Shown: piece after piece, positions 1-64,000 of the stretch
Position numbering within the stretch: position 1 is the first letter of the stretch
Layout of the letters: every line of letters starts with the position of its first letter
Origin: Acidobacteriota bacterium
GTDB lineage: Bacteria > Acidobacteriota > Blastocatellia > Pyrinomonadales > Pyrinomonadaceae
DNA length: 64,000 nt
Direction of reading: 5' to 3'
Assembly: GCA_025463135.1 (NCBI GenBank)
Contig: JAOAPY010000034.1
Coordinates: 1 to 64,000 of the forward strand
Notes under the pieces: generated by a model
The model's input: only the letters and a program-made list of their open reading frames with translations
What the model was told of the DNA's origin: nothing
Databases searched by the model: none
Position numbers and translations under genes: made by a program

Positions 1-73
1 TCAACTCGCACCTCTTCGAAGGTAACGAGGTCAGCACTACCACGCGGGTCGTGAGGTCCGTCGGATCGGCAGT

Positions 74-207
74 ATGAGGTCAGTACCACCACGCGGTAGC
101 GGGTGGGTCTGCTCCCAACAAGATCGCAGGGCACAACTAGATCCTCTCGGCGTTATAGCTGCTCCATCACTTACCCACCCGCTACCGCGAGGTGGTACTG
201 ACTTCAT
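74..207. repeat. MITE-like inverted repeat, copy A
   Basis: A 134-bp element with 35-bp terminal inverted repeats (74-108 and 173-207, two mismatches) around a roughly 64-nt centre. The same element lies in reverse orientation at 25641-25780: the reverse complement of that centre matches this one almost base for base (shared CAAGATCGC and ATCCTCTCGGCGTTAT). A degenerate arm also sits at about 14-50, with the same TCGAAGG..GAGGTCAG start as the left flank of copy B. No ORF lies inside, so any mobility would need a transposase in trans. Confidence 0.8.
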
Positions 208-237
208 GACACGGTAGTCGGAGTTTCCACACAGTCT

Positions 238-258
238 CTATCGCTCCCGGTTCTGTAA
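238..258. repeat. Fragment of TTACAGAACC repeat
   Basis: On the minus strand this reads TTACAGAACCGGGAGCGATAG, which closely matches one end of the 89-bp inverted-repeat element at 42591-42679 (TTACAGAACCAGGAGCGGTAG). Only one end is present here, so it is probably a decayed or partial copy. The rest of 208-344 holds nothing else I recognise. Confidence 0.5.
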
Positions 259-344
259 CCGCATGTCTCCAACTAAATCTAACTGAAATAGTATTCGCCG
301 TTCCGTTCCCAGCTGCAAGCACGTAATAAGTTAGAATATGGAAC

Positions 345-566
345 ATGTCAGAACTGGACTTGAAGGCCAGAAGGGAAGAGCTGGAGCGGAGGCTTGCGGA
401 GTGCGAGGCTCGCTTTCGCCGCGAAGCCCTCAAGCGCGGTTTTGATCCGACACAGATTGAAAACATGGCCTTGCCTGCGACCCTGGCCAACTTGTTTGCC
501 GATTGCGAGGCAATTAGGTCAGAGCTGGAACAAGCCGCGACGCAACAGCCAACGGGAGAACCTTGA
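345..566 (+). CDS. Small hypothetical protein, 73 aa
   Basis: I do not recognise a family. The protein is acidic and basic throughout, probably helical, with an Arg/Glu-rich first half (ARREELERRLAECEARFRRE) that could form a short coiled coil. Its TGA stop (564-566) lies 1 nt before the ATG of the DinB-fold gene, so the two are likely cotranscribed and translationally coupled. The ribosome site of the downstream gene (GGGAGA, 554-559) lies inside this reading frame. Its own start has only a weak GGA upstream. The tight junction is the main support for it being real. Confidence 0.5.
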   Translation: MSELDLKARREELERRLAECEARFRREALKRGFDPTQIENMALPATLANLFADCEAIRSELEQAATQQPTGEP

Positions 567-567
567 A

Positions 568-1026
568 ATGGGAAGTGAAGCAAAAAGAATTCAGGAGCAA
601 TTGGAACGGTCGTTCACGGGAACGGCCTGGCATGGACCATCAGTCATGGAATTGCTCGCCGATGTTGACGCTGCCAAAGCAGCCACACACTCAATCGAAG
701 GCGTGCACAGCATCTGGGAGTTGGCGTTACACATAGCCGCGTGGAACAAAGGTGCGGCCAGAAGACTTTCGGGGGATCGCGCCGAACTTTCCGATGAAGA
801 GAATTTTCCCGCTGTCAATGATATTGGCGATGAAGACTGGCGGCGTACGTTGGAATTGCTACGGAGTTATCATCGCGAGCTTCATGATGCGATTGGTGAC
901 CTGGATGACGCAAGGCTGGACCAGCCCATCCTGGAGGGAATGAGTTCGGTCTATGTAACTCTTCATGGCGTCGTTCAGCACAATCTTTATCATGCAGGAC
1001 AGATCGCTCTCTTGAAGAAAGCTTGA
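568..1026 (+). CDS. DinB-fold (YfiT/DfrA-like) protein
   Basis: A 152-aa protein of the DinB four-helix-bundle superfamily. The features seen are an N-terminal helix (IQEQLERSF), the HSIWELALHIAAWN segment giving the first metal-binding His, and a C-terminal HGVVQHNLYHAGQIALLKK segment with the HxxxH-type pair typical of DinB_2 proteins. Members bind a divalent metal; some are thiol-dependent transferases, but the substrate cannot be predicted here. I chose the ATG at 568 because GGGAGA sits 8 nt upstream and the preceding small gene ends at 566. The open frame extends upstream to 394 only as an out-of-frame overlap with that gene. The REPIN-like palindrome begins 4 nt after the stop. Confidence 0.8.
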   Translation: MGSEAKRIQEQLERSFTGTAWHGPSVMELLADVDAAKAATHSIEGVHSIWELALHIAAWNKGAARRLSGDRAELSDEENFPAVNDIGDEDWRRTLELLRSYHRELHDAIGDLDDARLDQPILEGMSSVYVTLHGVVQHNLYHAGQIALLKKA

Positions 1027-1030
1027 AGTT

Positions 1031-1050
1031 CGACAAACTTCAGTTTGTCG
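1031..1050. repeat. REPIN-like palindrome, copy 1
   Basis: CGACAAACTTCAGTTTGTCG is a hairpin of two 9-nt arms around a 2-nt centre, immediately downstream of the DinB-fold gene. It is the core of a family also found at 16319-16434, 35830-35885 and 48605-48662. Further degenerate pieces (gcgacaaag, ccgacaaac) continue to about 1145, up to the next gene. Its place after a stop codon would allow an mRNA-end role, but there is no T-tract. Confidence 0.7.
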
Positions 1051-1169
1051 TAGCTTTGCGACAAAGGCTGCCGACCTTTGCATTTCGTGCCACGCAACAG
1101 GCCGGCACCTGTCGCACAATCCTGTCGCACGATCCGACAAACGTAAAGTCGGAAACCATGGGAGATTCG

Positions 1170-1493
1170 ATGTCAAATCTAGCCACACGTGAGTGCGTTC
1201 CCTGTCGCGGCGGAGTGCCGTCCTTGCAGGGCGAGAAGATTACAGAGCTACTGGCGGAGTTAGAGGGCTGGGAGGTTATCGGCGAGCATCACCTCCAGAA
1301 GAGTTACAAGCTGGAGAACTTTCGCGAGGCGCTTGATCTGGTTAATCGCATCGGTGAATTGGCCGAGGCCCAGGGCCATCACCCGGACATTCGCTTTGGT
1401 TGGGGCTTTTGCGAGATCACCATCTGGACGCACAAGATCGATGGGCTAACAGAGAGTGATTTTATTCTGGCGGCCAAGATCGATCGACTTTGA
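1170..1493 (+). CDS. phhB: Pterin-4-alpha-carbinolamine dehydratase
   Basis: A 107-aa cytoplasmic enzyme that dehydrates 4a-hydroxytetrahydrobiopterin during pterin-dependent hydroxylation, or acts more generally in pterin recycling. The PCD signature is complete: GHHPDIRFGWGFCEITIWTH with the catalytic HHP, followed by GLTESDF. About 25 residues precede the conserved core (ECVPCRGGVPSLQGEKI), including a CxxC-like pair often seen in bacterial PCDs. I chose the ATG at 1170, with GGAGA 5 nt upstream. The open frame runs back to 1023, but that part is translated palindromic repeat. No aromatic amino acid hydroxylase lies nearby, so the physiological partner is unknown. Confidence 0.9.
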   Translation: MSNLATRECVPCRGGVPSLQGEKITELLAELEGWEVIGEHHLQKSYKLENFREALDLVNRIGELAEAQGHHPDIRFGWGFCEITIWTHKIDGLTESDFILAAKIDRL

Positions 1494-1512
1494 CTCTAAA
1501 TGAATAGAGTAT

Positions 1513-2619
1513 TTATTTCCGCAACGCTTCCTCGTAAATTTTCTCCGTATCCACGACCATTCGCTCCAAACTAAACCTCGCTTTGATGCTTTCGCGACCC
1601 GCTTTTCCCACTCGTCGCCTCTTACTTTCATCGGTAAGCAGATCAATCACAGCTGCGGCTATCAACTCGACAGCCCCAACCGGCACCAGCACTCCCCTTG
1701 CTTCGTCGGCAATTATTTCTTTGGCGCCTTCGGTTTCAGTGGCTACGACGGGCACCTCACTGGCCATTGCTTCGGCGATTGCCAGCCCAAAAGATTCGGT
1801 GTGTGAGGCTGATACAAAAATATCGAGACCTGAATAAAAGCAGCTCAAATCATCGACCCAGCCGACTATGCGAACTGAGCTTCCCAGATTCAGTTGGGCG
1901 ATGAGACTTTCAAGTGCCGCGAGATTATTTCCTTTGCGCGAACCATCGACGCCGGCGATAAGAAATTGGGCGTTGGGGAATTGGCGTAAGATGATGGACG
2001 CGGCCCGTAAGAAATCTTCGTGGCCCTTCAACGGCGTAAGCTCGCCAACCGTTCCGATCAGCAAATCATCTTTGCGAATACTCCAGCGTTGCCGAAAGTC
2101 ATTCAACTCAGCGGGCGACCGCCGGACCTCAAACCTCTGAAGTTCGATGCCATTGGGAATAATCATGATGCGTTCGGCGGGCAGCAAGCCCTCCAGTTCG
2201 CGTTTCACTGCAGAGGAAACTGCGATGACCCGAGCTACGGCGGACAATGTTATCGAATGAAGGCGATTAAGCGGAAAAAGGACGTGACGTGTAATGATCA
2301 GCTTGCTTCCCGGATTGCGTCGCGTTGCATAGGACGCCAGTGGATAGTCTCGCGCCAGGTGCGCATGTACGATCTCGATCTGGTGGTCGCGTACATAGCG
2401 CGCCAGCTTGCGCGCGCTTACAGCGTCAAGCGCATTGCGCAAAGGCAGCGTCGTAATATTTTCTTTAGCCAGGCCAACCAGATCACCAAGCAGCGGAGAT
2501 CCAGGACGAAGAGCTATATGTACTTCGTGCCCGCGAGCGGTCAGCGCATTGGCGAGATCCGCCAGGTGCCGTTCGCCGCCGCCAAAAGTCTTCGCTGAAC
2601 TTAGCTGGAGTATTTTCAA
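1513..2619 (-). CDS. Glycosyltransferase family 4
   Basis: A 368-aa GT-B fold glycosyltransferase that transfers a sugar from a nucleotide donor to a glycan or lipid acceptor at the cytoplasmic face of the membrane. The N-terminal acceptor domain starts with MKILQLSSAKTFGGGERHL, whose GGGE loop is typical of GT4. The second half has the donor-site pieces GTVGELTPLKGHEDFL and the EX7E motif in ESFGLAIAEAMASEVPVVAT. The length is normal for the family. It stands alone, about 44 kb from the main glycan cluster, so the acceptor cannot be guessed. The start ATG agrees with the canonical N-terminus. Confidence 0.9.
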   Translation of the reverse strand: MKILQLSSAKTFGGGERHLADLANALTARGHEVHIALRPGSPLLGDLVGLAKENITTLPLRNALDAVSARKLARYVRDHQIEIVHAHLARDYPLASYATRRNPGSKLIITRHVLFPLNRLHSITLSAVARVIAVSSAVKRELEGLLPAERIMIIPNGIELQRFEVRRSPAELNDFRQRWSIRKDDLLIGTVGELTPLKGHEDFLRAASIILRQFPNAQFLIAGVDGSRKGNNLAALESLIAQLNLGSSVRIVGWVDDLSCFYSGLDIFVSASHTESFGLAIAEAMASEVPVVATETEGAKEIIADEARGVLVPVGAVELIAAAVIDLLTDESKRRRVGKAGRESIKARFSLERMVVDTEKIYEEALRK

Positions 2620-3001
2620 AACATGTAGCTCAAGTGCAGACCAGTTCCGTCGTCTTAGTGCGCGAGATGGCTTTGCGAAACAAGTCGCTCTGTCAGTCCG
2701 CGCCGGCGGACGGAGCGCTCAAGACTTTTTGTGCAAGCCCGCGCGAGATGCGAGTCGCGTCAGCATCGCCGGCGGCGCTAACTTTACCCTGACTCACTCA
2801 TCATCTCAACAGAGGGAATGATTTGCTCGGTTCTGTGATCAAGAGCACGTACTAAACCAAAACAGGTCGGTGAAGTTGTGTTTGTTTACCGACGTGCAGA
2901 ATATCGAGGTTCCCGGTTTTGGTTCCCAACCACAGCGGCATGGCTATTGCGATATTGTAGTCGTTCTTCGCGATCATTCTGTAACTAACCGGAGGTTCAA
3001 T
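2620..3001. other. Intergenic region, 382 bp
   Basis: No convincing gene on either strand; the short open frames here have no recognisable product. It must hold the promoters of the divergent genes at 2619 (minus) and 3002 (plus). I could not assign -35/-10 boxes with confidence. A strong ribosome site, GGAGG at 2991-2995, serves the rightward gene. A GC-rich hairpin (GTCCGC..GCGGAC) lies at about 2697-2712. Confidence 0.5.
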
Positions 3002-3508
3002 ATGTCTAAATCCAAACTTATTACGGGGCTGTTCACGAACCGCACCGCCGCGGAGTCCGCGGTTGACGCTATTGTGAAGCGCGGCTACCTGCGTGACGAC
3101 ATCAGTGTGTTGATGTCGGATGCCACGCGGTCGAAAGAGTTTGCCCTGCAGACCAGGACACATGCGGTCGATGGCGCCGGGATTGGGGGCGCGCTGGGAG
3201 GCGCAGTTGGCGCAGTGTTGGCGGCGCTCGTGGCCGTGGGTACCACGTTATTCTTACCTGGTCTAAACCTGGTGATTGCGGGCCCCATCGCGGCTGCGCT
3301 TGCCGGCGCCGGAGCGGGTGGCGCCACCGGTGGACTGATCGGTGGTCTGATTGGCGCCGGCATTCCCGAACACCGCGCCAAGGTCTATGACACAGGCATT
3401 CGCGGAGGCGGCATCCTACTTGGCGTTGAAGCCAAGACTGACGAAGATGTCGAAAAACTCGAGAAACTATTGGAGGACGTGGGCGCACAGTACGTCCGCG
3501 CGGAATAG
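3002..3508 (+). CDS. YflT/GS17M-like general stress protein
   Basis: A 168-aa protein with an N-terminal domain of the general stress protein 17M (YflT) type: LITGLFTNRTAAESAVDAIVKRGY, then DDISVLMSD. A very Gly/Ala-rich central stretch follows (about residues 60-120, with GGALGGAVGAVLAAL and GGATGGLIGGLIGAGIP), probably a membrane-interacting glycine zipper. A C-terminal alpha/beta piece follows (GILLGVEAKTDEDVEKLEKLL). Such proteins are induced by stress in several bacteria; the biochemical role is unknown. The start at 3002 is supported by GGAGG 6 nt upstream. It converges with the CsbD gene on a shared hairpin terminator. Confidence 0.8.
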   Translation: MSKSKLITGLFTNRTAAESAVDAIVKRGYLRDDISVLMSDATRSKEFALQTRTHAVDGAGIGGALGGAVGAVLAALVAVGTTLFLPGLNLVIAGPIAAALAGAGAGGATGGLIGGLIGAGIPEHRAKVYDTGIRGGGILLGVEAKTDEDVEKLEKLLEDVGAQYVRAE

Positions 3509-3603
3509 CCGGTTCTGAGATGCAAGCTGTCGAACCGGGCTCATTGATATCTCCCTGGTTTTGAGGGTGGGTCAGCAACACCGCACCATTGACAGCCTGT
3601 GGT

Positions 3604-3648
3604 AAAAAAGCCTGGCCTGAGAATCCAAATCTCAGGGCAGGCTCTTTT
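3604..3648. terminator. Bidirectional intrinsic terminator
   Basis: A 13-bp stem with one mismatch (3610-3622 GCCTGGCCTGAGA with 3630-3642 TCTCAGGGCAGGC) and a 7-nt loop. It is preceded by AAAAAA (3604-3609) and followed by TCTTTT, so it can end transcription in both directions. It lies between the convergent genes ending at 3508 and 3679. Confidence 0.9.
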
Positions 3649-3678
3649 ACTAAGTCAGGCCGGAAGCGAGGCGAGTAA

Positions 3679-3891
3679 CTATTTCCGCACTGCGTCTCCG
3701 ATGTCTTCAAAAGCATCTCCAACCTTCCGCCTCGCTGTGCCGAATCCCTCACGGATTTCACCGCCCGCTCGGTCGGTGGTTCCTTCGCTCTCGAGATCCG
3801 GGTCATTGAAAGCGTGACCTGCTTTTTCTTTAATTTCACCTTTTACCTGGTCAAACTTTCCTTTGATCTCATCCTTGTTTGGTAGACTCAT
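3679..3891 (-). CDS. CsbD-family stress protein
   Basis: A 70-aa, highly charged and probably disordered protein. The CsbD signature is plain: KDEIKGKFDQVKGEIKEKAG followed by an acidic/basic tail. CsbD proteins are abundant under general stress in many bacteria, but their molecular function is unknown. GGGAGG lies 6 nt upstream of the ATG at 3891. The gene faces the YflT-like stress gene across a shared terminator, which fits a small stress-response locus. Confidence 0.9.
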   Translation of the reverse strand: MSLPNKDEIKGKFDQVKGEIKEKAGHAFNDPDLESEGTTDRAGGEIREGFGTARRKVGDAFEDIGDAVRK

Positions 3892-4058
3892 GCTCGACCT
3901 CCCTTTTGAAATCGGTCAATGTGGACCATCGTTCAGAAGAAAGGAGCAAACCCCATACCCGCACGCGAAGCAGTGTTTTCAGTGGGGTTATCAGGCAGGG
4001 AGATTCAAACTGTATGGCTTACAGACTTCGAGTGCTTGATCATGGGACACTCTCGGAG

Positions 4059-5603
4059 TTAGATCGAGAGCACCATTTCATTTTCGGTCCCTTCGGCGCC
4101 AATCTCTTTCACAAACCTTGAATCGTCTTCGCATAAAGGTAGCCGGACTTCAAAGCGGGTTCCCTCGCCGGGTTCACTGACCACCATAATCTGGCCATTG
4201 TGTCGCGTTATGATCCCGTGCGAGGCGGACAATCCCAGGCCCGTGCCTTTTTTGCCTTTCGTTGTATAGAAGGGCTCAAAGATGCGCGCGGCGTTGTCGG
4301 TGGACATGCCACAACCTGAATCCGCCACCCAAAAGCAACCGCTATCGACTTCAGTGCGTGTTCCCAATTCCATAATGCCGCCATTGGGCATAGCGTCCAC
4401 GGCGTTGAAAATCAGATTCAAGACGACCTCACGCAACTCGGCAACTTCACCCAGGACGTAGACGGGACCATGATTGTTTATTTGCACTCTGATTTCGGCG
4501 CCGGTCTCCTGAGCCAACCTGCTTTCCCATTTTGGGCGGGCCACTTCGATGCTCGAGGTGATCAGTTCGCTCAACTCGACGGGCTCAAATTCCTGAACCG
4601 TTTCGCGGCGGGCGAACTCGAGTATGCGGCGCAGGGTCCTGGCTCCTTCTTCCACCGCATTGGTGATCACCTTCAAACTCTTTGTAGTGGGCTCATCCAT
4701 GCCGCGCATCAGCAGGAGTTGGGCCCGACCTTGAATGACAGTGAGGGAATTATTTAAGTTGTGGGCCACGCCGGCGGCCAGCTCCCCGACTGCCCGAAGC
4801 TTGTCGGATTGCGCCATTAACTCCTGCGCGCGTTTACGTTCGGTGACGTCGCGCAGGAACACCAGGACACCGGAAACATTGCCGTCTTTCCAGAGTGGTG
4901 ACGTGTGAGCTTCGACAGTTCTCGCGGTGCCGTCAGTCCGTACGGCGCGCACCTCAAATTGTGTTTCCTCTCCGGCCAGGGTGTGCTGCAGATTGGTATT
5001 GGTTAGCTCGCGGGAGTTAGCGGCGATGAACTCGTTAAAATAGCGGCCTGCCAGCATTAGGAGCTGATCCCTTTCGGCGCGGTCATTCATCCACATGATC
5101 CGGCCTTCAGGATCGAGCGTGTAGATCTCATCGGGTGTGCGGTCAGCCACACTGGCCATGAATGACTTGTGTTCCAGAGCTTCAGCTTCGGCACGTCGTA
5201 ATTGAGAGATGTCTCGCGCCATAACCATGGCGCTTCCGGTGATCGTGTGATCGCTGATGGGCTGAACGATTAGTAACGTGGGACGGTCACCCTTGGGACC
5301 GGCCAACATTTCCACTTCAACGCGGCTGTTGCTATCGACGGCGCGATCGACGATGCAAGCGTCACCTTCTCCCACTCGCCAGAACATTTCGCAACAACGA
5401 CGACCTTCCTGGGGTGGATTACCCGGACCATGCAGCACCACCGCCGCGCTATTAAACCTGCTCAAAAGCCGGTTCTGATCGAACACGTAGAGGGCATCGG
5501 GCAGTGCGGCAAAGGCGACATCAAGAATGTCACCGGAGGTATGCGATGGTGACGACGACGAATCGGCGGCACAGTCTTGATATGTGGAATCAGGAAAAGT
5601 CAT
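4059..5603 (-). CDS. PAS-PAS sensor histidine kinase
   Basis: A 514-aa soluble hybrid-less kinase with no transmembrane segments. Domains in order: PAS 1 (about 25-135), PAS 2 (about 150-270, ending LRDVTERKRAQEL), HisKA dimerisation domain with phospho-acceptor His281 in GVAHNLNNSLTVI, then HATPase (N box NLIFNAVDAMPNGG, G1 VADSGCGM, F box FEPFYTTK, G2 GTGLGLS). The H-box with HNLNN places it in the NtrB-like HK4-type group. No response regulator is adjacent; the single-domain receiver at 25040 is far away, so the partner is unknown. PAS 1 contains several Cys (RRCCEMFW, GDACIV) that might bind a cofactor, but this is speculation. Confidence 0.93.
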   Translation of the reverse strand: MTFPDSTYQDCAADSSSSPSHTSGDILDVAFAALPDALYVFDQNRLLSRFNSAAVVLHGPGNPPQEGRRCCEMFWRVGEGDACIVDRAVDSNSRVEVEMLAGPKGDRPTLLIVQPISDHTITGSAMVMARDISQLRRAEAEALEHKSFMASVADRTPDEIYTLDPEGRIMWMNDRAERDQLLMLAGRYFNEFIAANSRELTNTNLQHTLAGEETQFEVRAVRTDGTARTVEAHTSPLWKDGNVSGVLVFLRDVTERKRAQELMAQSDKLRAVGELAAGVAHNLNNSLTVIQGRAQLLLMRGMDEPTTKSLKVITNAVEEGARTLRRILEFARRETVQEFEPVELSELITSSIEVARPKWESRLAQETGAEIRVQINNHGPVYVLGEVAELREVVLNLIFNAVDAMPNGGIMELGTRTEVDSGCFWVADSGCGMSTDNAARIFEPFYTTKGKKGTGLGLSASHGIITRHNGQIMVVSEPGEGTRFEVRLPLCEDDSRFVKEIGAEGTENEMVLSI

Positions 5604-5796
5604 TGCTGGGATTTCCGGTGGACGTTGAATTTTGGTGGTGGGACGCCACCCTGGAGGGCAGGATTATCCTACCAAATATGAACAAGGCGGCGCCAGCAGA
5701 ATTATTTCAGCCAGGGTAAAGCCTTGACAGGAGGGACGCCGGTTCACTGATGTTGGCGACGGTACGGCGGGATGAATCAGCGTGACTGCGGCACAA

Positions 5797-5833
5797 AACA
5801 AATCGGGTGTGCTCCCCTAAAAGAGCACACCCG
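5797..5833 (-). terminator. Intrinsic terminator of the TonB receptor gene
   Basis: A perfect 11-bp stem (CGGGTGTGCTC 5804-5814 with GAGCACACCCG 5823-5833) and an 8-nt loop. Read leftward, the stem is followed by ATTTGTTTT. It lies 28 nt beyond the stop codon of the receptor gene. Confidence 0.9.
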
Positions 5834-5860
5834 AAAGGGTTATGAAGCGTTTCGCTTTGC

Positions 5861-8800
5861 TTAGAACTGGAAGCGAACGCCCAATTGGATCTGACGCTCG
5901 CGGAACAGGGTACCGCCTGCCGCGTTCGTTGTGCCAAAGTTCGAAGTCAACGTCAGGGTCGGAGCCTCGTAGGTTCCGCCCGCGGCGTAAATCGCGGCGT
6001 TGACACCGGTAACCTGAGTTCGGTTGAAGAGGTTAAAGCCTTCAGCCAATACTTCGAGAGCGGTTGACTCATTGAACTTGAAACGACGGGAAATGCGCAT
6101 ATCGAAATTTACAATCTTCGGTAAGCGGTATGAGTTACGCGGCACTAACGCGAATCGAGTGGATCCACCCGAGCCGTTCTGGCCGCCGCCCTGAGTGAAT
6201 ACGCTGGGCCCGGCAACGGCCACGCCACCGACGCTCAAGCAGCCACTTGCTACTGGACACGAAGTCGGGAAGCTCCCCGAAATAGTTGGCGTGAAAGGCA
6301 CACCGGAATAAGCCGTGACAATCGGTGCCAGCTGCCAGCCGTTGAGAATCGCGTTCGCTCCGTGGCTCAGCTTAAAGTGGGGCGAGTACACCGCGTTCGC
6401 TGAGAACTTATTGGGAATGTCAAAGTTCGAGATGCCCTCTTCGCCGAATGGCTGAAACGCATTAAACGGGTTGTTATTTGCCGTGAAGGTCAGGGAAGCC
6501 TGGCCCGTGTCATGCGATCGTGAACGTGTGTAATTGGCCTGGAACTGGAGACCATCTGTTAAGCGCCGGTTGAGCTGAGCGACGAAACCGTAGTACCTGC
6601 TTGAAACTGTACTGCGAATCTCGGTCATTTGGGCAAATTGAGCGATCGGACGGTTCCCCGTGAACAGCGGAATCGTATAAGTTTGTCCTGCAAATGGACC
6701 GTTGGTGATTGTATAAGTCGGATTGACGGGAAACTGGTTAGCGCCGGAAGTTACGGTGAATGGAGCTGTTCGTGGCAGGGAAAGGTTTGTGTCCACAAAG
6801 GTCGGCAGATTACGTCCAAAGCTCATCAGCAACGAGCCCGAGATAACCGTGTTCCGGGCAATCTCACGTTCATAAACCAGATCCATCTGATGAATCATAG
6901 GTGCCTGGAAATGATTTTGGAAATACTGAATCGCCGACGCTCCCGCAGGCGCCGAAGGCAGCACATTGGGGAAAATCGGTGCGCATGCCGCGCCAGTTGG
7001 CGGAGTCGCACACGAGGGCAATGAATTAAGGGTTGAAGTTTGGATCTGCCCCCCGGTGTTGCCCGTATTTGTCAGGGCGTTAAGGATAGTGGAATTGATG
7101 ATCCGGCCGTAATAGATGCCGTAGCCGCCCCGGAGCGAGTTCTTGGCATCGCCGGTCATATCCCAGGCAAATCCGATACGCGGTCCAACATTGTTCTTAT
7201 CCTTCGGGAAATTATTCGTCTGGGGCACGAACGAAGGCAGGAACGGTTTCGGTAATCGCTCATACTCGTAGCGAACACCAAGGTTTACCGTCAGGCGCGG
7301 TGTATATCTCCACTCGTCCTGAAGAAAAACGTTTATGTCATTGGTCGTAAAATTGAATAGCGTGGGGCCAAAGCCCTGATTGAAACTGCTGGTGTAGCAA
7401 CGACCGCGGATTCTTACTCCGCCGGGACTCGTAGCACAGGTTACGGTCGCCGGTAGAGTTCCGGGTGCACTGAAGTTCAGGTAGTCAATGATGAAGTCAT
7501 TGACGTTGCTGTAAGAGTACGCACCCGCGTAGAAGCGCAAATTGTCCTGGACGTCCTTTACGTTATTAAAGTCGCCGCCCCACTTAATGGTGTGGTTACC
7601 CGCCGTCAGCGTGACGGTATCTGCAACCTGCTTGCGAGTCTCGAACGGGAACTTGGTGCGCTCGAGGAAGGTCGGCGTGCCGAACTCGATTCCGCCCGTG
7701 ATAAAGACGTCGGGAGATCTGGTGCCTGCAGCAGTCACTCCGGGATAGGCCGGCGAAGTTAATGGTTCACCGGTATTAGGTGGCTGACTAAATTCGAATT
7801 CGTTGTCGCGTCCCCACTGGTAACGCAACTCATTGACCATGTTGGATCCGAAGGTTGAGGACAAGCGGAGGTTCACCGTATCGCCGTTAACAAAGTCATC
7901 TCCGAAACTCCTGGTGCCCAGGGTGTTGGTGGGCTGCGTTTGAATACCGGCGGGTGATTGCCAGCGCAGGCGATTGTAGCTGCCTGATAACGTATGGTTC
8001 TGGTTGATGCGCCAGTCGATCTTCGGCAGGAAGATGCGCTGGTTACCCTTGCGTGGCACAGGGCCTGTCAGGCTCGTCAGAAACGAAATTGCGGAATTGA
8101 TTTGCGCGGTAGACAGATTCCGCGGCGCCGCTTGCAACAAGCTTGTGTTGACTGTTGTCAGGAAGTTTGTAGAACTGAAAATCCCCAGGCCGGGAAAGTT
8201 GCGTCGCTGTTCGTCATAGCTGAAGAAAAAGAAAAGTTTATCTTTCTTAATGGGGCCACCGATAGTGCCGCGAATGGTATGACGAACGTCCACCGGCTTG
8301 AAGGGATTGATACTGACTACACCGCCACTGAAGGTGTTAACAAAACCCAGAGGATTACGCGCTCCCCATTTGTTATTGCGCTGATAGTACTCAGCTGAGC
8401 CATGGAACTGGTTCGTGCCGCTCTTGGTAACCGCATTTACAACGCCGCCGGCTGCGCGGCCGTATTCAGCAGAGTAATTCGAGGTGTTGACCTGAAACTC
8501 ACGGACTGCTGACTGGCTTACTGTATAGCTCAGACGGGTGCGGCCCTTTTCTTCCGAGAAGAACGCCTGATTATTGTCGCCGCCATCGATGGTGCTGTTG
8601 TTCAGCAAACCAGAGATGCCGCGAAAGCTGATCAATCCAAAGTTACCATCAGGAACGGTGCCTGGATTCAGCAAAGCAAAATTCGACCAGCGCGAGCCGT
8701 TAATCGGCAGGTTATTGATTTGCGTCTGGTTTACGTTGTTCGCAAAATCCTGTTGCTGCGTGTTGATGACCGGGGCTTCACTGGTTATTTCAACCGTACC

Positions 8801-9151
8801 GCCCTGCACCGGTCCCACCGACAAGTCAGCGTTGATGGGTGTGACCGTTCCCACCTCAACAATCACCTTCTCTTGAGTGTAGGCACTAAACCCACTCGCG
8901 TTAATCGTCACGTTATAGGTGCCAGGTTCCAGGTTCGCGATGCGGAACCGGCCCTGATCGTCAGTAGTAACCGAATCTTCTTTATTGGTGCCGGTATTCT
9001 TAACAGTGACGGAAGCGCCGGGCACGACTTCCTTATTAGGATTCGTTACCACACCGCCAATTGCGCCGGTGACCGTTCCTTGGCCAAACGCGAGCGCGCA
9101 CATGGCGAATACCAAAAATGTAGCGAAAGAAAACCTTAGAATCTTCGACAT
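5861..9151 (-). CDS. Oar-like TonB-dependent receptor
   Basis: A 1096-aa outer-membrane protein. It has a signal peptide (residues 1-24, ending ALAFGQ), then a carboxypeptidase-regulatory-like beta-sandwich (about 25-110, GAIGGVVTNPNKEVVPGA..DDQGRFRIANLEPGTYNV), then a plug region (about 120-240, with INNLPINGSRW and GAVTKSGTNQFHG-type text). A long beta-barrel follows and ends in RERQIQLGVRFQF, with the C-terminal Phe expected for BAM recognition. This architecture is abundant in Acidobacteriota and probably serves oligosaccharide or peptide uptake; the ligand is not predictable. AAGGAG sits 8 nt upstream of the ATG. There is no SusD-like partner next to it. Confidence 0.93.
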   Translation of the reverse strand: MSKILRFSFATFLVFAMCALAFGQGTVTGAIGGVVTNPNKEVVPGASVTVKNTGTNKEDSVTTDDQGRFRIANLEPGTYNVTINASGFSAYTQEKVIVEVGTVTPINADLSVGPVQGGTVEITSEAPVINTQQQDFANNVNQTQINNLPINGSRWSNFALLNPGTVPDGNFGLISFRGISGLLNNSTIDGGDNNQAFFSEEKGRTRLSYTVSQSAVREFQVNTSNYSAEYGRAAGGVVNAVTKSGTNQFHGSAEYYQRNNKWGARNPLGFVNTFSGGVVSINPFKPVDVRHTIRGTIGGPIKKDKLFFFFSYDEQRRNFPGLGIFSSTNFLTTVNTSLLQAAPRNLSTAQINSAISFLTSLTGPVPRKGNQRIFLPKIDWRINQNHTLSGSYNRLRWQSPAGIQTQPTNTLGTRSFGDDFVNGDTVNLRLSSTFGSNMVNELRYQWGRDNEFEFSQPPNTGEPLTSPAYPGVTAAGTRSPDVFITGGIEFGTPTFLERTKFPFETRKQVADTVTLTAGNHTIKWGGDFNNVKDVQDNLRFYAGAYSYSNVNDFIIDYLNFSAPGTLPATVTCATSPGGVRIRGRCYTSSFNQGFGPTLFNFTTNDINVFLQDEWRYTPRLTVNLGVRYEYERLPKPFLPSFVPQTNNFPKDKNNVGPRIGFAWDMTGDAKNSLRGGYGIYYGRIINSTILNALTNTGNTGGQIQTSTLNSLPSCATPPTGAACAPIFPNVLPSAPAGASAIQYFQNHFQAPMIHQMDLVYEREIARNTVISGSLLMSFGRNLPTFVDTNLSLPRTAPFTVTSGANQFPVNPTYTITNGPFAGQTYTIPLFTGNRPIAQFAQMTEIRSTVSSRYYGFVAQLNRRLTDGLQFQANYTRSRSHDTGQASLTFTANNNPFNAFQPFGEEGISNFDIPNKFSANAVYSPHFKLSHGANAILNGWQLAPIVTAYSGVPFTPTISGSFPTSCPVASGCLSVGGVAVAGPSVFTQGGGQNGSGGSTRFALVPRNSYRLPKIVNFDMRISRRFKFNESTALEVLAEGFNLFNRTQVTGVNAAIYAAGGTYEAPTLTLTSNFGTTNAAGGTLFRERQIQLGVRFQF

Positions 9152-9450
9152 GTAGGGAACTCCTTAGTCATTCAATGGAAGTTGGAAATCTTCTGCGCCT
9201 TTGCGCAGACCATAGCCGTGTACTTTTGAGAGCAAATTGTTTTTAGCAACTCAGTAGGAAAGAAACCGACAAGACCGCTTGCTGCGCCCCACCTTCTACC
9301 ATGCGGAGCCTCGTTCACGCAAGCAAAAACCGGGCTAAAATGCATCGATATCAATCAGGCGTCGGGTCATGACAAATAATCGAAAACAACCAGTCCAAAT
9401 TGGCAAGATTTGTGCCGTGCAGACCCGATCTCTTCTACATTCCGGTTAAC

Positions 9451-9469
9451 AAGTGTGTTTCTCACACTT
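9451..9469. promoter_or_regulatory. Inverted repeat in receptor upstream region
   Basis: A perfect inverted repeat AAGTGTG-TTTCT-CACACTT inside the 488-bp AT-richer region 9152-9639 between the TonB receptor and the thiolase gene. It lies 300 bp upstream of the receptor start and 182 bp after the thiolase stop. There is no T-tract, so it is more likely a protein site than a terminator. I see nothing else in this intergenic stretch beyond a spurious 60-codon frame. Confidence 0.3.
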
Positions 9470-9639
9470 AATCCTGAAATTAGCTTTCCTCAATTCTGGA
9501 TACTTCGGCAAGATTTTGGATTTATCTATGAGAATCGGAATTCGCGCGCCAGGTTTCATAGCGATAAGTTCAAAGAAGACGATCGAAGGACCGCATAATC
9601 CAAAATGCCTTAGCCCTCTGAATTCCGAATGACTATCTC

Positions 9640-10821
9640 CTAAACTCGTTCAACCACGATGGCTATTCCCTGACCGCCTCCAATGCAAGCCGTTGCCAAA
9701 CCATAACGTCCCGCGCGCCGGTGAAGTTCATTGAGTAGAGTAAGAACCAGCCGGGTCCCGGTGGCCGCCAGCGGATGACCCAGCGCAATCGCGCCCCCAT
9801 TGACATTGGTGCGCGAACGATCGAGCCCAAGCTCTTTTTCAACTGCCAGATACTGAGCGGCGAATGCTTCATTGACTTCAATCAAATCGATGTCCGAAAG
9901 CTTTAGTCCGGCTTTCTCAAGTGCTTTTCCAGTGGCCGGGACTGGCCCGATCCCCATGATCTCAGGCTCGACACCGGCATAGGCCCAACTGACTATTCGA
10001 CCCAATGGTTTTAGATCGCTGCTCTGTACGTATTCTTCGCCGGCGATGATCATGGCTGCGGCGCCATCCACGATTCCCGAAGCGTTTCCGGCAGTGACAA
10101 ATCCATCTTTGTTAAAGGCTGGACGCAATTTTGCGAGGCCTTCCATCGTAGTATCCGGACGCATGTGATCGTCGTGATCGAACAGGACGGTGTTTTTGCG
10201 GGATATGACTTCGACGGGGGTGATTTCCTCGGCAAAGATTCCTGCGTCCTGTGCTCGTTTCGCCTCCTGCTGAGATCGGATTGCATAGGCGTCCTGCTCT
10301 TCGCGTGAGATCTGATACTTGCGCGCCAGGTTCTCGGCCGTTCCTGCCATGGGTGTGTTGCAATAACTGTCGAGTAGCGCCACCATCAAACTGTCTTCGA
10401 GCTTGCCCTGGCCCAGCGCGAATCCGGTCCGAGCACCGCGAATCACATGAGGCGCCTGAGACATGGACTCCATACCGCCGACCAGCGCCGTGCGCGCTTC
10501 GTCAAGCATGATCATCTGCGCGCCCGAAATGATTGATTGAATGCCGCTGCCGCACAATCGATTAACCGTTAACGCCGGACGATCAAAAGGGACACCGGCC
10601 TTGAGGGCCACGTGCCGTGCTCCGTATATAGCGTCGCCGGAAGTTTGCAACGCGTTCCCAATTACCGTGTGGTCAACGTCTTCAGCGGGAACTCCGGTGG
10701 CTGCCAGAGCCCCACGCGCCGCGATCGCCCCCAGATCAATTGCCGAAATATCTTTCAAGGCGCCTACGTATTCGCCCATCGGCGTGCGCTTGCCGCCCAG
10801 AATGAAAACATCACGAGACAT
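9640..10821 (-). CDS. Acetyl-CoA C-acetyltransferase (thiolase)
   Basis: A 393-aa thiolase II-type enzyme that condenses or cleaves acyl-CoA (2 acetyl-CoA to acetoacetyl-CoA, or beta-oxidation thiolysis). All catalytic elements are present: Cys90 in NRLCGSGIQS, the NEAFA segment, the His in GGAIALGHPLAATG (near 350), and the second Cys in CIGGGQGIA (near 380). I chose the start MSRDVFILGGKRTPMG; the open frame extends 27 residues upstream to 10902 but lacks homology there. Neither beta-oxidation nor PHB genes adjoin it, so the direction of the reaction in the cell is open. Confidence 0.93.
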   Translation of the reverse strand: MSRDVFILGGKRTPMGEYVGALKDISAIDLGAIAARGALAATGVPAEDVDHTVIGNALQTSGDAIYGARHVALKAGVPFDRPALTVNRLCGSGIQSIISGAQMIMLDEARTALVGGMESMSQAPHVIRGARTGFALGQGKLEDSLMVALLDSYCNTPMAGTAENLARKYQISREEQDAYAIRSQQEAKRAQDAGIFAEEITPVEVISRKNTVLFDHDDHMRPDTTMEGLAKLRPAFNKDGFVTAGNASGIVDGAAAMIIAGEEYVQSSDLKPLGRIVSWAYAGVEPEIMGIGPVPATGKALEKAGLKLSDIDLIEVNEAFAAQYLAVEKELGLDRSRTNVNGGAIALGHPLAATGTRLVLTLLNELHRRAGRYGLATACIGGGQGIAIVVERV

Positions 10822-10946
10822 TTTGAAACCCCATCCTTCTATGCTGAAAATTGGCCCTGGCAGGAAACAGGAAAGACTAGCAAACGGCTCAAGGCGGGTC
10901 AAAAGCCGATGGTAAAGCTTGTTACCGATGGCTGGAGTGGGTAAGC

Positions 10947-11768
10947 CTATTCCACGAAGCGGTGATGCTCGCGATAGCGGTGCAGCAATTCTTCCAGAAA
11001 GCCTTCATATGTAAACGCTGCCCGATCGTATTCCGGGCGAAGCTTGTACAGCAGCGGCATTGCCACGCGCCAGGCCATCCATTGGCGCGGCACGTCATTT
11101 AGATCCCAGCGCCGGCGTAAAAATGTCTCCACCACTTCTATTTCTGATTCCGCCAGCTCATTTACGTTCGCTGTAAAGGGAACCGGATGAAATGAACGCC
11201 GCAGTGCCGGATCGCTGACCGGCGAGGCGAACACCTGGGCAAAGGCGGGCGCTTCGGTTTCGCGCTCACGAACCACCACGGTGCCGGCCACCATATCACC
11301 CACGCGCTGATCTTTGATGCTCGCAAAAACGGAAATGAGGCCGATGGAGTAAAACGGAAAAGGCATGATGTCAAAGTTACGCAATAGATTCCTGACCGCG
11401 GCTTCAAAGAAAGTGATCGGCCTGCCATCCTCTCGAATCACACGCAGCTTCAACCAGCGCTTGCCCGGCGTCTGTCCGTTCCAAAGCCATTCAAAAATAG
11501 CAAAGTAACCCGAGAGAAGAAGAAACAAGACAATCAGAAGAACCGCGTAGACCCATTTGGGGGCGTTCGTTAATTTACCCTCAAAGCTTATGTAGTTAGC
11601 GACGATGGTAAAGGCCACAATCATCACACCGATGCTCAACGCCTGGATCGTATGATCAACTGCGCAGGCAAGAAAACGATTTCCAATCGAGGCCAGGGCA
11701 AAATGGAGGGGAACGCGTTCAGGCGTTTCGATAATCAGGGTTTCTTCAGTAGCGAGGGCCGCAGACAT
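10947..11768 (-). CDS. RDD-family membrane protein
   Basis: A 273-aa inner-membrane protein. The RDD domain occupies the first half: LASIGNRFLACAVDHTIQ carries the Arg and Asp-Asp-like positions, followed by two hydrophobic segments (about 45-65 and 75-100) and the NGQTPGKRWLKLRV motif. A third hydrophobic stretch (FPFYSIGLISVFA) follows, then DQRVGDMVAGTVVV. The C-terminal 110 residues are soluble and charged, with no known domain that I recognise. RDD proteins are poorly understood; some act in ion transport. I chose the ATG at 11768; a GTG two codons upstream is also possible. No clear ribosome site is seen. Confidence 0.85.
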   Translation of the reverse strand: MSAALATEETLIIETPERVPLHFALASIGNRFLACAVDHTIQALSIGVMIVAFTIVANYISFEGKLTNAPKWVYAVLLIVLFLLLSGYFAIFEWLWNGQTPGKRWLKLRVIREDGRPITFFEAAVRNLLRNFDIMPFPFYSIGLISVFASIKDQRVGDMVAGTVVVRERETEAPAFAQVFASPVSDPALRRSFHPVPFTANVNELAESEIEVVETFLRRRWDLNDVPRQWMAWRVAMPLLYKLRPEYDRAAFTYEGFLEELLHRYREHHRFVE

Positions 11769-11842
11769 GATCACACGAGAGTAAGTCCACCGGAGACCAG
11801 CGCTTGGATTAAGAAGTTAGTATCGAGGTGAATCATCCGCAG

Positions 11843-12091
11843 TTAGCGGCGAGCCTCAAGAATGGCGTCCTGCCACTCCTGAGCCTTCGCCGATGTCATT
11901 TGGAGGCTCTGTTGCAACTCCTTAAAGGTCTGCAAGCGGCTTGACACGGTTGTCTCTTCTTTGATCGATGAGGCCATAGCAGCGGTTGCTCGCTCGACTG
12001 CAAGGCGCATAGCCTCTGCCTCTGTTACTCGCCAGACTTCCGCGAGATGAACCAGAAGTTGGGCTGTGGTTGCGTCTAACTCAAGCGACAT
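11843..12091 (-). CDS. Orphan RHH-like antitoxin candidate
   Basis: An 82-aa protein. Its first part (MSLELDATTAQLLVHLAEVW followed by RVTEAEAMRLAVERA) has the short strand plus two helices expected of ribbon-helix-helix or PSK-type antitoxins, and the rest is a helical tail. I chose the ATG at 12091 because AAAGGA lies 6 nt upstream; the frame extends 9 codons further. No toxin gene (PIN, RelE) follows: the next gene in the same direction is the RDD protein. It is divergent from proC, with 206 bp between them. The function is inferred from pattern only. Confidence 0.6.
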   Translation of the reverse strand: MSLELDATTAQLLVHLAEVWRVTEAEAMRLAVERATAAMASSIKEETTVSSRLQTFKELQQSLQMTSAKAQEWQDAILEARR

Positions 12092-12297
12092 CGCGTGTCC
12101 TTTTTCATGGCGAATCATGGCGAAATCCTAGCATCGCTGTTCCTCGGACACAACGGTTGTAAGCGTTACGCAGGTCCGCACGGGGACTTGGTTTCTAGCG
12201 CATCTCGAAAGGCTGCGCTATTCTCGCTACAGATAACGAGCCGCGGCCACGAAATCAAGTTACGAGGGCGCGCGCAAAGACGAGGCGTTAAACGGAC

Positions 12298-13194
12298 ATG
12301 CCAGACACTGAAGCAGCGAAACAGAATGAACAAACCAATCCGCTGAAAGATGCGCGGCTGGCTTTTATCGGCTGCGGCGTGATGGCCGAAGCCATAATTG
12401 CCGGCCTGTTGAGAAAACAACTTGTCGCCGCGGAACAAATTGTCGGCAGTCACCCGCGCGCCACGCGCCGCGAAGAACTTTACGCAAAATATGCGGTTCG
12501 CATGTTTGAAAGTAATCGCGAAGCAGCGCTCGCGGCCCATGCAAGCGGCTCGGCCGCCGAGACTGAGACGTCCGCTTCGTTAGTTATCCTCGCTGTAAAG
12601 CCGCAACGGTTGAGCAAGGTGCTTCAGGAATTGAAAGGCGCGATCCATCAGGAACAGTTGGTGGTTTCGATCGTGGCCGGCGCACGCATGGAAACTATTG
12701 CCGCCGAGTTGCTGCATCCGGCGATCGTTAGAACGATGCCCAACACGCCGGCCCAGATCGGCCAGGGGATGACCGCGTGGACCGCGACAACGTCAGTCAG
12801 CGAAGCACAGGAGCGCGAAGTTTGCGCGCTGCTAGAAGCGCTTGGCAAGGCGCTGCGCGTCGAGAATGAAAGGCAAATTGATATGGCTACGGCGCTGAGC
12901 GCCACCGGCCCGACCTATATATTCCTGGTGATGGAGGCGCTGATTGATGCGGGTGTGCACATGGGGTTTTCGCGCCACGTGGCCCAGGATCTGGTCCAGC
13001 AAACCATGTTGGGTTCGGTGTTATTTGCAAAAGAGTCCCACAAACATCCGGCCGAACTGCGCAACATGGTGACTTCACCCGGCGGGACTTCGGCTGAAGC
13101 GATCTATCAGATGGAAAAGGGAAGCCTGCGCACGGTTTTGTCAAAAGCAGTTTGGGCCGCCTACAAACGAGCCGAGGCATTGGGCGGCAAGTAA
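12298..13194 (+). CDS. proC: Pyrroline-5-carboxylate reductase
   Basis: A 298-aa cytoplasmic enzyme for the last step of proline synthesis (NAD(P)H reduction of pyrroline-5-carboxylate). The Rossmann start is LAFIGCGVMAEAIIAGLL, and the nucleotide domain contains VILAVKPQ and VRTMPNTPAQIGQG. The C-terminal dimerisation domain carries the signature region ATALSATGPTYIFLVMEALIDAG and SPGGTSAEAIYQME. It is slightly longer than usual because of a 17-residue polar N-terminus (PDTEAAKQNEQTNPLKDA) and an Ala-rich insertion near residue 80 (AAHASGSAAETET). No other proline gene is adjacent. A small hairpin begins directly at the stop. Confidence 0.95.
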   Translation: MPDTEAAKQNEQTNPLKDARLAFIGCGVMAEAIIAGLLRKQLVAAEQIVGSHPRATRREELYAKYAVRMFESNREAALAAHASGSAAETETSASLVILAVKPQRLSKVLQELKGAIHQEQLVVSIVAGARMETIAAELLHPAIVRTMPNTPAQIGQGMTAWTATTSVSEAQEREVCALLEALGKALRVENERQIDMATALSATGPTYIFLVMEALIDAGVHMGFSRHVAQDLVQQTMLGSVLFAKESHKHPAELRNMVTSPGGTSAEAIYQMEKGSLRTVLSKAVWAAYKRAEALGGK

Positions 13195-13213
13195 AGCAAA
13201 CTGTTAGTTTGCT
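13195..13213. repeat. Small hairpin after proC
   Basis: AGCAAACT-GTT-AGTTTGCT, a perfect 8-bp stem starting at the base after the proC stop. The pattern resembles the hairpin at 25792-25812 (ACGCAAGCT-AAC-AGCTTGCGT) and a half-copy near 35957. It has no T-tract and is probably a member of a dispersed hairpin repeat. Confidence 0.5.
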
Positions 13214-13255
13214 GTGCGTTGCATCCCAGGCAACGTCGAGGCAAGCTATCGTGCG

Positions 13256-13888
13256 TTACATTTTTGCGATCACTCGCCTGCCCAGAACATCAAAATCTCC
13301 TCTTACAACCAACGCAACAGCTTCCGCATAGAGTCGATGTTCTTCGACCAGTATCCGCGCCGACAGCGATTCTTCTGTATCGCCGTCGAGAACCGGCACA
13401 ATTCTTTGCGCGATGATTGGTCCACCATCAAGCGTTTCATCGACGAAGTGAACCGTGCAGCCGCTCCATTTCACGCCGTGCCCTATTGCCTGCCGTTGAG
13501 CATCGAGCCCGGGAAAACATGGCAGCAGGCTCGGATGAATGTTCAGAATGCGATTCCTAAAGTCGTTGATGAAATCGGAAGACAACAGCCGCATGTAGCC
13601 GGCCAGGCAAACGAGATCGACTTCATGTTCTTTGAGCGCTCCGAGAATCTCGCGCTCGTGCTCTTCGCGATTGCGGCCACTGCGCACAATGACGACCGTA
13701 TTCAATCCCAGATCTTGGGCAATGCTGAGACCGGCCGCGTCTGCATTGTCGCTGACGACGAGAACAATTTCGGCGTTGGGAATTCGATTTTCACGAACTG
13801 CCTCGGCGAGGGCAAGCATGTTTGAGCCGCGACCGGAAATGAGAATGCCGAGCCGTTTAGGGTTCTTTCTTGAGTGTTCGAGTGTCAT
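13256..13888 (-). CDS. purN: GAR transformylase (PurN)
   Basis: A 210-aa phosphoribosylglycinamide formyltransferase using 10-formyl-THF, the third step of IMP synthesis. The N-terminus is LGILISGRGSNMLALAEAV. The catalytic set is visible: Asn and His in RILNIHPSLLPCFPGLDAQR, the Asp in FVDETLDGGPIIAQ. I chose the ATG at 13888; the frame runs 18 codons further, into a repeat. It is the last gene of a leftward purine set (purF, MBL protein, purM, purN), separated from purM by a 93-bp gap filled with an inverted repeat. Confidence 0.95.
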   Translation of the reverse strand: MTLEHSRKNPKRLGILISGRGSNMLALAEAVRENRIPNAEIVLVVSDNADAAGLSIAQDLGLNTVVIVRSGRNREEHEREILGALKEHEVDLVCLAGYMRLLSSDFINDFRNRILNIHPSLLPCFPGLDAQRQAIGHGVKWSGCTVHFVDETLDGGPIIAQRIVPVLDGDTEESLSARILVEEHRLYAEAVALVVRGDFDVLGRRVIAKM

Positions 13889-13897
13889 CGAAAACAA

Positions 13898-13976
13898 TTT
13901 CCCGCAAAGACGCAAAGCGGTAAAAGAAAGCACTTCTAACAAGACTACTTTGCGTCTTGGCGCTTCTGCGGGAAAG
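13898..13976. repeat. Inverted repeat of the CCCGCAAAGACGCAAAG family
   Basis: Arms TTTCCCGCAAAGACGCAAAG (13898-13917) and a matching but interrupted CTTTGCGTCTTGGCGC..TGCGGGAAA (about 13949-13976), filling the purM-purN gap. A related copy lies at 45178-45243 downstream of the kinase gene. It may fold as one large mRNA hairpin between purM and purN and could modulate purN expression. Confidence 0.7.
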
Positions 13977-13981
13977 TCTTA

Positions 13982-15019
13982 CTAAATGATCGTTACTTCG
14001 CGATTACCGTCAGTCACACGCCCTATCAAGTAAGACTGCTCGCCGACTTCACTTAGTCGCGACACGATCCTGGCCGCATCGGTTTCCGCGCAAACAATCA
14101 CCATACCGACGCCCATATTGAAGGTGCGATACATTTCGAACTCGGACACGTTTCCGATCTCCTGCAGCAACGTATAGATGGGCAGGATGGGCCAACTGCC
14201 CTTGTCGATCTTTACACTCGTGCCGTCGGGAAGAATACGCGGGACATTATCGGTCAAGCCCCCGCCGGTAATATGGGCCAGTCCTTTGATCACTCCCAAG
14301 TCGAGCAGGCGATCGAGTGGACGCAGATAACTGAGGTGAGATTGCAGCAGGGACTCTCCCACTGTTAGGCCTACTGTCTCAAGCCGAGTGTTCACATCGT
14401 AACCAGCCACTTCGAGAAGTAATTTCCGAGCAAGCGAATAGCCGTTCGTATGCAGTCCCACCGAAGGCAGGGCCACTAAAACATCACCCGGCTCTATTCG
14501 TTTGCCGTCGATCACTTTGGCGCGATCGACAACACCCACGATGAATCCCGCCACATCGTATTCGCCTTCCGGGTAGAAGCCCGGCATCTCGGCCGTCTCA
14601 CCACCAAGCAGGACACAACCGTTTTCACGACAGCCGTTGGCGATCCCTTCGACGATACCGGCAATGGTTTCGGGCGAGAGCTTGCCGGTCGCAATGTAAT
14701 CTAGAAAGAAGAGTGGCCGGGCGCCCTGCACGAGAATGTCGTTAACGCAGTGATTGACCAGATCGCGGCCCACAGTGTTGTGAATGCCGGTAGCAAAAGC
14801 GATCTTGAGCTTCGTGCCGACGCCATCGGCTGAGGCCACCAGCACGGGTTGCGCCAATCCGGGAAAGGCGCCGTCGAACATCCCGCCAAAACTGCCAATC
14901 TCGGATAGCGTTCGCTCATTGAAAGTGCGGCGCGCCAGCTCTTTGATCTTGTCCGTGGCCCGCGTGGCAGCGTCGATGTCAACGCCGGCGTCGCTGTAAG
15001 TTGTTGCTTTCGGATTCAA
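13982..15019 (-). CDS. purM: AIR synthetase (PurM)
   Basis: Phosphoribosylformylglycinamidine cyclo-ligase, the fifth step of IMP synthesis, ATP-dependent. Seen: TYSDAGVDIDAATRATDKIK, the ASADGVGTKLKIA ATP-binding segment, NHCVNDILVQGARPLFFLDY, GGETAEMPGFY, HITGGGLTDNVPRIL and the FNMGVGM region. I chose the TTG at 15019, which has AGGA 8 nt upstream and gives a 345-aa protein of normal length. The longer frame, from a GTG at 15118, adds 33 residues that are only a translated dispersed repeat (15053-15113). Confidence 0.93.
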   Translation of the reverse strand: MNPKATTYSDAGVDIDAATRATDKIKELARRTFNERTLSEIGSFGGMFDGAFPGLAQPVLVASADGVGTKLKIAFATGIHNTVGRDLVNHCVNDILVQGARPLFFLDYIATGKLSPETIAGIVEGIANGCRENGCVLLGGETAEMPGFYPEGEYDVAGFIVGVVDRAKVIDGKRIEPGDVLVALPSVGLHTNGYSLARKLLLEVAGYDVNTRLETVGLTVGESLLQSHLSYLRPLDRLLDLGVIKGLAHITGGGLTDNVPRILPDGTSVKIDKGSWPILPIYTLLQEIGNVSEFEMYRTFNMGVGMVIVCAETDAARIVSRLSEVGEQSYLIGRVTDGNREVTII

Positions 15020-15052
15020 TATTGCGATCCTGGATTTTGATGGGGCGTCAGG

Positions 15053-15113
15053 CGTACCGACTTCAGTCGGGATTTTCGAATCGGGGAAAAGCCCGACCAA
15101 AGTCGGTACTCTA
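15053..15113. repeat. GTACCGACTTCAGTCGGG repeat, copy 1
   Basis: A palindromic repeat (GTACCGACTTCAGTCGGG facing CCCGACCAAAGTCGGTAC). A second copy lies at 51749-51822 in reverse orientation, sharing GTGTTTAGAGTACCG and CCCGACTGAAGTCGGTAC. Here it creates a false N-terminal extension of purM. Confidence 0.75.
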
Positions 15114-15129
15114 AACACCTGTTAGTTGA

Positions 15130-16290
15130 CTACTTCGGTTTCGCGGTCTTTGTTTTGGGCGGTGGTCCAAAGTCTCCATAAGCAATGAAGCCGGCGCGCG
15201 ATGAATCATCTTTCTGGGGCGGACGTCCTGTCCAAAGATCGCTTTTGGCTTCTTTTGCCGTCTTGATCTCGTAGAGTTTATCGCCCTTTAACTTGCCCGT
15301 TGTCGTTATGCTGATCTCGCCCTGTAAGTCGGTGCGATAGAGTTTGGTGTTAGCGGCTTTCAAGCGATCCAAAACAGGCTGTGCCGGCTGACCATAATGA
15401 TTCCACTCACCGTCGGATATGATTGCGACCTCGGGTTGCACTCGTCTCAGAAACGCATCAGAGGTGGCGTACTTTGATCCGTGATGCGCTACTTTCAACA
15501 CCTTCGCCGACAGTTCGAGATCTTTGCTGAGCATCCGTTGCTCAGTCTGCTCTTCCGCATCGCCAGGCAACAGCATGGAAAACTCGCCATAGTCCAGCCG
15601 GGCCACGACTGAATTGGCGTTCGGTTCGTTGCCGCCTGCTTTCATCTGCTCTTTGGTGAACCAGGGCTGGCTGGGTCCAAGGATTGTCAGGCGAGCGCCG
15701 CCGCCAAGATCGTATTTCTTTCCCACTTCCGCGATTTCATAGTGCGCGCCGCTAAGCTTTACCGCGTCCTGGTAGTCATCAAAGAACTGCGTTGGTCCTT
15801 TCAATTTCTTAGCGCTGCGCGCAGGAGCTTTTGGCGCGGGAGTATTTTTTCCGGCTTTTCCGGCAGCTGGAGTTGGAGTCGGACTCGGCCGGCCTGCCGG
15901 TTCCAATCCGTTGTCGATGACATTCAGGACCTTGACTGCCTTGATAACAGCGGCCGCGGCTCCCAGATGATCAGGATGCGGATGGGTGCCGATGAAGTAA
16001 TCGAGTTGTCCAATCTTATAACGCTTCAACGCGTCGAGAACGACCTTGTCCTTACCGGCATCGCCGGCATCGATGAGGACGGTCTTGCCGGTGGGAGAAA
16101 TGATCAGGATCGCATCGCCGTTGATCGGTCCTACATCGAGTACGTGAACTTGAAGTTCGCCACCCGATGCAGCCGGCGGTTGTGCTTTCCAGCGGGGCCA
16201 GAAAAACTTCCAACCGACCAGACCCGCGACTGCGACGACGACCAGGAGCACTGCCGCTGCGCACCCACAACCCTTTTTCGCTCGACCCAC
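15130..16290 (-). CDS. Membrane-anchored MBL-fold hydrolase (ComEC-like)
   Basis: A 386-aa protein with an N-terminal anchor (about 8-30, CGCAAAVLLVVVAVAGLVGW) and a beta-lactamase-like metal hydrolase domain outside it. Metal motifs: GTHPHPDHLGAAA (HxHxDH), LPGDAE and VAHHGSKYAT; the fold matches the extracellular ComEC/Rec2 nuclease-like domain. A Pro/Ala/Lys-rich linker (about 140-165) interrupts the domain, and the tail (KTKTAKPK) is basic. I chose the GTG at 16290, with GAGG 9 nt upstream. The TTG at 16317 lies beside a REPIN-like repeat and has no ribosome site. The gene sits between purF and purM; a purine role is not evident. Confidence 0.85.
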   Translation of the reverse strand: MGRAKKGCGCAAAVLLVVVAVAGLVGWKFFWPRWKAQPPAASGGELQVHVLDVGPINGDAILIISPTGKTVLIDAGDAGKDKVVLDALKRYKIGQLDYFIGTHPHPDHLGAAAAVIKAVKVLNVIDNGLEPAGRPSPTPTPAAGKAGKNTPAPKAPARSAKKLKGPTQFFDDYQDAVKLSGAHYEIAEVGKKYDLGGGARLTILGPSQPWFTKEQMKAGGNEPNANSVVARLDYGEFSMLLPGDAEEQTEQRMLSKDLELSAKVLKVAHHGSKYATSDAFLRRVQPEVAIISDGEWNHYGQPAQPVLDRLKAANTKLYRTDLQGEISITTTGKLKGDKLYEIKTAKEAKSDLWTGRPPQKDDSSRAGFIAYGDFGPPPKTKTAKPK

Positions 16291-16318
16291 TCTTGATAAC
16301 CTCAGCGCGACGCGCAAT

Positions 16319-16434
16319 GTCCGACAAACTTCAGTTTGTCGTTATGTGTAACACAGGCTACCTGCCTGTGGATCGCGGCTCTACAAGCTGATAGCTTGAA
16401 GTATGAACTAGCGACAAACTGAAGTTTGTCGGAC
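16319..16434. repeat. REPIN-like element, copy 2 (long form)
   Basis: Begins GTCCGACAAACTTCAGTTTG and ends with its reverse complement (AAACTGAAGTTTGTCGGAC). Two further perfect hairpins lie inside: CACAGGC-TACCT-GCCTGTG and CAAGCT-GAT-AGCTTG. It is the longest member of the family (116 bp) and fills the space between purF and the MBL gene. Confidence 0.85.
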
Positions 16435-16444
16435 TCCCGCTCCT

Positions 16445-17926
16445 TCACCCTTCGGTCGTAACCGCTTCGTGATCGCGTTCCCACATCGTTTCCGCTTTCG
16501 CGGTAATACGCGTCGGATAGCGTTCATTCCAGCAGGCAACGCAGGCTTTTTGTGGGCTAATGCCCGTTGCCTCCATCATCCCTTCGAGAGAGAGATAGCC
16601 GAGCGAGTCTGCGCCAATAAACTTGCAAATCTCCGCGACCGACATTTGCGCCGCAATCAGATCCGCTTTGTTGGGCGTGTCGACGCCGTAGTAGCAGGGA
16701 CTGATGGTGGGCGGGCAACTGATGCGCACATGAATCTCTTTGGCCCCGGCCTCGCGCACCATCTGCACAATCTTTTTTGAAGTCGTACCGCGCACAATCG
16801 AATCGTCTATCAACACCACTCGCCTGCCTTCGATCAGATGGCGCACGGGGTTGAGTTTGATGCGCACTCCGAATGAACGAATGGACTGCCGCGGTTCGAT
16901 AAAAGTGCGGCCCACATAATGATTGCGCACGAGGCCGAAACGAAAACTTGTTTTGCTTTGGGCCGCATAGCCAATCGCCGCGACGGTTCCCGAATCGGGC
17001 ACGGGAACGATCAGGTCCGCATCGGCTGGTTGTTCCTGCGCCAGACGCTTGCCCATTTTGTGACGCGACTCATTGACTGAGTGGCCGTAGATCAGCGAGT
17101 CAGGCCGCGCAAAATAGACGTGCTCGAATATGCACATCGACACCGGCCGTTCAGGCAAGGGATGTGACGAACGCAGGACTTCTTTATTGATAACGATCAT
17201 CTCGCCGGGTTCAATATCGCGAACGTACTGAGCATCGATTAGATCAAAAGCACAGGTTTCTGAAGCCACCACCCACGAGTCACCCAGACGCCCCAACGCC
17301 AGCGGCCGAAAGCCGCGCGGGTCGCGAATAGCGATCAATTCCGTGGGCGTGAGAAAGAGCATTGAGAATGCTCCCTCAGTGTCGCGCAGCACTTCCGGAA
17401 TGGCTTCGGCTACTGACGCGGTGTGCGAGCGCGCCACCCCGTGCAGGACAACTTCCGTATCAGAGGTTGAGGAAAATATCGCGCCCTCGAGCTCCAGCCG
17501 GCGTCGCTCTTCATTTGCGAAAGGAAGATTGCCGTTGTGACAGACCGCGATCTGCCCGTGCTGACAGGTGACAAGAAAAGGTTGCGCTTCGCGAATCGAA
17601 ACGTCGCCGGCGGTCGAATAGCGCACATGCCCGATGGCGCTCGATCCCTCGAGCCGATCAAGGCGCGACTGATCGAATGCCTCCGAAACGTGACCCATGG
17701 CCCGCTCCAGACGCAATTCCTTGCCATTCGAAGAGACTATGCCGCAGGATTCCTGGCCGCGATGCTGCAGCGCATATAGGCCGAGGTAAGTGAGCCGCGC
17801 GGCGTCGGCATGGCCGTGGATTCCGAACACGCCACACTCTTCGCGGAACTTGTCCAGCTCTATTTCCTCACCGGTAAAACCATCTTGCCGGTCGGTGTCC
17901 TGGTGGTCGTCGGCTGTTCGATCCAT
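16445..17926 (-). CDS. purF: Amidophosphoribosyltransferase (PurF)
   Basis: A 493-aa enzyme for the first committed step of purine synthesis (PRPP plus glutamine to phosphoribosylamine). The glutaminase domain should begin at the Cys of EECGVFGIHGHAD after removal of a propeptide of roughly 30 residues. HRGQESCGI and CHNGNLPF follow. The PRPP loop is VVLIDDSIVRGTTS. Cys residues at MCIFEHVYF, SPCYYG and KACVACWNERYPT fit the four ligands of the [4Fe-4S] cluster in Bacillus-type PurF. I chose the ATG at 17926; a TTG three codons upstream is possible. First gene of the leftward purine set. Confidence 0.95.
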   Translation of the reverse strand: MDRTADDHQDTDRQDGFTGEEIELDKFREECGVFGIHGHADAARLTYLGLYALQHRGQESCGIVSSNGKELRLERAMGHVSEAFDQSRLDRLEGSSAIGHVRYSTAGDVSIREAQPFLVTCQHGQIAVCHNGNLPFANEERRRLELEGAIFSSTSDTEVVLHGVARSHTASVAEAIPEVLRDTEGAFSMLFLTPTELIAIRDPRGFRPLALGRLGDSWVVASETCAFDLIDAQYVRDIEPGEMIVINKEVLRSSHPLPERPVSMCIFEHVYFARPDSLIYGHSVNESRHKMGKRLAQEQPADADLIVPVPDSGTVAAIGYAAQSKTSFRFGLVRNHYVGRTFIEPRQSIRSFGVRIKLNPVRHLIEGRRVVLIDDSIVRGTTSKKIVQMVREAGAKEIHVRISCPPTISPCYYGVDTPNKADLIAAQMSVAEICKFIGADSLGYLSLEGMMEATGISPQKACVACWNERYPTRITAKAETMWERDHEAVTTEG

Positions 17927-18087
17927 TTCGTTCAATTGGTTTGCGCGTCTTTCGAGATGTGGTTTACTGATTCAGATTACTGCGCATTGGTTCAGCTTTC
18001 AACTTCGGTATTTGTGTCGATGGCAATTCTCAGCTTTACAACCACGTCTGCTTTGCAGGCATCTTGCATGAACGGAGGTTCAAATAG

Positions 18088-18447
18088 ATGAAAATTGTAT
18101 GGCTGACGGTGAGCATGATATTTGTACTCGCGTTCGTTTTGGTTGGTGTTGCGCATAATGCGATGCCGGCCTCGATAGACGCGCATGAAACCGCTGACGA
18201 TTCGTCGGCGCTCTTTGCTAAACACTGTGCAGACTGTCATGGAAAAGATGGGCGCGCGAAAGGGTTCAAGGCCAAAGCAAAGGGCACGCGCAACCTGACC
18301 GACCCACAATGGCAGGACCGAGTAAGTGACGAACGAATTTTCAATGCCATCAATAACGGCAAAGGACGCATGCCGGCCTTTGGAAAGAAGCTGTCAGAAA
18401 CGCAGGTAAACTCGCTGGTGCAGTACGTGCGCGGATTGAAGAGGTGA
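18088..18447 (+). CDS. Small c-type cytochrome
   Basis: A 119-aa secreted or membrane-anchored cytochrome c, class I. It has an N-terminal signal/anchor (about 5-24, LTVSMIFVLAFVLVGVA), the haem site C47-A-D-C50-H51, and the distal ligand Met95 in GRMPAFGKKL. A GGAGG ribosome site lies about 10 nt upstream of the ATG. It probably carries electrons in the periplasm. No oxidase or reductase adjoins it, so the partner is unknown. It is divergent from purF. Confidence 0.9.
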   Translation: MKIVWLTVSMIFVLAFVLVGVAHNAMPASIDAHETADDSSALFAKHCADCHGKDGRAKGFKAKAKGTRNLTDPQWQDRVSDERIFNAINNGKGRMPAFGKKLSETQVNSLVQYVRGLKR

Positions 18448-18588
18448 TGCTTCATCCCATTCTCACCCGGTTTCAACTGAGTGAAACAGACTCAACTCAA
18501 TGGCTTTAAGGAGTTGTGATGCGGCTGCATTCTTGGATTACAATGTCCCTGAACTGATCGAAGGGACTAAGCTGACCGATCTTAACGC

Positions 18589-19095
18589 ATGAACTCGCAA
18601 CGCTTTTCTTATCGTCTGCTGGCCCTGGCTTTGCGCCTGGCGCTGCTCGTCGCGCTCGGCGCCGCTGGTTGGATGGTCTATAAAAAACTGCCTGACAATG
18701 GTCCGAGCAGTTCGTTGTCTACCTCCGGTCAAACGACGCTGCAGATACTCTTGCAGCCGCCGGCGGACATGGGAAAGACGTCGAGGGACATTCCGGTCGA
18801 GATTTCTCCGGTCGATATCATGGCGGTGCGTCATGAGTTTTTTGTAGAGCCGCGAGCCGGCCAACGCTTTGACGAGTTTTTGCACCAGCGTATGAACGGG
18901 CGAAAACTGATCAACGCGCGGCTTGATAGCCAGGGCCGCGCTGCAGTAAGCGTGCCGCCGGGAAACTGGTGGCTTCACGCCATCCTCTCGGGTGAAGAAG
19001 ATCTCGAGTGGCGCCTGCCGCTCTCGATCAATGGCGGTAAACAAACTATCGAGCTAACCCCGCAGAACGCCTACACTCGCTCAAAAAGTTTTTGA
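18589..19095 (+). CDS. Membrane-anchored protein of unknown function
   Basis: A 168-aa protein that I do not recognise. One hydrophobic segment (about 10-30, LLALALRLALLVALGAAGWM) would anchor it, and the rest is probably periplasmic. The domain beyond residue 45 looks like beta-sandwich text (TLQILLQPPADMGK, AAVSVPPGNWWLHAIL, EWRLPLSINGGKQTIELTP), possibly a carboxypeptidase-regulatory-like or transthyretin-like fold. It follows the cytochrome by 141 bp in the same direction and precedes a large heptanucleotide repeat. Confidence 0.7.
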   Translation: MNSQRFSYRLLALALRLALLVALGAAGWMVYKKLPDNGPSSSLSTSGQTTLQILLQPPADMGKTSRDIPVEISPVDIMAVRHEFFVEPRAGQRFDEFLHQRMNGRKLINARLDSQGRAAVSVPPGNWWLHAILSGEEDLEWRLPLSINGGKQTIELTPQNAYTRSKSF

Positions 19096-19101
19096 AAAAG
19101 A

Positions 19102-19325
19102 AGTAATCAGTAATCAGTTGTCAGTTGTCAGTTGTCAGTTGTCAGCGGTTAGTTAGTGGTTAGATCTGACGCTTCACTCAAAATTACAAAGACCAAAGAC
19201 CCAAGACCCAAGACCTACTGACTACTGACTACTGACTACTGACTACTGACTACTGACTACTGACTACTGACTACTGACTACTGACTACTGACTACTGACT
19301 ACTGACTACTGATTACTGACTACTA
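19102..19325. repeat. Heptanucleotide arrays forming inverted arms
   Basis: The left end has AGTAATCAGTAATCAG (19102-19117) and about five CAGTTGT units. The centre contains a CCAAGAC heptamer run (about 19184-19214). The right side has about 15-16 copies of CTGACTA (19215-19325) ending CTGATTACTGACTACT, the near-exact reverse complement (15/16) of the left end. The whole could fold into a long hairpin. It ends 6 nt before the dehydrogenase ATG, so that gene has no ordinary leader here. Confidence 0.85.
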
Positions 19326-19331
19326 CATCCC

Positions 19332-20285
19332 ATGCAAGCCCTAAGAGTTGAAGAAAAAGGCGTCGCTGTTCGGGAGATCGAAAAGCCGCAGCGCGCAGAC
19401 GAAGCCCTCGTGCGGGTGATCGTTTCTGGTATTTGCAACACTGACTTGGAGATCGCGCGCGGCTATGCCGGCTTCCAGGGGACCATCGGCCACGAATTCG
19501 TAGGCGTCGTCGAGCAATGTCCCGATCGATCTCTGGTGGGCCATCGCGTAGTCGGCGAGATCAACGCCGGCTGTGGTAAATGCGCATTGTGTCTTGCCGG
19601 TGATCCACGCCACTGTCCCACACGCACGGTCCTGGGAATCGTTGGACGCGACGGCGCCCACGCGGAATATCTGCAATTGCCGGTCACAAATCTGCTGACT
19701 GTTTCCTCGCGAATTCCGGATGAGCATGCGGTTTTCATCGAGCCCCTCGCCGCTGCCCTGGCCATCAGAGAGAGGATCTCGCTTTCCAAACAGACACGCC
19801 TGGCAGTGATCGGCGATGGCAAGCTTGGCTTGCTTTGCGCTCAGGCGTTGGCCTTAAGCGGGGCGCAGCTACTGCTTATCGGCAAGCATCCGGAAAAGCT
19901 GCGCATAGCAGAGCGGCTGGGCATTGAGACCGCCTTGGTGGCGCCGGCTGAAAAGCGAGTACGGGAGTTCGATGTGGTCGTAGAAGCCTCAGGCGCGGCG
20001 GAAGGTTTTGCCTTGGCGCTCAAGCTTCTGCATCCGCGCGGCACCCTCGTGCTGAAGTCAACTTTTCATGGGGCCACTGAGATCAATACGGCGCAAATTG
20101 TCGTGGATGAAATTAGTATCGTCGGCTCGCGCTGTGGTCGCTTTGGCCCGGCGCTCGATCTACTAAAGAAAGGCGCGATAGATCTCGATAGCCTGATTAG
20201 CGAAGAGTATCCCTTGAGCAAAGCGGTTTTTGCTCTGGAGCGTGCCAATCAAAAGGGCGTATTGAAAGTGCTGCTGCGACCATGA
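19332..20285 (+). CDS. Zn-dependent alcohol dehydrogenase (MDR)
   Basis: A 317-aa medium-chain dehydrogenase/reductase. Catalytic zinc: Cys35 in SGICNTD and His54-Glu55 in GHEFVG. Structural zinc: Cys81, 84, 87 and 95 (CGKCALCLAGDPRHC). The Rossmann motif is VIGDGKLGLL, with Asp in place of the usual second Gly. It is shorter than typical members (about 340-350 aa), and the substrate is not predictable; sorbitol/threonine-type dehydrogenases are closest in layout. The start lies just after the heptamer array and lacks a visible ribosome site. Confidence 0.88.
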   Translation: MQALRVEEKGVAVREIEKPQRADEALVRVIVSGICNTDLEIARGYAGFQGTIGHEFVGVVEQCPDRSLVGHRVVGEINAGCGKCALCLAGDPRHCPTRTVLGIVGRDGAHAEYLQLPVTNLLTVSSRIPDEHAVFIEPLAAALAIRERISLSKQTRLAVIGDGKLGLLCAQALALSGAQLLLIGKHPEKLRIAERLGIETALVAPAEKRVREFDVVVEASGAAEGFALALKLLHPRGTLVLKSTFHGATEINTAQIVVDEISIVGSRCGRFGPALDLLKKGAIDLDSLISEEYPLSKAVFALERANQKGVLKVLLRP

Positions 20286-20290
20286 AGAAA

Positions 20291-20436
20291 CAGGATGCAG
20301 AAGGCAGGAGCAGACGGCAGGAGCAGGTGTCGTCACTTAAACGGCGCCCAATGAGAATTGACAAATGAGAAATGGAAAACCTTTTCTTGCTGCCTTCTGC
20401 CTTCTGCCTTCTGCCTTCTGCCGTCTGCCTTCTTCG
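20291..20436. repeat. CTGCCTT heptamer arrays in inverted arms
   Basis: Left arm (about 20291-20326) carries GCAGAAGGCAGGAGCAGACG. The right arm (about 20389-20436) has CTGCCTT repeated about five times, with one GTCTGCC variant matching the left arm's GGCAGAC-like unit. Same architecture as the array before the dehydrogenase gene but a different unit. It fills most of the 292-bp gap before htrA; the rest holds the htrA ribosome site. Confidence 0.75.
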
Positions 20437-20577
20437 CCTCCTTCCTTCGTTTCTTTTGCCCCTTGCTCGGGCATTGGTTATACTTTCATACCTCTCTGGT
20501 GACACCCCGGCGGCGGCTTTGCGGACCTGCTTCCAGGGTAAAGATGATGCCTCGGTTTTTCAAAAGGTGGTGGGTTT

Positions 20578-22167
20578 ATGTTCGAGTCAATCAAAGATCA
20601 AACAACAACTGACGAGCGAGCAATTTTGCGCAAGCTGCGCGTTTGGATTTTGGCGCTGGCAATTGCGTGTCTCGCCGCGGGATTGGGCCTTGGCGCTATG
20701 TTGTCCGGGCGCCCCACGATCGCCCAAAACGAAGTGCAAATCGCCCACGCGCCCGAGGCCTTGTCGGCATCGTTTGCCGAGATTGCCAAACGCGTCGAAC
20801 CTGCGGTCGTGAATATCGAAACGATGCAGTTGGCGCCCGAAGTTGCTGAAAAAGACGAGGATCAGAAAGACGATCAGACCTCCAACAATCCTCTGCTCGA
20901 CATGTTTCGGCGCCAGCCGCGCCGGCCTTCGCGCGGGGTGGGCAGCGGGTTTATCGTCGATTCCAAAGGTTACATCCTGACCAACCAGCACGTCATCGAA
21001 GGCGCGACGCGCATCACCGTGGGACTGCTGTCAGGCGAAAAATTTCGCGGTAAAGTTATCGGCGTCGACGAAGAAACTGATGTGGCCGTGATCAAGATCG
21101 AGCCGTCACACGAATTGCCAACTGTAAAGTTGGGCGACTCAAACGGCGCTCAGGTTGGTGATTGGGTATTGGCGATTGGCTCGCCGTTTGGTTTGGATCA
21201 AACCGTAACCGCCGGCATCATCTCCAAGAAAGAACGAGAGACGCCTTACTTCACTACTTTCCAGCGCTTCCTGCAGACCGATGCCGCTATTAATCGCGGC
21301 AACAGCGGCGGCCCGCTCGTGAATATGCATGGCGAAGTAATAGGCATGAACTCGCAAATAGCTACATCCACCGGCGATTATAACGGCATCGGCTTTGCCT
21401 TGCCCGCCAGTGAAACCAGTTTTGTTTACAAGCAGATTGTCGACAGTGGTCGGGTGCGCCGCGGCTACCTGGGTATTACGCTCGAGTCGGTCAAGGAAGA
21501 GTTTGCCAAAGTGTATGGCTTGCCCGAAGCCAAAGGCGCAATCGTCATGGATCTGGCGCCGGCTCGTGATGGCAAACCGACACCGGCGGCCCAGGCCGGC
21601 TTGCAATCGAGCGATGTGATTGTTGAGTTCAACGGACAGCCCGTTGTCAACGCTCAGGATTTGATTCTCAGAGTGGCAGGTAGCGCGGTCGGTCAATCCG
21701 CCAGCTTTACTTTCCTGCGCGACGCGGATGGCAAACTTGAAAAGCACACGGTAAATATCGTGCTCGGCGAACGGCCGCCGAACCAACCCACCCGGGACAC
21801 GGAAGATCCACCGAAGGGCAAGGAGTCTCCGGTGACTCCCAGTGTGCTGAAGTTGGGTATGACCCTGGCCGAACTGACGCCCCAGTTGGTAACCGAGAAA
21901 CATTTGTCGGGTGTGCGCGGTCTCTATTTGAAGGATCTCGATCCCAACGGCGTCGCTGCCGACGTACGTTCCGCGCTGGGCCAGCCCGCCCTGGCAGAGG
22001 GCGACGTCATCACTCGCATCAATCGCCTGCCGGTTAGTACGCTGGCTGATTTCCAACGCGTCCTGAGTTCGCTAAAGCCGGGCGATCCCGTGGTGCTGAA
22101 TGTCTCCCGTTATGAAAGAAGGCTGGACCGCGTCATTACGCAGATTGTGCAGTTTACTTATCAATAG
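20578..22167 (+). CDS. htrA: HtrA/Do-type periplasmic serine protease
   Basis: A 529-aa envelope quality-control protease and chaperone. One N-terminal anchor (about 21-42) precedes an acidic linker. The trypsin-like domain holds the triad His138 (LTNQHVIEG), Asp168 (EETDVAVIKI) and Ser243 (INRGNSGGPLV). Two PDZ domains follow (about 280-395 and 430-525), separated by a charged linker (RDTEDPPKGKESPVTP). AAGGTGG lies 7-8 nt upstream of the ATG. It is followed after 13 bp by aldehyde dehydrogenase, so the three genes htrA, aldehyde dehydrogenase and ald may be one transcript. Confidence 0.95.
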   Translation: MFESIKDQTTTDERAILRKLRVWILALAIACLAAGLGLGAMLSGRPTIAQNEVQIAHAPEALSASFAEIAKRVEPAVVNIETMQLAPEVAEKDEDQKDDQTSNNPLLDMFRRQPRRPSRGVGSGFIVDSKGYILTNQHVIEGATRITVGLLSGEKFRGKVIGVDEETDVAVIKIEPSHELPTVKLGDSNGAQVGDWVLAIGSPFGLDQTVTAGIISKKERETPYFTTFQRFLQTDAAINRGNSGGPLVNMHGEVIGMNSQIATSTGDYNGIGFALPASETSFVYKQIVDSGRVRRGYLGITLESVKEEFAKVYGLPEAKGAIVMDLAPARDGKPTPAAQAGLQSSDVIVEFNGQPVVNAQDLILRVAGSAVGQSASFTFLRDADGKLEKHTVNIVLGERPPNQPTRDTEDPPKGKESPVTPSVLKLGMTLAELTPQLVTEKHLSGVRGLYLKDLDPNGVAADVRSALGQPALAEGDVITRINRLPVSTLADFQRVLSSLKPGDPVVLNVSRYERRLDRVITQIVQFTYQ

Positions 22168-22180
22168 ATCACCCTAATTT

Positions 22181-23770
<1,590 letters not shown>

Positions 23771-23816
23771 CCTTCAAGATCCAGCCTTGAATCCAGTTGA
23801 TTGGAGCGCAACCAGA

Positions 23817-24953
23817 GTGATAGTAGGACTCCCAAAAGAGATCAAAGACAATGAATATCGTGTGGGTCTTACTCCCGCCGGTGTGCGCGCGTTATCTGAT
23901 GCCGGCCATCGAGTGGTGGTTGAAAAAAACGCCGGCGAAGGTTCCGGCTTTGAGAATGCTTTATACCAACGCGCGGGAGCCGCCATCATTGATTCAGCTG
24001 ATGATGTCTGGGCCCAGGGCGACATGATCGTTAAGGTCAAAGAACCAATCGAACCCGAGTATCCGCGGATGCGCGAAGGCCAGGTGCTTTTTACTTACTT
24101 GCACCTGGCGCCGGTTAAGGAACTCACAGGCCAGCTGCTGGAACGTAAAGTCACCGGCATAGCTTACGAAACAATTACTGATCGGCGCGGCGGTCTGCCG
24201 CTGTTGACACCAATGTCCGAAGTTGCCGGACGGATGGCGATCCAGGTTGGCGCACACTATCTGGAAAAGATGAGCGGTGGCCGCGGCATCCTGCTTGGTG
24301 GCGTGCCCGGTGTGCCGGCGGCACGGGTAGTGATCATCGGCGGTGGTGTAGTCGGCACGAACGCTGCCAAGATTGCGGTAGGCATGGGCGCGCACGTAAC
24401 CATCATCGATAACAACCTCGATCGCCTGCGCGAGCTTGACGACATCTTCCTTTCAAAGATTTCGACCCTGGCGTCCAGTGCCTACATGATTCACGACGCA
24501 ATCTCGGACGCGGATCTAATCGTCGGGGCGGTGCTGGTACCGGGAGCGGCGGCGCCGAGACTTGTGACCCGGAGCATGCTCAAGGATGTACCCAATGGCG
24601 CCGTGATCGTCGACGTCGCGGTGGATCAGGGCGGTTGTATTGAGACAACTCATCCGACCACGCATTCGAATCCAACTTATTATGTCGAAGGCGTACTACA
24701 CTACTGCGTGGCGAATATGCCGGGCGCCGTCCCGCGCACGTCCACGTTTGCCCTCACGAATGCGACGCTGCCTTATGCGCTGAAACTGGCGAACCAGGGA
24801 TTTCTCGCGGCCATTAAGAGCGACGCCGGCCTGAAGGCTGGAGTTAATACTTATGCGGGCCGGCTGACTTACGAGGCAGTAGCAGTAGACCAGGGCCGGG
24901 AATACACGTCCCTCGATCAGTTGCTGGGCGGTGATGAATGGATAGCAGTGTAG
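23817..24953 (+). CDS. ald: Alanine dehydrogenase
   Basis: A 378-aa NAD-dependent enzyme that interconverts L-alanine with pyruvate and ammonia. The N-terminus [20 protein letters not shown] is diagnostic, with [23 protein letters not shown], the [15 protein letters not shown] loop and the [13 protein letters not shown] Rossmann motif. I chose the GTG at 23817, which matches the canonical start and has GGAG 11 nt upstream. The frame begins 10 codons earlier at a TTG. It lies 46 bp after the aldehyde dehydrogenase. Confidence 0.93.
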
Positions 24954-25039
24954 CGTTCTGTTTGAAAGTATCAGTTGCTAGACGCGAAGAGCGCGATAGC
25001 GAGCTGATGAAGAATCGAATTCATGAGATCAAATCCTAT

Positions 25040-25471
25040 TCACGCCCGCTGACGCATCAGAGTTTCCAAACAATCGATCAAAGCTTCGGGTGAAACTGGT
25101 TTGGAGAGATACACGTCTGCCTTGTGGACCTCATGCGGATTTTCTCTGATATCCAGGGCGCTCAGCAAAACAATCGGGAGATGCGAGAGCTGTGGTGTGT
25201 TGCGCAGGAACCGCACCAGTTCGTAACCGTTCAGATTCGGCATGATGGCGTCCGTAACCACAATATCTACCGGCGAGGTCAGAGTGGCTCGCATCGCCTC
25301 GAGACCATCGACCGCAACGATCACCTCGTAACCTTCACGCCTTAACACGACCTCAAGATAGCGACGCAGTGACTTGTCATCCTCAACCAGCAGCACTCGC
25401 ATGGGAGCCATGCGCTCGGAGTCTGACACCGACGTCTGAACCGACTCATCAACCTGAATTTTTTCGATCAT
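25040..25471 (-). CDS. Single-domain response regulator
   Basis: A 143-aa CheY-like receiver with no output domain. Acidic pocket Asp31-Asp32 (LLVEDDKSL), phospho-acceptor Asp74 (VVTDAIMPNLNGYEL), the Ser/Thr position in VLLSALDI, and Lys124 (YLSKPV). The N-terminal 23 residues are polar and nonconserved; a start at MAPMRVLLVEDD (Met21 or Met24) is also possible. It may work as a phosphorelay shuttle or act on a partner protein. The only histidine kinase in the window is about 20 kb away. Confidence 0.9.
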   Translation of the reverse strand: MIEKIQVDESVQTSVSDSERMAPMRVLLVEDDKSLRRYLEVVLRREGYEVIVAVDGLEAMRATLTSPVDIVVTDAIMPNLNGYELVRFLRNTPQLSHLPIVLLSALDIRENPHEVHKADVYLSKPVSPEALIDCLETLMRQRA

Positions 25472-25640
25472 TTAAGCGGCAGCTGGATCTGAAGCCCATT
25501 TGGCTTGTGTTTTAAGGGGGGCCGCCAGGCAGCGGCGCCGGGTAACTTAGAATACAGGCGGAACCATGGTGCTTGTCAATGATCATCCTTTTGGGGTGGT
25601 GCTCCATTGAGGTGTTGCTAAAAAAGGGGGACGGTTCGAA

Positions 25641-25780
25641 GGCAATGAGGTCAGTACCACCTGCGGTAGCAGGTGGGTTGTCGTTGGAGCAGCAATAACG
25701 CCGAGAGGATCTGGTTTGCCCAGCGATCTTGTTCGGGAGCAGACCCACCCGCTACCGCAGGTGGTACTGACCTCATTGCC
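25641..25780. repeat. MITE-like inverted repeat, copy B
   Basis: A 140-bp element with 38-bp terminal inverted repeats (25641-25678 and 25743-25780, one mismatch) and a 64-nt centre that matches copy A (74-207) in reverse complement. It is better preserved than copy A. It has no coding capacity and no clear target-site duplication. It lies in the 357-bp intergenic stretch 25472-25828. Confidence 0.85.
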
Positions 25781-25791
25781 TCCCACGTTGG

Positions 25792-25812
25792 ACGCAAGCT
25801 AACAGCTTGCGT
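25792..25812. repeat. Hairpin ACGCAAGCT-AAC-AGCTTGCGT
   Basis: A perfect 9-bp stem next to the MITE-like copy B. Related to the hairpin after proC (13195-13213) and to a half copy near 35957-35973 (AACAGTTTGCGTTAC). The adjacent A-run lies on the wrong side for a leftward terminator. Confidence 0.55.
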
Positions 25813-25828
25813 TACAAAAAAACCACCG

Positions 25829-27793
25829 CTACACAGTGATGTTGCCGTGACCGACGCGTAGGGATCTTGTGCGGATCAATCGCGTGATTAGAATGCTTAG
25901 CCAGTACAACGTCGCGGCAACCAGCATGAACAAGGAATACTGAATGGCCATCACATACCTATATTCAGTATGCAAAAACGATTGGGCGCAAACATAGTAA
26001 AGAGGTATGGCCAGCAAGATAAGCAGCGGCCGACCCTGGCGAGCCGCCCACAACAAGAACACTCCCGCCAAAGCAAGCGGCAACACCCAGGCGCTTAAGA
26101 AGAACCGCTGAAGGAAGTGAATTATAACGCGTGGATACGTCGTCCAGAACAACGATGACTTTCCAAGTCTGAACAGCTCCATCCTACCGATTTGCGCCAC
26201 AGTTTTCACCGGCCGCTTGCCGTCATTACTTAGCACCAATAGCACGCTGTCGGCGTCATGGTTCACAAAAGGGACTTCCAATATCGAAGTCGGCTGCGCG
26301 AGAATCGTGGAGGATTCCAACGCGTGCAGGACAGGGGATGACGCCAACGCCGGTCCTTGATTCGAAGGCAAGACAGTGACCACCAGATTTCCCTGATCCA
26401 CCCTCACCGGAACTCTGAAAACGTAATCAGATCTTTTCTCAACGGGGACTGGGAAAAAGGCTATTACGCCGCCCTGCCGATTAGCGTCGACCTCGACCTG
26501 AGCGTCGCCGTCTGCAGCGAGGGAAAGTCCGGGCCGTCGTTCACTCCCAATTGTCAGGATATCAGCGGGCCCTCGGGACCATGCCGGTGTCGGATGCGGC
26601 AAACTCTCGAGAGAGTGCAGGGGAGCCGGCGCCGATGAAACAACCTGCACTCGTTCCAGCTTGAACATCGTCAAGGCGCGGCGCAGGACGACTGAGCCAA
26701 ACCAGATGGGGTGGGCGCGGACCACCGCCAAACCTCGTGCACTGCGATCCTGATCGCGCTGTACTCCATTGCCACCGAAGAGAGAGTTGGCATAGTCCGG
26801 GCGATTGTAACGTGCCGCTTCGGTGGTCACTGTTTCCAGGTCGGTACCTGGTAGACCAAATCGCCGGTCTCGGTCGTAATCGCCAATACCTACATTGAGC
26901 ATTTGTCCGGCACCGAGCGAAAGGGGAACGAAATGGTGAAAGACGATCAGGTTGCGAATAGTGATCGGAGCAATCACCAATACGGTCGCCGCGACTAATG
27001 TGGCGGCGTAAGTCCCGCGACGTGCGCGCTCGAGGATCATCAGCAGCACCACTCCGAGAAACGGAGCGAGCAGCAAAGCGTTTGATCTCAGCCAGCACGA
27101 GATACCAATGCATGCTCCCGCAGCCACGACCGCGCGCAAACTCTGCGCTTTAATGGCTCGCACAATGAAGTACACCGCCAACAGGATCGGCAGCGTTGCC
27201 AGCGAATCCGGCAGCAGTAAGAGCGAATAGTGAGCCAGTTGAGGTGAGAGCGCCGCCAGCACGCCGGCGATGATCGCTGCCTTGCGCGGCAAGAATTGCG
27301 CGGCCACAAAGAACAGCAGCACCGCTGCCGCAGCGTCACAGAGAATTTGAAAAATGCGCATCGACGTATCCGAATCGCCGAACAGTCGAAAAATCAGGGA
27401 CATCAAGACGGGATATCCAGGTGGGTAGGTCAGGATGTTGGCGTCTTCCGGCGGAGCTGGACCAGTGATGAAGTGGGTAACATCCCCTTTGAGCAATACG
27501 CGAGCATTAGCTTTGTGATGCTCGACCATGCCGGTAAAAATTCTCGGAAAGACCGGCCGATTATCCTGCCAGAGCAAGAGCCGCACGCCGATCGCCATGA
27601 AGGCGATGACGAAACAAATCACTATTGTGCTGAATCGGCCGTTGATTCGAGAGTCCCGCCCTTTTGACCCTGACAGACGGGATGGCTGAAGCACATCAGC
27701 CCCCGGCAACAATCGTCTTAATGTTTGACTAGACAAAGACAAGCAGGTAGTTTCCACTGGACAATCGGTTCGGAACGTTCTTGTCAGCACCAC
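25829..27793 (-). CDS. GT39-like membrane glycosyltransferase
   Basis: A polytopic membrane protein of up to 654 aa resembling the PMT/ArnT (GT-C) class, which uses polyprenyl-phosphate sugars on the outer face of the inner membrane. Seen: the first membrane helix (about 56-75), an acidic loop after it, YPPGYPVLMSLIFRLFG, a series of about eight hydrophobic helices (to about 290), then a long periplasmic domain (about 330-560, beta-rich), and further helices to the end. The start is uncertain: the longest frame begins with GTG codons inside a fragment of the MITE-like repeat (27783-27811), and the first 50 residues look unconserved. Confidence 0.8.
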   Translation of the reverse strand: MVLTRTFRTDCPVETTCLSLSSQTLRRLLPGADVLQPSRLSGSKGRDSRINGRFSTIVICFVIAFMAIGVRLLLWQDNRPVFPRIFTGMVEHHKANARVLLKGDVTHFITGPAPPEDANILTYPPGYPVLMSLIFRLFGDSDTSMRIFQILCDAAAAVLLFFVAAQFLPRKAAIIAGVLAALSPQLAHYSLLLLPDSLATLPILLAVYFIVRAIKAQSLRAVVAAGACIGISCWLRSNALLLAPFLGVVLLMILERARRGTYAATLVAATVLVIAPITIRNLIVFHHFVPLSLGAGQMLNVGIGDYDRDRRFGLPGTDLETVTTEAARYNRPDYANSLFGGNGVQRDQDRSARGLAVVRAHPIWFGSVVLRRALTMFKLERVQVVSSAPAPLHSLESLPHPTPAWSRGPADILTIGSERRPGLSLAADGDAQVEVDANRQGGVIAFFPVPVEKRSDYVFRVPVRVDQGNLVVTVLPSNQGPALASSPVLHALESSTILAQPTSILEVPFVNHDADSVLLVLSNDGKRPVKTVAQIGRMELFRLGKSSLFWTTYPRVIIHFLQRFFLSAWVLPLALAGVFLLWAARQGRPLLILLAIPLYYVCAQSFLHTEYRYVMAIQYSLFMLVAATLYWLSILITRLIRTRSLRVGHGNITV

Positions 27794-27811
27794 CTGCGTA
27801 AGCGGGTGGGT
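27783..27811. repeat. MITE-like arm fragment
   Basis: GTCAGCACCACCTGCG followed by AAGCGGGTGGGT matches one terminal arm of the elements at 74-207 and 25641-25780. Only one arm is present. It overlaps the putative start of the GT39-like gene. Confidence 0.6.
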
Positions 27812-27887
27812 GAAAGCGGGATTAGATCATCGTCGCTGAGGCGGGCATGCTAACAAAATCGACTTTTGCTTGCACGTTGAATCAAAT

Positions 27888-30044
27888 ATGAAACAGGTCA
27901 TTCAAGACCTCGGCACGCACGAACTGAAAGTCGTGGATGTGCCGCCGCCTGTAGCACAGCGAGGACGAGTGCTGGTGCGCACGGCCGCGACCCTGATTAG
28001 CGCCGGCACAGAGCGTATGACGGTAGAGATGGGAAACCGCGGTCTGCTTGGCAAAGCCCGAGAGCGCCCCGACCTGGTCAAACAGGTAATTCAGAAAGCA
28101 CAGCGCGAAGGAGTCTTGAATACACTGAACGCAGTGCGTGCGAAACTAAATTCCCAGGTGGCGCTCGGCTACAGCGCCTCAGGCACGGTCATCGGCAGTG
28201 GTGAAGATGTGACGAAGTTCCGCGTCAGCGATCGGGTGGTATGCGCCGGCGCCGGTTATGCATCACATGCGGAAGTTCTTTCCGTACCTAAAAATCTGTG
28301 TGCTTCCTTGCCCGACAATGTAGATTTTGAAAGCGGCGCTTTCGGCACCTTGGGGGCGATTGCGCTGCAGGGCTTGAGGCTTGCTGCCCCCAACCTGGGC
28401 GAAGCCTGTGTCGTCATTGGGCTGGGGCTGTTGGGCCAGATTACGGTCCAGCTTCTCAAGGCTAATGGCTGCCGCGTATTCGGTATTGATCTGGATCCGC
28501 AGCGGATCGCTTTGGCGCTTCAGCTTGGCGCCGACCATGGCTGCTCTCCAGATGATGATGCGGAAAGAAAAGTGATCGAGTGGTCTCGCGGGCGAGGCGC
28601 CGATGCGGTGCTCATCACCGCGGCTACTTCATCGAATCAACCTGTTGAAATGGCCGGTCAGATCTCGCGCCAGAAAGGTCGCGTGGTCGCGGTTGGGCTG
28701 GTTGGCCTGGACATTCCGCGTGAGCTTTATTATCGGCGCGAACTAACGCTAAACATCTCGATGTCCTACGGACCTGGACGCTACGATCCGGAATATGAAG
28801 AGCGGGGCCATGATTATCCCTTTGCTTACGTGCGCTGGACCGAGGGGCGCAACCTGGAAGCGTTTGTCGATCTGATAGCGAGCGGTCGCATGGATGTAAA
28901 GCCTCTGATCACGCATCGCTTTGCCATCGCCGAAGCCGAGCACGCCTACCGATTAATAACCGGAGAAGTAAAAGAGCCGCATCTGGGGATCGTACTCACC
29001 TACGATACCGAACGGACGCTCGAGACCCGGATCGCCCTCAGCAGCGCCTCACAAAAAACAAGTGCGGCGAAGCAAGGCGTCAGCGTTGGCCTGATAGGCG
29101 CGGGTAGTTACGCAAAGAAATTCCTGCTGCCCAACTTCAAAGCCGCCGGCGCGCAATTTCAAAGCGTCGCTAGCGCCTCAGGCATTTCCGCGCGAGAGGT
29201 TGGCGAGAAGTACGGATTTCGCTACTCAGTTTCGAGCGCTGTTGAAGTCATCGATGACACTGACGTGAACCTGATTGTAATTGCCACTCGTCACAATACG
29301 CATGCCGACCTGGCGCGGAAGGCGTTGGAATGTGGGCGCAACGTGTTTGTGGAAAAACCGCTGGCGTTGAACCATGAAGAACTGGACCGCGTTATCTCAG
29401 CCGCGACGCAATCAGCCGGTTGGTTGATGGTTGGATTCAATCGACGCTTTTCGCCGGCCGCGCGCGCCGCGCAGGACTTTTTTGAGGATACCCAGGCGCC
29501 GCTATCGATCAGCTATCGCGTCAATGCCGGGCGCATACCGCAAACACATTGGATCCAGGACCCACAGGAAGGCGGCGGCAGAATCGTCGGCGAGGTCTGT
29601 CACTTTATTGACCTGATGCAATTCCTGACTGGCGCAGTTACCACACGGGTTTATGCGGAAGCCATTGCCAGTCGCAACGATGAGGTCGTGGACCAGGACT
29701 CGGTTTTTATCACGCTGCGATTTGCCGACGGCTCGAATGGTTCCATCGCTTATCTGGCCGAAGGCGACCCGGCCCTGGCAAAAGAGCGAGTGGAGATCTT
29801 CAGCGATGGCAAGACGTTTGTGCTCGAAGATTTTAGCGGCGCGACCATGCACGCGAACGGAAAGACAAAGCGCTTGCGATTGGGTGGACAGGACAAAGGC
29901 CAGGCTGACGAAGTGCGTGAGATCTGCCGCGCGGTGCTGGGTGGCGGACCCGCGCCGATTGCGCTCGAAGATCTCGCGGCTTCAGCGCGCGCCACCTTTG
30001 CAATCAAAGAGTCACTGGGCAGCGGCCGGCCTGTCGAAGTATAG
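27888..30044 (+). CDS. Bi-domain Zn-dehydrogenase / Gfo-Idh-MocA oxidoreductase
   Basis: A 718-aa natural fusion. The first half (about 1-385) is a medium-chain dehydrogenase without the structural-zinc Cys cluster; its nucleotide motif is VIGLGLLGQITVQLL. The second half (from about 400) is a Gfo/Idh/MocA oxidoreductase, starting VGLIGAGSYAKKFLLP, with VFVEKPLALNHEEL (the EKP signature) and HFIDLMQFL. This arrangement is known from polysaccharide and exosortase-associated loci, where it probably acts on a nucleotide sugar. I chose the ATG at 27888 over a TTG at 27870. It fits with the asparagine synthase and nucleotide-sugar dehydrogenase nearby. Confidence 0.9.
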   Translation: MKQVIQDLGTHELKVVDVPPPVAQRGRVLVRTAATLISAGTERMTVEMGNRGLLGKARERPDLVKQVIQKAQREGVLNTLNAVRAKLNSQVALGYSASGTVIGSGEDVTKFRVSDRVVCAGAGYASHAEVLSVPKNLCASLPDNVDFESGAFGTLGAIALQGLRLAAPNLGEACVVIGLGLLGQITVQLLKANGCRVFGIDLDPQRIALALQLGADHGCSPDDDAERKVIEWSRGRGADAVLITAATSSNQPVEMAGQISRQKGRVVAVGLVGLDIPRELYYRRELTLNISMSYGPGRYDPEYEERGHDYPFAYVRWTEGRNLEAFVDLIASGRMDVKPLITHRFAIAEAEHAYRLITGEVKEPHLGIVLTYDTERTLETRIALSSASQKTSAAKQGVSVGLIGAGSYAKKFLLPNFKAAGAQFQSVASASGISAREVGEKYGFRYSVSSAVEVIDDTDVNLIVIATRHNTHADLARKALECGRNVFVEKPLALNHEELDRVISAATQSAGWLMVGFNRRFSPAARAAQDFFEDTQAPLSISYRVNAGRIPQTHWIQDPQEGGGRIVGEVCHFIDLMQFLTGAVTTRVYAEAIASRNDEVVDQDSVFITLRFADGSNGSIAYLAEGDPALAKERVEIFSDGKTFVLEDFSGATMHANGKTKRLRLGGQDKGQADEVREICRAVLGGGPAPIALEDLAASARATFAIKESLGSGRPVEV

Positions 30045-30339
30045 AACCCGGAGCTTTACCGAAACCGGATCCTGTACTTAATCTGCAACTGACTTCCCAA
30101 CAGCGATGACGGATAATTTATCCACACGTAAGCAATTAGATCTGGCAGCGACGATGACAGTTGCTACTCACTTGCACTTGGATCGCATAAAAGATCTTCG
30201 TAACAGTATGAGTTTGATACCGAGCCCGAAAACAGCCGTATTGATCCGTTGTGATCGACACTCCGATGAGCGGCGCTAAGCTTGCATCACCCTTGTTTTC
30301 TTTTCAAAAATGTCAAGGCAAACCGTGATATAAACAGCC

Positions 30340-30368
30340 TTGCTTCAGAGTGCTTTAGATGGTATGCT
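30340..30368 (+). promoter_or_regulatory. Promoter of the Fic module
   Basis: TTGCTT (30340-30345), a 17-bp spacer, then TATGCT (30363-30368), close to the sigma-70 consensus with ideal spacing, about 83 bp upstream of the first ATG. It is the clearest promoter in the window. The rest of 30045-30339 (about 295 bp) shows no gene. Confidence 0.65.
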
Positions 30369-30369
30369 G

Positions 30370-30389
30370 CTGTTTCATGGATGAAACAG
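30370..30389. promoter_or_regulatory. Palindromic operator candidate of the Fic module
   Basis: CTGTTTCATGGATGAAACAG: perfect 9-bp arms around GG, directly after the -10 box and covering the expected transcription start. A repressor bound here would block the promoter, a layout common in autoregulated toxin-antitoxin operons. Confidence 0.6.
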
Positions 30390-30450
30390 ATTTGAGAAGC
30401 GATGCAGCGCCTGTTTTCGTATTATCAATTATCTAACGAGGATATATCTC

Positions 30451-30657
30451 ATGGCAGCTCGCAAACAGTTACAGTCGAATCTAACCATTAAGCCTGAGCT
30501 GAAGCGGCTACTCACGGAAGCGCGTGCCAAGGAAGTATCAGAAGAAGACCTCAAAGAGCAGCGCGTCAGCTTCGCTTTCGGCAACGCGCCAGACTCAGAC
30601 CTTATCACCAAGGAATCGGTGCGGGTCACCTCTCAGCGTATCCGACTGAGACCTTGA
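30451..30657 (+). CDS. Small partner of Fic (candidate antitoxin)
   Basis: A 68-aa basic/acidic protein preceded by AGGA (spacing about 9). The body is KPELKRLLTEARAKEVSEED followed by a conserved-looking block EQRVSFAFGNAPDSDLITKE and a short tail. I recall similar small proteins upstream of toxin genes but cannot name a family. It lacks the full (S/T)xxxE(G/N) inhibitory motif of class I Fic antitoxins; the nearest text is TIKPEL. Its TGA stop (30655-30657) is in the same frame as the Fic gene, 30 nt before the Fic ATG. Confidence 0.65.
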   Translation: MAARKQLQSNLTIKPELKRLLTEARAKEVSEEDLKEQRVSFAFGNAPDSDLITKESVRVTSQRIRLRP

Positions 30658-30687
30658 TTTGGAGACAGATCCAACCTGCAGCAAGCC

Positions 30688-31281
30688 ATGTCAGTGCGAG
30701 AAGCTGAGAATCCAGAACTCTATGCCCGAGTACAAGAGCAGAATCTTCTGCGTCAGTATGATCTATTAACGAATTGTATTGAAATTGCTCTTATCAAAGG
30801 TATCGAGGCTTTTGATAAGTACACTCTGTGGTCACTGAATTCTGTAGCAGTGTCTAACATCGCGCAGTTCGGCGGCCGGTTTCGTGAACAGCCAATCTAT
30901 GTGGGAAACCACATACCTCCGCATTTCAATAGTGTCCCGGATCTTATCGATCAATTCATTTCTGTGGTTCATGAGAATTGGGACATTATCGATCATCCCA
31001 CCATACTTCCGGCTTATGCGCTTTGGAGACTCAATTGGATTCATCCGTTCATTGAAGGCAACGGTCGCACAGCTCGCGCTGCATGCTACTATTTGATTTG
31101 TCTCAGACAAGAGTCTTTTCTACCGGGAAAAAAGACAGTACCCGAACGCATTCGAGAAAATCGAGTACCATATTACGCCGCTCTGCAAGAGGCGGATCGT
31201 CATTGGGCAGCCGGGCAGTTCAACGTTGATGCGCTGGCGGAATATCTCGCAGAACTACTTGAAGCCCAGCTAGATGAGTAA
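30688..31281 (+). CDS. Fic-domain AMP-transferase
   Basis: A 197-aa protein of the Fic family, which usually transfers AMP from ATP to Ser/Thr/Tyr of a target. The catalytic motif is perfect: HPFIEGNGRTAR at residues 119-130. A flap region (EQPIYVGNHIPPHF) precedes it. No inhibitory helix motif (S/T)xxxE(G/N) is visible at either end, so control would have to come from the small upstream protein. No ribosome site is close to the ATG at 30688, so translation may be coupled to the upstream gene. It probably acts as the toxin of a toxin-antitoxin-like pair. Confidence 0.9.
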   Translation: MSVREAENPELYARVQEQNLLRQYDLLTNCIEIALIKGIEAFDKYTLWSLNSVAVSNIAQFGGRFREQPIYVGNHIPPHFNSVPDLIDQFISVVHENWDIIDHPTILPAYALWRLNWIHPFIEGNGRTARAACYYLICLRQESFLPGKKTVPERIRENRVPYYAALQEADRHWAAGQFNVDALAEYLAELLEAQLDE

Positions 31282-31331
31282 TCCAAGCCGGGCCGTTAGC
31301 CTTCCTCTTCAGGGTTCTTCACGATAATTAT

Positions 31332-33269
31332 TCAATCGATAAACTCGCGCTGCCACAACTCCAGCGTCAGGAGTTGATAGATCTGAAGACTGAAATCCTC
31401 ACGCCCTGACGCATTGCCGTCAATAATTTTTCGCACCGCACCCGGATTAAAGAGCCCGCGTTTTTTGATCGTTTCCTCAGACAACAAATCTTCAACCAGA
31501 GGCCGCAGCGGCCCGCGCAGCCAGGCGCGAATGGGGGCTCCGAATCCGGCTTTGCGGCGCCAGACCACATCATGTGGCAGCAGCTTCTCTGCGGCGCGTT
31601 TGAAAATATACTTGCGCTTCAATCCTCTTAGCTTCAAATGCGTGGGCATGCGTGCCGCGAGCGCCATCAATTCGTGATTGACGAAAGGCACACGCACCTC
31701 CAGATTGGCCGCCATCGAGGTCTTATCGGTGTAAGCAAGATTGAGACATGGCAAAAAGGTCTTTAGATCAACATAGAGAAGTTGATTGAGCGGCGCCGCA
31801 TTCCGGACGCGCGCGAAATAACGGCGATGCTCCTGATAAGGATCCATGCCGCTTCGAGCCTGGAACATCTCCGTGGTGTATAGGTGCTCCTTCATTTGCT
31901 CGGTAAAGTAGGTGCCGAAACCGAGATAACGGTCCTGAAAATCGAGGGCGGCGCTGCGCGCGAACTTCCTGGCATTTCGCAAAGTCGCCGTCAGCCGTCC
32001 CGGCCGCCCGCCCGGCATGGTTGTCGCGATCATATTCATCAGTGGTCTGCGGAAAGTCTTTGGCACCAGATCAAAGGCGCCCGCGATCTTCATTCCCAGT
32101 TGCCGCGGGTAGCCGGCGAACACTTCATCTCCGCCCATGCCCGAGAGCATTACGCGTTGTGTTTCGCGCGCCGCCTGGGCCACGAGGAAGCTGGCCAGCA
32201 TCGCCGGATCAGCAATGGGCTCGTCCGCGTGATAGACCAGCCTGGGCAAGAGCGTCGCCACTTCCGGATTCAGCATTATTTCGTGGTACTCCGTTTCCAG
32301 AAGCCGGCTGACGCGACGGGCCCAGACAACGTCGTCGGGAATAATCTCGTAACGCAAGTCGGCCGCTTCCATGCCCACGGTGTAGGTGGAAACACGCCTG
32401 CCCGCGTTGTGATGTTTCATGAGCGCGACGATCGACGAAGAGTCAACGCCGCCGGAGAGAAAGGAACCAACCGGCACGTCGGCTACCATTTCAAGACCAA
32501 CGACGCGGTCGAGAGTTTCCAGCACTTGCTCGCTCCACCACGCGTCACTGCGGCCTTCTTCGATCTCGTCGAATGAGAGGTCCCACCATTGGCGCACCTC
32601 GACGTGACCATCCTGCAAAGTCAGAAAGTGACCCGGGGGCAGTTTCAATACATTTGCAAACAGCGTGTGGGGATCGGGTGTCCAGAGGAATGTGAGATAT
32701 TGATTGAGGCCTTCAGGATTCAACTCGGCCCGCATGAGTCCGGTGGCCAGAATGGCCTTGATCTCGGAAGCGAAAACAAACCAATCGGAACCGTCTTTGC
32801 TTTTGATCTCAGAGTAATAAAGCGGCTTGATTCCCACCCGATCGCGCACCAGCGTTAACGTTCGTTCTTTATTGTCCCACACAGCGAACGCAAACATTCC
32901 GTTCAAGCGCGGCAGACAATCAACGCCCCACTCTTCCCAGGCGGCCAGCAATACCTCAGTGTCCGATTGAGTTTTGAAAAGGTGTTGGCGGGCTGCGAGG
33001 ACCTCACGTAACTCTCGAAAGTTATAGATTTCGCCGTTAAGCGTGATCACAAAACGCCCGTTGGCTGAGAGCATCGGCTGGTGGCCGGCGCTGCTGGTGT
33101 CGATGATCGAGAGTCGACGGTGACCCAGGCAGGCCTGCCGCTGAACATCGTCAATCGGTTGAGAAACCCAGACACCCTCATCGTCGCGGCCGCGATGCTC
33201 CATACTCTGCAGCATGGCTGCGATGCGCTGATCCGGCTGAGCGCCGACTATTCCTGCAATGCCGCACAT
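31332..33269 (-). CDS. asnB: Asparagine synthase-type amidotransferase
   Basis: A 645-aa glutamine-dependent asparagine synthetase. The N-terminal glutaminase starts at Cys2 (MCGIAGIVG) and has EHRGRDDEGVW, HRRLSIID and LNGEIYNFREL. The C-terminal synthetase domain has the PP-loop SFLSGGVDSSSIVALM, SGMGGDEVFAGYPRQ and the C-terminal RRKAGFGAP segment. In polysaccharide/exosortase loci such proteins often modify a sugar rather than make asparagine, and that reading fits the nucleotide-sugar genes on either side. It stands alone on the minus strand. Confidence 0.92.
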   Translation of the reverse strand: MCGIAGIVGAQPDQRIAAMLQSMEHRGRDDEGVWVSQPIDDVQRQACLGHRRLSIIDTSSAGHQPMLSANGRFVITLNGEIYNFRELREVLAARQHLFKTQSDTEVLLAAWEEWGVDCLPRLNGMFAFAVWDNKERTLTLVRDRVGIKPLYYSEIKSKDGSDWFVFASEIKAILATGLMRAELNPEGLNQYLTFLWTPDPHTLFANVLKLPPGHFLTLQDGHVEVRQWWDLSFDEIEEGRSDAWWSEQVLETLDRVVGLEMVADVPVGSFLSGGVDSSSIVALMKHHNAGRRVSTYTVGMEAADLRYEIIPDDVVWARRVSRLLETEYHEIMLNPEVATLLPRLVYHADEPIADPAMLASFLVAQAARETQRVMLSGMGGDEVFAGYPRQLGMKIAGAFDLVPKTFRRPLMNMIATTMPGGRPGRLTATLRNARKFARSAALDFQDRYLGFGTYFTEQMKEHLYTTEMFQARSGMDPYQEHRRYFARVRNAAPLNQLLYVDLKTFLPCLNLAYTDKTSMAANLEVRVPFVNHELMALAARMPTHLKLRGLKRKYIFKRAAEKLLPHDVVWRRKAGFGAPIRAWLRGPLRPLVEDLLSEETIKKRGLFNPGAVRKIIDGNASGREDFSLQIYQLLTLELWQREFID

Positions 33270-33406
33270 GTGGATTAGGGTAACTGATCTGCGAGTTTCA
33301 AGCGGTGCGGCCTAAAAAGGTGTCTTCGCGGCGTGATTGACAGTATTAGGGTTGGTTGCTTTCAATAAAATTATTCATCACCTTCTTACCCGGCTTTTAG
33401 ATATTG

Positions 33407-33423
33407 TGAAAATTCAATTTTCA
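33407..33423. promoter_or_regulatory. Perfect 17-bp palindrome upstream of asnB
   Basis: TGAAAATT-C-AATTTTCA in an AT-rich stretch, 138 bp upstream of the asnB start. It could be a transcription-factor site; the assignment is by symmetry only. Confidence 0.3.
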
Positions 33424-33450
33424 TATCAGAAGTCAAGACAAGATCGGACA

Positions 33451-33591
33451 AGTCAGGAAGGGGACCTGTCCGCTTCAAGTTGAATGATGAACAAGCATGA
33501 AAGAAACATCAATGCTTCGGCAGAGTTACAGAGTATGACCCCTTCATGAGTTTACCCCGAGTCGGAGCGGGGACAGGTCCCCTTCCGGACT
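33451..33591. repeat. 141-bp element with 21-bp terminal inverted repeats
   Basis: Ends share GGAAGGGGACCTGTCC (33456-33471) and its exact reverse complement (33571-33586). With one mismatch the arms extend to 21 bp (33451-33471 and 33571-33591). No gene inside. It looks like a small non-autonomous mobile or structured element in the 378-bp gap between asnB and the nucleotide-sugar dehydrogenase. I see one copy in this window. Confidence 0.75.
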
Positions 33592-33647
33592 GTAGTTTCC
33601 CCGCAGAGCTATTGACGGCGGGAGTCGATTTCACCGAACCTCACCTG

Positions 33648-34985
33648 TCACAGCCGGATAATTCGCGCGCTGCTGTTTCGTCTCACGTCCCCATTCAACG
33701 CATTCCGCGTATCGACGATCAGCGAGGCCAGTTGGCACACGCGCTGGTAATCTGTCTCGCTGTGATCGGTGACAATCACTACGCAATCGCTCTCGCGCAG
33801 TTCGTCATCAGTCAACGGCACGGACTGGAGCGGCTCGCCACCGCTTTCAGTATGCGCGTCGTCGAAGGCAATCTGTTTCACAAACGGATCGTGATAGCGC
33901 GCGTCAGCGCCCTTGGCGCGCAGCCGATCGATAATCGATAGCGCCGGGCTTTCGCGCACATCGTCGATGTCCTTTTTGTAAGCCACGCCCAGCAACAGGA
34001 CGCGCGAGCCGTTCAGGGCCTTGCGTTCATTGTTGAGACCGTCCGAAATCAGTTGGACCACGTGGTCGGGCATGCGCGAATTCACTTCTTCAGCCAGACT
34101 GATAAAACGCGAGTCAAAGCCGTGCTGGCGCGCTTTCCACAACAGGTAATGCGGATCGAGCGGGATGCAGTGACCGCCGATGCCCGGCCCTGGATAGAAA
34201 GGCATGAAGCCGAACGGCTTGGTCGCCGCCGCGCGAATTACTTCCCAGGTGTCGATGTTCAGCGCGTAACACAGCCGCGCCATTTCGTTGGCCATGCCGA
34301 TGTTGACGGCCCGGAAAGTGTTTTCCAGGAGCTTGGCCGCCTCGGCGACGCGCGCAGAGCTGACCGCGAAAACGTCCTTCACAATCCGCGAGTAGAGCTG
34401 CGCGGCCACCGCTGTTGAATCGTCAGTTACGCCACCCACAACCTTGGGAATATTGTGAGTCTGAAACTGCGGATTACCGGGATCGACACGCTCAGGTGAG
34501 AAAGCAAGCAGAAAATCTTCATCGAGTTTCAGTCCCGTGTCTTCGAACATCGGCAACAACACTTCATCGGTTGTACCCGGATAAGTAGTGGACTCCAGAA
34601 TAATCAATTGCCCGCGACGCAAACGCAACTTGATCTGATCTGCCGCTGCCATGATGTATGAGATGTCCGGCTCTTTGGTCTTTCTCAAGGGCGTAGGCAC
34701 GCAGATGATTATCGCGTCACAAGCCTGCAAGTCCGTGAAATCGGTGGTGGCCCGCAGGCGCTTATCGTTGACCAATTCTTTCACGGCGCCTGAGTCGATG
34801 TCACCGATGTAGGACTCGCCGGCATTGATCCGATCGGCTTTGCTCTGATCGACCTCGAAGCCAATCGCATTAAAGCCGTTGCGCGCGAATTCGACCACCA
34901 GCGGCAAGCCCACGTAGCCGAGGCCAATGACGCCGACCGTGGCGCCTTTTTCCGTTACTAACCTGGTAAGTTCTTGTTTGATCAT
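33648..34985 (-). CDS. UDP-sugar 6-dehydrogenase (WbpA/WecC type)
   Basis: A 445-aa NAD-dependent enzyme oxidising a UDP-hexose or UDP-N-acetylhexosamine to the uronic acid. The Rossmann start is VGVIGLGYVGLPLVVEFA. Then come VPTPLRKTKEPD, ESTTYPGTTDEVL and SPERVDPG, the catalytic Cys273 in PGPGIGGHCIPLDPHYL, and the C-terminal LLGVAYKKDIDDVRESPAL. The GGHCIPLDP and KKDIDDVRES text fits the WbpA/WecC branch better than UDP-glucose dehydrogenase. It is likely part of the surface-polysaccharide supply. Confidence 0.92.
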   Translation of the reverse strand: MIKQELTRLVTEKGATVGVIGLGYVGLPLVVEFARNGFNAIGFEVDQSKADRINAGESYIGDIDSGAVKELVNDKRLRATTDFTDLQACDAIIICVPTPLRKTKEPDISYIMAAADQIKLRLRRGQLIILESTTYPGTTDEVLLPMFEDTGLKLDEDFLLAFSPERVDPGNPQFQTHNIPKVVGGVTDDSTAVAAQLYSRIVKDVFAVSSARVAEAAKLLENTFRAVNIGMANEMARLCYALNIDTWEVIRAAATKPFGFMPFYPGPGIGGHCIPLDPHYLLWKARQHGFDSRFISLAEEVNSRMPDHVVQLISDGLNNERKALNGSRVLLLGVAYKKDIDDVRESPALSIIDRLRAKGADARYHDPFVKQIAFDDAHTESGGEPLQSVPLTDDELRESDCVVIVTDHSETDYQRVCQLASLIVDTRNALNGDVRRNSSARIIRL

Positions 34986-35010
34986 TTGAGATTGATGTTT
35001 TCCTGTCGCT

Positions 35011-35679
35011 TTACTTCTGTAAAGTAGTGCCCAGCCAGTTGAAGGGTTTGTCGATGTTGAAATAGTAGACCACGGTTTGATTGGTTTGGGGATCCAGCGC
35101 AGTCATCCGGTCAAAGTTGTGACCCTTTTCCTTTACCAGCGCCTGGTCCTGCGGCCGCAAGCCGAGGTAGTTGAAGAGAGCGTACTCTTCGTCGGTAGCG
35201 ATGACCACAAAGGCGGTTTCCGGAGTCTTGCCGTCGCCGGAATTCTTTATCGAGTTCAGCAGGCCTTCGAAAACCCAGCGGTGGTAAACGGACAGGTCCG
35301 CATGTCCCAACTCGCGCTGGGCCACAAACGCACCGAAGTGGCCCATGATGTCCAGGTAATTCGCGCTGAGCATCGTTGTGGCATTCGTCAGCGTCTTTTC
35401 ATAATCCTTCTGCTTGAGCGCTTCAAACATGTTCTTGCGGGCCATCGATGTGCTGCCGTAGGGGCTGTAGGCGCTGGTGTCGGTATATGCTAACCGCAAC
35501 TCCTGGAAGTCTACTGCTTGATCGCTTTTCTTGACTCGCTCAAGCAGCGTTTCGTAGGTTGATCGTTTTTGAGTCTGCGCCGCGACGGGTGTGGGGCTGG
35601 GCGCCGGCTGCTGCGTCACTGACCCAGAATTGGCCCATGACGCGGCAACAACCATTAAGATTAGTACGCTGTGAATCAT
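35011..35679 (-). CDS. DUF4919-like secreted protein
   Basis: A 222-aa protein with a signal peptide (about 1-18, ending ASWANS), a Pro/Thr-rich linker, and a helical domain: STYETLLERVKKSDQAVDFQ, LRLAYTDTSAYSPYG, a DYEKTLTNATTMLSANY repeat-like helix pair, then an alpha/beta end (TAFVVIATDEEYALFNYLGL). The VDFQELRLAYTDTSAYSPY block is what makes me think of DUF4919. The function is unknown. It lies upstream of the dehydrogenase in the same direction, 25 bp apart, and may share its transcript. Confidence 0.7.
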   Translation of the reverse strand: MIHSVLILMVVAASWANSGSVTQQPAPSPTPVAAQTQKRSTYETLLERVKKSDQAVDFQELRLAYTDTSAYSPYGSTSMARKNMFEALKQKDYEKTLTNATTMLSANYLDIMGHFGAFVAQRELGHADLSVYHRWVFEGLLNSIKNSGDGKTPETAFVVIATDEEYALFNYLGLRPQDQALVKEKGHNFDRMTALDPQTNQTVVYYFNIDKPFNWLGTTLQK

Positions 35680-35829
35680 GGCTAAAACTTGTACGTGCGT
35701 TGCAGGTGCTCGAATTCGGGCGGGCAGGAATCGCCTGGTGATTTTGGAAACTTCAAACGAACCAAGACTATTTGAGCCCCGCGCGCACTGTCAAGCAAGG
35801 GAGTTGATTGGGTAGTGGATCAGTTTGAT

Positions 35830-35885
35830 GTCCGATAAGCTTCAGCTTGTCGTACGCTGCGACAAACTAATAAAGTTTGTCGGAC
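35830..35885. repeat. REPIN-like element, copy 3
   Basis: GTCCGATAAGCTTCAGCTTG, a short spacer (tacgctg), then CGACAAACTAATAAAGTTTG with a TCGGAC end. Two hairpins in inverted orientation in 56 bp, the same layout as copy 4 (48605-48662). Confidence 0.8.
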
Positions 35886-35963
35886 ATTTGCTGCGAAACT
35901 GACCCACTACCAGTTGATTGGAAGTGCCCAGTTGTTTGGTCCCGACCGGCGCCCATTAACAGT

Positions 35964-35994
35964 TTGCGTTACGAGGAGCCAGGCGGGATATAAT
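35964..35994 (+). promoter_or_regulatory. Possible promoter of the DUF5655-like gene
   Basis: A perfect TATAAT at 35989-35994, 38 bp upstream of the ATG, with TTGCGT (35964-35969) as a -35 at a long 19-bp spacing. The upstream part overlaps a half copy of a hairpin repeat. Confidence 0.4.
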
Positions 35995-36031
35995 GCGCGT
36001 GCTCCACAGATAGGTTCCTACCGGAGTCGTT

Positions 36032-36388
36032 ATGGAAAAGACAACCAACGGATTCGTTAAGAAACACTTTGAAGGCAAAGACCCTGTGGTTAACAGGATT
36101 TACGATCACTTGCTGAAACATACAAGACGTTTCGGACCCGTGCAGGAGGATCCGAAGAAGACTTCAATCCATCTGAACCACGTCACCGCGTTTGCCGGCG
36201 TGGCTACGCGCAAGAACGCGATCATACTCACCATCAAAAGTGATCGAGAGATAAGCAGCCCGCGCATACATAAGTCAGAACAGACTTCCGCGAAGAGATT
36301 TCATCATGAGGTGAAGCTCACCTCGCCATCCGAAGTTGACGCCGAGCTGATCGGCTGGCTGAAAGCCGCGTATGCTTTGAGTGGCTAA
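36032..36388 (+). CDS. DUF5655-like protein
   Basis: A 118-aa small soluble protein. The text GPVQEDPKKTSIHLNHVTAF, AGVATRKNAIILTIKSD and KRFHHEVKLTSPSEVDAELI matches my memory of the DUF5655 domain, which occurs alone or attached to nuclease-like proteins. The function is unknown. It stands between two leftward genes, and nothing in the neighbourhood indicates a defence role. Confidence 0.7.
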   Translation: MEKTTNGFVKKHFEGKDPVVNRIYDHLLKHTRRFGPVQEDPKKTSIHLNHVTAFAGVATRKNAIILTIKSDREISSPRIHKSEQTSAKRFHHEVKLTSPSEVDAELIGWLKAAYALSG

Positions 36389-36400
36389 AGCCGGTCTTAG

Positions 36401-36493
36401 GCCTTTGGACTTTGGATTTTTTCTGAAGCCAAAATCACCTGGTCGGCTATCACTTCGATTGGTAACGGGAAGCCAAAGACCAAAGACCAAAAG
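36401..36493. repeat. TTTGGAC/CAAAGAC heptamer inverted arms
   Basis: Left arm CCTTTGGACTTTGGATTTTT and right arm GCCAAAGACCAAAGACCAAA, built on the heptamers TTTGGAC and CAAAGAC, facing each other around about 50 nt. It lies between the DUF5655-like gene and the A2M stop codon and may act as a shared 3' structure. Confidence 0.65.
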
Positions 36494-39400
36494 CTAATCA
36501 ACCACCTTGATTCTTACCTCCGCTCCATTCGTGCGTATTTCCGGAACGTACATCGCATGCCCAAGCACGGGCAGCGCGTGGAACGCGCCCGGACTCTCGG
36601 CTCGCATCTCGTAGCTCATCTGCCAGACACCTTCCGGCAGGTGGTCGATGAACAGCGCCACTTTTCGATCGCGCAGCTCCTGATAGACCCAACGCGTCTG
36701 TCCGGTGAAATCGGTACCCTGGCTGAAATTCATCAGCGTCGATTTTCTAGTGTTCAACGCCCCTGATTTTAGCTGCTTGATAAAGAGGCTCTCGCCGCTG
36801 CGAATCTCCACCGCTTCCAAACCAGCGGGCTTCAAGTCTTCGAACAGCAGGTACTCATAGTTATTCTTCGCTTCGATCGTGATAACGCTTTCCACGCGCT
36901 CGCCGCTCTTGACCGTGTCGCCGTCGTTTAAGGGGACGCGTTCTGCGACAAAACCTTTTAGCAGCGTAGGATGGTTCACCAGTTTGAAATACTGGCGGCG
37001 CACGAAAATCTCATTTCCCGCCGGCGTCAGGGGTTCTTCAAGACTGAAAAATTCCGCCTGCGCCGAGAAATATAGCGGGCCGGTACCGCTCTTGCGCCGA
37101 ATTAGAATTTCATTCTGTCCGTCGCGAATGAACTCGCGCGAAACCAGGAACTTGCTGGGGGCACTCAGGGCGTCTTCAGCAGTAACCTGTTTAGTGGCGA
37201 CCAGGTTTCCGTTGACCAACAATTCATAGCTAAGCACCGGCTGCAGTTCACCACTCTTGCGCAAATAGTCGTTGAGCGCGAGCACAACGATCGCCGTGTC
37301 GCGCGTGTTGCTCCACTGCGCGCCGCGCCGGTTTTTGATCAACCAGTTCGTCACCGGCTCGACCAGTTTGTTTTGTGGATCGATGGCCAGCAGCGCCCGC
37401 AAAGCAAACGAGGTAGCTTCGACACCGCCGTCCGACCAGCGCCAGTAAATTCCGTCTTCACCCCAGTGCGCCGTGCCGATTACAGAAAGGTCGGAAGCGG
37501 GCCCACCACTCTGGACTATGGAAGTATCCGGCTTCGAATCAATCTTCACGCCGTTCTCTAGGTTCTCGACCAGCGTCATTGCCTTATCGTTGTAACCAAA
37601 ACTGTGCGCGGAAAGCGCCAACAGGGATCGGGTGTAGGCATTGAGCTTGTCGCGATTGGTCCAGAGGTTTTCGAAAGCCCTGGCCTGGAATTTCGAGGCC
37701 CTGGAGGTCGTGGCTGCCTGATAAGTCGCCAGCGCATGCAGCATCCAGGCCTGCCCATCATAGTTTAGATCTTCTTCGACGAGCTCTTTGTCGAGATAGT
37801 CGGCGGCGCGGGCAGCAGCATCCTGTCTGACGTCGACACCTGCCTGACGGGCGAGGGTCATGCCCCAAAGCACATAGGCGGTCATGAAGTGATCGCTGTC
37901 GCCGTCTTTCCACCAGCCCCAGCCGCCATCAGCGTGTTGGAAGTTGTAAAGACGCGCCAGACTCTGTTTGGTAATCGCATCGAGTTCACTTAAATCATGC
38001 TTCCCTTTGGGATGCGTGGTCGTCGCGGTCGCGGTCTCAATACCGCCGAAGATCTTGCCCATCGCTGTCTCCGGTTTTAGACCAAGGTCGCGCAGCGTCT
38101 TGGCTGTGATCACTGCCGGCAGAAAGCGGCTCATCGTTTGTTCGGTGCAGCCGTACGGGTAATCGATCAGGTAAGGCAGCGCATCAAGCATTGTCGTCGC
38201 CATGCCTGGCGCGACCTGCACCGTGAGCATTGTGGTTTCCGTACGACGCTCTTTGGGAATATCGAGTTTGATGGCAACGCTGTCGCCGCGCATCTTGCCC
38301 GACCGCGAGACAAACTTTTCGATGCCGTGTTCATAAACGGTGAAAGTCTTTTCCATGGCGTCGGCATATTTGTCGCCGCGCGCCTCCACTTTTAGTTTGG
38401 CTTCGCTCGCATTCACCGCGGAAATTAACCAGTCAACACGAGTTTCGTCGTTGGCCTTAACTTCCAGGGCCGCAGGTGCGCCCTTGACGATTTTGCCGTC
38501 GATCAACAGACCGGCAACAGTAAGTCCCTCTGCTTGCAATGCAGGAGTCACACGCATTGCCACGTCAGTGTTGTTGTTGATAACTGCAGAGACAGTCACT
38601 TGATCGCCCACGACAAAGAAGCGTGGCGCTTGCAGCCGCACAATAAGTGGTTGTTTGGTTCTGGTAGTCGCGTTGCCAATCCCAAATTGATTTCCCGCCG
38701 TGGCGACGCGCGCGGTCGCCACCCAGGTTGTTAACGAGTCCGGATACTTAACCTTTACTGAAGCGGTGCCGTCGGCATCGGTTTTGATGTCCGGTAGCCA
38801 GAGAATGGTCGAGCGAAAATCGCTGCGCACTTGCACGGCAGGTTCCTGACCTGGTGTTGGCGCGGGCGGAGGTGTTTGCAAAGTGCCCGAGGGTCTCATT
38901 TCAAGCTTATCGATGGCTCTACCATTCAAAGGCAGACTGCCATCTTGCCTGTTGGCCAGGCCTGCGATGCTCCCAATTTCGGCCGCAGCCCTTGGAGGTC
39001 CGCCGCGGGCCCTGCTTACATCGGCGCCGTCCATCATGTAATTCTGATTGAGAGACTTGTCTTTACTCGCCTTCTCGTCGTCCTCGTTGTGCGGAACTTC
39101 CTTGCTGTCGATTAACCGCTTTTCGAATTCGATCAGGCGCGCATAAGTTTTTTGATCGAAGGTGCTACGGGTCTCGACCGTGTGCGTGCGTTTAGTGCCG
39201 TAGTAGAACTGGCGCGGATCGCCGGCATAGTCCTGCTGAATGTATTTGACTGATTCGTCGAAGATACCCAGCGCGATTTCGGCCGCGACTGGTTTACCGT
39301 CCGCATCGCGGGTGGTGATGGCCAGGGTGCCTTCTTCACGCGGCTGATACTGCTCGCGATCGGCTTTCACGTCGACTGATAAGAACTGCTGCACCGGCGG

Positions 39401-42400
39401 CACGACCACTTCTTTGGTGTCGACAAACAATTGCGCGTCGTTGACCATCGCCGCATTGAGATAAATGTTGGGTATGTGCTTTTCTTCAATCGGCAATTCA
39501 ATGAGCTTCGCCGTGCCGGTAACATGGACCAGTTTATAGCTGAAGAGATCGTCGCCTTCTACGCTAAACAAAACGTACCGATCACCCTCGGGCACAAACA
39601 GCATAACCGGAGCCGTTTGTCCCGATCGGAAGGTGTCCTTGTCCACGATAATCTCCACACCATCGTGTCGATAACCAAGATCGGTCGATCCGTTGGTGGC
39701 GACGAACACATAAGTTTCGGCTTTGACGGGTGGCAGGAACCGATCGCGCTTGTTGCCCGGCTGACTTTGGCTGCTTTGCCAGGCCACGCGATAGTAGCCT
39801 TCGCGCTCAGCCTGAAATTGCAGTTGTGCTGATCCGTCCGCATCGGTTTTCAAAGTTTGCGCAATGATGTCGTCGTGCTGATAACCACGAAACTTCAGGC
39901 GCCAGGACTTCTGGCCCTTGAGGACGGGCGCGGGGAAAGCGGACTTGCCACGGAGCAGTCGCAACTCTTCACCTTTTACCTCTCGGCCGCTGGGATCGAT
40001 CCATACTTCCCACCAATAGTCGCGGGTGACTTTGACGGTGCCCTCGGTCGTCACGGGTTGCTCGTTCGCATCGAGCGCTTTGAAATCGACTGTGACTTTG
40101 TCCTTCGGACGATAGATATTCCGCACCGGTTGTGGATAGACATAGTAGCGCTGGCGCGTGACTCTCACGGTGTCACTCGAAACAATCTCGCGGCGCGATG
40201 AATCGGTAACGCGCGCTTCGATGCGGTACTCGAAATCCTGATTGTAGTTTTCGCGTGGCGTGTCAAAAGTCAGCGTCGCTTTACCGGCGGCATCCGTCTT
40301 GATGGTTTCGCGCTTGATTACTTGACCCTGGCCGCCATAGTTGTAACGACCACGCTGGGCAAAGTCTTCGTAGTACCAGGCGTAATCGCGGTGGGGATAC
40401 CAGTAGTGATAGAAAGGACTTTGATAGACCACTACTTCGACTGAGGCGCTTGTGACCGGCCCGCCAAAGTAGTAATCCGCCTCGATGTTCACCGTGACTT
40501 TTTCACCCAGTCGAAAAGACTTTTTCTTCCCATTTTCTTCGGGTGTCTTAACCGCTACTTTGAATTCGGGCAGTTTGTATTCTTCAAGCCGAAACAGCAT
40601 GGCGGTGCCAATGCCGTTGACGCGACCCTGATCCCAGAATTGCACTCTGTATTCACCGAGCGGCAACTGTTCGGTCAGCTCGAGCGAGCCCCAGGCGCTG
40701 CCGAACGTGTTCAGGTTTGCTTTGCCCTCGCTGACCTTGGCGCCGCGGGGATCGGTGATCTCGTATTCCACGACCTGGTTCGCAGGAGTCGAATAGACTC
40801 CGTTCATCATGCGCCGCGCGATGAATTTCCACTGGACGGTTTCTTTGGGCCGGTACGCGGGGCGATCCGTAAAAGCATAGATACGCCAGGATCCCCCTTC
40901 ACTGTCGTTGCCGTTGCCATTGCCGCCGGCGAAAGCCTGACGTTCGCCGCTCGCTGCAACTGCAAAGAGGTTGTGGTAACTGCCGGATCGCAGTTGAAAC
41001 TGTGCCAGGCCTTCAGCGTTAGTCGTTTGTCTCAGCTTGCGCCAGTGCCAGGTGTCTTTAATGTAATAACTTTCCCAGAGAGCGACGCCGGCGTTGGCCA
41101 CCGGCGCGCCGGTCACTGCATTGCAGAAATAAACCAGGGCCTGTTTGCCGGAGGCCTTGAGTACCAGAGAAACATCAGTAATCAGGACCAGATCGCGCGA
41201 AGAAAGCGAACCACTCCTGGCTTCGAGCAAATAGGCGCCGAGGGGCAACTTGCCTTCGATGCGTATTTCTTCGTCGATTGGTTTGTGATCTGTCTTACTG
41301 TCGAGTGTTCGAGACCATGACTTGACCGCTATCAGGCCGGCGGTCGGCAACTTTTGCATCCAGCCCTCGCTGTCACCTTCGCCGTCTTCTTCTTCAATGT
41401 TTTTTGTGAACCGAACGTTGCGGGTGAGATCGATCTTGTAAAGGGCGAAGTCGACGCGCTTCACATTGCGCGCACTGAGGTTGAACTGGAGTTCGGAATC
41501 GGGCAGAAAAATATTCGAGACGCTCGCGCTGATTGTTGCCTCAGTGATGTTCTTGATTTGTTCCTGGGCTTGGTCGAAATATCGAGTCTCGCCCTTCGCG
41601 AACTCTCTCGTCAGGCGGCGATAAAGTTCGAGCGCCTTAACGTAATCGGGCTCCTGCTGCCACTGGCCTTCATCCAACTGGCGAATGATGCCATTGCTGT
41701 TCATCCATTCGGCGTAATAGTACAAAGCGTCGACATACCAGGGAGTTTGTTTGCCGGCGTGAAGCGCCGCTTCAAATTCTTCCGGCACACGCTGGCGCGC
41801 TTCCCAGTCGCCTCCGGCAACACGCATGGTCATCGCGATCAGATAATGCAGATGTGCTTTGTCGCGATCCGTGGCACTGATCTGCAGCGCGTTTTCCAGA
41901 ATGTTCAGAGGGATGTAGTTGCCATAGACCGAGTAGAAGTAATACTGGTTGGGCCGGGGTGGTTCGGCGGCCTTGAAAACAATTTTGAGATAGCGATCAC
42001 GCGCCCGCTCGAGGTCGCGTTGGCCAGCCCACCAGTCGAGCGCCTGTTGATAATGCGTCCACGCCGATCCCCAATCCATCGCATTTCGACGGGTCCAGAA
42101 AAAATCGGCGAGCGATTCATGCGCTTCGGCCCAAATGATGTCACGTTCATCGACAGCGTCATTGGTGCGAATCAATTCTGCGAGCTGCTTTTGCGCCTGC
42201 TCGATCTTTGTGTTGTCCGATGTTTCCGTGGCGGCCTGGGCACGCCATAAAGTGTCCGCCAAACGAAAGTCAACCCAGCGAGCTTCGGCGGGTGGCAGCG
42301 CCGCTTGGTTGGCTTTGGCGTAGAGTTCATGGGCGCGGGCATATGAGCCCTGCGCATAGGCGCGTTCGGCATCAGCCTTCAACTGTGAATAATCCGGTTG

Positions 42401-42499
42401 TTGGGCCAACGGCCCCGGCGTTGCTCCGGCATGGGAATCCCCGGTGGCATTCAATATGAGGAGCAAGACAAGTACTGTGATTGAGATAATTGTTTTCAT
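36494..42499 (-). CDS. Alpha-2-macroglobulin family protein
   Basis: A 2001-aa secreted protease-trap protein. It has a signal peptide (about 1-28) with no lipobox, then a helical, TPR-like N-terminal part (about 35-340, ERAYAQGSYARAHELYAKAN), then a long series of macroglobulin beta-sandwich domains. A Gly/Pro/Ala-rich, bait-like stretch (RARGGPPRAAAE) comes next, then the alpha-2-macroglobulin core ending in the thioester motif C1451-T-E-Q (YPYGCTEQTMSRFLP). A toroid domain (HADGGWGWWKDGDSDHF) and a receptor-binding-like C-terminus follow. I chose the ATG at 42499, with AGGA 6 nt upstream; the longest frame adds 61 unconserved residues. No PbpC-type partner is adjacent, which is unusual for the classical bacterial type. 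Confidence 0.93.
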   Translation of the reverse strand: MKTIISITVLVLLLILNATGDSHAGATPGPLAQQPDYSQLKADAERAYAQGSYARAHELYAKANQAALPPAEARWVDFRLADTLWRAQAATETSDNTKIEQAQKQLAELIRTNDAVDERDIIWAEAHESLADFFWTRRNAMDWGSAWTHYQQALDWWAGQRDLERARDRYLKIVFKAAEPPRPNQYYFYSVYGNYIPLNILENALQISATDRDKAHLHYLIAMTMRVAGGDWEARQRVPEEFEAALHAGKQTPWYVDALYYYAEWMNSNGIIRQLDEGQWQQEPDYVKALELYRRLTREFAKGETRYFDQAQEQIKNITEATISASVSNIFLPDSELQFNLSARNVKRVDFALYKIDLTRNVRFTKNIEEEDGEGDSEGWMQKLPTAGLIAVKSWSRTLDSKTDHKPIDEEIRIEGKLPLGAYLLEARSGSLSSRDLVLITDVSLVLKASGKQALVYFCNAVTGAPVANAGVALWESYYIKDTWHWRKLRQTTNAEGLAQFQLRSGSYHNLFAVAASGERQAFAGGNGNGNDSEGGSWRIYAFTDRPAYRPKETVQWKFIARRMMNGVYSTPANQVVEYEITDPRGAKVSEGKANLNTFGSAWGSLELTEQLPLGEYRVQFWDQGRVNGIGTAMLFRLEEYKLPEFKVAVKTPEENGKKKSFRLGEKVTVNIEADYYFGGPVTSASVEVVVYQSPFYHYWYPHRDYAWYYEDFAQRGRYNYGGQGQVIKRETIKTDAAGKATLTFDTPRENYNQDFEYRIEARVTDSSRREIVSSDTVRVTRQRYYVYPQPVRNIYRPKDKVTVDFKALDANEQPVTTEGTVKVTRDYWWEVWIDPSGREVKGEELRLLRGKSAFPAPVLKGQKSWRLKFRGYQHDDIIAQTLKTDADGSAQLQFQAEREGYYRVAWQSSQSQPGNKRDRFLPPVKAETYVFVATNGSTDLGYRHDGVEIIVDKDTFRSGQTAPVMLFVPEGDRYVLFSVEGDDLFSYKLVHVTGTAKLIELPIEEKHIPNIYLNAAMVNDAQLFVDTKEVVVPPVQQFLSVDVKADREQYQPREEGTLAITTRDADGKPVAAEIALGIFDESVKYIQQDYAGDPRQFYYGTKRTHTVETRSTFDQKTYARLIEFEKRLIDSKEVPHNEDDEKASKDKSLNQNYMMDGADVSRARGGPPRAAAEIGSIAGLANRQDGSLPLNGRAIDKLEMRPSGTLQTPPPAPTPGQEPAVQVRSDFRSTILWLPDIKTDADGTASVKVKYPDSLTTWVATARVATAGNQFGIGNATTRTKQPLIVRLQAPRFFVVGDQVTVSAVINNNTDVAMRVTPALQAEGLTVAGLLIDGKIVKGAPAALEVKANDETRVDWLISAVNASEAKLKVEARGDKYADAMEKTFTVYEHGIEKFVSRSGKMRGDSVAIKLDIPKERRTETTMLTVQVAPGMATTMLDALPYLIDYPYGCTEQTMSRFLPAVITAKTLRDLGLKPETAMGKIFGGIETATATTTHPKGKHDLSELDAITKQSLARLYNFQHADGGWGWWKDGDSDHFMTAYVLWGMTLARQAGVDVRQDAAARAADYLDKELVEEDLNYDGQAWMLHALATYQAATTSRASKFQARAFENLWTNRDKLNAYTRSLLALSAHSFGYNDKAMTLVENLENGVKIDSKPDTSIVQSGGPASDLSVIGTAHWGEDGIYWRWSDGGVEATSFALRALLAIDPQNKLVEPVTNWLIKNRRGAQWSNTRDTAIVVLALNDYLRKSGELQPVLSYELLVNGNLVATKQVTAEDALSAPSKFLVSREFIRDGQNEILIRRKSGTGPLYFSAQAEFFSLEEPLTPAGNEIFVRRQYFKLVNHPTLLKGFVAERVPLNDGDTVKSGERVESVITIEAKNNYEYLLFEDLKPAGLEAVEIRSGESLFIKQLKSGALNTRKSTLMNFSQGTDFTGQTRWVYQELRDRKVALFIDHLPEGVWQMSYEMRAESPGAFHALPVLGHAMYVPEIRTNGAEVRIKVVD

Positions 42500-42590
42500 A
42501 AATCGTCCTATGGGTGCCACGAGGTGAGCGGCACTTTTCGGTATCACTGTTGCGGTCTGAGATCGATTGCCATTTGCGAAAGAGGCCACT

Positions 42591-42679
42591 TTACAGAACC
42601 AGGAGCGGTAGCGACCGGATTCCTCACTCAACCTGCAATGCAGAAACCGATAGCCAATCAGGGTCAGTAGGTTCTGTAA
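42591..42679. repeat. 89-bp element ending in TTACAGAACC
   Basis: Terminal inverted repeats TTACAGAACC (42591-42600) and GGTTCTGTAA (42670-42679). One end extends to CAGGAGCGGTAGCGACCGG, which is also found, slightly changed and on the opposite strand, at 238-258. The rest of the 448-bp gap 42500-42947 shows no convincing gene. Confidence 0.65.
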
Positions 42680-42947
42680 CACCCCGCTCTACGTGCGTGA
42701 CTTCCTCTAATCAAATTAAACCGAATACATTAGCTGTAGTTCCTGATTCTTATCCAATGCTTCGCGGCGTAGCTTCGTCCACAAACGCATCGCAAATCCC
42801 CGCTCTCCGCTAATGAACGCCTCAACCGCACGGGACTTGCGCCCGACGCCTTTTGAAACAAAGCCAGACTTGCGCCCGTCATAAGGCCGGCAGATTACTC
42901 CCACTGCTTGCAGACATGGCAATCCCGGTTGGGTTAGGATAACGCGC

Positions 42948-45161
42948 ATGGCCAGGTTGGAACGTTATGTGGGGCAGGTGCTTGACGAAAAGTACCGGCT
43001 CGAGCGCTTGCTCGGGCAGGGCGGCATGGGCGCTGTGTATCTCGCGACGCACCTGGGCACCGAACGTTATGTCGCGCTCAAATTAATCACGCCCCAGTTC
43101 ATGAGTAACGAGGAGTTCGTCGAGCGATTCAAACGCGAAGCGCGGGCCGCCGGACGCTTGCGCCATCCAAACGTCGTCGACGTGACGGATTTTGGTTTCG
43201 CTCGCGTGGGAGCCGACCGAGTTGCTTACCTGGTGATGGAGTACCTGGACGGCTGCACACTCGGCGATGTGTTGAGTGAGGAAAAGCGTCTGCCTCTCGA
43301 TTGGGTGGTCGACATTCTGGAGCAGGTTTGTTCTGCAGTACACGAAGCGCACCAGCAGGGCATTGTGCATCGCGATCTGAAGCCCGACAATATCTGGCTC
43401 GAACCGAACCGCTTGGGCGGCTATCGCATCAAGGTGCTCGACTTTGGTATTGCGAAACTCGCTGAAGGCGGCGCGGTTGCGCAACCGCTGACCGCTGCAA
43501 CAGGTGGAGTAATAGGCGTGGGCGGCGCGCCATCGCAAATGCGACCTGCCCAATCACTGCCTCCGCAAACAAGGGCAGCAACCGCGCGACCCGGTGCAGT
43601 TGGGGATCTGGAGACGGACACGCTCATTTATGAAGAGGGCGATGCCTCAGGCGTCGGTGCGAGCGCCACTATTAATCAGGGGGATGAAGCACTCACGCAG
43701 AATTTCTTTGGCGGCGCGCATACGGAAGTGCGCGAAGGTAACAGTGTCGTAGGCCTTACGGCCGCTCACCACGCGGGCGAGTCTGACAACACACAACTCT
43801 TCGCCACGCCTTTCGAAGATAAACATCAGACGGCGGCGGCGGGTGCGCGTGCAACTCAAGCCATCGTTGACGGTGACCAAACTTTGATGTTTGGTGAAAA
43901 GACGGCGCACGACGGCGGACAGATTGTCTCGGCCTCAGCGACGGCGCAGGGCGCGGGATTGACGCGAGTTGGCGCGATCATGGGCACGCCGCTTTACATG
44001 TCACCCGAACAATGCCGCAGCGCAAAGTTGGATGCGCGTTCGGATGTTTACAGCCTGGGTGTCATTGCCTATCAAATGCTCGCCGGTGATTTGCCTTTCA
44101 AGGGCATTACTTCGGCGGTGATGGACGGCCATCTGCGTACGCCACCACCCGCTTTGCGCGAGCGGAATCCGAAGATATCCAAACGCGCGGCCAAAGTAGT
44201 TATGTCCGCGCTGGCTAAAGATCCATCAGAGCGGCCGCAGACAGCCTTTGCCTTCGCCAGCTCGTTGCGCGCGCAATCGGATGGGATCGGCTCAATGTAT
44301 CGACGCGCCTTTGCCCTCTACAGCGAGTACTTCCCGAAGTTCCTGCGGATTTCATTGATCGCTCATCTCCCGGTGATCGTGTTCACGATGATCCTGTTGG
44401 CGTTGGACCTTTCTGAGAAGTCATGGAGCCAGGGAAGCAAGGTCACGAAGATTGTGGTCCTGGTTATTTTCGTGATCGTGGGCTTACTGCAAATTATTTC
44501 TTACTTTCTGGCGGGTTCGGCTATTTCGGGTATGACCGCGGTTATCGTGACGCAGTTATCGGTTGCTCCTTTGCGTCCGGTGGAATTGCGCACTGCTTTT
44601 GCCGTGGTGAAACGTCGCTGGCGTCCGTTTCTGAATACCAGTATTCGCTTGGCGATGCGCATGATACTTGGCTTCATGCTGTTCGTGATTCCCGGTTTTT
44701 TCGTCATGGTGCGTTATGCGCTTTGGGCGCCAGTGGTGCTGATGGAAGGACTCGAGAAGAAGGCGGCCAGGCACAGGGCGCGCGAACTGGGGTCCCGTTC
44801 GTGGCGCACTGTTATCACGGTAATCGCGCTTCAGTTCCTGATTCCCATGGTGATCAGCGGACTACTCGGCGCCGTGGTCGGCCGGTTTTCACTGAAGAAA
44901 ACCAGCACCGGTGTCCATCTTACCCTGGGCAAGGTTTCCCAACACCTCGTGGGACTGGCCAACATTTTTATCGTTCCGTTGATGTCGATAGTGCCGGCGC
45001 TGCTTTATTTGAAGATGCGGCAACTGGGCGGCGAGACCCTCGCTTCCGCGTTGGAACAAATTGAAGAAGCCGAGACGGGTCGCAGCCAGTGGCAACAACG
45101 AATGCGCTCGCGCTTGACGGTGACGCCCCCTTCCGGACAAACCCCTCGCAGCGGTTCGTAA
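42948..45161 (+). CDS. Membrane Ser/Thr kinase with activation-segment insertion
   Basis: A 737-aa Hanks-type kinase with G-loop LLGQGGMGAVYLA (21-33), Lys45 (VALKLI), HRDLKPDN (141-148), DFG (165-167), SPEQ (352-355) and DVYSLGVIAYQML. Between the DFG and GTPLYMSPEQ lie about 165 extra residues (about 175-338), rich in Gly, Ala and Thr. They carry four similar motifs: T225-L-I-Y, T250-Q-N-F, T282-Q-L-F, T312-L-M-F. The C-terminal 290 residues form a five- or six-helix membrane domain, somewhat like the membrane domain of glycerophosphodiester phosphodiesterases. AGGA lies 8 nt upstream of the ATG. It is divergent from the A2M gene. Confidence 0.93.
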   Translation: MARLERYVGQVLDEKYRLERLLGQGGMGAVYLATHLGTERYVALKLITPQFMSNEEFVERFKREARAAGRLRHPNVVDVTDFGFARVGADRVAYLVMEYLDGCTLGDVLSEEKRLPLDWVVDILEQVCSAVHEAHQQGIVHRDLKPDNIWLEPNRLGGYRIKVLDFGIAKLAEGGAVAQPLTAATGGVIGVGGAPSQMRPAQSLPPQTRAATARPGAVGDLETDTLIYEEGDASGVGASATINQGDEALTQNFFGGAHTEVREGNSVVGLTAAHHAGESDNTQLFATPFEDKHQTAAAGARATQAIVDGDQTLMFGEKTAHDGGQIVSASATAQGAGLTRVGAIMGTPLYMSPEQCRSAKLDARSDVYSLGVIAYQMLAGDLPFKGITSAVMDGHLRTPPPALRERNPKISKRAAKVVMSALAKDPSERPQTAFAFASSLRAQSDGIGSMYRRAFALYSEYFPKFLRISLIAHLPVIVFTMILLALDLSEKSWSQGSKVTKIVVLVIFVIVGLLQIISYFLAGSAISGMTAVIVTQLSVAPLRPVELRTAFAVVKRRWRPFLNTSIRLAMRMILGFMLFVIPGFFVMVRYALWAPVVLMEGLEKKAARHRARELGSRSWRTVITVIALQFLIPMVISGLLGAVVGRFSLKKTSTGVHLTLGKVSQHLVGLANIFIVPLMSIVPALLYLKMRQLGGETLASALEQIEEAETGRSQWQQRMRSRLTVTPPSGQTPRSGS

Positions 45162-45177
45162 ACGAGGATTAAGGTCC

Positions 45178-45243
45178 TTTTCTTCTTTGCGCCCTGGCGA
45201 GAAACGGTTCCCGCAGAGGCGCAAAGTCGCAAAGGAAACTTTT
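45178..45243. repeat. CCCGCAGAGGCGCAAAG inverted repeat, copy 2
   Basis: TTCTTCTTTGCGCCCTGGCG facing CCCGCAGAGGCGCAAAG and a second CGCAAAG, flanked by CCTTT and AAAGG. It is related to the purM-purN repeat at 13898-13976. It fills the gap between the kinase and the ABC ATPase gene. Confidence 0.65.
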
Positions 45244-45266
45244 AAGCTGACTGCGGTAGCATATCG

Positions 45267-46568
45267 ATGCGTCCAATAATCCGAGTTGAAAACCTGAGCA
45301 AGCGGTACCGCATCGGCGCACGCCAGCCTTCATACCCAACCCTGCGCGAAAGGCTGGTGGAGCTAACCGAGAGTCCATTAAAACGCCTGAGGAAGGGCCA
45401 GAAGACAGGACACACCGCGGTGTGGGCCCTTAAAGATGTCAGCTTCGACGTTGCTGCGGGCGAAGTGGTGGGCATCGTCGGGCGCAACGGGTCGGGCAAG
45501 TCCACGCTGCTAAAAATACTCTCGCATATCACGGAGCCCACCGCGGGCCGCGTCGAGCTTTACGGACACTGCGGCAGCCTGCTCGAAGTCGGCACGGGAT
45601 TTCATCCCGAGTTGACCGGGCGCGAGAACATTTACCTTAACGGCGCAATCCTGGGAATGTCGCGCAGCGAGATCAGGCAGCGCTTCGACGAGATTGTGGC
45701 CTTCGCCGAGGTGGACCAATTCATGGACACCGCGGTCAAACATTATTCATCCGGCATGTACCTGCGTCTGGCCTTCGCCGTTGCAGCCCACCTGCGCACG
45801 GAAATTTTGTTTATCGATGAAGTGCTGGCCGTCGGCGACGCGGAATTTCAGAAGAAGTGCCTGGGAAAGGTCGAGGGCATCGCGAGAGAGGGACGCACGG
45901 TGCTCTTTGTCAGTCATAATCCTGGTGCAGTAACTCAATTGTGCCGGCGGGCCCTGTGGCTTAATGACGGGCAACTGGAGTCATGCGGGAACTCACGCGA
46001 CGTCGTGGCCGCCTATTTATCTAAGTCTTACTCCGGAAAACACAGCTGGGTGCAATCGGCGCGGGACGCAATGGAATCCTGCCGAGAGATTTCTCTCAGC
46101 TCAGTGCGTCTTTGCCAGGGAACGCAGCAAGCCACTGGTGTAGTGCGCTTCGATCAGGAGTTCACCGCTGAAATCGAGTACGAGGTGAAAAAGGCAGTGA
46201 CCGATGTGAGTATTGTGTTGCGCATTGTCACCGAGTCAGGAACAATCGTTTTTTCAAGCAGCGATACAGACACGCCGAGCCCTCGAGTGGGTTTTTTATG
46301 TGAGGAATCCTGGCGGGACGACTGCGGAGCAGAGCTGCGATCCCAAGGACATTACATATCAACGTGCAAGATTCCGGGTCGGCTCTTGAAGTCCGGTAGC
46401 TTTTTTCTCACGGTCGGCGCGCGGCGGCAGCGGGGAAACTGGATCGAATTTCATGAGAACCTGCTGATGTTCTCCGTGAGTACGGTTGGCAACCCGGTGC
46501 ATTCCAGACACCTGGGCGTTATCACGCCCATTCTGGATTGGGAGGTCCGGAGGTTAAGGGAAGTTTGA
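45267..46568 (+). CDS. Wzt-like polysaccharide ABC ATPase
   Basis: A 433-aa ATPase of an ABC exporter for O-antigen or teichoic-acid-like polymers. The N-terminal domain has Walker A GIVGRNGSGKSTLLK, signature HYSSGMYLRLAFAVA, Walker B TEILFIDEVLAVGDAEF and the H-loop FVSHNP. The C-terminal half (about 265-433) is a Wzt-type carbohydrate-binding beta-sandwich that recognises the polymer's terminal modification. A Wzm permease would normally sit next to it, but none lies in the window. It opens the rightward glycan cluster. Confidence 0.92.
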   Translation: MRPIIRVENLSKRYRIGARQPSYPTLRERLVELTESPLKRLRKGQKTGHTAVWALKDVSFDVAAGEVVGIVGRNGSGKSTLLKILSHITEPTAGRVELYGHCGSLLEVGTGFHPELTGRENIYLNGAILGMSRSEIRQRFDEIVAFAEVDQFMDTAVKHYSSGMYLRLAFAVAAHLRTEILFIDEVLAVGDAEFQKKCLGKVEGIAREGRTVLFVSHNPGAVTQLCRRALWLNDGQLESCGNSRDVVAAYLSKSYSGKHSWVQSARDAMESCREISLSSVRLCQGTQQATGVVRFDQEFTAEIEYEVKKAVTDVSIVLRIVTESGTIVFSSSDTDTPSPRVGFLCEESWRDDCGAELRSQGHYISTCKIPGRLLKSGSFFLTVGARRQRGNWIEFHENLLMFSVSTVGNPVHSRHLGVITPILDWEVRRLREV

Positions 46569-46577
46569 AAATCAAGC

Positions 46578-46700
46578 ATATGAGATCTCATCTCAGATCT
46601 CAGATCTCAGATCTCAGATCCGAGATGCTAGATCGCGATCGAGATGCGAGATGCGAGATGCTAGATCGAGATCCGAGATATGTGATTCGAGATTCGAGAC
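46578..46700. repeat. CAGATCT/GAGATCC heptamer-type low-complexity repeat
   Basis: Imperfect repeats of CAGATCT, GAGATGC and GAGATCC, many of them self-palindromic (AGATCT), between the Wzt-like gene and the first GT2 gene. They stay open in the GT2 frame and create a false N-terminal extension (to 46538). Confidence 0.75.
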
Positions 46701-46705
46701 TCCAG

Positions 46706-47656
46706 ATGGCAACGGTTAGTTTGATCATTCCCACTTTCAATCGCCCGCAGCTGCTTGGCAGGGCCGTCGCGAGCGCTTTGAATGCGGGGACCGATGTTGA
46801 GGTGATCGTGGTTGATGATGCCTCAACAGACAACACCGCGAGCGTGTGCGCAACCTTGCGCGGCATAAAATATGTGCGGCTCGATCGCAACCAGGGCGTG
46901 GCGGGCGCTCGCAACGTTGGACTGCTTGTGAGTACCGGCGATTTTGTTGCGTTCCTCGATGACGATGATCTGCGGCTGCCCGGCTCGTTGGACCACCAGG
47001 TTTCTTTGCTACAAGCGGATCCGGAAGCTTGCTTCATCGCTGGTGCAGTACTTCTCGCAGATCAGAACAGTATCCCCACCGGGAAAGTTGCCGAGCCTGG
47101 CTCCGAGAGTGGCGATCTCTTCTGGAAGGTTTTAGAGTTGGACCTGCACCTGATACCCGGGTCGGTCGTGGTTCGCAAGTCGTGCTTGTTCGAGGTTGGT
47201 CTTTTCAATAGTCACCTGGCTGGAATTGACGATTGGGACTTGTGGACGCGCCTGGCGGAAGGTCGTCCGGTGCTGGTGGACCAGCGTCCAGTTTGTATTT
47301 ATCGATGCGCCAGTCCTTCATCGGGGCAAGGTTCTTCTGCCCTGGCTCGGCACCTGTACGCTGCAGTTCAACATCAAAGGCGGCTACTGTTGTTGCCGCG
47401 CGCCCTGAAGGCAACTGCGAGTCAACGCCGTTCGGTCCGCAAGCGTACGCGGCGCCGTATTGCGGACACGCTCAGTTGGCGCGCCGCCGAAGAGTTGCCG
47501 CGCGGCGCTCTTCGGTTTGCAGCCTCAAACTTTTTCACTGCGTTGCGGCTCAGTCCCTTCTGGGCAGCACGTCCGACGCATTTTCGCGTATTATGTAGGA
47601 GCACCGTGGCGCGACTCAGGAAACGACACAGCCAAACACCCGCCCCAGTTAGCTAA
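46706..47656 (+). CDS. Glycosyltransferase family 2 (first of a pair)
   Basis: A 316-aa GT-A enzyme. The start is VSLIIPTFNRPQLLGRAV; then VIVVDDASTDNT, the donor/metal site FLDDDDLRLPGSL, and GIDDWDLWTRLAE, where the ED/WD pair fits the catalytic base region. The tail (from about 230) is Arg-rich and helical, probably for membrane contact. I chose the ATG at 46706 because everything upstream is repeat. It is a paralogue of the next gene (same DDDD and WDLW blocks). Confidence 0.9.
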   Translation: MATVSLIIPTFNRPQLLGRAVASALNAGTDVEVIVVDDASTDNTASVCATLRGIKYVRLDRNQGVAGARNVGLLVSTGDFVAFLDDDDLRLPGSLDHQVSLLQADPEACFIAGAVLLADQNSIPTGKVAEPGSESGDLFWKVLELDLHLIPGSVVVRKSCLFEVGLFNSHLAGIDDWDLWTRLAEGRPVLVDQRPVCIYRCASPSSGQGSSALARHLYAAVQHQRRLLLLPRALKATASQRRSVRKRTRRRIADTLSWRAAEELPRGALRFAASNFFTALRLSPFWAARPTHFRVLCRSTVARLRKRHSQTPAPVS

Positions 47657-47686
47657 GCGTCCTTTTCCACCCGCGAACGTTCAGGA

Positions 47687-48586
47687 ATGACACCGAAAAT
47701 CAGCGCTATCATCGCCACGCGCAATCGTTGCGCCGTGCTCCCTCGCGCTATCGAGAGTGCGCGTTGCGCAGGTAGTGACGTGGAAATCATCGTCGTGGAC
47801 GATGCCTCAGAGGATCGCACTCGTGAAGTCTGCGAAGCCCGGGCTGATGTTCGTTACCTGCGTGCGCGGCGAAGACTGGGACTCGGCGGGGCGCGTAACG
47901 TCGGCATCGTAGCCAGCAGTGCCCCGTACATCAGCTTTCTGGATGACGACGATGTGCGATTGCCTGCTTCACTTGATACTCAAATAGAGATCCTCGAGGC
48001 GCAACCAGAAGCGGGAATGATATACGGCAGGGCGCTTTATGGCGACGAAGCTTGCCGATCGAAAGGCGGCTTCTATCCGGAGCAATGTCCCCGGGGCGAT
48101 ATCTTTTGGCAGTTGTTGAGTTCAAATTTTATTCCCTGTCCCACGGTCGTTTTCCGGCGCGCCTGCCTGACGCGCATAGGTCTGCTTGATGAAGCAGCTC
48201 CGGGCATCGAGGACTGGGATCTGTGGGTGCGCATCGCCGAACTTTATCCGGTGCTTGCCCTTGAGCAGGCTGTGGCCATCTGGAGGCAGCCGACCCCTGC
48301 GTCGGGGCAGTTCACGTCGTGCTCCGAACGGCTGCACCGAGAGGCGCGCCGCCTGCACCGTGACAAGTGGCTTCGATTGCCGCGTGCGTTTGAGGCTGGA
48401 AGCGCGCGACGCCGCAAAGCCAGGCGCGTGTTTTCCGATTACGCGTCCAGGCAGATGATTTGGGAAGCTGCGGGCCGGATGAAAGACAGACGCTTGACGG
48501 ACTTTGCACGGGTCGCATACGCGGTGGCGCGAATGCACCCGGGAGGCCTGGGCAGACAGGTAGTCAGCGCTCTCAGATCTCGCTAA
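47687..48586 (+). CDS. Glycosyltransferase family 2 (second of a pair)
   Basis: A 299-aa GT-A enzyme: ISAIIATRNRCAVLPRAIES, IIVVDDASEDRT, SFLDDDDVRLPASL and GIEDWDLWVRIAELY. Similar to the preceding gene along its whole length, so the pair arose by duplication. An AGGA lies directly against the ATG, so the start is somewhat uncertain. The C-terminal 80 residues are Arg-rich. Confidence 0.9.
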   Translation: MTPKISAIIATRNRCAVLPRAIESARCAGSDVEIIVVDDASEDRTREVCEARADVRYLRARRRLGLGGARNVGIVASSAPYISFLDDDDVRLPASLDTQIEILEAQPEAGMIYGRALYGDEACRSKGGFYPEQCPRGDIFWQLLSSNFIPCPTVVFRRACLTRIGLLDEAAPGIEDWDLWVRIAELYPVLALEQAVAIWRQPTPASGQFTSCSERLHREARRLHRDKWLRLPRAFEAGSARRRKARRVFSDYASRQMIWEAAGRMKDRRLTDFARVAYAVARMHPGGLGRQVVSALRSR

Positions 48587-48604
48587 TTAAGGTCAAGAGC
48601 AAGT

Positions 48605-48662
48605 GTCCGACAAAACTTTAGTTTGTCGCGGCGTTACGACAAGCTAAAAAAGCTTATCGGAC
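48605..48662. repeat. REPIN-like element, copy 4
   Basis: GTCCGACAAAACTTTAGTTT with a TGTCG end, spacer, then CGACAAGCTAAAAAAGCTTA with a TCGGAC end, 58 bp. Same two-hairpin layout as copy 3, between the second GT2 gene and the GT4 gene. Confidence 0.8.
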
Positions 48663-48712
48663 GTCAAACCGAGTGCGGGTTGAACGGACATGATGGATGC
48701 ACCGGCAGCACA

Positions 48713-50014
48713 ATGAAAATCCTCTTCAGCAAAAATAATTTCGCCGGTCCAATCAGTGGAGCGGATGAGATCGCCGTCACTTATGCGGTTGAACTACAGG
48801 CCGCTGGTCATGAAACGGCAGTGCTGCTCGTGTCCCCGCCGGCGGTTGGCGATCCTTTGGCCGCTCGCCTGCGCGCTGCCGGAGTGCCGTTGGCTACCCT
48901 GGCGTCGCCTGCTTTCAGGACTTCGCTCGCTGCCGGTCGCAAGCTTGCGATCGGCGCCATGCGCGCTTTCTCGCCGGCCAGTCAAATGATCCGTACCCGG
49001 TCACGTAGACTTGTCTTTGATCTCCTGCAACGCTATCACGATACTTGCTGCGAATACCTGAGACGCAATCGACCCGACGTACTTCACGTCATGACGCCTG
49101 ACCCGGGAGCCGTAATGCTAATCCGGGCCGCGCATGCGACCGGCGTCCCCGTCGTCTATCAGGAAGTCGGTATCCCTTTCCACCCGCCGGGCTTTGAAGA
49201 AGTATATGAGCGCTTCGTTAGCGTTTTGCCGTTGTGCGCCGGGATTGCGGTGCTCTCTCCTCTCCTGGCTGATGAACTCAATCGCGTGCTTCCCGATCTG
49301 ATCCCAGCCTGCGTGGTTCCGCTCATTTCTCAGGATGCTACCAATGGCGGGCCGCCGAGGCCCCAATCGGAGTCCGTTAGTTTCGGGTTCGCCGCTCGCC
49401 TTGAACACCTCAAGGGGCCGCTCCAACTCATCGAAGGCTTTAGCATCGCTCAACGCGTGCACCCGGCAATGGAGCTGAAGATCGCCGGCGAGGGTTCACA
49501 ACGGCAACAGATAGCTCATATGCTCCACCAAATGGGACTTCAAAAAAAGTGTCACCTCGTTGGTGTTTACAAAACCCTGAAGGAAAGAAATCAATTCATG
49601 CGGAGCATTGATGTCTTTGTCCTGCCCTCGCTCAGCGAAGGCACGCCGAACGCAATCATTGAGGCAATGGCTCAGGCGAAACCAATCATTGCAACTTGTG
49701 TGGGTGGCATCCCTGATGTGGTCAGCGCAGACGAAGGAATTCTGGTCCCCTCAGGCGACGCTCGAGCGTTGGGAGAGGCCATGGCGAGGTTAGCGAGAGA
49801 TGAGGAACTGCGAAAAAGAATGGGACGCGCGGCGCGGGAGAAGTATGAGCTGGTGTTTGCACCCAAAGTCGTCTTACCGCTGTTGCTCGAATTTTATCAG
49901 CGGGTAATACAGCACCACAGCAATGGTAATAACGGCGCGAAACGTCCCCTAAAAGAAATCGAGCATCCGTGGTCAGCCGCGGAGCGCTGCGCAGCAGTTC
50001 GTAGCGGTGAGTGA
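48713..50014 (+). CDS. Glycosyltransferase family 4
   Basis: A 433-aa GT-B enzyme. It starts MKILFSKNNFAGPISGADE, followed by a long helical region (about 75-110) not typical of the core. The donor domain has FAARLEHLKGPLQLIEGFS, LKIAGEGSQRQQIAHML and the EX7E motif in EGTPNAIIEAMAQAKPIIAT. I chose the ATG at 48713; the frame begins 30 codons earlier, within the REPIN-like repeat. The C-terminal 30 residues are polar and unconserved. Confidence 0.9.
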   Translation: MKILFSKNNFAGPISGADEIAVTYAVELQAAGHETAVLLVSPPAVGDPLAARLRAAGVPLATLASPAFRTSLAAGRKLAIGAMRAFSPASQMIRTRSRRLVFDLLQRYHDTCCEYLRRNRPDVLHVMTPDPGAVMLIRAAHATGVPVVYQEVGIPFHPPGFEEVYERFVSVLPLCAGIAVLSPLLADELNRVLPDLIPACVVPLISQDATNGGPPRPQSESVSFGFAARLEHLKGPLQLIEGFSIAQRVHPAMELKIAGEGSQRQQIAHMLHQMGLQKKCHLVGVYKTLKERNQFMRSIDVFVLPSLSEGTPNAIIEAMAQAKPIIATCVGGIPDVVSADEGILVPSGDARALGEAMARLARDEELRKRMGRAAREKYELVFAPKVVLPLLLEFYQRVIQHHSNGNNGAKRPLKEIEHPWSAAERCAAVRSGE

Positions 50015-50059
50015 AATTATTGATCGAGCCGGCGCAATAACTTCCAGGAAGGAGTTGGC

Positions 50060-50152
50060 ATGCGCATTCATGGGCTATGTCTCGTCAAGAACGAAGCTGA
50101 CATCCTGCGTCAAAGTTTGCACGCCGCTGGCGGGCATCTCAGTCGTTCTTAA
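50060..50152 (+). pseudogene. Truncated glycosyltransferase N-terminus
   Basis: A 30-codon frame with a strong ribosome site (GGAAGGAG, 50047-50054). The product starts MRIHGLCLVKNEADILRQSL, which looks like the beginning of a GT2-type glycosyltransferase (LVKNEADI is the usual first strand). It ends at a TAA after 30 residues with no continuing frame. It looks like the remnant of a deleted enzyme in the cluster. Region 50153-50329 holds nothing else that I can identify. Confidence 0.65.
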
Positions 50153-50329
50153 TCCGGTCTCGTCTTCTTCTTGATAGTTAAGCATCAAACGCGTCGGTGT
50201 GGAGGCGCACATCCATCAACCGTTGAACCGAAAGCTAAGACAAGGAATCATAAGCAGCACTCCGAGGGGATATTTCGCCTTCTTACTTGCTCCGGTTCAT
50301 GGTTCACGGGCGTTTCCAAGAGCATAACC

Positions 50330-50959
50330 ATGGCGAACAAAAATGAGATGCGCGGGCGCGACGCGTCCACTCTCGGTCGTCGCATGAAGTGGCAGGAGAT
50401 AGAGGGCTGGTTCCAGTGGCGATCAGCGCAGGAAGAAGCGGTCCGTTGGTTTCCCGAAGGCAGTTGCTTTGTCGAAGTCGGAGCCTATCTTGGTCGCAGT
50501 CTTTGCTCTTTGGGTGAAATCGTCGAGCAGAGCGGCAAAGGCTTTACGGTGATCGGTATCGATACCTGCCGCGGCAGTGGGCCGGAGGGTCCGAGACAAA
50601 AGAACTATCATGGCGCGGCAGTGACGCGGGCCGGGGGGACGTTTGCCGGGGAGCTACACAAGAACATAATTGATTGCGGTTATGGCGATGTCATTTCGCT
50701 CGTAATCGCTGATTCATTGTCGGCCGCCCGGCTGTTCAACGACGGTTCGATCGCTTGGGTTCACCTCGATGCGCGCCATGACTACGCCGGCTTGAAGGCG
50801 GACATTCAGGCGTGGCTGCCAAAAGTTAAGCGCGGTGGTTGGCTCTCCGGCGACGATTACGACGAACTCAAATGGCCTGAAGTCGTGAAGGCTGTCAACG
50901 ATCTGCTGCCTGGAGCGAAGGACTGGTCGACTCAACAATGGCGCTGGATCGTCGCGTGA
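50330..50959 (+). CDS. Class I SAM-dependent methyltransferase
   Basis: A 209-aa protein. The SAM-binding part is CFVEVGAYLGRSLCSLGEIV with motif II near TVIGIDTCRGSG; VISLVIADSL and AWVHLDARHDYAGLKADI fit motifs of the Methyltransf_24 type. The end has GGWLSGDDYDELKWPEV. It probably methylates a sugar in the cluster. I chose the ATG at 50330; the frame extends 53 codons upstream without sense, and a start at MKWQEIEGWF (Met19) is also possible. It faces the next gene, and the two stops are 15 bp apart. Confidence 0.82.
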   Translation: MANKNEMRGRDASTLGRRMKWQEIEGWFQWRSAQEEAVRWFPEGSCFVEVGAYLGRSLCSLGEIVEQSGKGFTVIGIDTCRGSGPEGPRQKNYHGAAVTRAGGTFAGELHKNIIDCGYGDVISLVIADSLSAARLFNDGSIAWVHLDARHDYAGLKADIQAWLPKVKRGGWLSGDDYDELKWPEVVKAVNDLLPGAKDWSTQQWRWIVA

Positions 50960-50974
50960 GATCAGAAGGCTGAG

Positions 50975-51694
50975 TCAAGCCTTCTTCGGCCCGCCGCCCT
51001 CGTGTTGAATCGAAGCCCCGATACTCGTGAGGGCTTCGTAGTCGACAGTCCAACCGGCGTACGCGGCCGCGAGACCGATCACACCACCTTCTCCGGAATA
51101 AACGCCGCGGGCCTGCAGGAAATTCGCGCCGCGCTCCCAGACTTCGAAGAAGCTTGTCTCGTTTCCATCACCGGTGACGGCGATCAAAGTCTCGTGACAC
51201 CAGCGCGCGCTAGCGAGGATTTTGTCATCGCCCGTGAGATCCTGGGCCAACTCCGCAAAGAAAGGCAGGCGCCACCTTCCGCATGTATCAAGATGCTCTC
51301 CGATGTTTTTTTGTACCACCGGAAGCACTGCCACACCGGCAGGAAAGACGCCCAGCGGCGGGAGCCTGGTGATGCGCGAATCTGCGTCAACATATATCGC
51401 GGTATCAAAGTCCTGAAGGGCGGCGATGAGCGCGAACCGCTTATCATGATAGGCAGCAGCGCCGCGTCCTTCACCAGTGGGTGACAGATTGGCGAGGTAA
51501 TCCACGGCCATAGGACCGCTCGGGGCGCGCCGGATCGCCCGCACCGGCAGATCCACAAAATCCTCCGGTTCGTCGGTTACAACTACCCAGGGCACCCTCG
51601 CTGAAGCGCATAGGGTTCGCGCCCGACGACGATACGGAGCATGAATGGCAAGAGTGCAGAAGCAGACAGTCACAGGATAGCTGTTATAGCACAT
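50975..51694 (-). CDS. Glycosyltransferase-like protein, family unclear
   Basis: A 239-aa protein. The pattern CYNSYPVTVCFCTLAIHAPY, RVPWVVVTDEPEDFVDLPVR and AALQDFDTAIYVDADSRITR resembles nucleotide-diphospho-sugar transferases, with D-A-D as a candidate metal site. The end (GGVIGLAAAYAGWTVDYEAL) is not typical of any GT family I can name. I chose the ATG at 51694. It is the only leftward gene of the glycan cluster. Confidence 0.6.
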   Translation of the reverse strand: MCYNSYPVTVCFCTLAIHAPYRRRARTLCASARVPWVVVTDEPEDFVDLPVRAIRRAPSGPMAVDYLANLSPTGEGRGAAAYHDKRFALIAALQDFDTAIYVDADSRITRLPPLGVFPAGVAVLPVVQKNIGEHLDTCGRWRLPFFAELAQDLTGDDKILASARWCHETLIAVTGDGNETSFFEVWERGANFLQARGVYSGEGGVIGLAAAYAGWTVDYEALTSIGASIQHEGGGPKKA

Positions 51695-51748
51695 CGATTT
51701 CTCTGCCAACGAATTTAGCAAGTCGGTAGTGCGCAGTTGGCGACACGT

Positions 51749-51822
51749 GTTTAGAGTACCGCCTTTTAGGCGGGCTTTAGGTAGCGAAAAACCCGACTGA
51801 AGTCGGTACTCTGAACGCCTGT
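51749..51822. repeat. GTACCGACTTCAGTCGGG repeat, copy 2
   Basis: Reverse-orientation relative of 15053-15113: GTGTTTAGAGTACCG then CCCGACTGAAGTCGGTAC. The inner left arm has changed to GCCTTTTAGGCGGGC. The rest of 51722-52054 shows no gene. Confidence 0.7.
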
Positions 51823-52054
51823 TGCCAAACGGAGCACTTCATTGAGAGGAGAACATCTTTCGCGCGGATTGTAATCAGTCTAATATGTTTGAGGAGACTC
51901 TGATCGACCTCGGTTGAAACGGCATCAAATGGCGAACGAACACTTGATGCGTCATGTATATTGTTGCCGTTGAGACACTTGATCACTTACGTATCTTCAG
52001 ATCGCCACCTTCGTCAGGGAGGATGATGCGGGAAGACCGCTCCAATATTCAGCG

Positions 52055-52897
52055 ATGACAACGTTGTCAAAAATTACCAGCGACAGAATAGACCTCTTCG
52101 ACTTTCGAAATTATTCCCCCGAATTTCTCGGCCAACTAGCTTCTCAATTTCAAACGGCAGAGCCTTTTCCACACGTCGTTTTTGAAAACTTTCTCAATCC
52201 TGGACCGGATGAAATGGCCGGAGTTTATCCCGCGCCGGAATGGCCTCACTGGAACAAGCGAAACGATTACTACCAGTCCGGTAAGATGTATTGTCGCGAC
52301 ACTGATATCCTGCCGCCGCTGATCGCTTCAATGTTCTACGAACTCTCGTCGCCGCCATTTCTCAGATTTTTAGAGTCAGTCACTGGGATTGAAAAGCTTA
52401 TACCCGATCCTTATTACGAAGGAGGGGGTCTTCATTGCAGCCGGCCCGGTGGTATTCTCGCGCCGCATACGGACTTTCACTATTACGATCGGCTCGGACT
52501 ATTTCGCCGCATCAACCTGCTGCTCTATTTGAATCCTGTTTGGGAAGAAAGCTTTGGAGGCTGCCTCGAGCTTTGGAAAAAAGGTTCGCAGAAGCCGACA
52601 AAACTGATCGTTCCCAAGTGGGGTACGTGCGTCATTTTCCGCACAGACGATCGCTCCGTCCACGGGTTTTCAACGCCAGTGACGAAAGATTTTTGGCGCT
52701 GCTCAATCGCGCTCTATTACTACAGCAGCCGGGAAACCGCGCACTTTAGCGGCGACACGAACGTCTATTGGCAACAGCATGGTCCGCGGACCGGTTTCGA
52801 TCGACTGCGTATACGTTTGTATCGAGTATTCATACGAGCCTCGCGGAGGCTGTCACAAATGGCGCATCAGACAAACCCGAACAAAGAGCCACGTTAA
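52055..52897 (+). CDS. 2-oxoglutarate/Fe(II) oxygenase
   Basis: A 280-aa prolyl-4-hydroxylase-like dioxygenase. Iron ligands: His and Asp in LAPHTDFHYYD (about residues 138-140) and the distal His in RSVHGFSTPV (about 200), with an Arg in FWRCSIALYYYS for the 2-oxoglutarate carboxylate. Substrate entry region: FPHVVFENFLNP. The C-terminal 30 residues are Arg-rich. In this setting it may hydroxylate or modify a glycan precursor. Confidence 0.88.
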   Translation: MTTLSKITSDRIDLFDFRNYSPEFLGQLASQFQTAEPFPHVVFENFLNPGPDEMAGVYPAPEWPHWNKRNDYYQSGKMYCRDTDILPPLIASMFYELSSPPFLRFLESVTGIEKLIPDPYYEGGGLHCSRPGGILAPHTDFHYYDRLGLFRRINLLLYLNPVWEESFGGCLELWKKGSQKPTKLIVPKWGTCVIFRTDDRSVHGFSTPVTKDFWRCSIALYYYSSRETAHFSGDTNVYWQQHGPRTGFDRLRIRLYRVFIRASRRLSQMAHQTNPNKEPR

Positions 52898-52908
52898 CTA
52901 GTCATGGG

Positions 52909-52965
52909 TCCTGGGGTTCCGCTGCGCTCCACCCCAGGCTTTACTCTGACACCCGCTATCGCGGG
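52909..52965. repeat. Two-hairpin repeat after the oxygenase gene
   Basis: CCTGGGGT..ACCCCAGG (52909-52916 with 52930-52937, enclosing a 13-nt loop) followed by ACCCGC-TATC-GCGGGT (52950-52965). It has no T-tract. It resembles the dispersed GC-rich hairpins of such genomes; one copy here. Confidence 0.6.
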
Positions 52966-53010
52966 TTCAAGAGGCCCTCTTCGTAACTTGATCAGGGCTT
53001 ACTGAAGTCT

Positions 53011-55056
53011 GTGCTACTTTCGCCAACGGATTTACTCTCAGTGTCAGCCGAAGCAAACATCCCAAACGTAGGATTTGTGGCTTGCATAGAGGGTGGCGTA
53101 CTGGAGGCCCAGGCCCTGCTTCTTTTTGAAAGCATTCGGCATTATGCCGGGCGCTTTCGCGACTGCCCTATCTATTCGCTCTCTCCCCGTGCGGGGCATG
53201 GTATTTCCAGGAGCGCCCGAGCGAAGCTCGACGAGTTAAAGGTCAAACACACTGACGTAATTCTTAACACCGAATGTCGAGAGTATGGTTCAGCGAACCG
53301 AGTTGCGGCAGCAGCGTACATCGAAGAGACGTACCCTCATGAGATCCTGGTAGTCCTTGACAGCGACACGTTGTTTCTGCGCGAGCCGGACAAAATTCTG
53401 CTGCCAACGGATATTGATGTGGCGGTGAGGCCGGTGGATCTCAAGGGGATGTGTACCAATGGACCAGGCGACCCGTTCGATCGTTATTGGCGCGATCTTT
53501 GTCGCTGTTGTGGCGTGGACTACGAAGGGATTCCCTGGAACGAGTCTTTCGTAGATCGCCGGCGGATTAAGGCAACCTACAATGGCGGCCTCGTCGTCGT
53601 GCGCGGAGAGATCGGAATATTGCGGCGATGGGCCGATTTTTTCTTTGCCTCTGTTCGAGAGGGGCTGACTCCTTACTCTACGGATCGCCGCTTTCGCAGC
53701 GGCGCCGGATGGGTAGATCCTGCTGCCGGCAGACTCTGGGGATCGAATCAGGCAGCGCTGTCGCTGGCGATCTGGAGTAATACTCGACGAGTTCAAGTCC
53801 TGCCGCCGACTTACAATTATCCGTTAACGCTGCATGACAAGATCGATGCGGCAACTGCTAAGGCGGTATTTCCCCATCTCGTACACGTTCACTATCACTG
53901 GCTGCTCGACGAGAAACGCGATCAGAATCCGCTCTTCGATTCAGCGGGACCACTGTCGTCACGCCAGCACGACTGGTTAGGCTCGGCTACAGCCGAGCGA
54001 TTGCGCGAACAGGAGACCTCAGTGATCGCCGAGGTTGATAATTCTGACGCAGTGAGTGTTCCCGCTCCGATCTGCATTGCCGGGATGCATCGGTCGGGAA
54101 CTTCGCTGGTCGCAAGCCTCTTGCACGCCTGCGACTTGTTCCTTGGTCCCGCGGAGGAATTCATGCAGCCGTCTCCGGATAACCCGGAAGGCTACTGGGA
54201 AAATATTCGTTTTGTGAACCTCAACGATCGCCTCCTGACTCAATTCGGAGGGTATTGGAGCAAGCCGCCCTCGTTGCCTGCGCAGTGGGAATTCGCGCCT
54301 GAGATTGATTCTTTGTTTGGAGAAGCTGAAGCACTGGTCGGGCGGTTCAGCGATCGCAAATATTGGGGCTGGAAAGATCCGCGTAATTCCCTGACCCTTC
54401 CTTTTTGGCAACGACTAATTCCTAACTTGCAGGTTGTCGTCTGTGTCAGAAATCCCCTGGAAGTATCCAGTTCGCTTTTTGCGCGCGGCGATGCAAAGGA
54501 CTCCTCACAATTTAGTCTATGGCTGGCCTACTATCGCCGGCTGCTCGCGGCGGTGCCGCCCAAACAACTACTCGTTACTCACTATCAATCCTTCCTTCAC
54601 AATGCGCGCGCAGAGGTACGGCGCCTGTCAGATGGGGTCGGCCTACAGGTCACGGACGAAGTAGTGGAACAAGCCTGCTCCCAGGTTGTGACTGGATTGC
54701 GCCACCATCAGGCAACGACGGCCCAGTTGCTTGCGCCAAACGTACCCGCTGAAGTTCTCCACCTATATCTGAATCTCTGCGCTGAAGCAGGACCGGTCTA
54801 CCGGCAGATTCGTGAGCGTGAAAGAAGCGGCGAACTCGAGCCTGCCGCATTCGCTGTGGTCCCGCCGGCAACCATTCCCAACAAGCGCCTCCTAAGAAAA
54901 ATCGAAAGACTGCACCAGCTCGAAAGTGAGCTACGTGAACACCATGCAGGAGGGACTTTGCTGACAGGAACGCAAAAACAATCATCCCGACTATTCATTC
55001 GTCGAACGGTTAGGCGAGCGCGCAAGGCCCTGCGCGCAGTGAAGTCACGCTTCTAG
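53011..55056 (+). CDS. Glycosyltransferase-sulfotransferase fusion
   Basis: A 681-aa two-domain protein. The first domain (about 1-335) resembles GT8/GT-A enzymes: FVACIEGGVLEAQALLLFES, VLVVLDSDTLFLREP with D-S-D near 115, and LFNGG-like KATYNGGLVVVRGEI. The second (about 350-600) is a sulfotransferase: PICIAGMHRSGTSLVASLLH is the PAPS 5'-phosphosulfate loop, and the 3'-phosphate site is in VVVCVRNPLEVSSSLF. The tail (600-681) is basic and helical. A single protein could therefore glycosylate and sulfate the same acceptor. The GTG start at 53011 is accepted; a GTG at 53041 is possible. Confidence 0.88.
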   Translation: MLLSPTDLLSVSAEANIPNVGFVACIEGGVLEAQALLLFESIRHYAGRFRDCPIYSLSPRAGHGISRSARAKLDELKVKHTDVILNTECREYGSANRVAAAAYIEETYPHEILVVLDSDTLFLREPDKILLPTDIDVAVRPVDLKGMCTNGPGDPFDRYWRDLCRCCGVDYEGIPWNESFVDRRRIKATYNGGLVVVRGEIGILRRWADFFFASVREGLTPYSTDRRFRSGAGWVDPAAGRLWGSNQAALSLAIWSNTRRVQVLPPTYNYPLTLHDKIDAATAKAVFPHLVHVHYHWLLDEKRDQNPLFDSAGPLSSRQHDWLGSATAERLREQETSVIAEVDNSDAVSVPAPICIAGMHRSGTSLVASLLHACDLFLGPAEEFMQPSPDNPEGYWENIRFVNLNDRLLTQFGGYWSKPPSLPAQWEFAPEIDSLFGEAEALVGRFSDRKYWGWKDPRNSLTLPFWQRLIPNLQVVVCVRNPLEVSSSLFARGDAKDSSQFSLWLAYYRRLLAAVPPKQLLVTHYQSFLHNARAEVRRLSDGVGLQVTDEVVEQACSQVVTGLRHHQATTAQLLAPNVPAEVLHLYLNLCAEAGPVYRQIRERERSGELEPAAFAVVPPATIPNKRLLRKIERLHQLESELREHHAGGTLLTGTQKQSSRLFIRRTVRRARKALRAVKSRF

Positions 55057-55233
55057 TCGAGTCCGTTTGCGATCGATAAAAGAGACCTCGCACCATTCAC
55101 TGGAAGAGCACCGCTTCATTATCATGGGTTCTTCGGAATCGGGTAAAGATTCTGGTAGTGGCAAATACTGACGATGGAGAGTTGGTTCGTATCGTAAGCG
55201 CCCGCGAAGTAACACAGGGAGAAAGAAAATCCT

Positions 55234-55455
55234 ATGAAGAAAGATGAATTAGAGGAAGAGGACGATCTGCGACCGGAGTAGGATTTTTCCACCATAAAGG
55301 GTGGCGTGCGCGGTAAGTATGTCGAGCGATTCCGAGAGGGAACAAATCTCGTACTACTGGATCCTGATGTTGCGGCCGCATTTCCAGATGGAAAAGCCGT
55401 GAACGACGCCTTGCGCTTATTGCTGCAAGAAAAGCAAAGCCCGCACCCCCGTTGA
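55234..55455 (+). pseudogene. Antitoxin-like gene interrupted by an amber stop
   Basis: From the ATG at 55234 (GGGAG about 11 nt upstream) the frame reads MKKDELEEEDDLRPE, an in-frame TAG (55279-55281), then DFSTIKGGVRGKYVERFREG, NLVLLDPDVAAAFPDGKAVN and a short end, stopping at 55453. The total is 73 codons. The block after the TAG matches a widespread family of small antitoxin-like proteins (core DFSxxxGGVRGKY..GTNxVxLxPDV..FP). One base change, TAT or TAC to TAG, would explain the interruption. No toxin gene follows. It could also be a sequencing error. Confidence 0.7.
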
Positions 55456-55876
55456 GAGTCGATAGCGGAGTAACCTCGCTCACCTTCCTCAATCAATAGA
55501 TTGCTGCGTCATCTCAAGGTGGACGGTTCAACTGAGGGCGCGCCTAAAAACTCATTCAACCCAACCCTCCTATAGCATTTCTGATCATCCGTTAGCTTGC
55601 CTGGCCAAATCTGAAACGAATCCTGACTCTAAGCTCGGGCACGGCTCGTGCAGTGTTTGTCTTGGGAGAGAATAAGACACCGAAAATAGACTAAGCCGGC
55701 ACTTTCACCCCACTACTTCGCCCAGCCTGCTCTTTTTCTCCGCAGCCTTCTAAGCACGTCAGCTTCATCCCGGAACCCTCGGTTCCGGAGCAGGCAGCAA
55801 TTTGTCCCAAAGTTTTGCGTCAGGATGCGTCCCGCCGTCTGGGCCCGTTCATCGCGCCCGCGCGTTGCGAGTTGAT
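55456..55876. other. Leader region of the giant secreted protein
   Basis: No gene seen in 55456-55876. A perfect hairpin CCGGAACC-CTC-GGTTCCGG lies at 55770-55788, about 88 nt before the ATG, and could be a leader structure; there is no T-tract. A longer frame back to 55802 begins with TTG but adds only unconserved residues. Confidence 0.4.
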
Positions 55877-58800
55877 ATGAGAATCATGAGACATCACCGA
55901 ACAAATTTTCTTGCGGTAGTTATTTTTTTGGCGTTGGTTGTTGCAGCGGCGAGCACCGGTTATCCGGGATGGCTAACGCCACCGACATTCGCGCAGGGTC
56001 CGACGGAAGTGGGCAGGTCCGGCGCGAACGCCCAGGCGCAATCCGTCCCCGTCCTTACCCGGCAGAACGCGCCGGATATTCCTCAGTGTCGTGAGATTCT
56101 GAACCAGGAGATCCTTGATCTCGTCAACGCGGCCTCGGAAGATCCGGCGGAAGTATTCGAGGAGAACCGCCGCGCCCACCCGCACATGATTATGATGCCG
56201 CCGCCACTGGACTGCGCCAGCAAGCTATGGTTGGCAGCGCGGCAAAATAGCCGCGCGGCGAACTCTACGGCGTCTGCGATTAGCGCCGAGTTATTGTCTT
56301 TGCGGCAGCATCCGATTGAATCGGTCTTTAATCTCGACGCTCTTAATGGCTCGGTAGGCACGAACACTGATCTCGGAAACGGCGTCGAGGGGTATCAGGG
56401 CGAGAACAGTATCTCCATCGACCCTAACAATCCGCTCCACCTCATCGCGTTCTCAAATACATTTTATAAAGATGCCACTCCGCAATGTCAGTCGCCAACG
56501 GGCGGTACCGCGAACACCTTCGGCACCATGGCGCTCTTCGGTTCGACCGATGGCGGCGCCACTTGGATCTACAACTGCGCGCCGTGGCCGGCGACACTCA
56601 CCGGCGGGGTAACCGGTGCGACCTTCTGGTTCGGCAGCGACCCGGCGCTGGCGTGGGACAACCTCGGACGAGCCTATGCCACCTACATGCTCATCTCGCA
56701 AAGTGCCTCAGCCTCCGGCGCCGCGATAGTCGTGGCCCGCTCGTCGGACAACGGCGCGAGCTGGCAGAGCCTGGGCACTGTCGTCAACGGCATCGCCTCT
56801 ACCACGCAGGGCAATGACAAAGAGATGATGGCCATCGACAACACGTCGGGTCAGACCTTTTCACATTCCGGTCGTATCTATGTGATCTGGGACGCGGCGA
56901 ACGCCGAGAAGATAGCGTATTCAGACGATGGCGCTGCCTGGACCACCGTCAACTTTCCATCTAATACCGGCGCCATCGGCGGCAACATCGTCGTGGGAGC
57001 GGACGGTACCGTTTACGTGATCTGGAGCCGCTACAACGTCGAAACTATTGTCTTCTCCAAGTCGACAAACGGCGGCGCTACCTGGACCGCGCCTCAGGTC
57101 ATCGCTACGCTCGCGCTTCAATCCTTCGGCTCCAACAACAAACCCGCAGCACAGGACAAGCGAGGCATCAACGGGTTTGGAGCGATCGATATGGATCGGA
57201 ATTCCGTCTCCCCTTCCTTCGGCAACCTGTACGTCGCCTTCCCCGACTTCCCGTCCGGAACAACCACGGGTGCGGACATCAACACCTACGTTGTCAGGTC
57301 TACGAATGGCGGAAGCTCATGGTCCACGCGGCTCAAAGTGAACGACGACAATTTCGGCGCGACGCAAATATTCCCCTGGCTGGCGGTCGATCAGTCTGAC
57401 GGCACGGTGAACGTTTCGTGGTACGACACCCGACTCGATCCACTCAACCGCCAGACGCAGATGGTCAGCTCGCGCTCAGTTGACGGCGGCGTATCGTTCG
57501 AGCCAAACGTCCTCGTCACTGACGGCGGCTCGGTGTGGCGGAACAACGTCAACTACACCGATGAAAATAGTGCCGACAATACGACCTACAATTCCAACCA
57601 GTACGGCGACTACTCAGGCATAGCCGCGTTCAATCGTCAGGTTCATCCCCTATGGACCGACTCGCGCATGTTTTTCCCGGTCGCCGACACGCAGTCGCCG
57701 ACGCGCAGAGAAGATAATGCGACTGCAGTGCTCACTTACTGTTCGGCGCCTTCGGCAGTCGGCGCACCGGCCGTGAACTCGTCGATAACTCCGAGTGTCG
57801 CGATTTCGTGGAGCGCGCCGGCGGGATGGGGCACCAACGCAACCAACGGAACGTACTCCGTTTTCCGTAACACCGACACGGTTTTTCCGTCCGGTTCGCC
57901 TGTAGCTTCGGACCTAACCTCAACCAGCTATGTCGACACGACGGGAGCAGGCGGCACAACTTATTACTACTTCATTCGCGCAAAAAATAACTGCCCAGGC
58001 ACGACGCTGACCCCGATGAGTACGGATTCTTCTGCCTCCGCTGCCGTAGACTTCGGCTCCAATGGAACGCCGGCGGGAACACTGCAGGGAACCGTGATGG
58101 CTGGCAGCAATCCCGTGAGCGGTGTCGTCGTGAGCGCCGGAACATTGTCGGCCACAACGAACGCCGGCGGCTTCTATTTGTTCCCATCCATTAGCGCCTC
58201 CACTTACACAGTGTCGGCCAGCCCTACCGGTTACAACCCTGCGTCGGTTAACGGAGTCGTGGTCACGGGCGGCGGCACGACCGTACAGAATCTCGCACTC
58301 TTGCCCGTTACGTCCGGCTCCTGCTTCACCGATACGACCTACATCGACTTCTCTCCCGGCGCGGGGTCGAACGTCGACATTGCCGGCAACCCCGGCAACG
58401 TGAAACTCAGAAACCTTGGCATTGAAGGGCCCGACCAGAACAGCTCGCCCGCAGCTCTTTCGACTACCAACAACCTGAGCGCGACCACCTGGACCGGACA
58501 AACGTTCCGCGCCGGGGTTACCGGCAATCTGACGAAGATGAACGTGGGTCTCGGTCTCGCGTCGGGAACGTCGGGCACGATCACCGTGGAGATTCGCAAC
58601 CTCAACGGCATAAATCCCGGCACGACCGTCCTGGCGACCACCACCGCGGGTCCCGTTACAAACGTCGGCACCGCGGCGCTATACACGGTGACCTTCGCGA
58701 CGCCGGCGGCCGTGGTCAGTGGAACCAGCTATTCCGTTGTTCTAAGGACCAGCGTCGGCAGCACGGTCTTCGGCGTCCGCGGCAGTACGGCGGGCGGCAG

Positions 58801-61800
58801 CTCGCTGGCCAATGGTCAGGTGTTCACCACGACTACCAGTGGTACTACGTGGACTGCGGTCGCGGCGGACCTCTGGTTCACCACCTATGTAACGCCGCCG
58901 CTCACCTATGTGGCGTCCGGCAATTTATTCTCCGGCGTGAAGGATGCGAATCCGGTTATTGGCCTGGTTCCTCGTTGGTTAACTCTATCGTGGAATGCGA
59001 CGGCTCCGGCGAACACCAGCGTCCAATTCCAGGCGGCGGCCAGCAATAACGTTAATGGCCCGTTCAACTTCGTCGGCCCGGACGGAACAGCCTCAACATT
59101 CTTTACGACCATTGGGGCAACGCTTTCTCAGTTCAACGGCTTTCGCTATCTGAAGTACGAAGCATTGTTGAGTACGACTGACAATATCATCACGCCGACC
59201 TTGAACGATGTCACAGTCTGTTTTGACAACGACACACCGTTGATCGCGGCAACTGCTCCGCTTTCAAGACAACAAGGCGCTGCCATCAATGCACAAATAG
59301 CAATCGTCAGCGATCCGGGCCAGGCGGCCAATACGCTGACGGTGACTGCCACACCGTTGACTGGAACCGGCGTCACCATCACCAACATCAGCATTGACGC
59401 GGCGGGCAACGTCATGGCGGATGTCGTTGCGAGTTGTACAGCTACGAACTCAACGTTTACGTTGACAGTAACAAACAGCGCAAGTGCGACTGCAACGGCA
59501 ACGTTAACCGTCAATATCACAGCCACTCCAACACCGACGATCACACCCGGAAGCCCGACGACGTTCTGCGAAGGCGGCAGCGTCACCTTGACCTCAAGCA
59601 GCGCGGGCGGCAATCAGTGGTTCCTGGGCGGCAATCCGATCGGTGGGGCGACGAATCAGACTTACATTGCTACTGCTTCGGGTAACTACACCAACACGGT
59701 CACGGACCTTGGCTGTCTCAGTAGTGCTTCAGCAGCGATGCCGGTGACGGTGAATCCGACTCCCGCGACAACGACGATCACGCCCGATGGTCCGACGACA
59801 TTCTGCGAAGGCGGCAGCGTTACGCTGACCTCGAGCAGTGTCAGCGGCAATCAATGGTCTTTGGACGGCAATCCGATCGGTGGCGCGACGAATCAGACTT
59901 ACATTGCCACTGCTTCCGGGAATTACACGAACACGGTCACGGATCTTGGTTGCACCAGCTCCCCTTCAACCGTGACAGCGGTGACGGTGAATCCGATCCC
60001 CGCAACGCCGGCCATTACGCCTGAGGGTCCAACGACATTCTGCGAAGGCGGCAGCGTCACGTTGACCTCGAGTAGCGCCGGCGGCAATCAGTGGTACCGG
60101 AACGGCAGCCCGGTTGGCTTCGGCTCTGGACAGCAGTACATCGCCACAGCCTCGGGCGATTACACCGTCGCAGTGACAACCAGCGGCTGCGCCAGCGCGG
60201 CCTCCGCGGCGACCACGGTAACCCCGAACGTCGCGCCGATGCTTACTTATCCAGATCCACAATCCGTTGTTTTCGATGACTCTTTGAGTGTCTCTCCCAC
60301 GTCTGCGAGCGCTTCGATCACAGGCTACGCGGTACTAAGCGTTGTGCCCGCCTTGACGACCCCGCCTACCGTCAGCGGGAGTGGAGTTGTCTCGATCACA
60401 AACGCTCAAACCGGTGGTTCGCACATCGTCACGATTCGAGCCACTGATGGTTGCGGCGTAACTGTGGACGCGAGTTTCACTTTGAACGTTACGCTTACCA
60501 CGACGTATTCCGATCCGTCGGGCAACTGCGGTGGGAACACGCCCTGCTACAACACCATCCAGGCGGCCATCAACGCCCTGACCAGTAGCGGCACCGTGAA
60601 TGTAAGCGGCGGCACCTTCAACGAAGATGTGAACCTGACGGCCAACTCAACTTTGAACCTCAACGGAGACACGACGCTCAATAGCTTGACGATGCCGGCG
60701 GGAACATTGAATGCGAGCAACGGCGGCAGCTTTACCCTGACCCTGGTTAGCGGAGACTGGACCAACAACGGCGGCACGTTTAATCCGGGCACGGGCACGG
60801 TAAGTTTCACGGGCACTGGACAAACTATCAGTAGCACTCACTCGACGATCTTCAACAACCTGACGATTGGCGCCGGCGGTGCCATCGTGAATGGCGCCTC
60901 TGATCGAAGTGCGGCTGTCCCTTCCTCCATCTCGATGGACGCGACGGTAAATCGTGTGCTCGCGCTTACCGGCGATCTGACAGTTACCAGTCCAGCGAGG
61001 CTGATCATGCCCGCGACTGCAAGTTCAACAGGAAGCGGCGACGTCATCGGCAACCTTGAGCGGTTGGGATTTGTGACCGGTGCCTGTGCCGGCGCGCCGT
61101 GCTTTAACACACTCAGCCTGGGCAACCCCGACAACCAGATTACGATCACGGCCGGCACAGCGCCCGACAGCATCCTGGTCAACCTGACGAAATCCGCACC
61201 CGCAACTTACGCGACGGCGGTGGAGCGGAATTACGACATCACTGAAACCGGGGGCAGTGGCTTCACCGCCACCCTGCGCTTGCATTATCTGGATTCAGAG
61301 TTGAATGGTAATACGCCCGAAGCAAACTTGAATCTGCGACGGTTCAACGGCTCGACCTGGCCGGCGGTGGTTCACTCTGTGCCGGTGGACACAACCAACA
61401 ATTGGGTGGAAAGCAATGCGGTCGCGGGATTTTCACAATGGACCATTGCCGCGCTGGCGCCGACGGCGGCCAGCGGCAGTATCAGTGGCCGGATACTTAG
61501 CGATGGCAAGCCACTCGAAGGCGCGGTCGTTAGCTTGAGTGGTGGGCAAACACGCAAATTGATCACCGACGCAAACGGCAACTACCGGTTCGAAAACGTG
61601 GAAGTGGGCGCCCTTTATGTCGTCGTCCCCTCCCGCGCTAACTTTAATTTCAGTCCATCAGAGCGGGCCTTCAGTCAAGTCGGCAATCAAACGGAAGCAG
61701 CCTTTACCGGGATCCCGATCGATGAAACTTTGAATGCCCTGGACACGCCGGAGTATTTTGTGCGGCAACAGTACCTGGACGTTCTCGGCCGCGAACCTGA

Positions 61801-64000: not shown

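Follow-up and report, generated by a model that had tools for sequence, protein, structure and literature searches.

A row of conserved threonine motifs in the activation segment, predicted to be disordered, of a membrane-anchored kinase family from Acidobacteriota

The comparison of homologous sequences strongly supports the view that a row of short threonine motifs, located in the activation segment of a membrane-anchored Ser/Thr kinase of Acidobacteriota, is under purifying selection, while the linker around the motifs drifts. The kinase gene lies in a stretch of 64,000 nucleotides (the window) at positions 42948-45161 of the plus strand, on which all kinase features described here are found, and encodes a Hanks-type kinase of 737 amino acids, which matches the Pkinase model in two stretches (E 5e-46). 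The N-lobe and the catalytic loop up to DFG are formed by residues 16-167 (42993-43448), as indicated by the domain match and the conserved residues. The catalytic residues are K45, E64, the HRD at 141-143 and the DFG at 165-167 (from nucleotide 43440); K45, E64, H141, R142, D143, K145 and D165 are invariant in 69/69 distinct homologues aligned. DFG is followed by an insert of residues 168-338 (43449-43961). T339 (43962-43964), located 3' of the insert (LTRVGAIMGTPLYMSPEQ), is probably the canonical T-loop threonine; it is kept in 69/69 distinct homologues, and we take it to be the counterpart of the T-loop threonine of PknB. The activation segment ends with SPEQ at residues 352-355 (44001-44012). 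The protein thus possesses a Pkinase domain with the catalytic Lys, Glu, HRD, DFG and SPE/APE, by which Hanks-type kinases (PF00069) are recognized, and judged by these residues the window kinase is catalytically intact and probably active. The C-terminal membrane domain, residues 444-737 (44277-45158), contains hydrophobic stretches near residues 468-486, 502-534, 570-598, 622-640 and 667-685.

An AlphaFold2 prediction for the window protein, run with 32 homologues, has a pLDDT of mostly >80 in the kinase and membrane domains and of <50 over residues 168-345, which is why the insert is predicted to be disordered. Between the kinase fold and the first stretch in the membrane there is only a short helical link of around 25 residues. 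A structure comparison revealed that the closest solved fold to the predicted kinase is that of PknB, with the complex of PknB and its substrate GarA as the best match, and the first 41 of the best 50 solved-structure matches are bacterial kinases, a point against an AGC/MAST ancestry. The mycobacterial kinase PknB is, like the window kinase, a Hanks-type membrane Ser/Thr protein kinase (STPK). Its activation loop is short, and it has a PASTA ectodomain where the window kinase carries a multi-helix membrane domain. A 2005 study by Villarino is said to have found that PknB recruits the FHA protein GarA via its activation loop.

The long gap between DFG and SPEQ had been pointed out in a preliminary description of this DNA, and both motifs are found where it placed them: residues 165-167 and 352-355 are 187 residues apart, which is unusual compared to the 28-61 residues between DFG and SPE in other kinase loci of the same genome. 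This range is based on 17 of 19 fetched loci (L009 and L017 were left out) and includes distances of 33 residues in the nearest paralogue, L002, 32 in L007 and 31 in L005. In addition, the two matching halves of the kinase domain are at most 85 nt apart in 30/31 other kinase regions of the genome, and the 31st lacks a second match. A short activation segment, which is usual for Hanks-type kinases and does not define them, is therefore absent from the window kinase.

Homologues have so far been found in Acidobacteriota only, mostly in Pyrinomonadaceae and Blastocatellia, using a peptide-pattern scan and a profile search within the phylum. Scanning named genomes for a single peptide pattern yielded 46 loci, which are titled Acidobacteria, Pyrinomonadaceae, Blastocatellia or Chloracidobacterium, with the exception of one 'bacterium'. 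When the C-terminal domain of the window kinase was used as a query, matches were obtained in 33/60 genomes, its own included. The C-terminal profile detected 27/28 listed genomes of the same family (again including its own) and 8/19 other genomes listed from the same class at E <1e-30; 263 genomes without a match were taken from the list order to be more distant. Among the matches listed, those from elsewhere in the phylum score lower, and most of them fall into open frames that span about 200-400 residues and are too short for a kinase of the window type. GPDPase_memb (PF10110) and UPF0259 (PF06790) are known membrane domains, which are resembled by part of the family and are here fused to a kinase: at E <= 0.5, the former model matches 17/30 C-terminal domains (best 4e-7) and the latter 10/30 (best 2e-4), while the window's own C-terminal domain matches neither. 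It was also observed that the GPDPase_memb/UPF0259-like domain is joined to the kinase in Blastocatellia, and that most of the weak matches in other Acidobacteriota resemble separate membrane proteins. An in-frame insert of 53-184 amino acids is located between the same flanks in 104/106 loci (L067 and L126 were left unparsed by the insert pattern), which results in 71 distinct inserts, the window's included. The concern voiced early on that the segment could be an assembly or frameshift artefact is dispelled by these in-frame inserts.

Every one of the 71 distinct inserts contains Tx[ILVM], with one to nine copies each; inserts devoid of conserved Thr motifs, which would have spoken against the initial proposal, did not appear. 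The motif patterns were picked after reading the first 30 inserts and were then applied to the 71 distinct ones, of which 49 with <50% mutual identity were used for counting, after the last four insert residues (LTRV or similar) had been trimmed. The family consensus is [D/E]xxTx[ILVM] with mostly F, L or Q at +3. The full motif, [DE]xxTx[ILVM][FLIMVQYW], was observed 92 times compared to 4.1 times in shuffled inserts (sd 2.0, maximum 11, 1000 shuffles, which preserve composition only), and it is missing from 3/49 representative inserts. The corresponding Ser version occurs five times, compared to 3.8 in the shuffles. Residues enriched around Thr are Glu at -3 (2.5-fold, p 3e-24), Ile at +2 (3.4-fold, p 2e-27) and Phe at +3 (4.0-fold, p 3e-13), followed by an approximately twofold enrichment of Arg at -2 and +1, Ile at +1, Val at +2 and Gln at +3. 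For Ser, which is present 625 times compared to 684 Thr, no neighbouring residue is enriched in the 49 inserts at the threshold used for Thr. The density of the full motif is 15.3 per 1000 amino acids in the inserts and 0.48 in these proteins outside the insert. It is 0.72 in 34 other ORFs of kinase and FHA loci, which represent the longest ORF per locus and include three overlapping pieces of one gene (L054, L059 and L060) and, for some FHA loci, a neighbouring gene. No such array was seen in other kinases of the genome: the longest ORFs of 19 loci contain ten full-motif matches with no more than two each, and 6/10 of these are of the D-x-R-T-D form and are located inside the folded kinase domain.

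Within the window insert, TLIY (T225), TQNF (T250), TQLF (T282) and TLMF (T312) were confirmed at the places and spacings (25, 32 and 30 residues) given in the preliminary description; across the family, the spacing of motifs varies from 3 to 51. In the window insert alone, T-x-x-[FYW] occurs four times compared to 0.61 expected (p ~0.0016), a pattern that was chosen post hoc. Tx[ILVM] is found four times compared to 2.7 (p 0.27), a count that takes in a TEV and leaves out T250, and [DE]xxTx[ILVM] once compared to 0.30 (p 0.27), neither of which is significant. Since Tx[ILVM] and the acidic forms do not exceed chance in this single insert, it is the family that carries the argument. The description of the motif as threonine-hydrophobic-aromatic had to be revised: the Thr motif is real, but an aromatic residue is just one option at +3, as T-x-x-[FYW] is missing from 18/49 inserts, and the motif was redefined as [D/E]xxTx[ILVM]. 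The acidic or Asn/Gln neighbours mentioned at that stage hold loosely; T225 is the sole motif Thr of the window with an acidic residue at -3.

Three sites, A, B and C, can be aligned and follow one another in order along the insert. They were compared in 69 homologues, namely those with a distinct insert and the glycine loop in one ORF (2/71 were dropped). Site A, E222-x-x-T225-L-I-Y (43611-43631), has T225 in 62/69 homologues and E or D at position 222 in 65/69; site B, T282-Q-L-F (43791-43802), has T282 in 59/69 and I or L at +2 in 52/69; and site C, T312-L-M-F (43881-43892), has T312 in 64/69 and L, I, M or V at +2 in 63/69. Three of the four motifs originally proposed are thus present family-wide, but the fourth, TQNF (43695-43706), is not conserved, with a Thr at position 250 in 8/69. 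The retention of residues was analyzed in 27 disjoint sister pairs, in which 81.5% of the motif Thr are identical compared to 53.7% of the other Thr (Wilcoxon p 5e-6), 37.1% of Ser and 46.2% of the remaining residues. Only one of the 27 pairs is weaker than that of the window, L021/L022, in which 44% of the motif Thr and 52% of the other Thr are kept. In 26 of the pairs (L088/L110 was left out), 79 of the differences at motif Thr codons are synonymous and 34 non-synonymous, a non-synonymous:synonymous ratio of 0.43, whereas other Thr codons show 59 and 170, a ratio of 2.9 (Fisher p 6e-15); the corresponding numbers are 117 and 354 for Ala and 59 and 134 for Gly. Alignment in disordered inserts is uncertain, a weakness shared by the retention and the codon comparison. 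The alignment of homologues, which had been suggested as a check, hence gave the expected picture of conserved motif Thr in a drifting linker.

These results bear on the idea that the segment is a neutral low-complexity linker or an artefact, which we consider extremely improbable. The window insert is rich in Ala, Gly and Thr, as would be expected from such a linker, and in the insert of L045 a 33-bp unit is repeated 1.9 times, thereby duplicating a DEKGTAI motif. However, 104/106 loci are in frame, and the purifying selection on the motif Thr argues against neutrality, unless the insert alignments are systematically wrong. Neutral low complexity was rejected based on the motif excess, the retention in sister pairs and the codon test. 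The repeat in L045 further indicates that arrays can grow by duplication.

It is also conceivable, and in our view rather improbable, that the motifs act as unphosphorylated short docking peptides, i.e., acidic-Thr-aliphatic-hydrophobic strands, which bind a partner or substrate directly. The enrichment of Ile at +2 and Phe at +3 outranks that of Glu at -3, which would fit this idea. On the other hand, Ser stands in for Thr no more often than chance predicts and faces a motif Thr at only 6/286 positions in the sister pairs, and the motif Thr are better retained than the +2 residue, which is identical in 50% and aliphatic or Phe in 79% of cases; this points to phospho-Thr chemistry.

The favoured explanation, for which the arguments on either side appear evenly balanced, is that the Thr array is autophosphorylated by the kinase once T339 is phosphorylated and is then read by FHA proteins. 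According to this model, which was derived from sequence comparisons, a disordered strip of 50-180 residues between DFG and the canonical T-loop of the membrane-anchored kinase would present a varying number of [D/E]xxTx[ILVM][F/L/Q...] sites, with T225, T282 and T312 as the family-wide ones. T339 would be phosphorylated first, and the kinase would then phosphorylate the Thr residues of the strip, either in cis or on adjacent kinase molecules of the membrane. The resulting phospho-Thr sites could recruit FHA-domain proteins, thereby coupling effector recruitment to the active state of the kinase. Bacterial STPKs are described to act often on Thr (PMC4238996), FHA binding to be modulated by the pT+3 residue (PMC5549992), and PknA-dependent pThr sites to have an acidic residue at -3 and a hydrophobic one at +3, as well as Pro at +2 and a basic residue at +4 (PMC7164672). 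The acidic -3 and hydrophobic +3 positions are common to the PknA context and the family motif, whereas Pro at +2 and the basic +4 residue are missing here, and the Ile at +2 is not part of the PknA context. The bias for Thr over Ser together with the PknA-like positions counts for autophosphorylation and FHA docking; however, the Thr bias alone can equally reflect a preference of the kinase, which counts against the docking reading.

Precedents for such docking come from several STPKs. One report (PMC12077195) states that the phosphorylated juxtamembrane segment of PknB binds FhaA, that the juxtamembrane segment of StkP from Streptococcus pneumoniae contains seven Thr phosphosites and that juxtamembrane STPK segments were suggested as docking sites. 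Like PknB and StkP, the window kinase combines several Thr motifs within one segment that is flexible, here by predicted disorder; however, the StkP segment, as described there, is located between the kinase and the membrane helix, while the insert lies between DFG and SPE. Given the short helical link to the membrane, the strip may take over the docking role of the PknB and StkP juxtamembrane segments. An FHA protein that binds phosphorylated activation-loop residues of an STPK is described for the PknQ-MupFHA system of a Mycobacterium ulcerans plasmid (PMC4238996), which differs from the present case in that two residues of the loop (Ser170 and Thr174) are involved and the FHA gene is encoded on the same plasmid. 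A further-reaching version of the docking proposal is that the activation segment was turned into a scaffold, in which a disordered phospho-Thr ladder displays several FHA docking sites only on the active kinase; this is put forward tentatively, as a possibility with more doubt than confidence attached. It would imply that recruitment and activation are one event rather than two modules, and that the number of motifs differs between species.

FHA genes were of limited help in evaluating the docking model. FHA domains are present in 60/60 genomes searched, regardless of whether the kinase family is found there, and their presence has thus no discriminating power; as a test of docking it was discarded as uninformative. 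No FHA domain was found near the kinase in six-frame ORFs of 46 flanked loci and the 64-kb window, using a search that recovered 5/5 held-out FHA domains. Linkage to an FHA gene, which is common for docking segments and does not define them, is therefore absent here, and this counts against the docking reading. The missing FHA gene would be in agreement with the main rival to the docking array, a Greatwall-like regulatory insert, in which phosphorylation of Thr by the kinase itself or another kinase moves the insert onto the active site or away from it, and FHA proteins are not recruited. Greatwall/MASTL likewise has a long, poorly conserved insertion with several phosphosites in its activation segment (PMC11961639), and this insertion of around 550 residues activates the kinase on phosphorylation. 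The window kinase likewise carries a long insert within the activation segment, and the fact that sites A, B and C can be aligned in order along it speaks for a switch. However, the retention of T339 in all aligned homologues does not favour this explanation, and the variable number and spacing of the motifs are easier to reconcile with docking sites that work independently than with a fixed switch; we regard a Greatwall-like switch as unlikely, yet as one to be taken seriously. Greatwall/MASTL further differs in that it is a eukaryotic MAST-related kinase with a ~550-residue insert, whose S/T-P sites are phosphorylated by Cyclin B-Cdk1, and no evidence for a common origin with the window kinase was found.

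Multi-Thr docking segments and activation-segment inserts are each already known separately. A bacterial kinase that combines both was not found in the literature searched, which lacked most subscription journals. If the docking model is true, a bacterial kinase would place docking sites within the very loop by which its activity is set. This would also provide a clean, testable phospho-Thr motif for a phylum in which Ser/Thr kinases and FHA proteins are abundant; the genome of the window alone contains 31 other kinase regions and 15 FHA domain matches. The motif may then be of use in predicting the substrates of kinases and the ligands of FHA domains in Acidobacteriota.

A gene encoding a VWA-domain protein is a recurrent neighbour of the kinase, as it is found in 20/45 loci, downstream in 17 (at a distance of 0-417 bp) and upstream in three. 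Among the loci L066-L111, examples are located at L097:7010-10054, L092:6933-8810 and L083:2891-4234, and the VWA identity was checked with Pfam in these three cluster members; the N-terminus of the L097 protein resembles a signal sequence. No VWA gene was seen near the window kinase, whose neighbours lie outside the VWA cluster. A large bacterial alpha-2-macroglobulin (A2M, MG2, TED and bMG10 domains; 36494-42682, minus strand) is encoded upstream of and divergently from the kinase gene. Directly 3' of the kinase follows a gene for an ABC ATPase with a Wzt C-terminal domain (45267-50014, plus strand), and the three ORFs thereafter read like glycosyltransferases by eye. A further ORF of 2232 amino acids (55802-62500, plus strand) contains BNR, carboxypeptidase-regulatory, Ig-like and DUF4214 domains and perhaps encodes a large surface or secreted protein.
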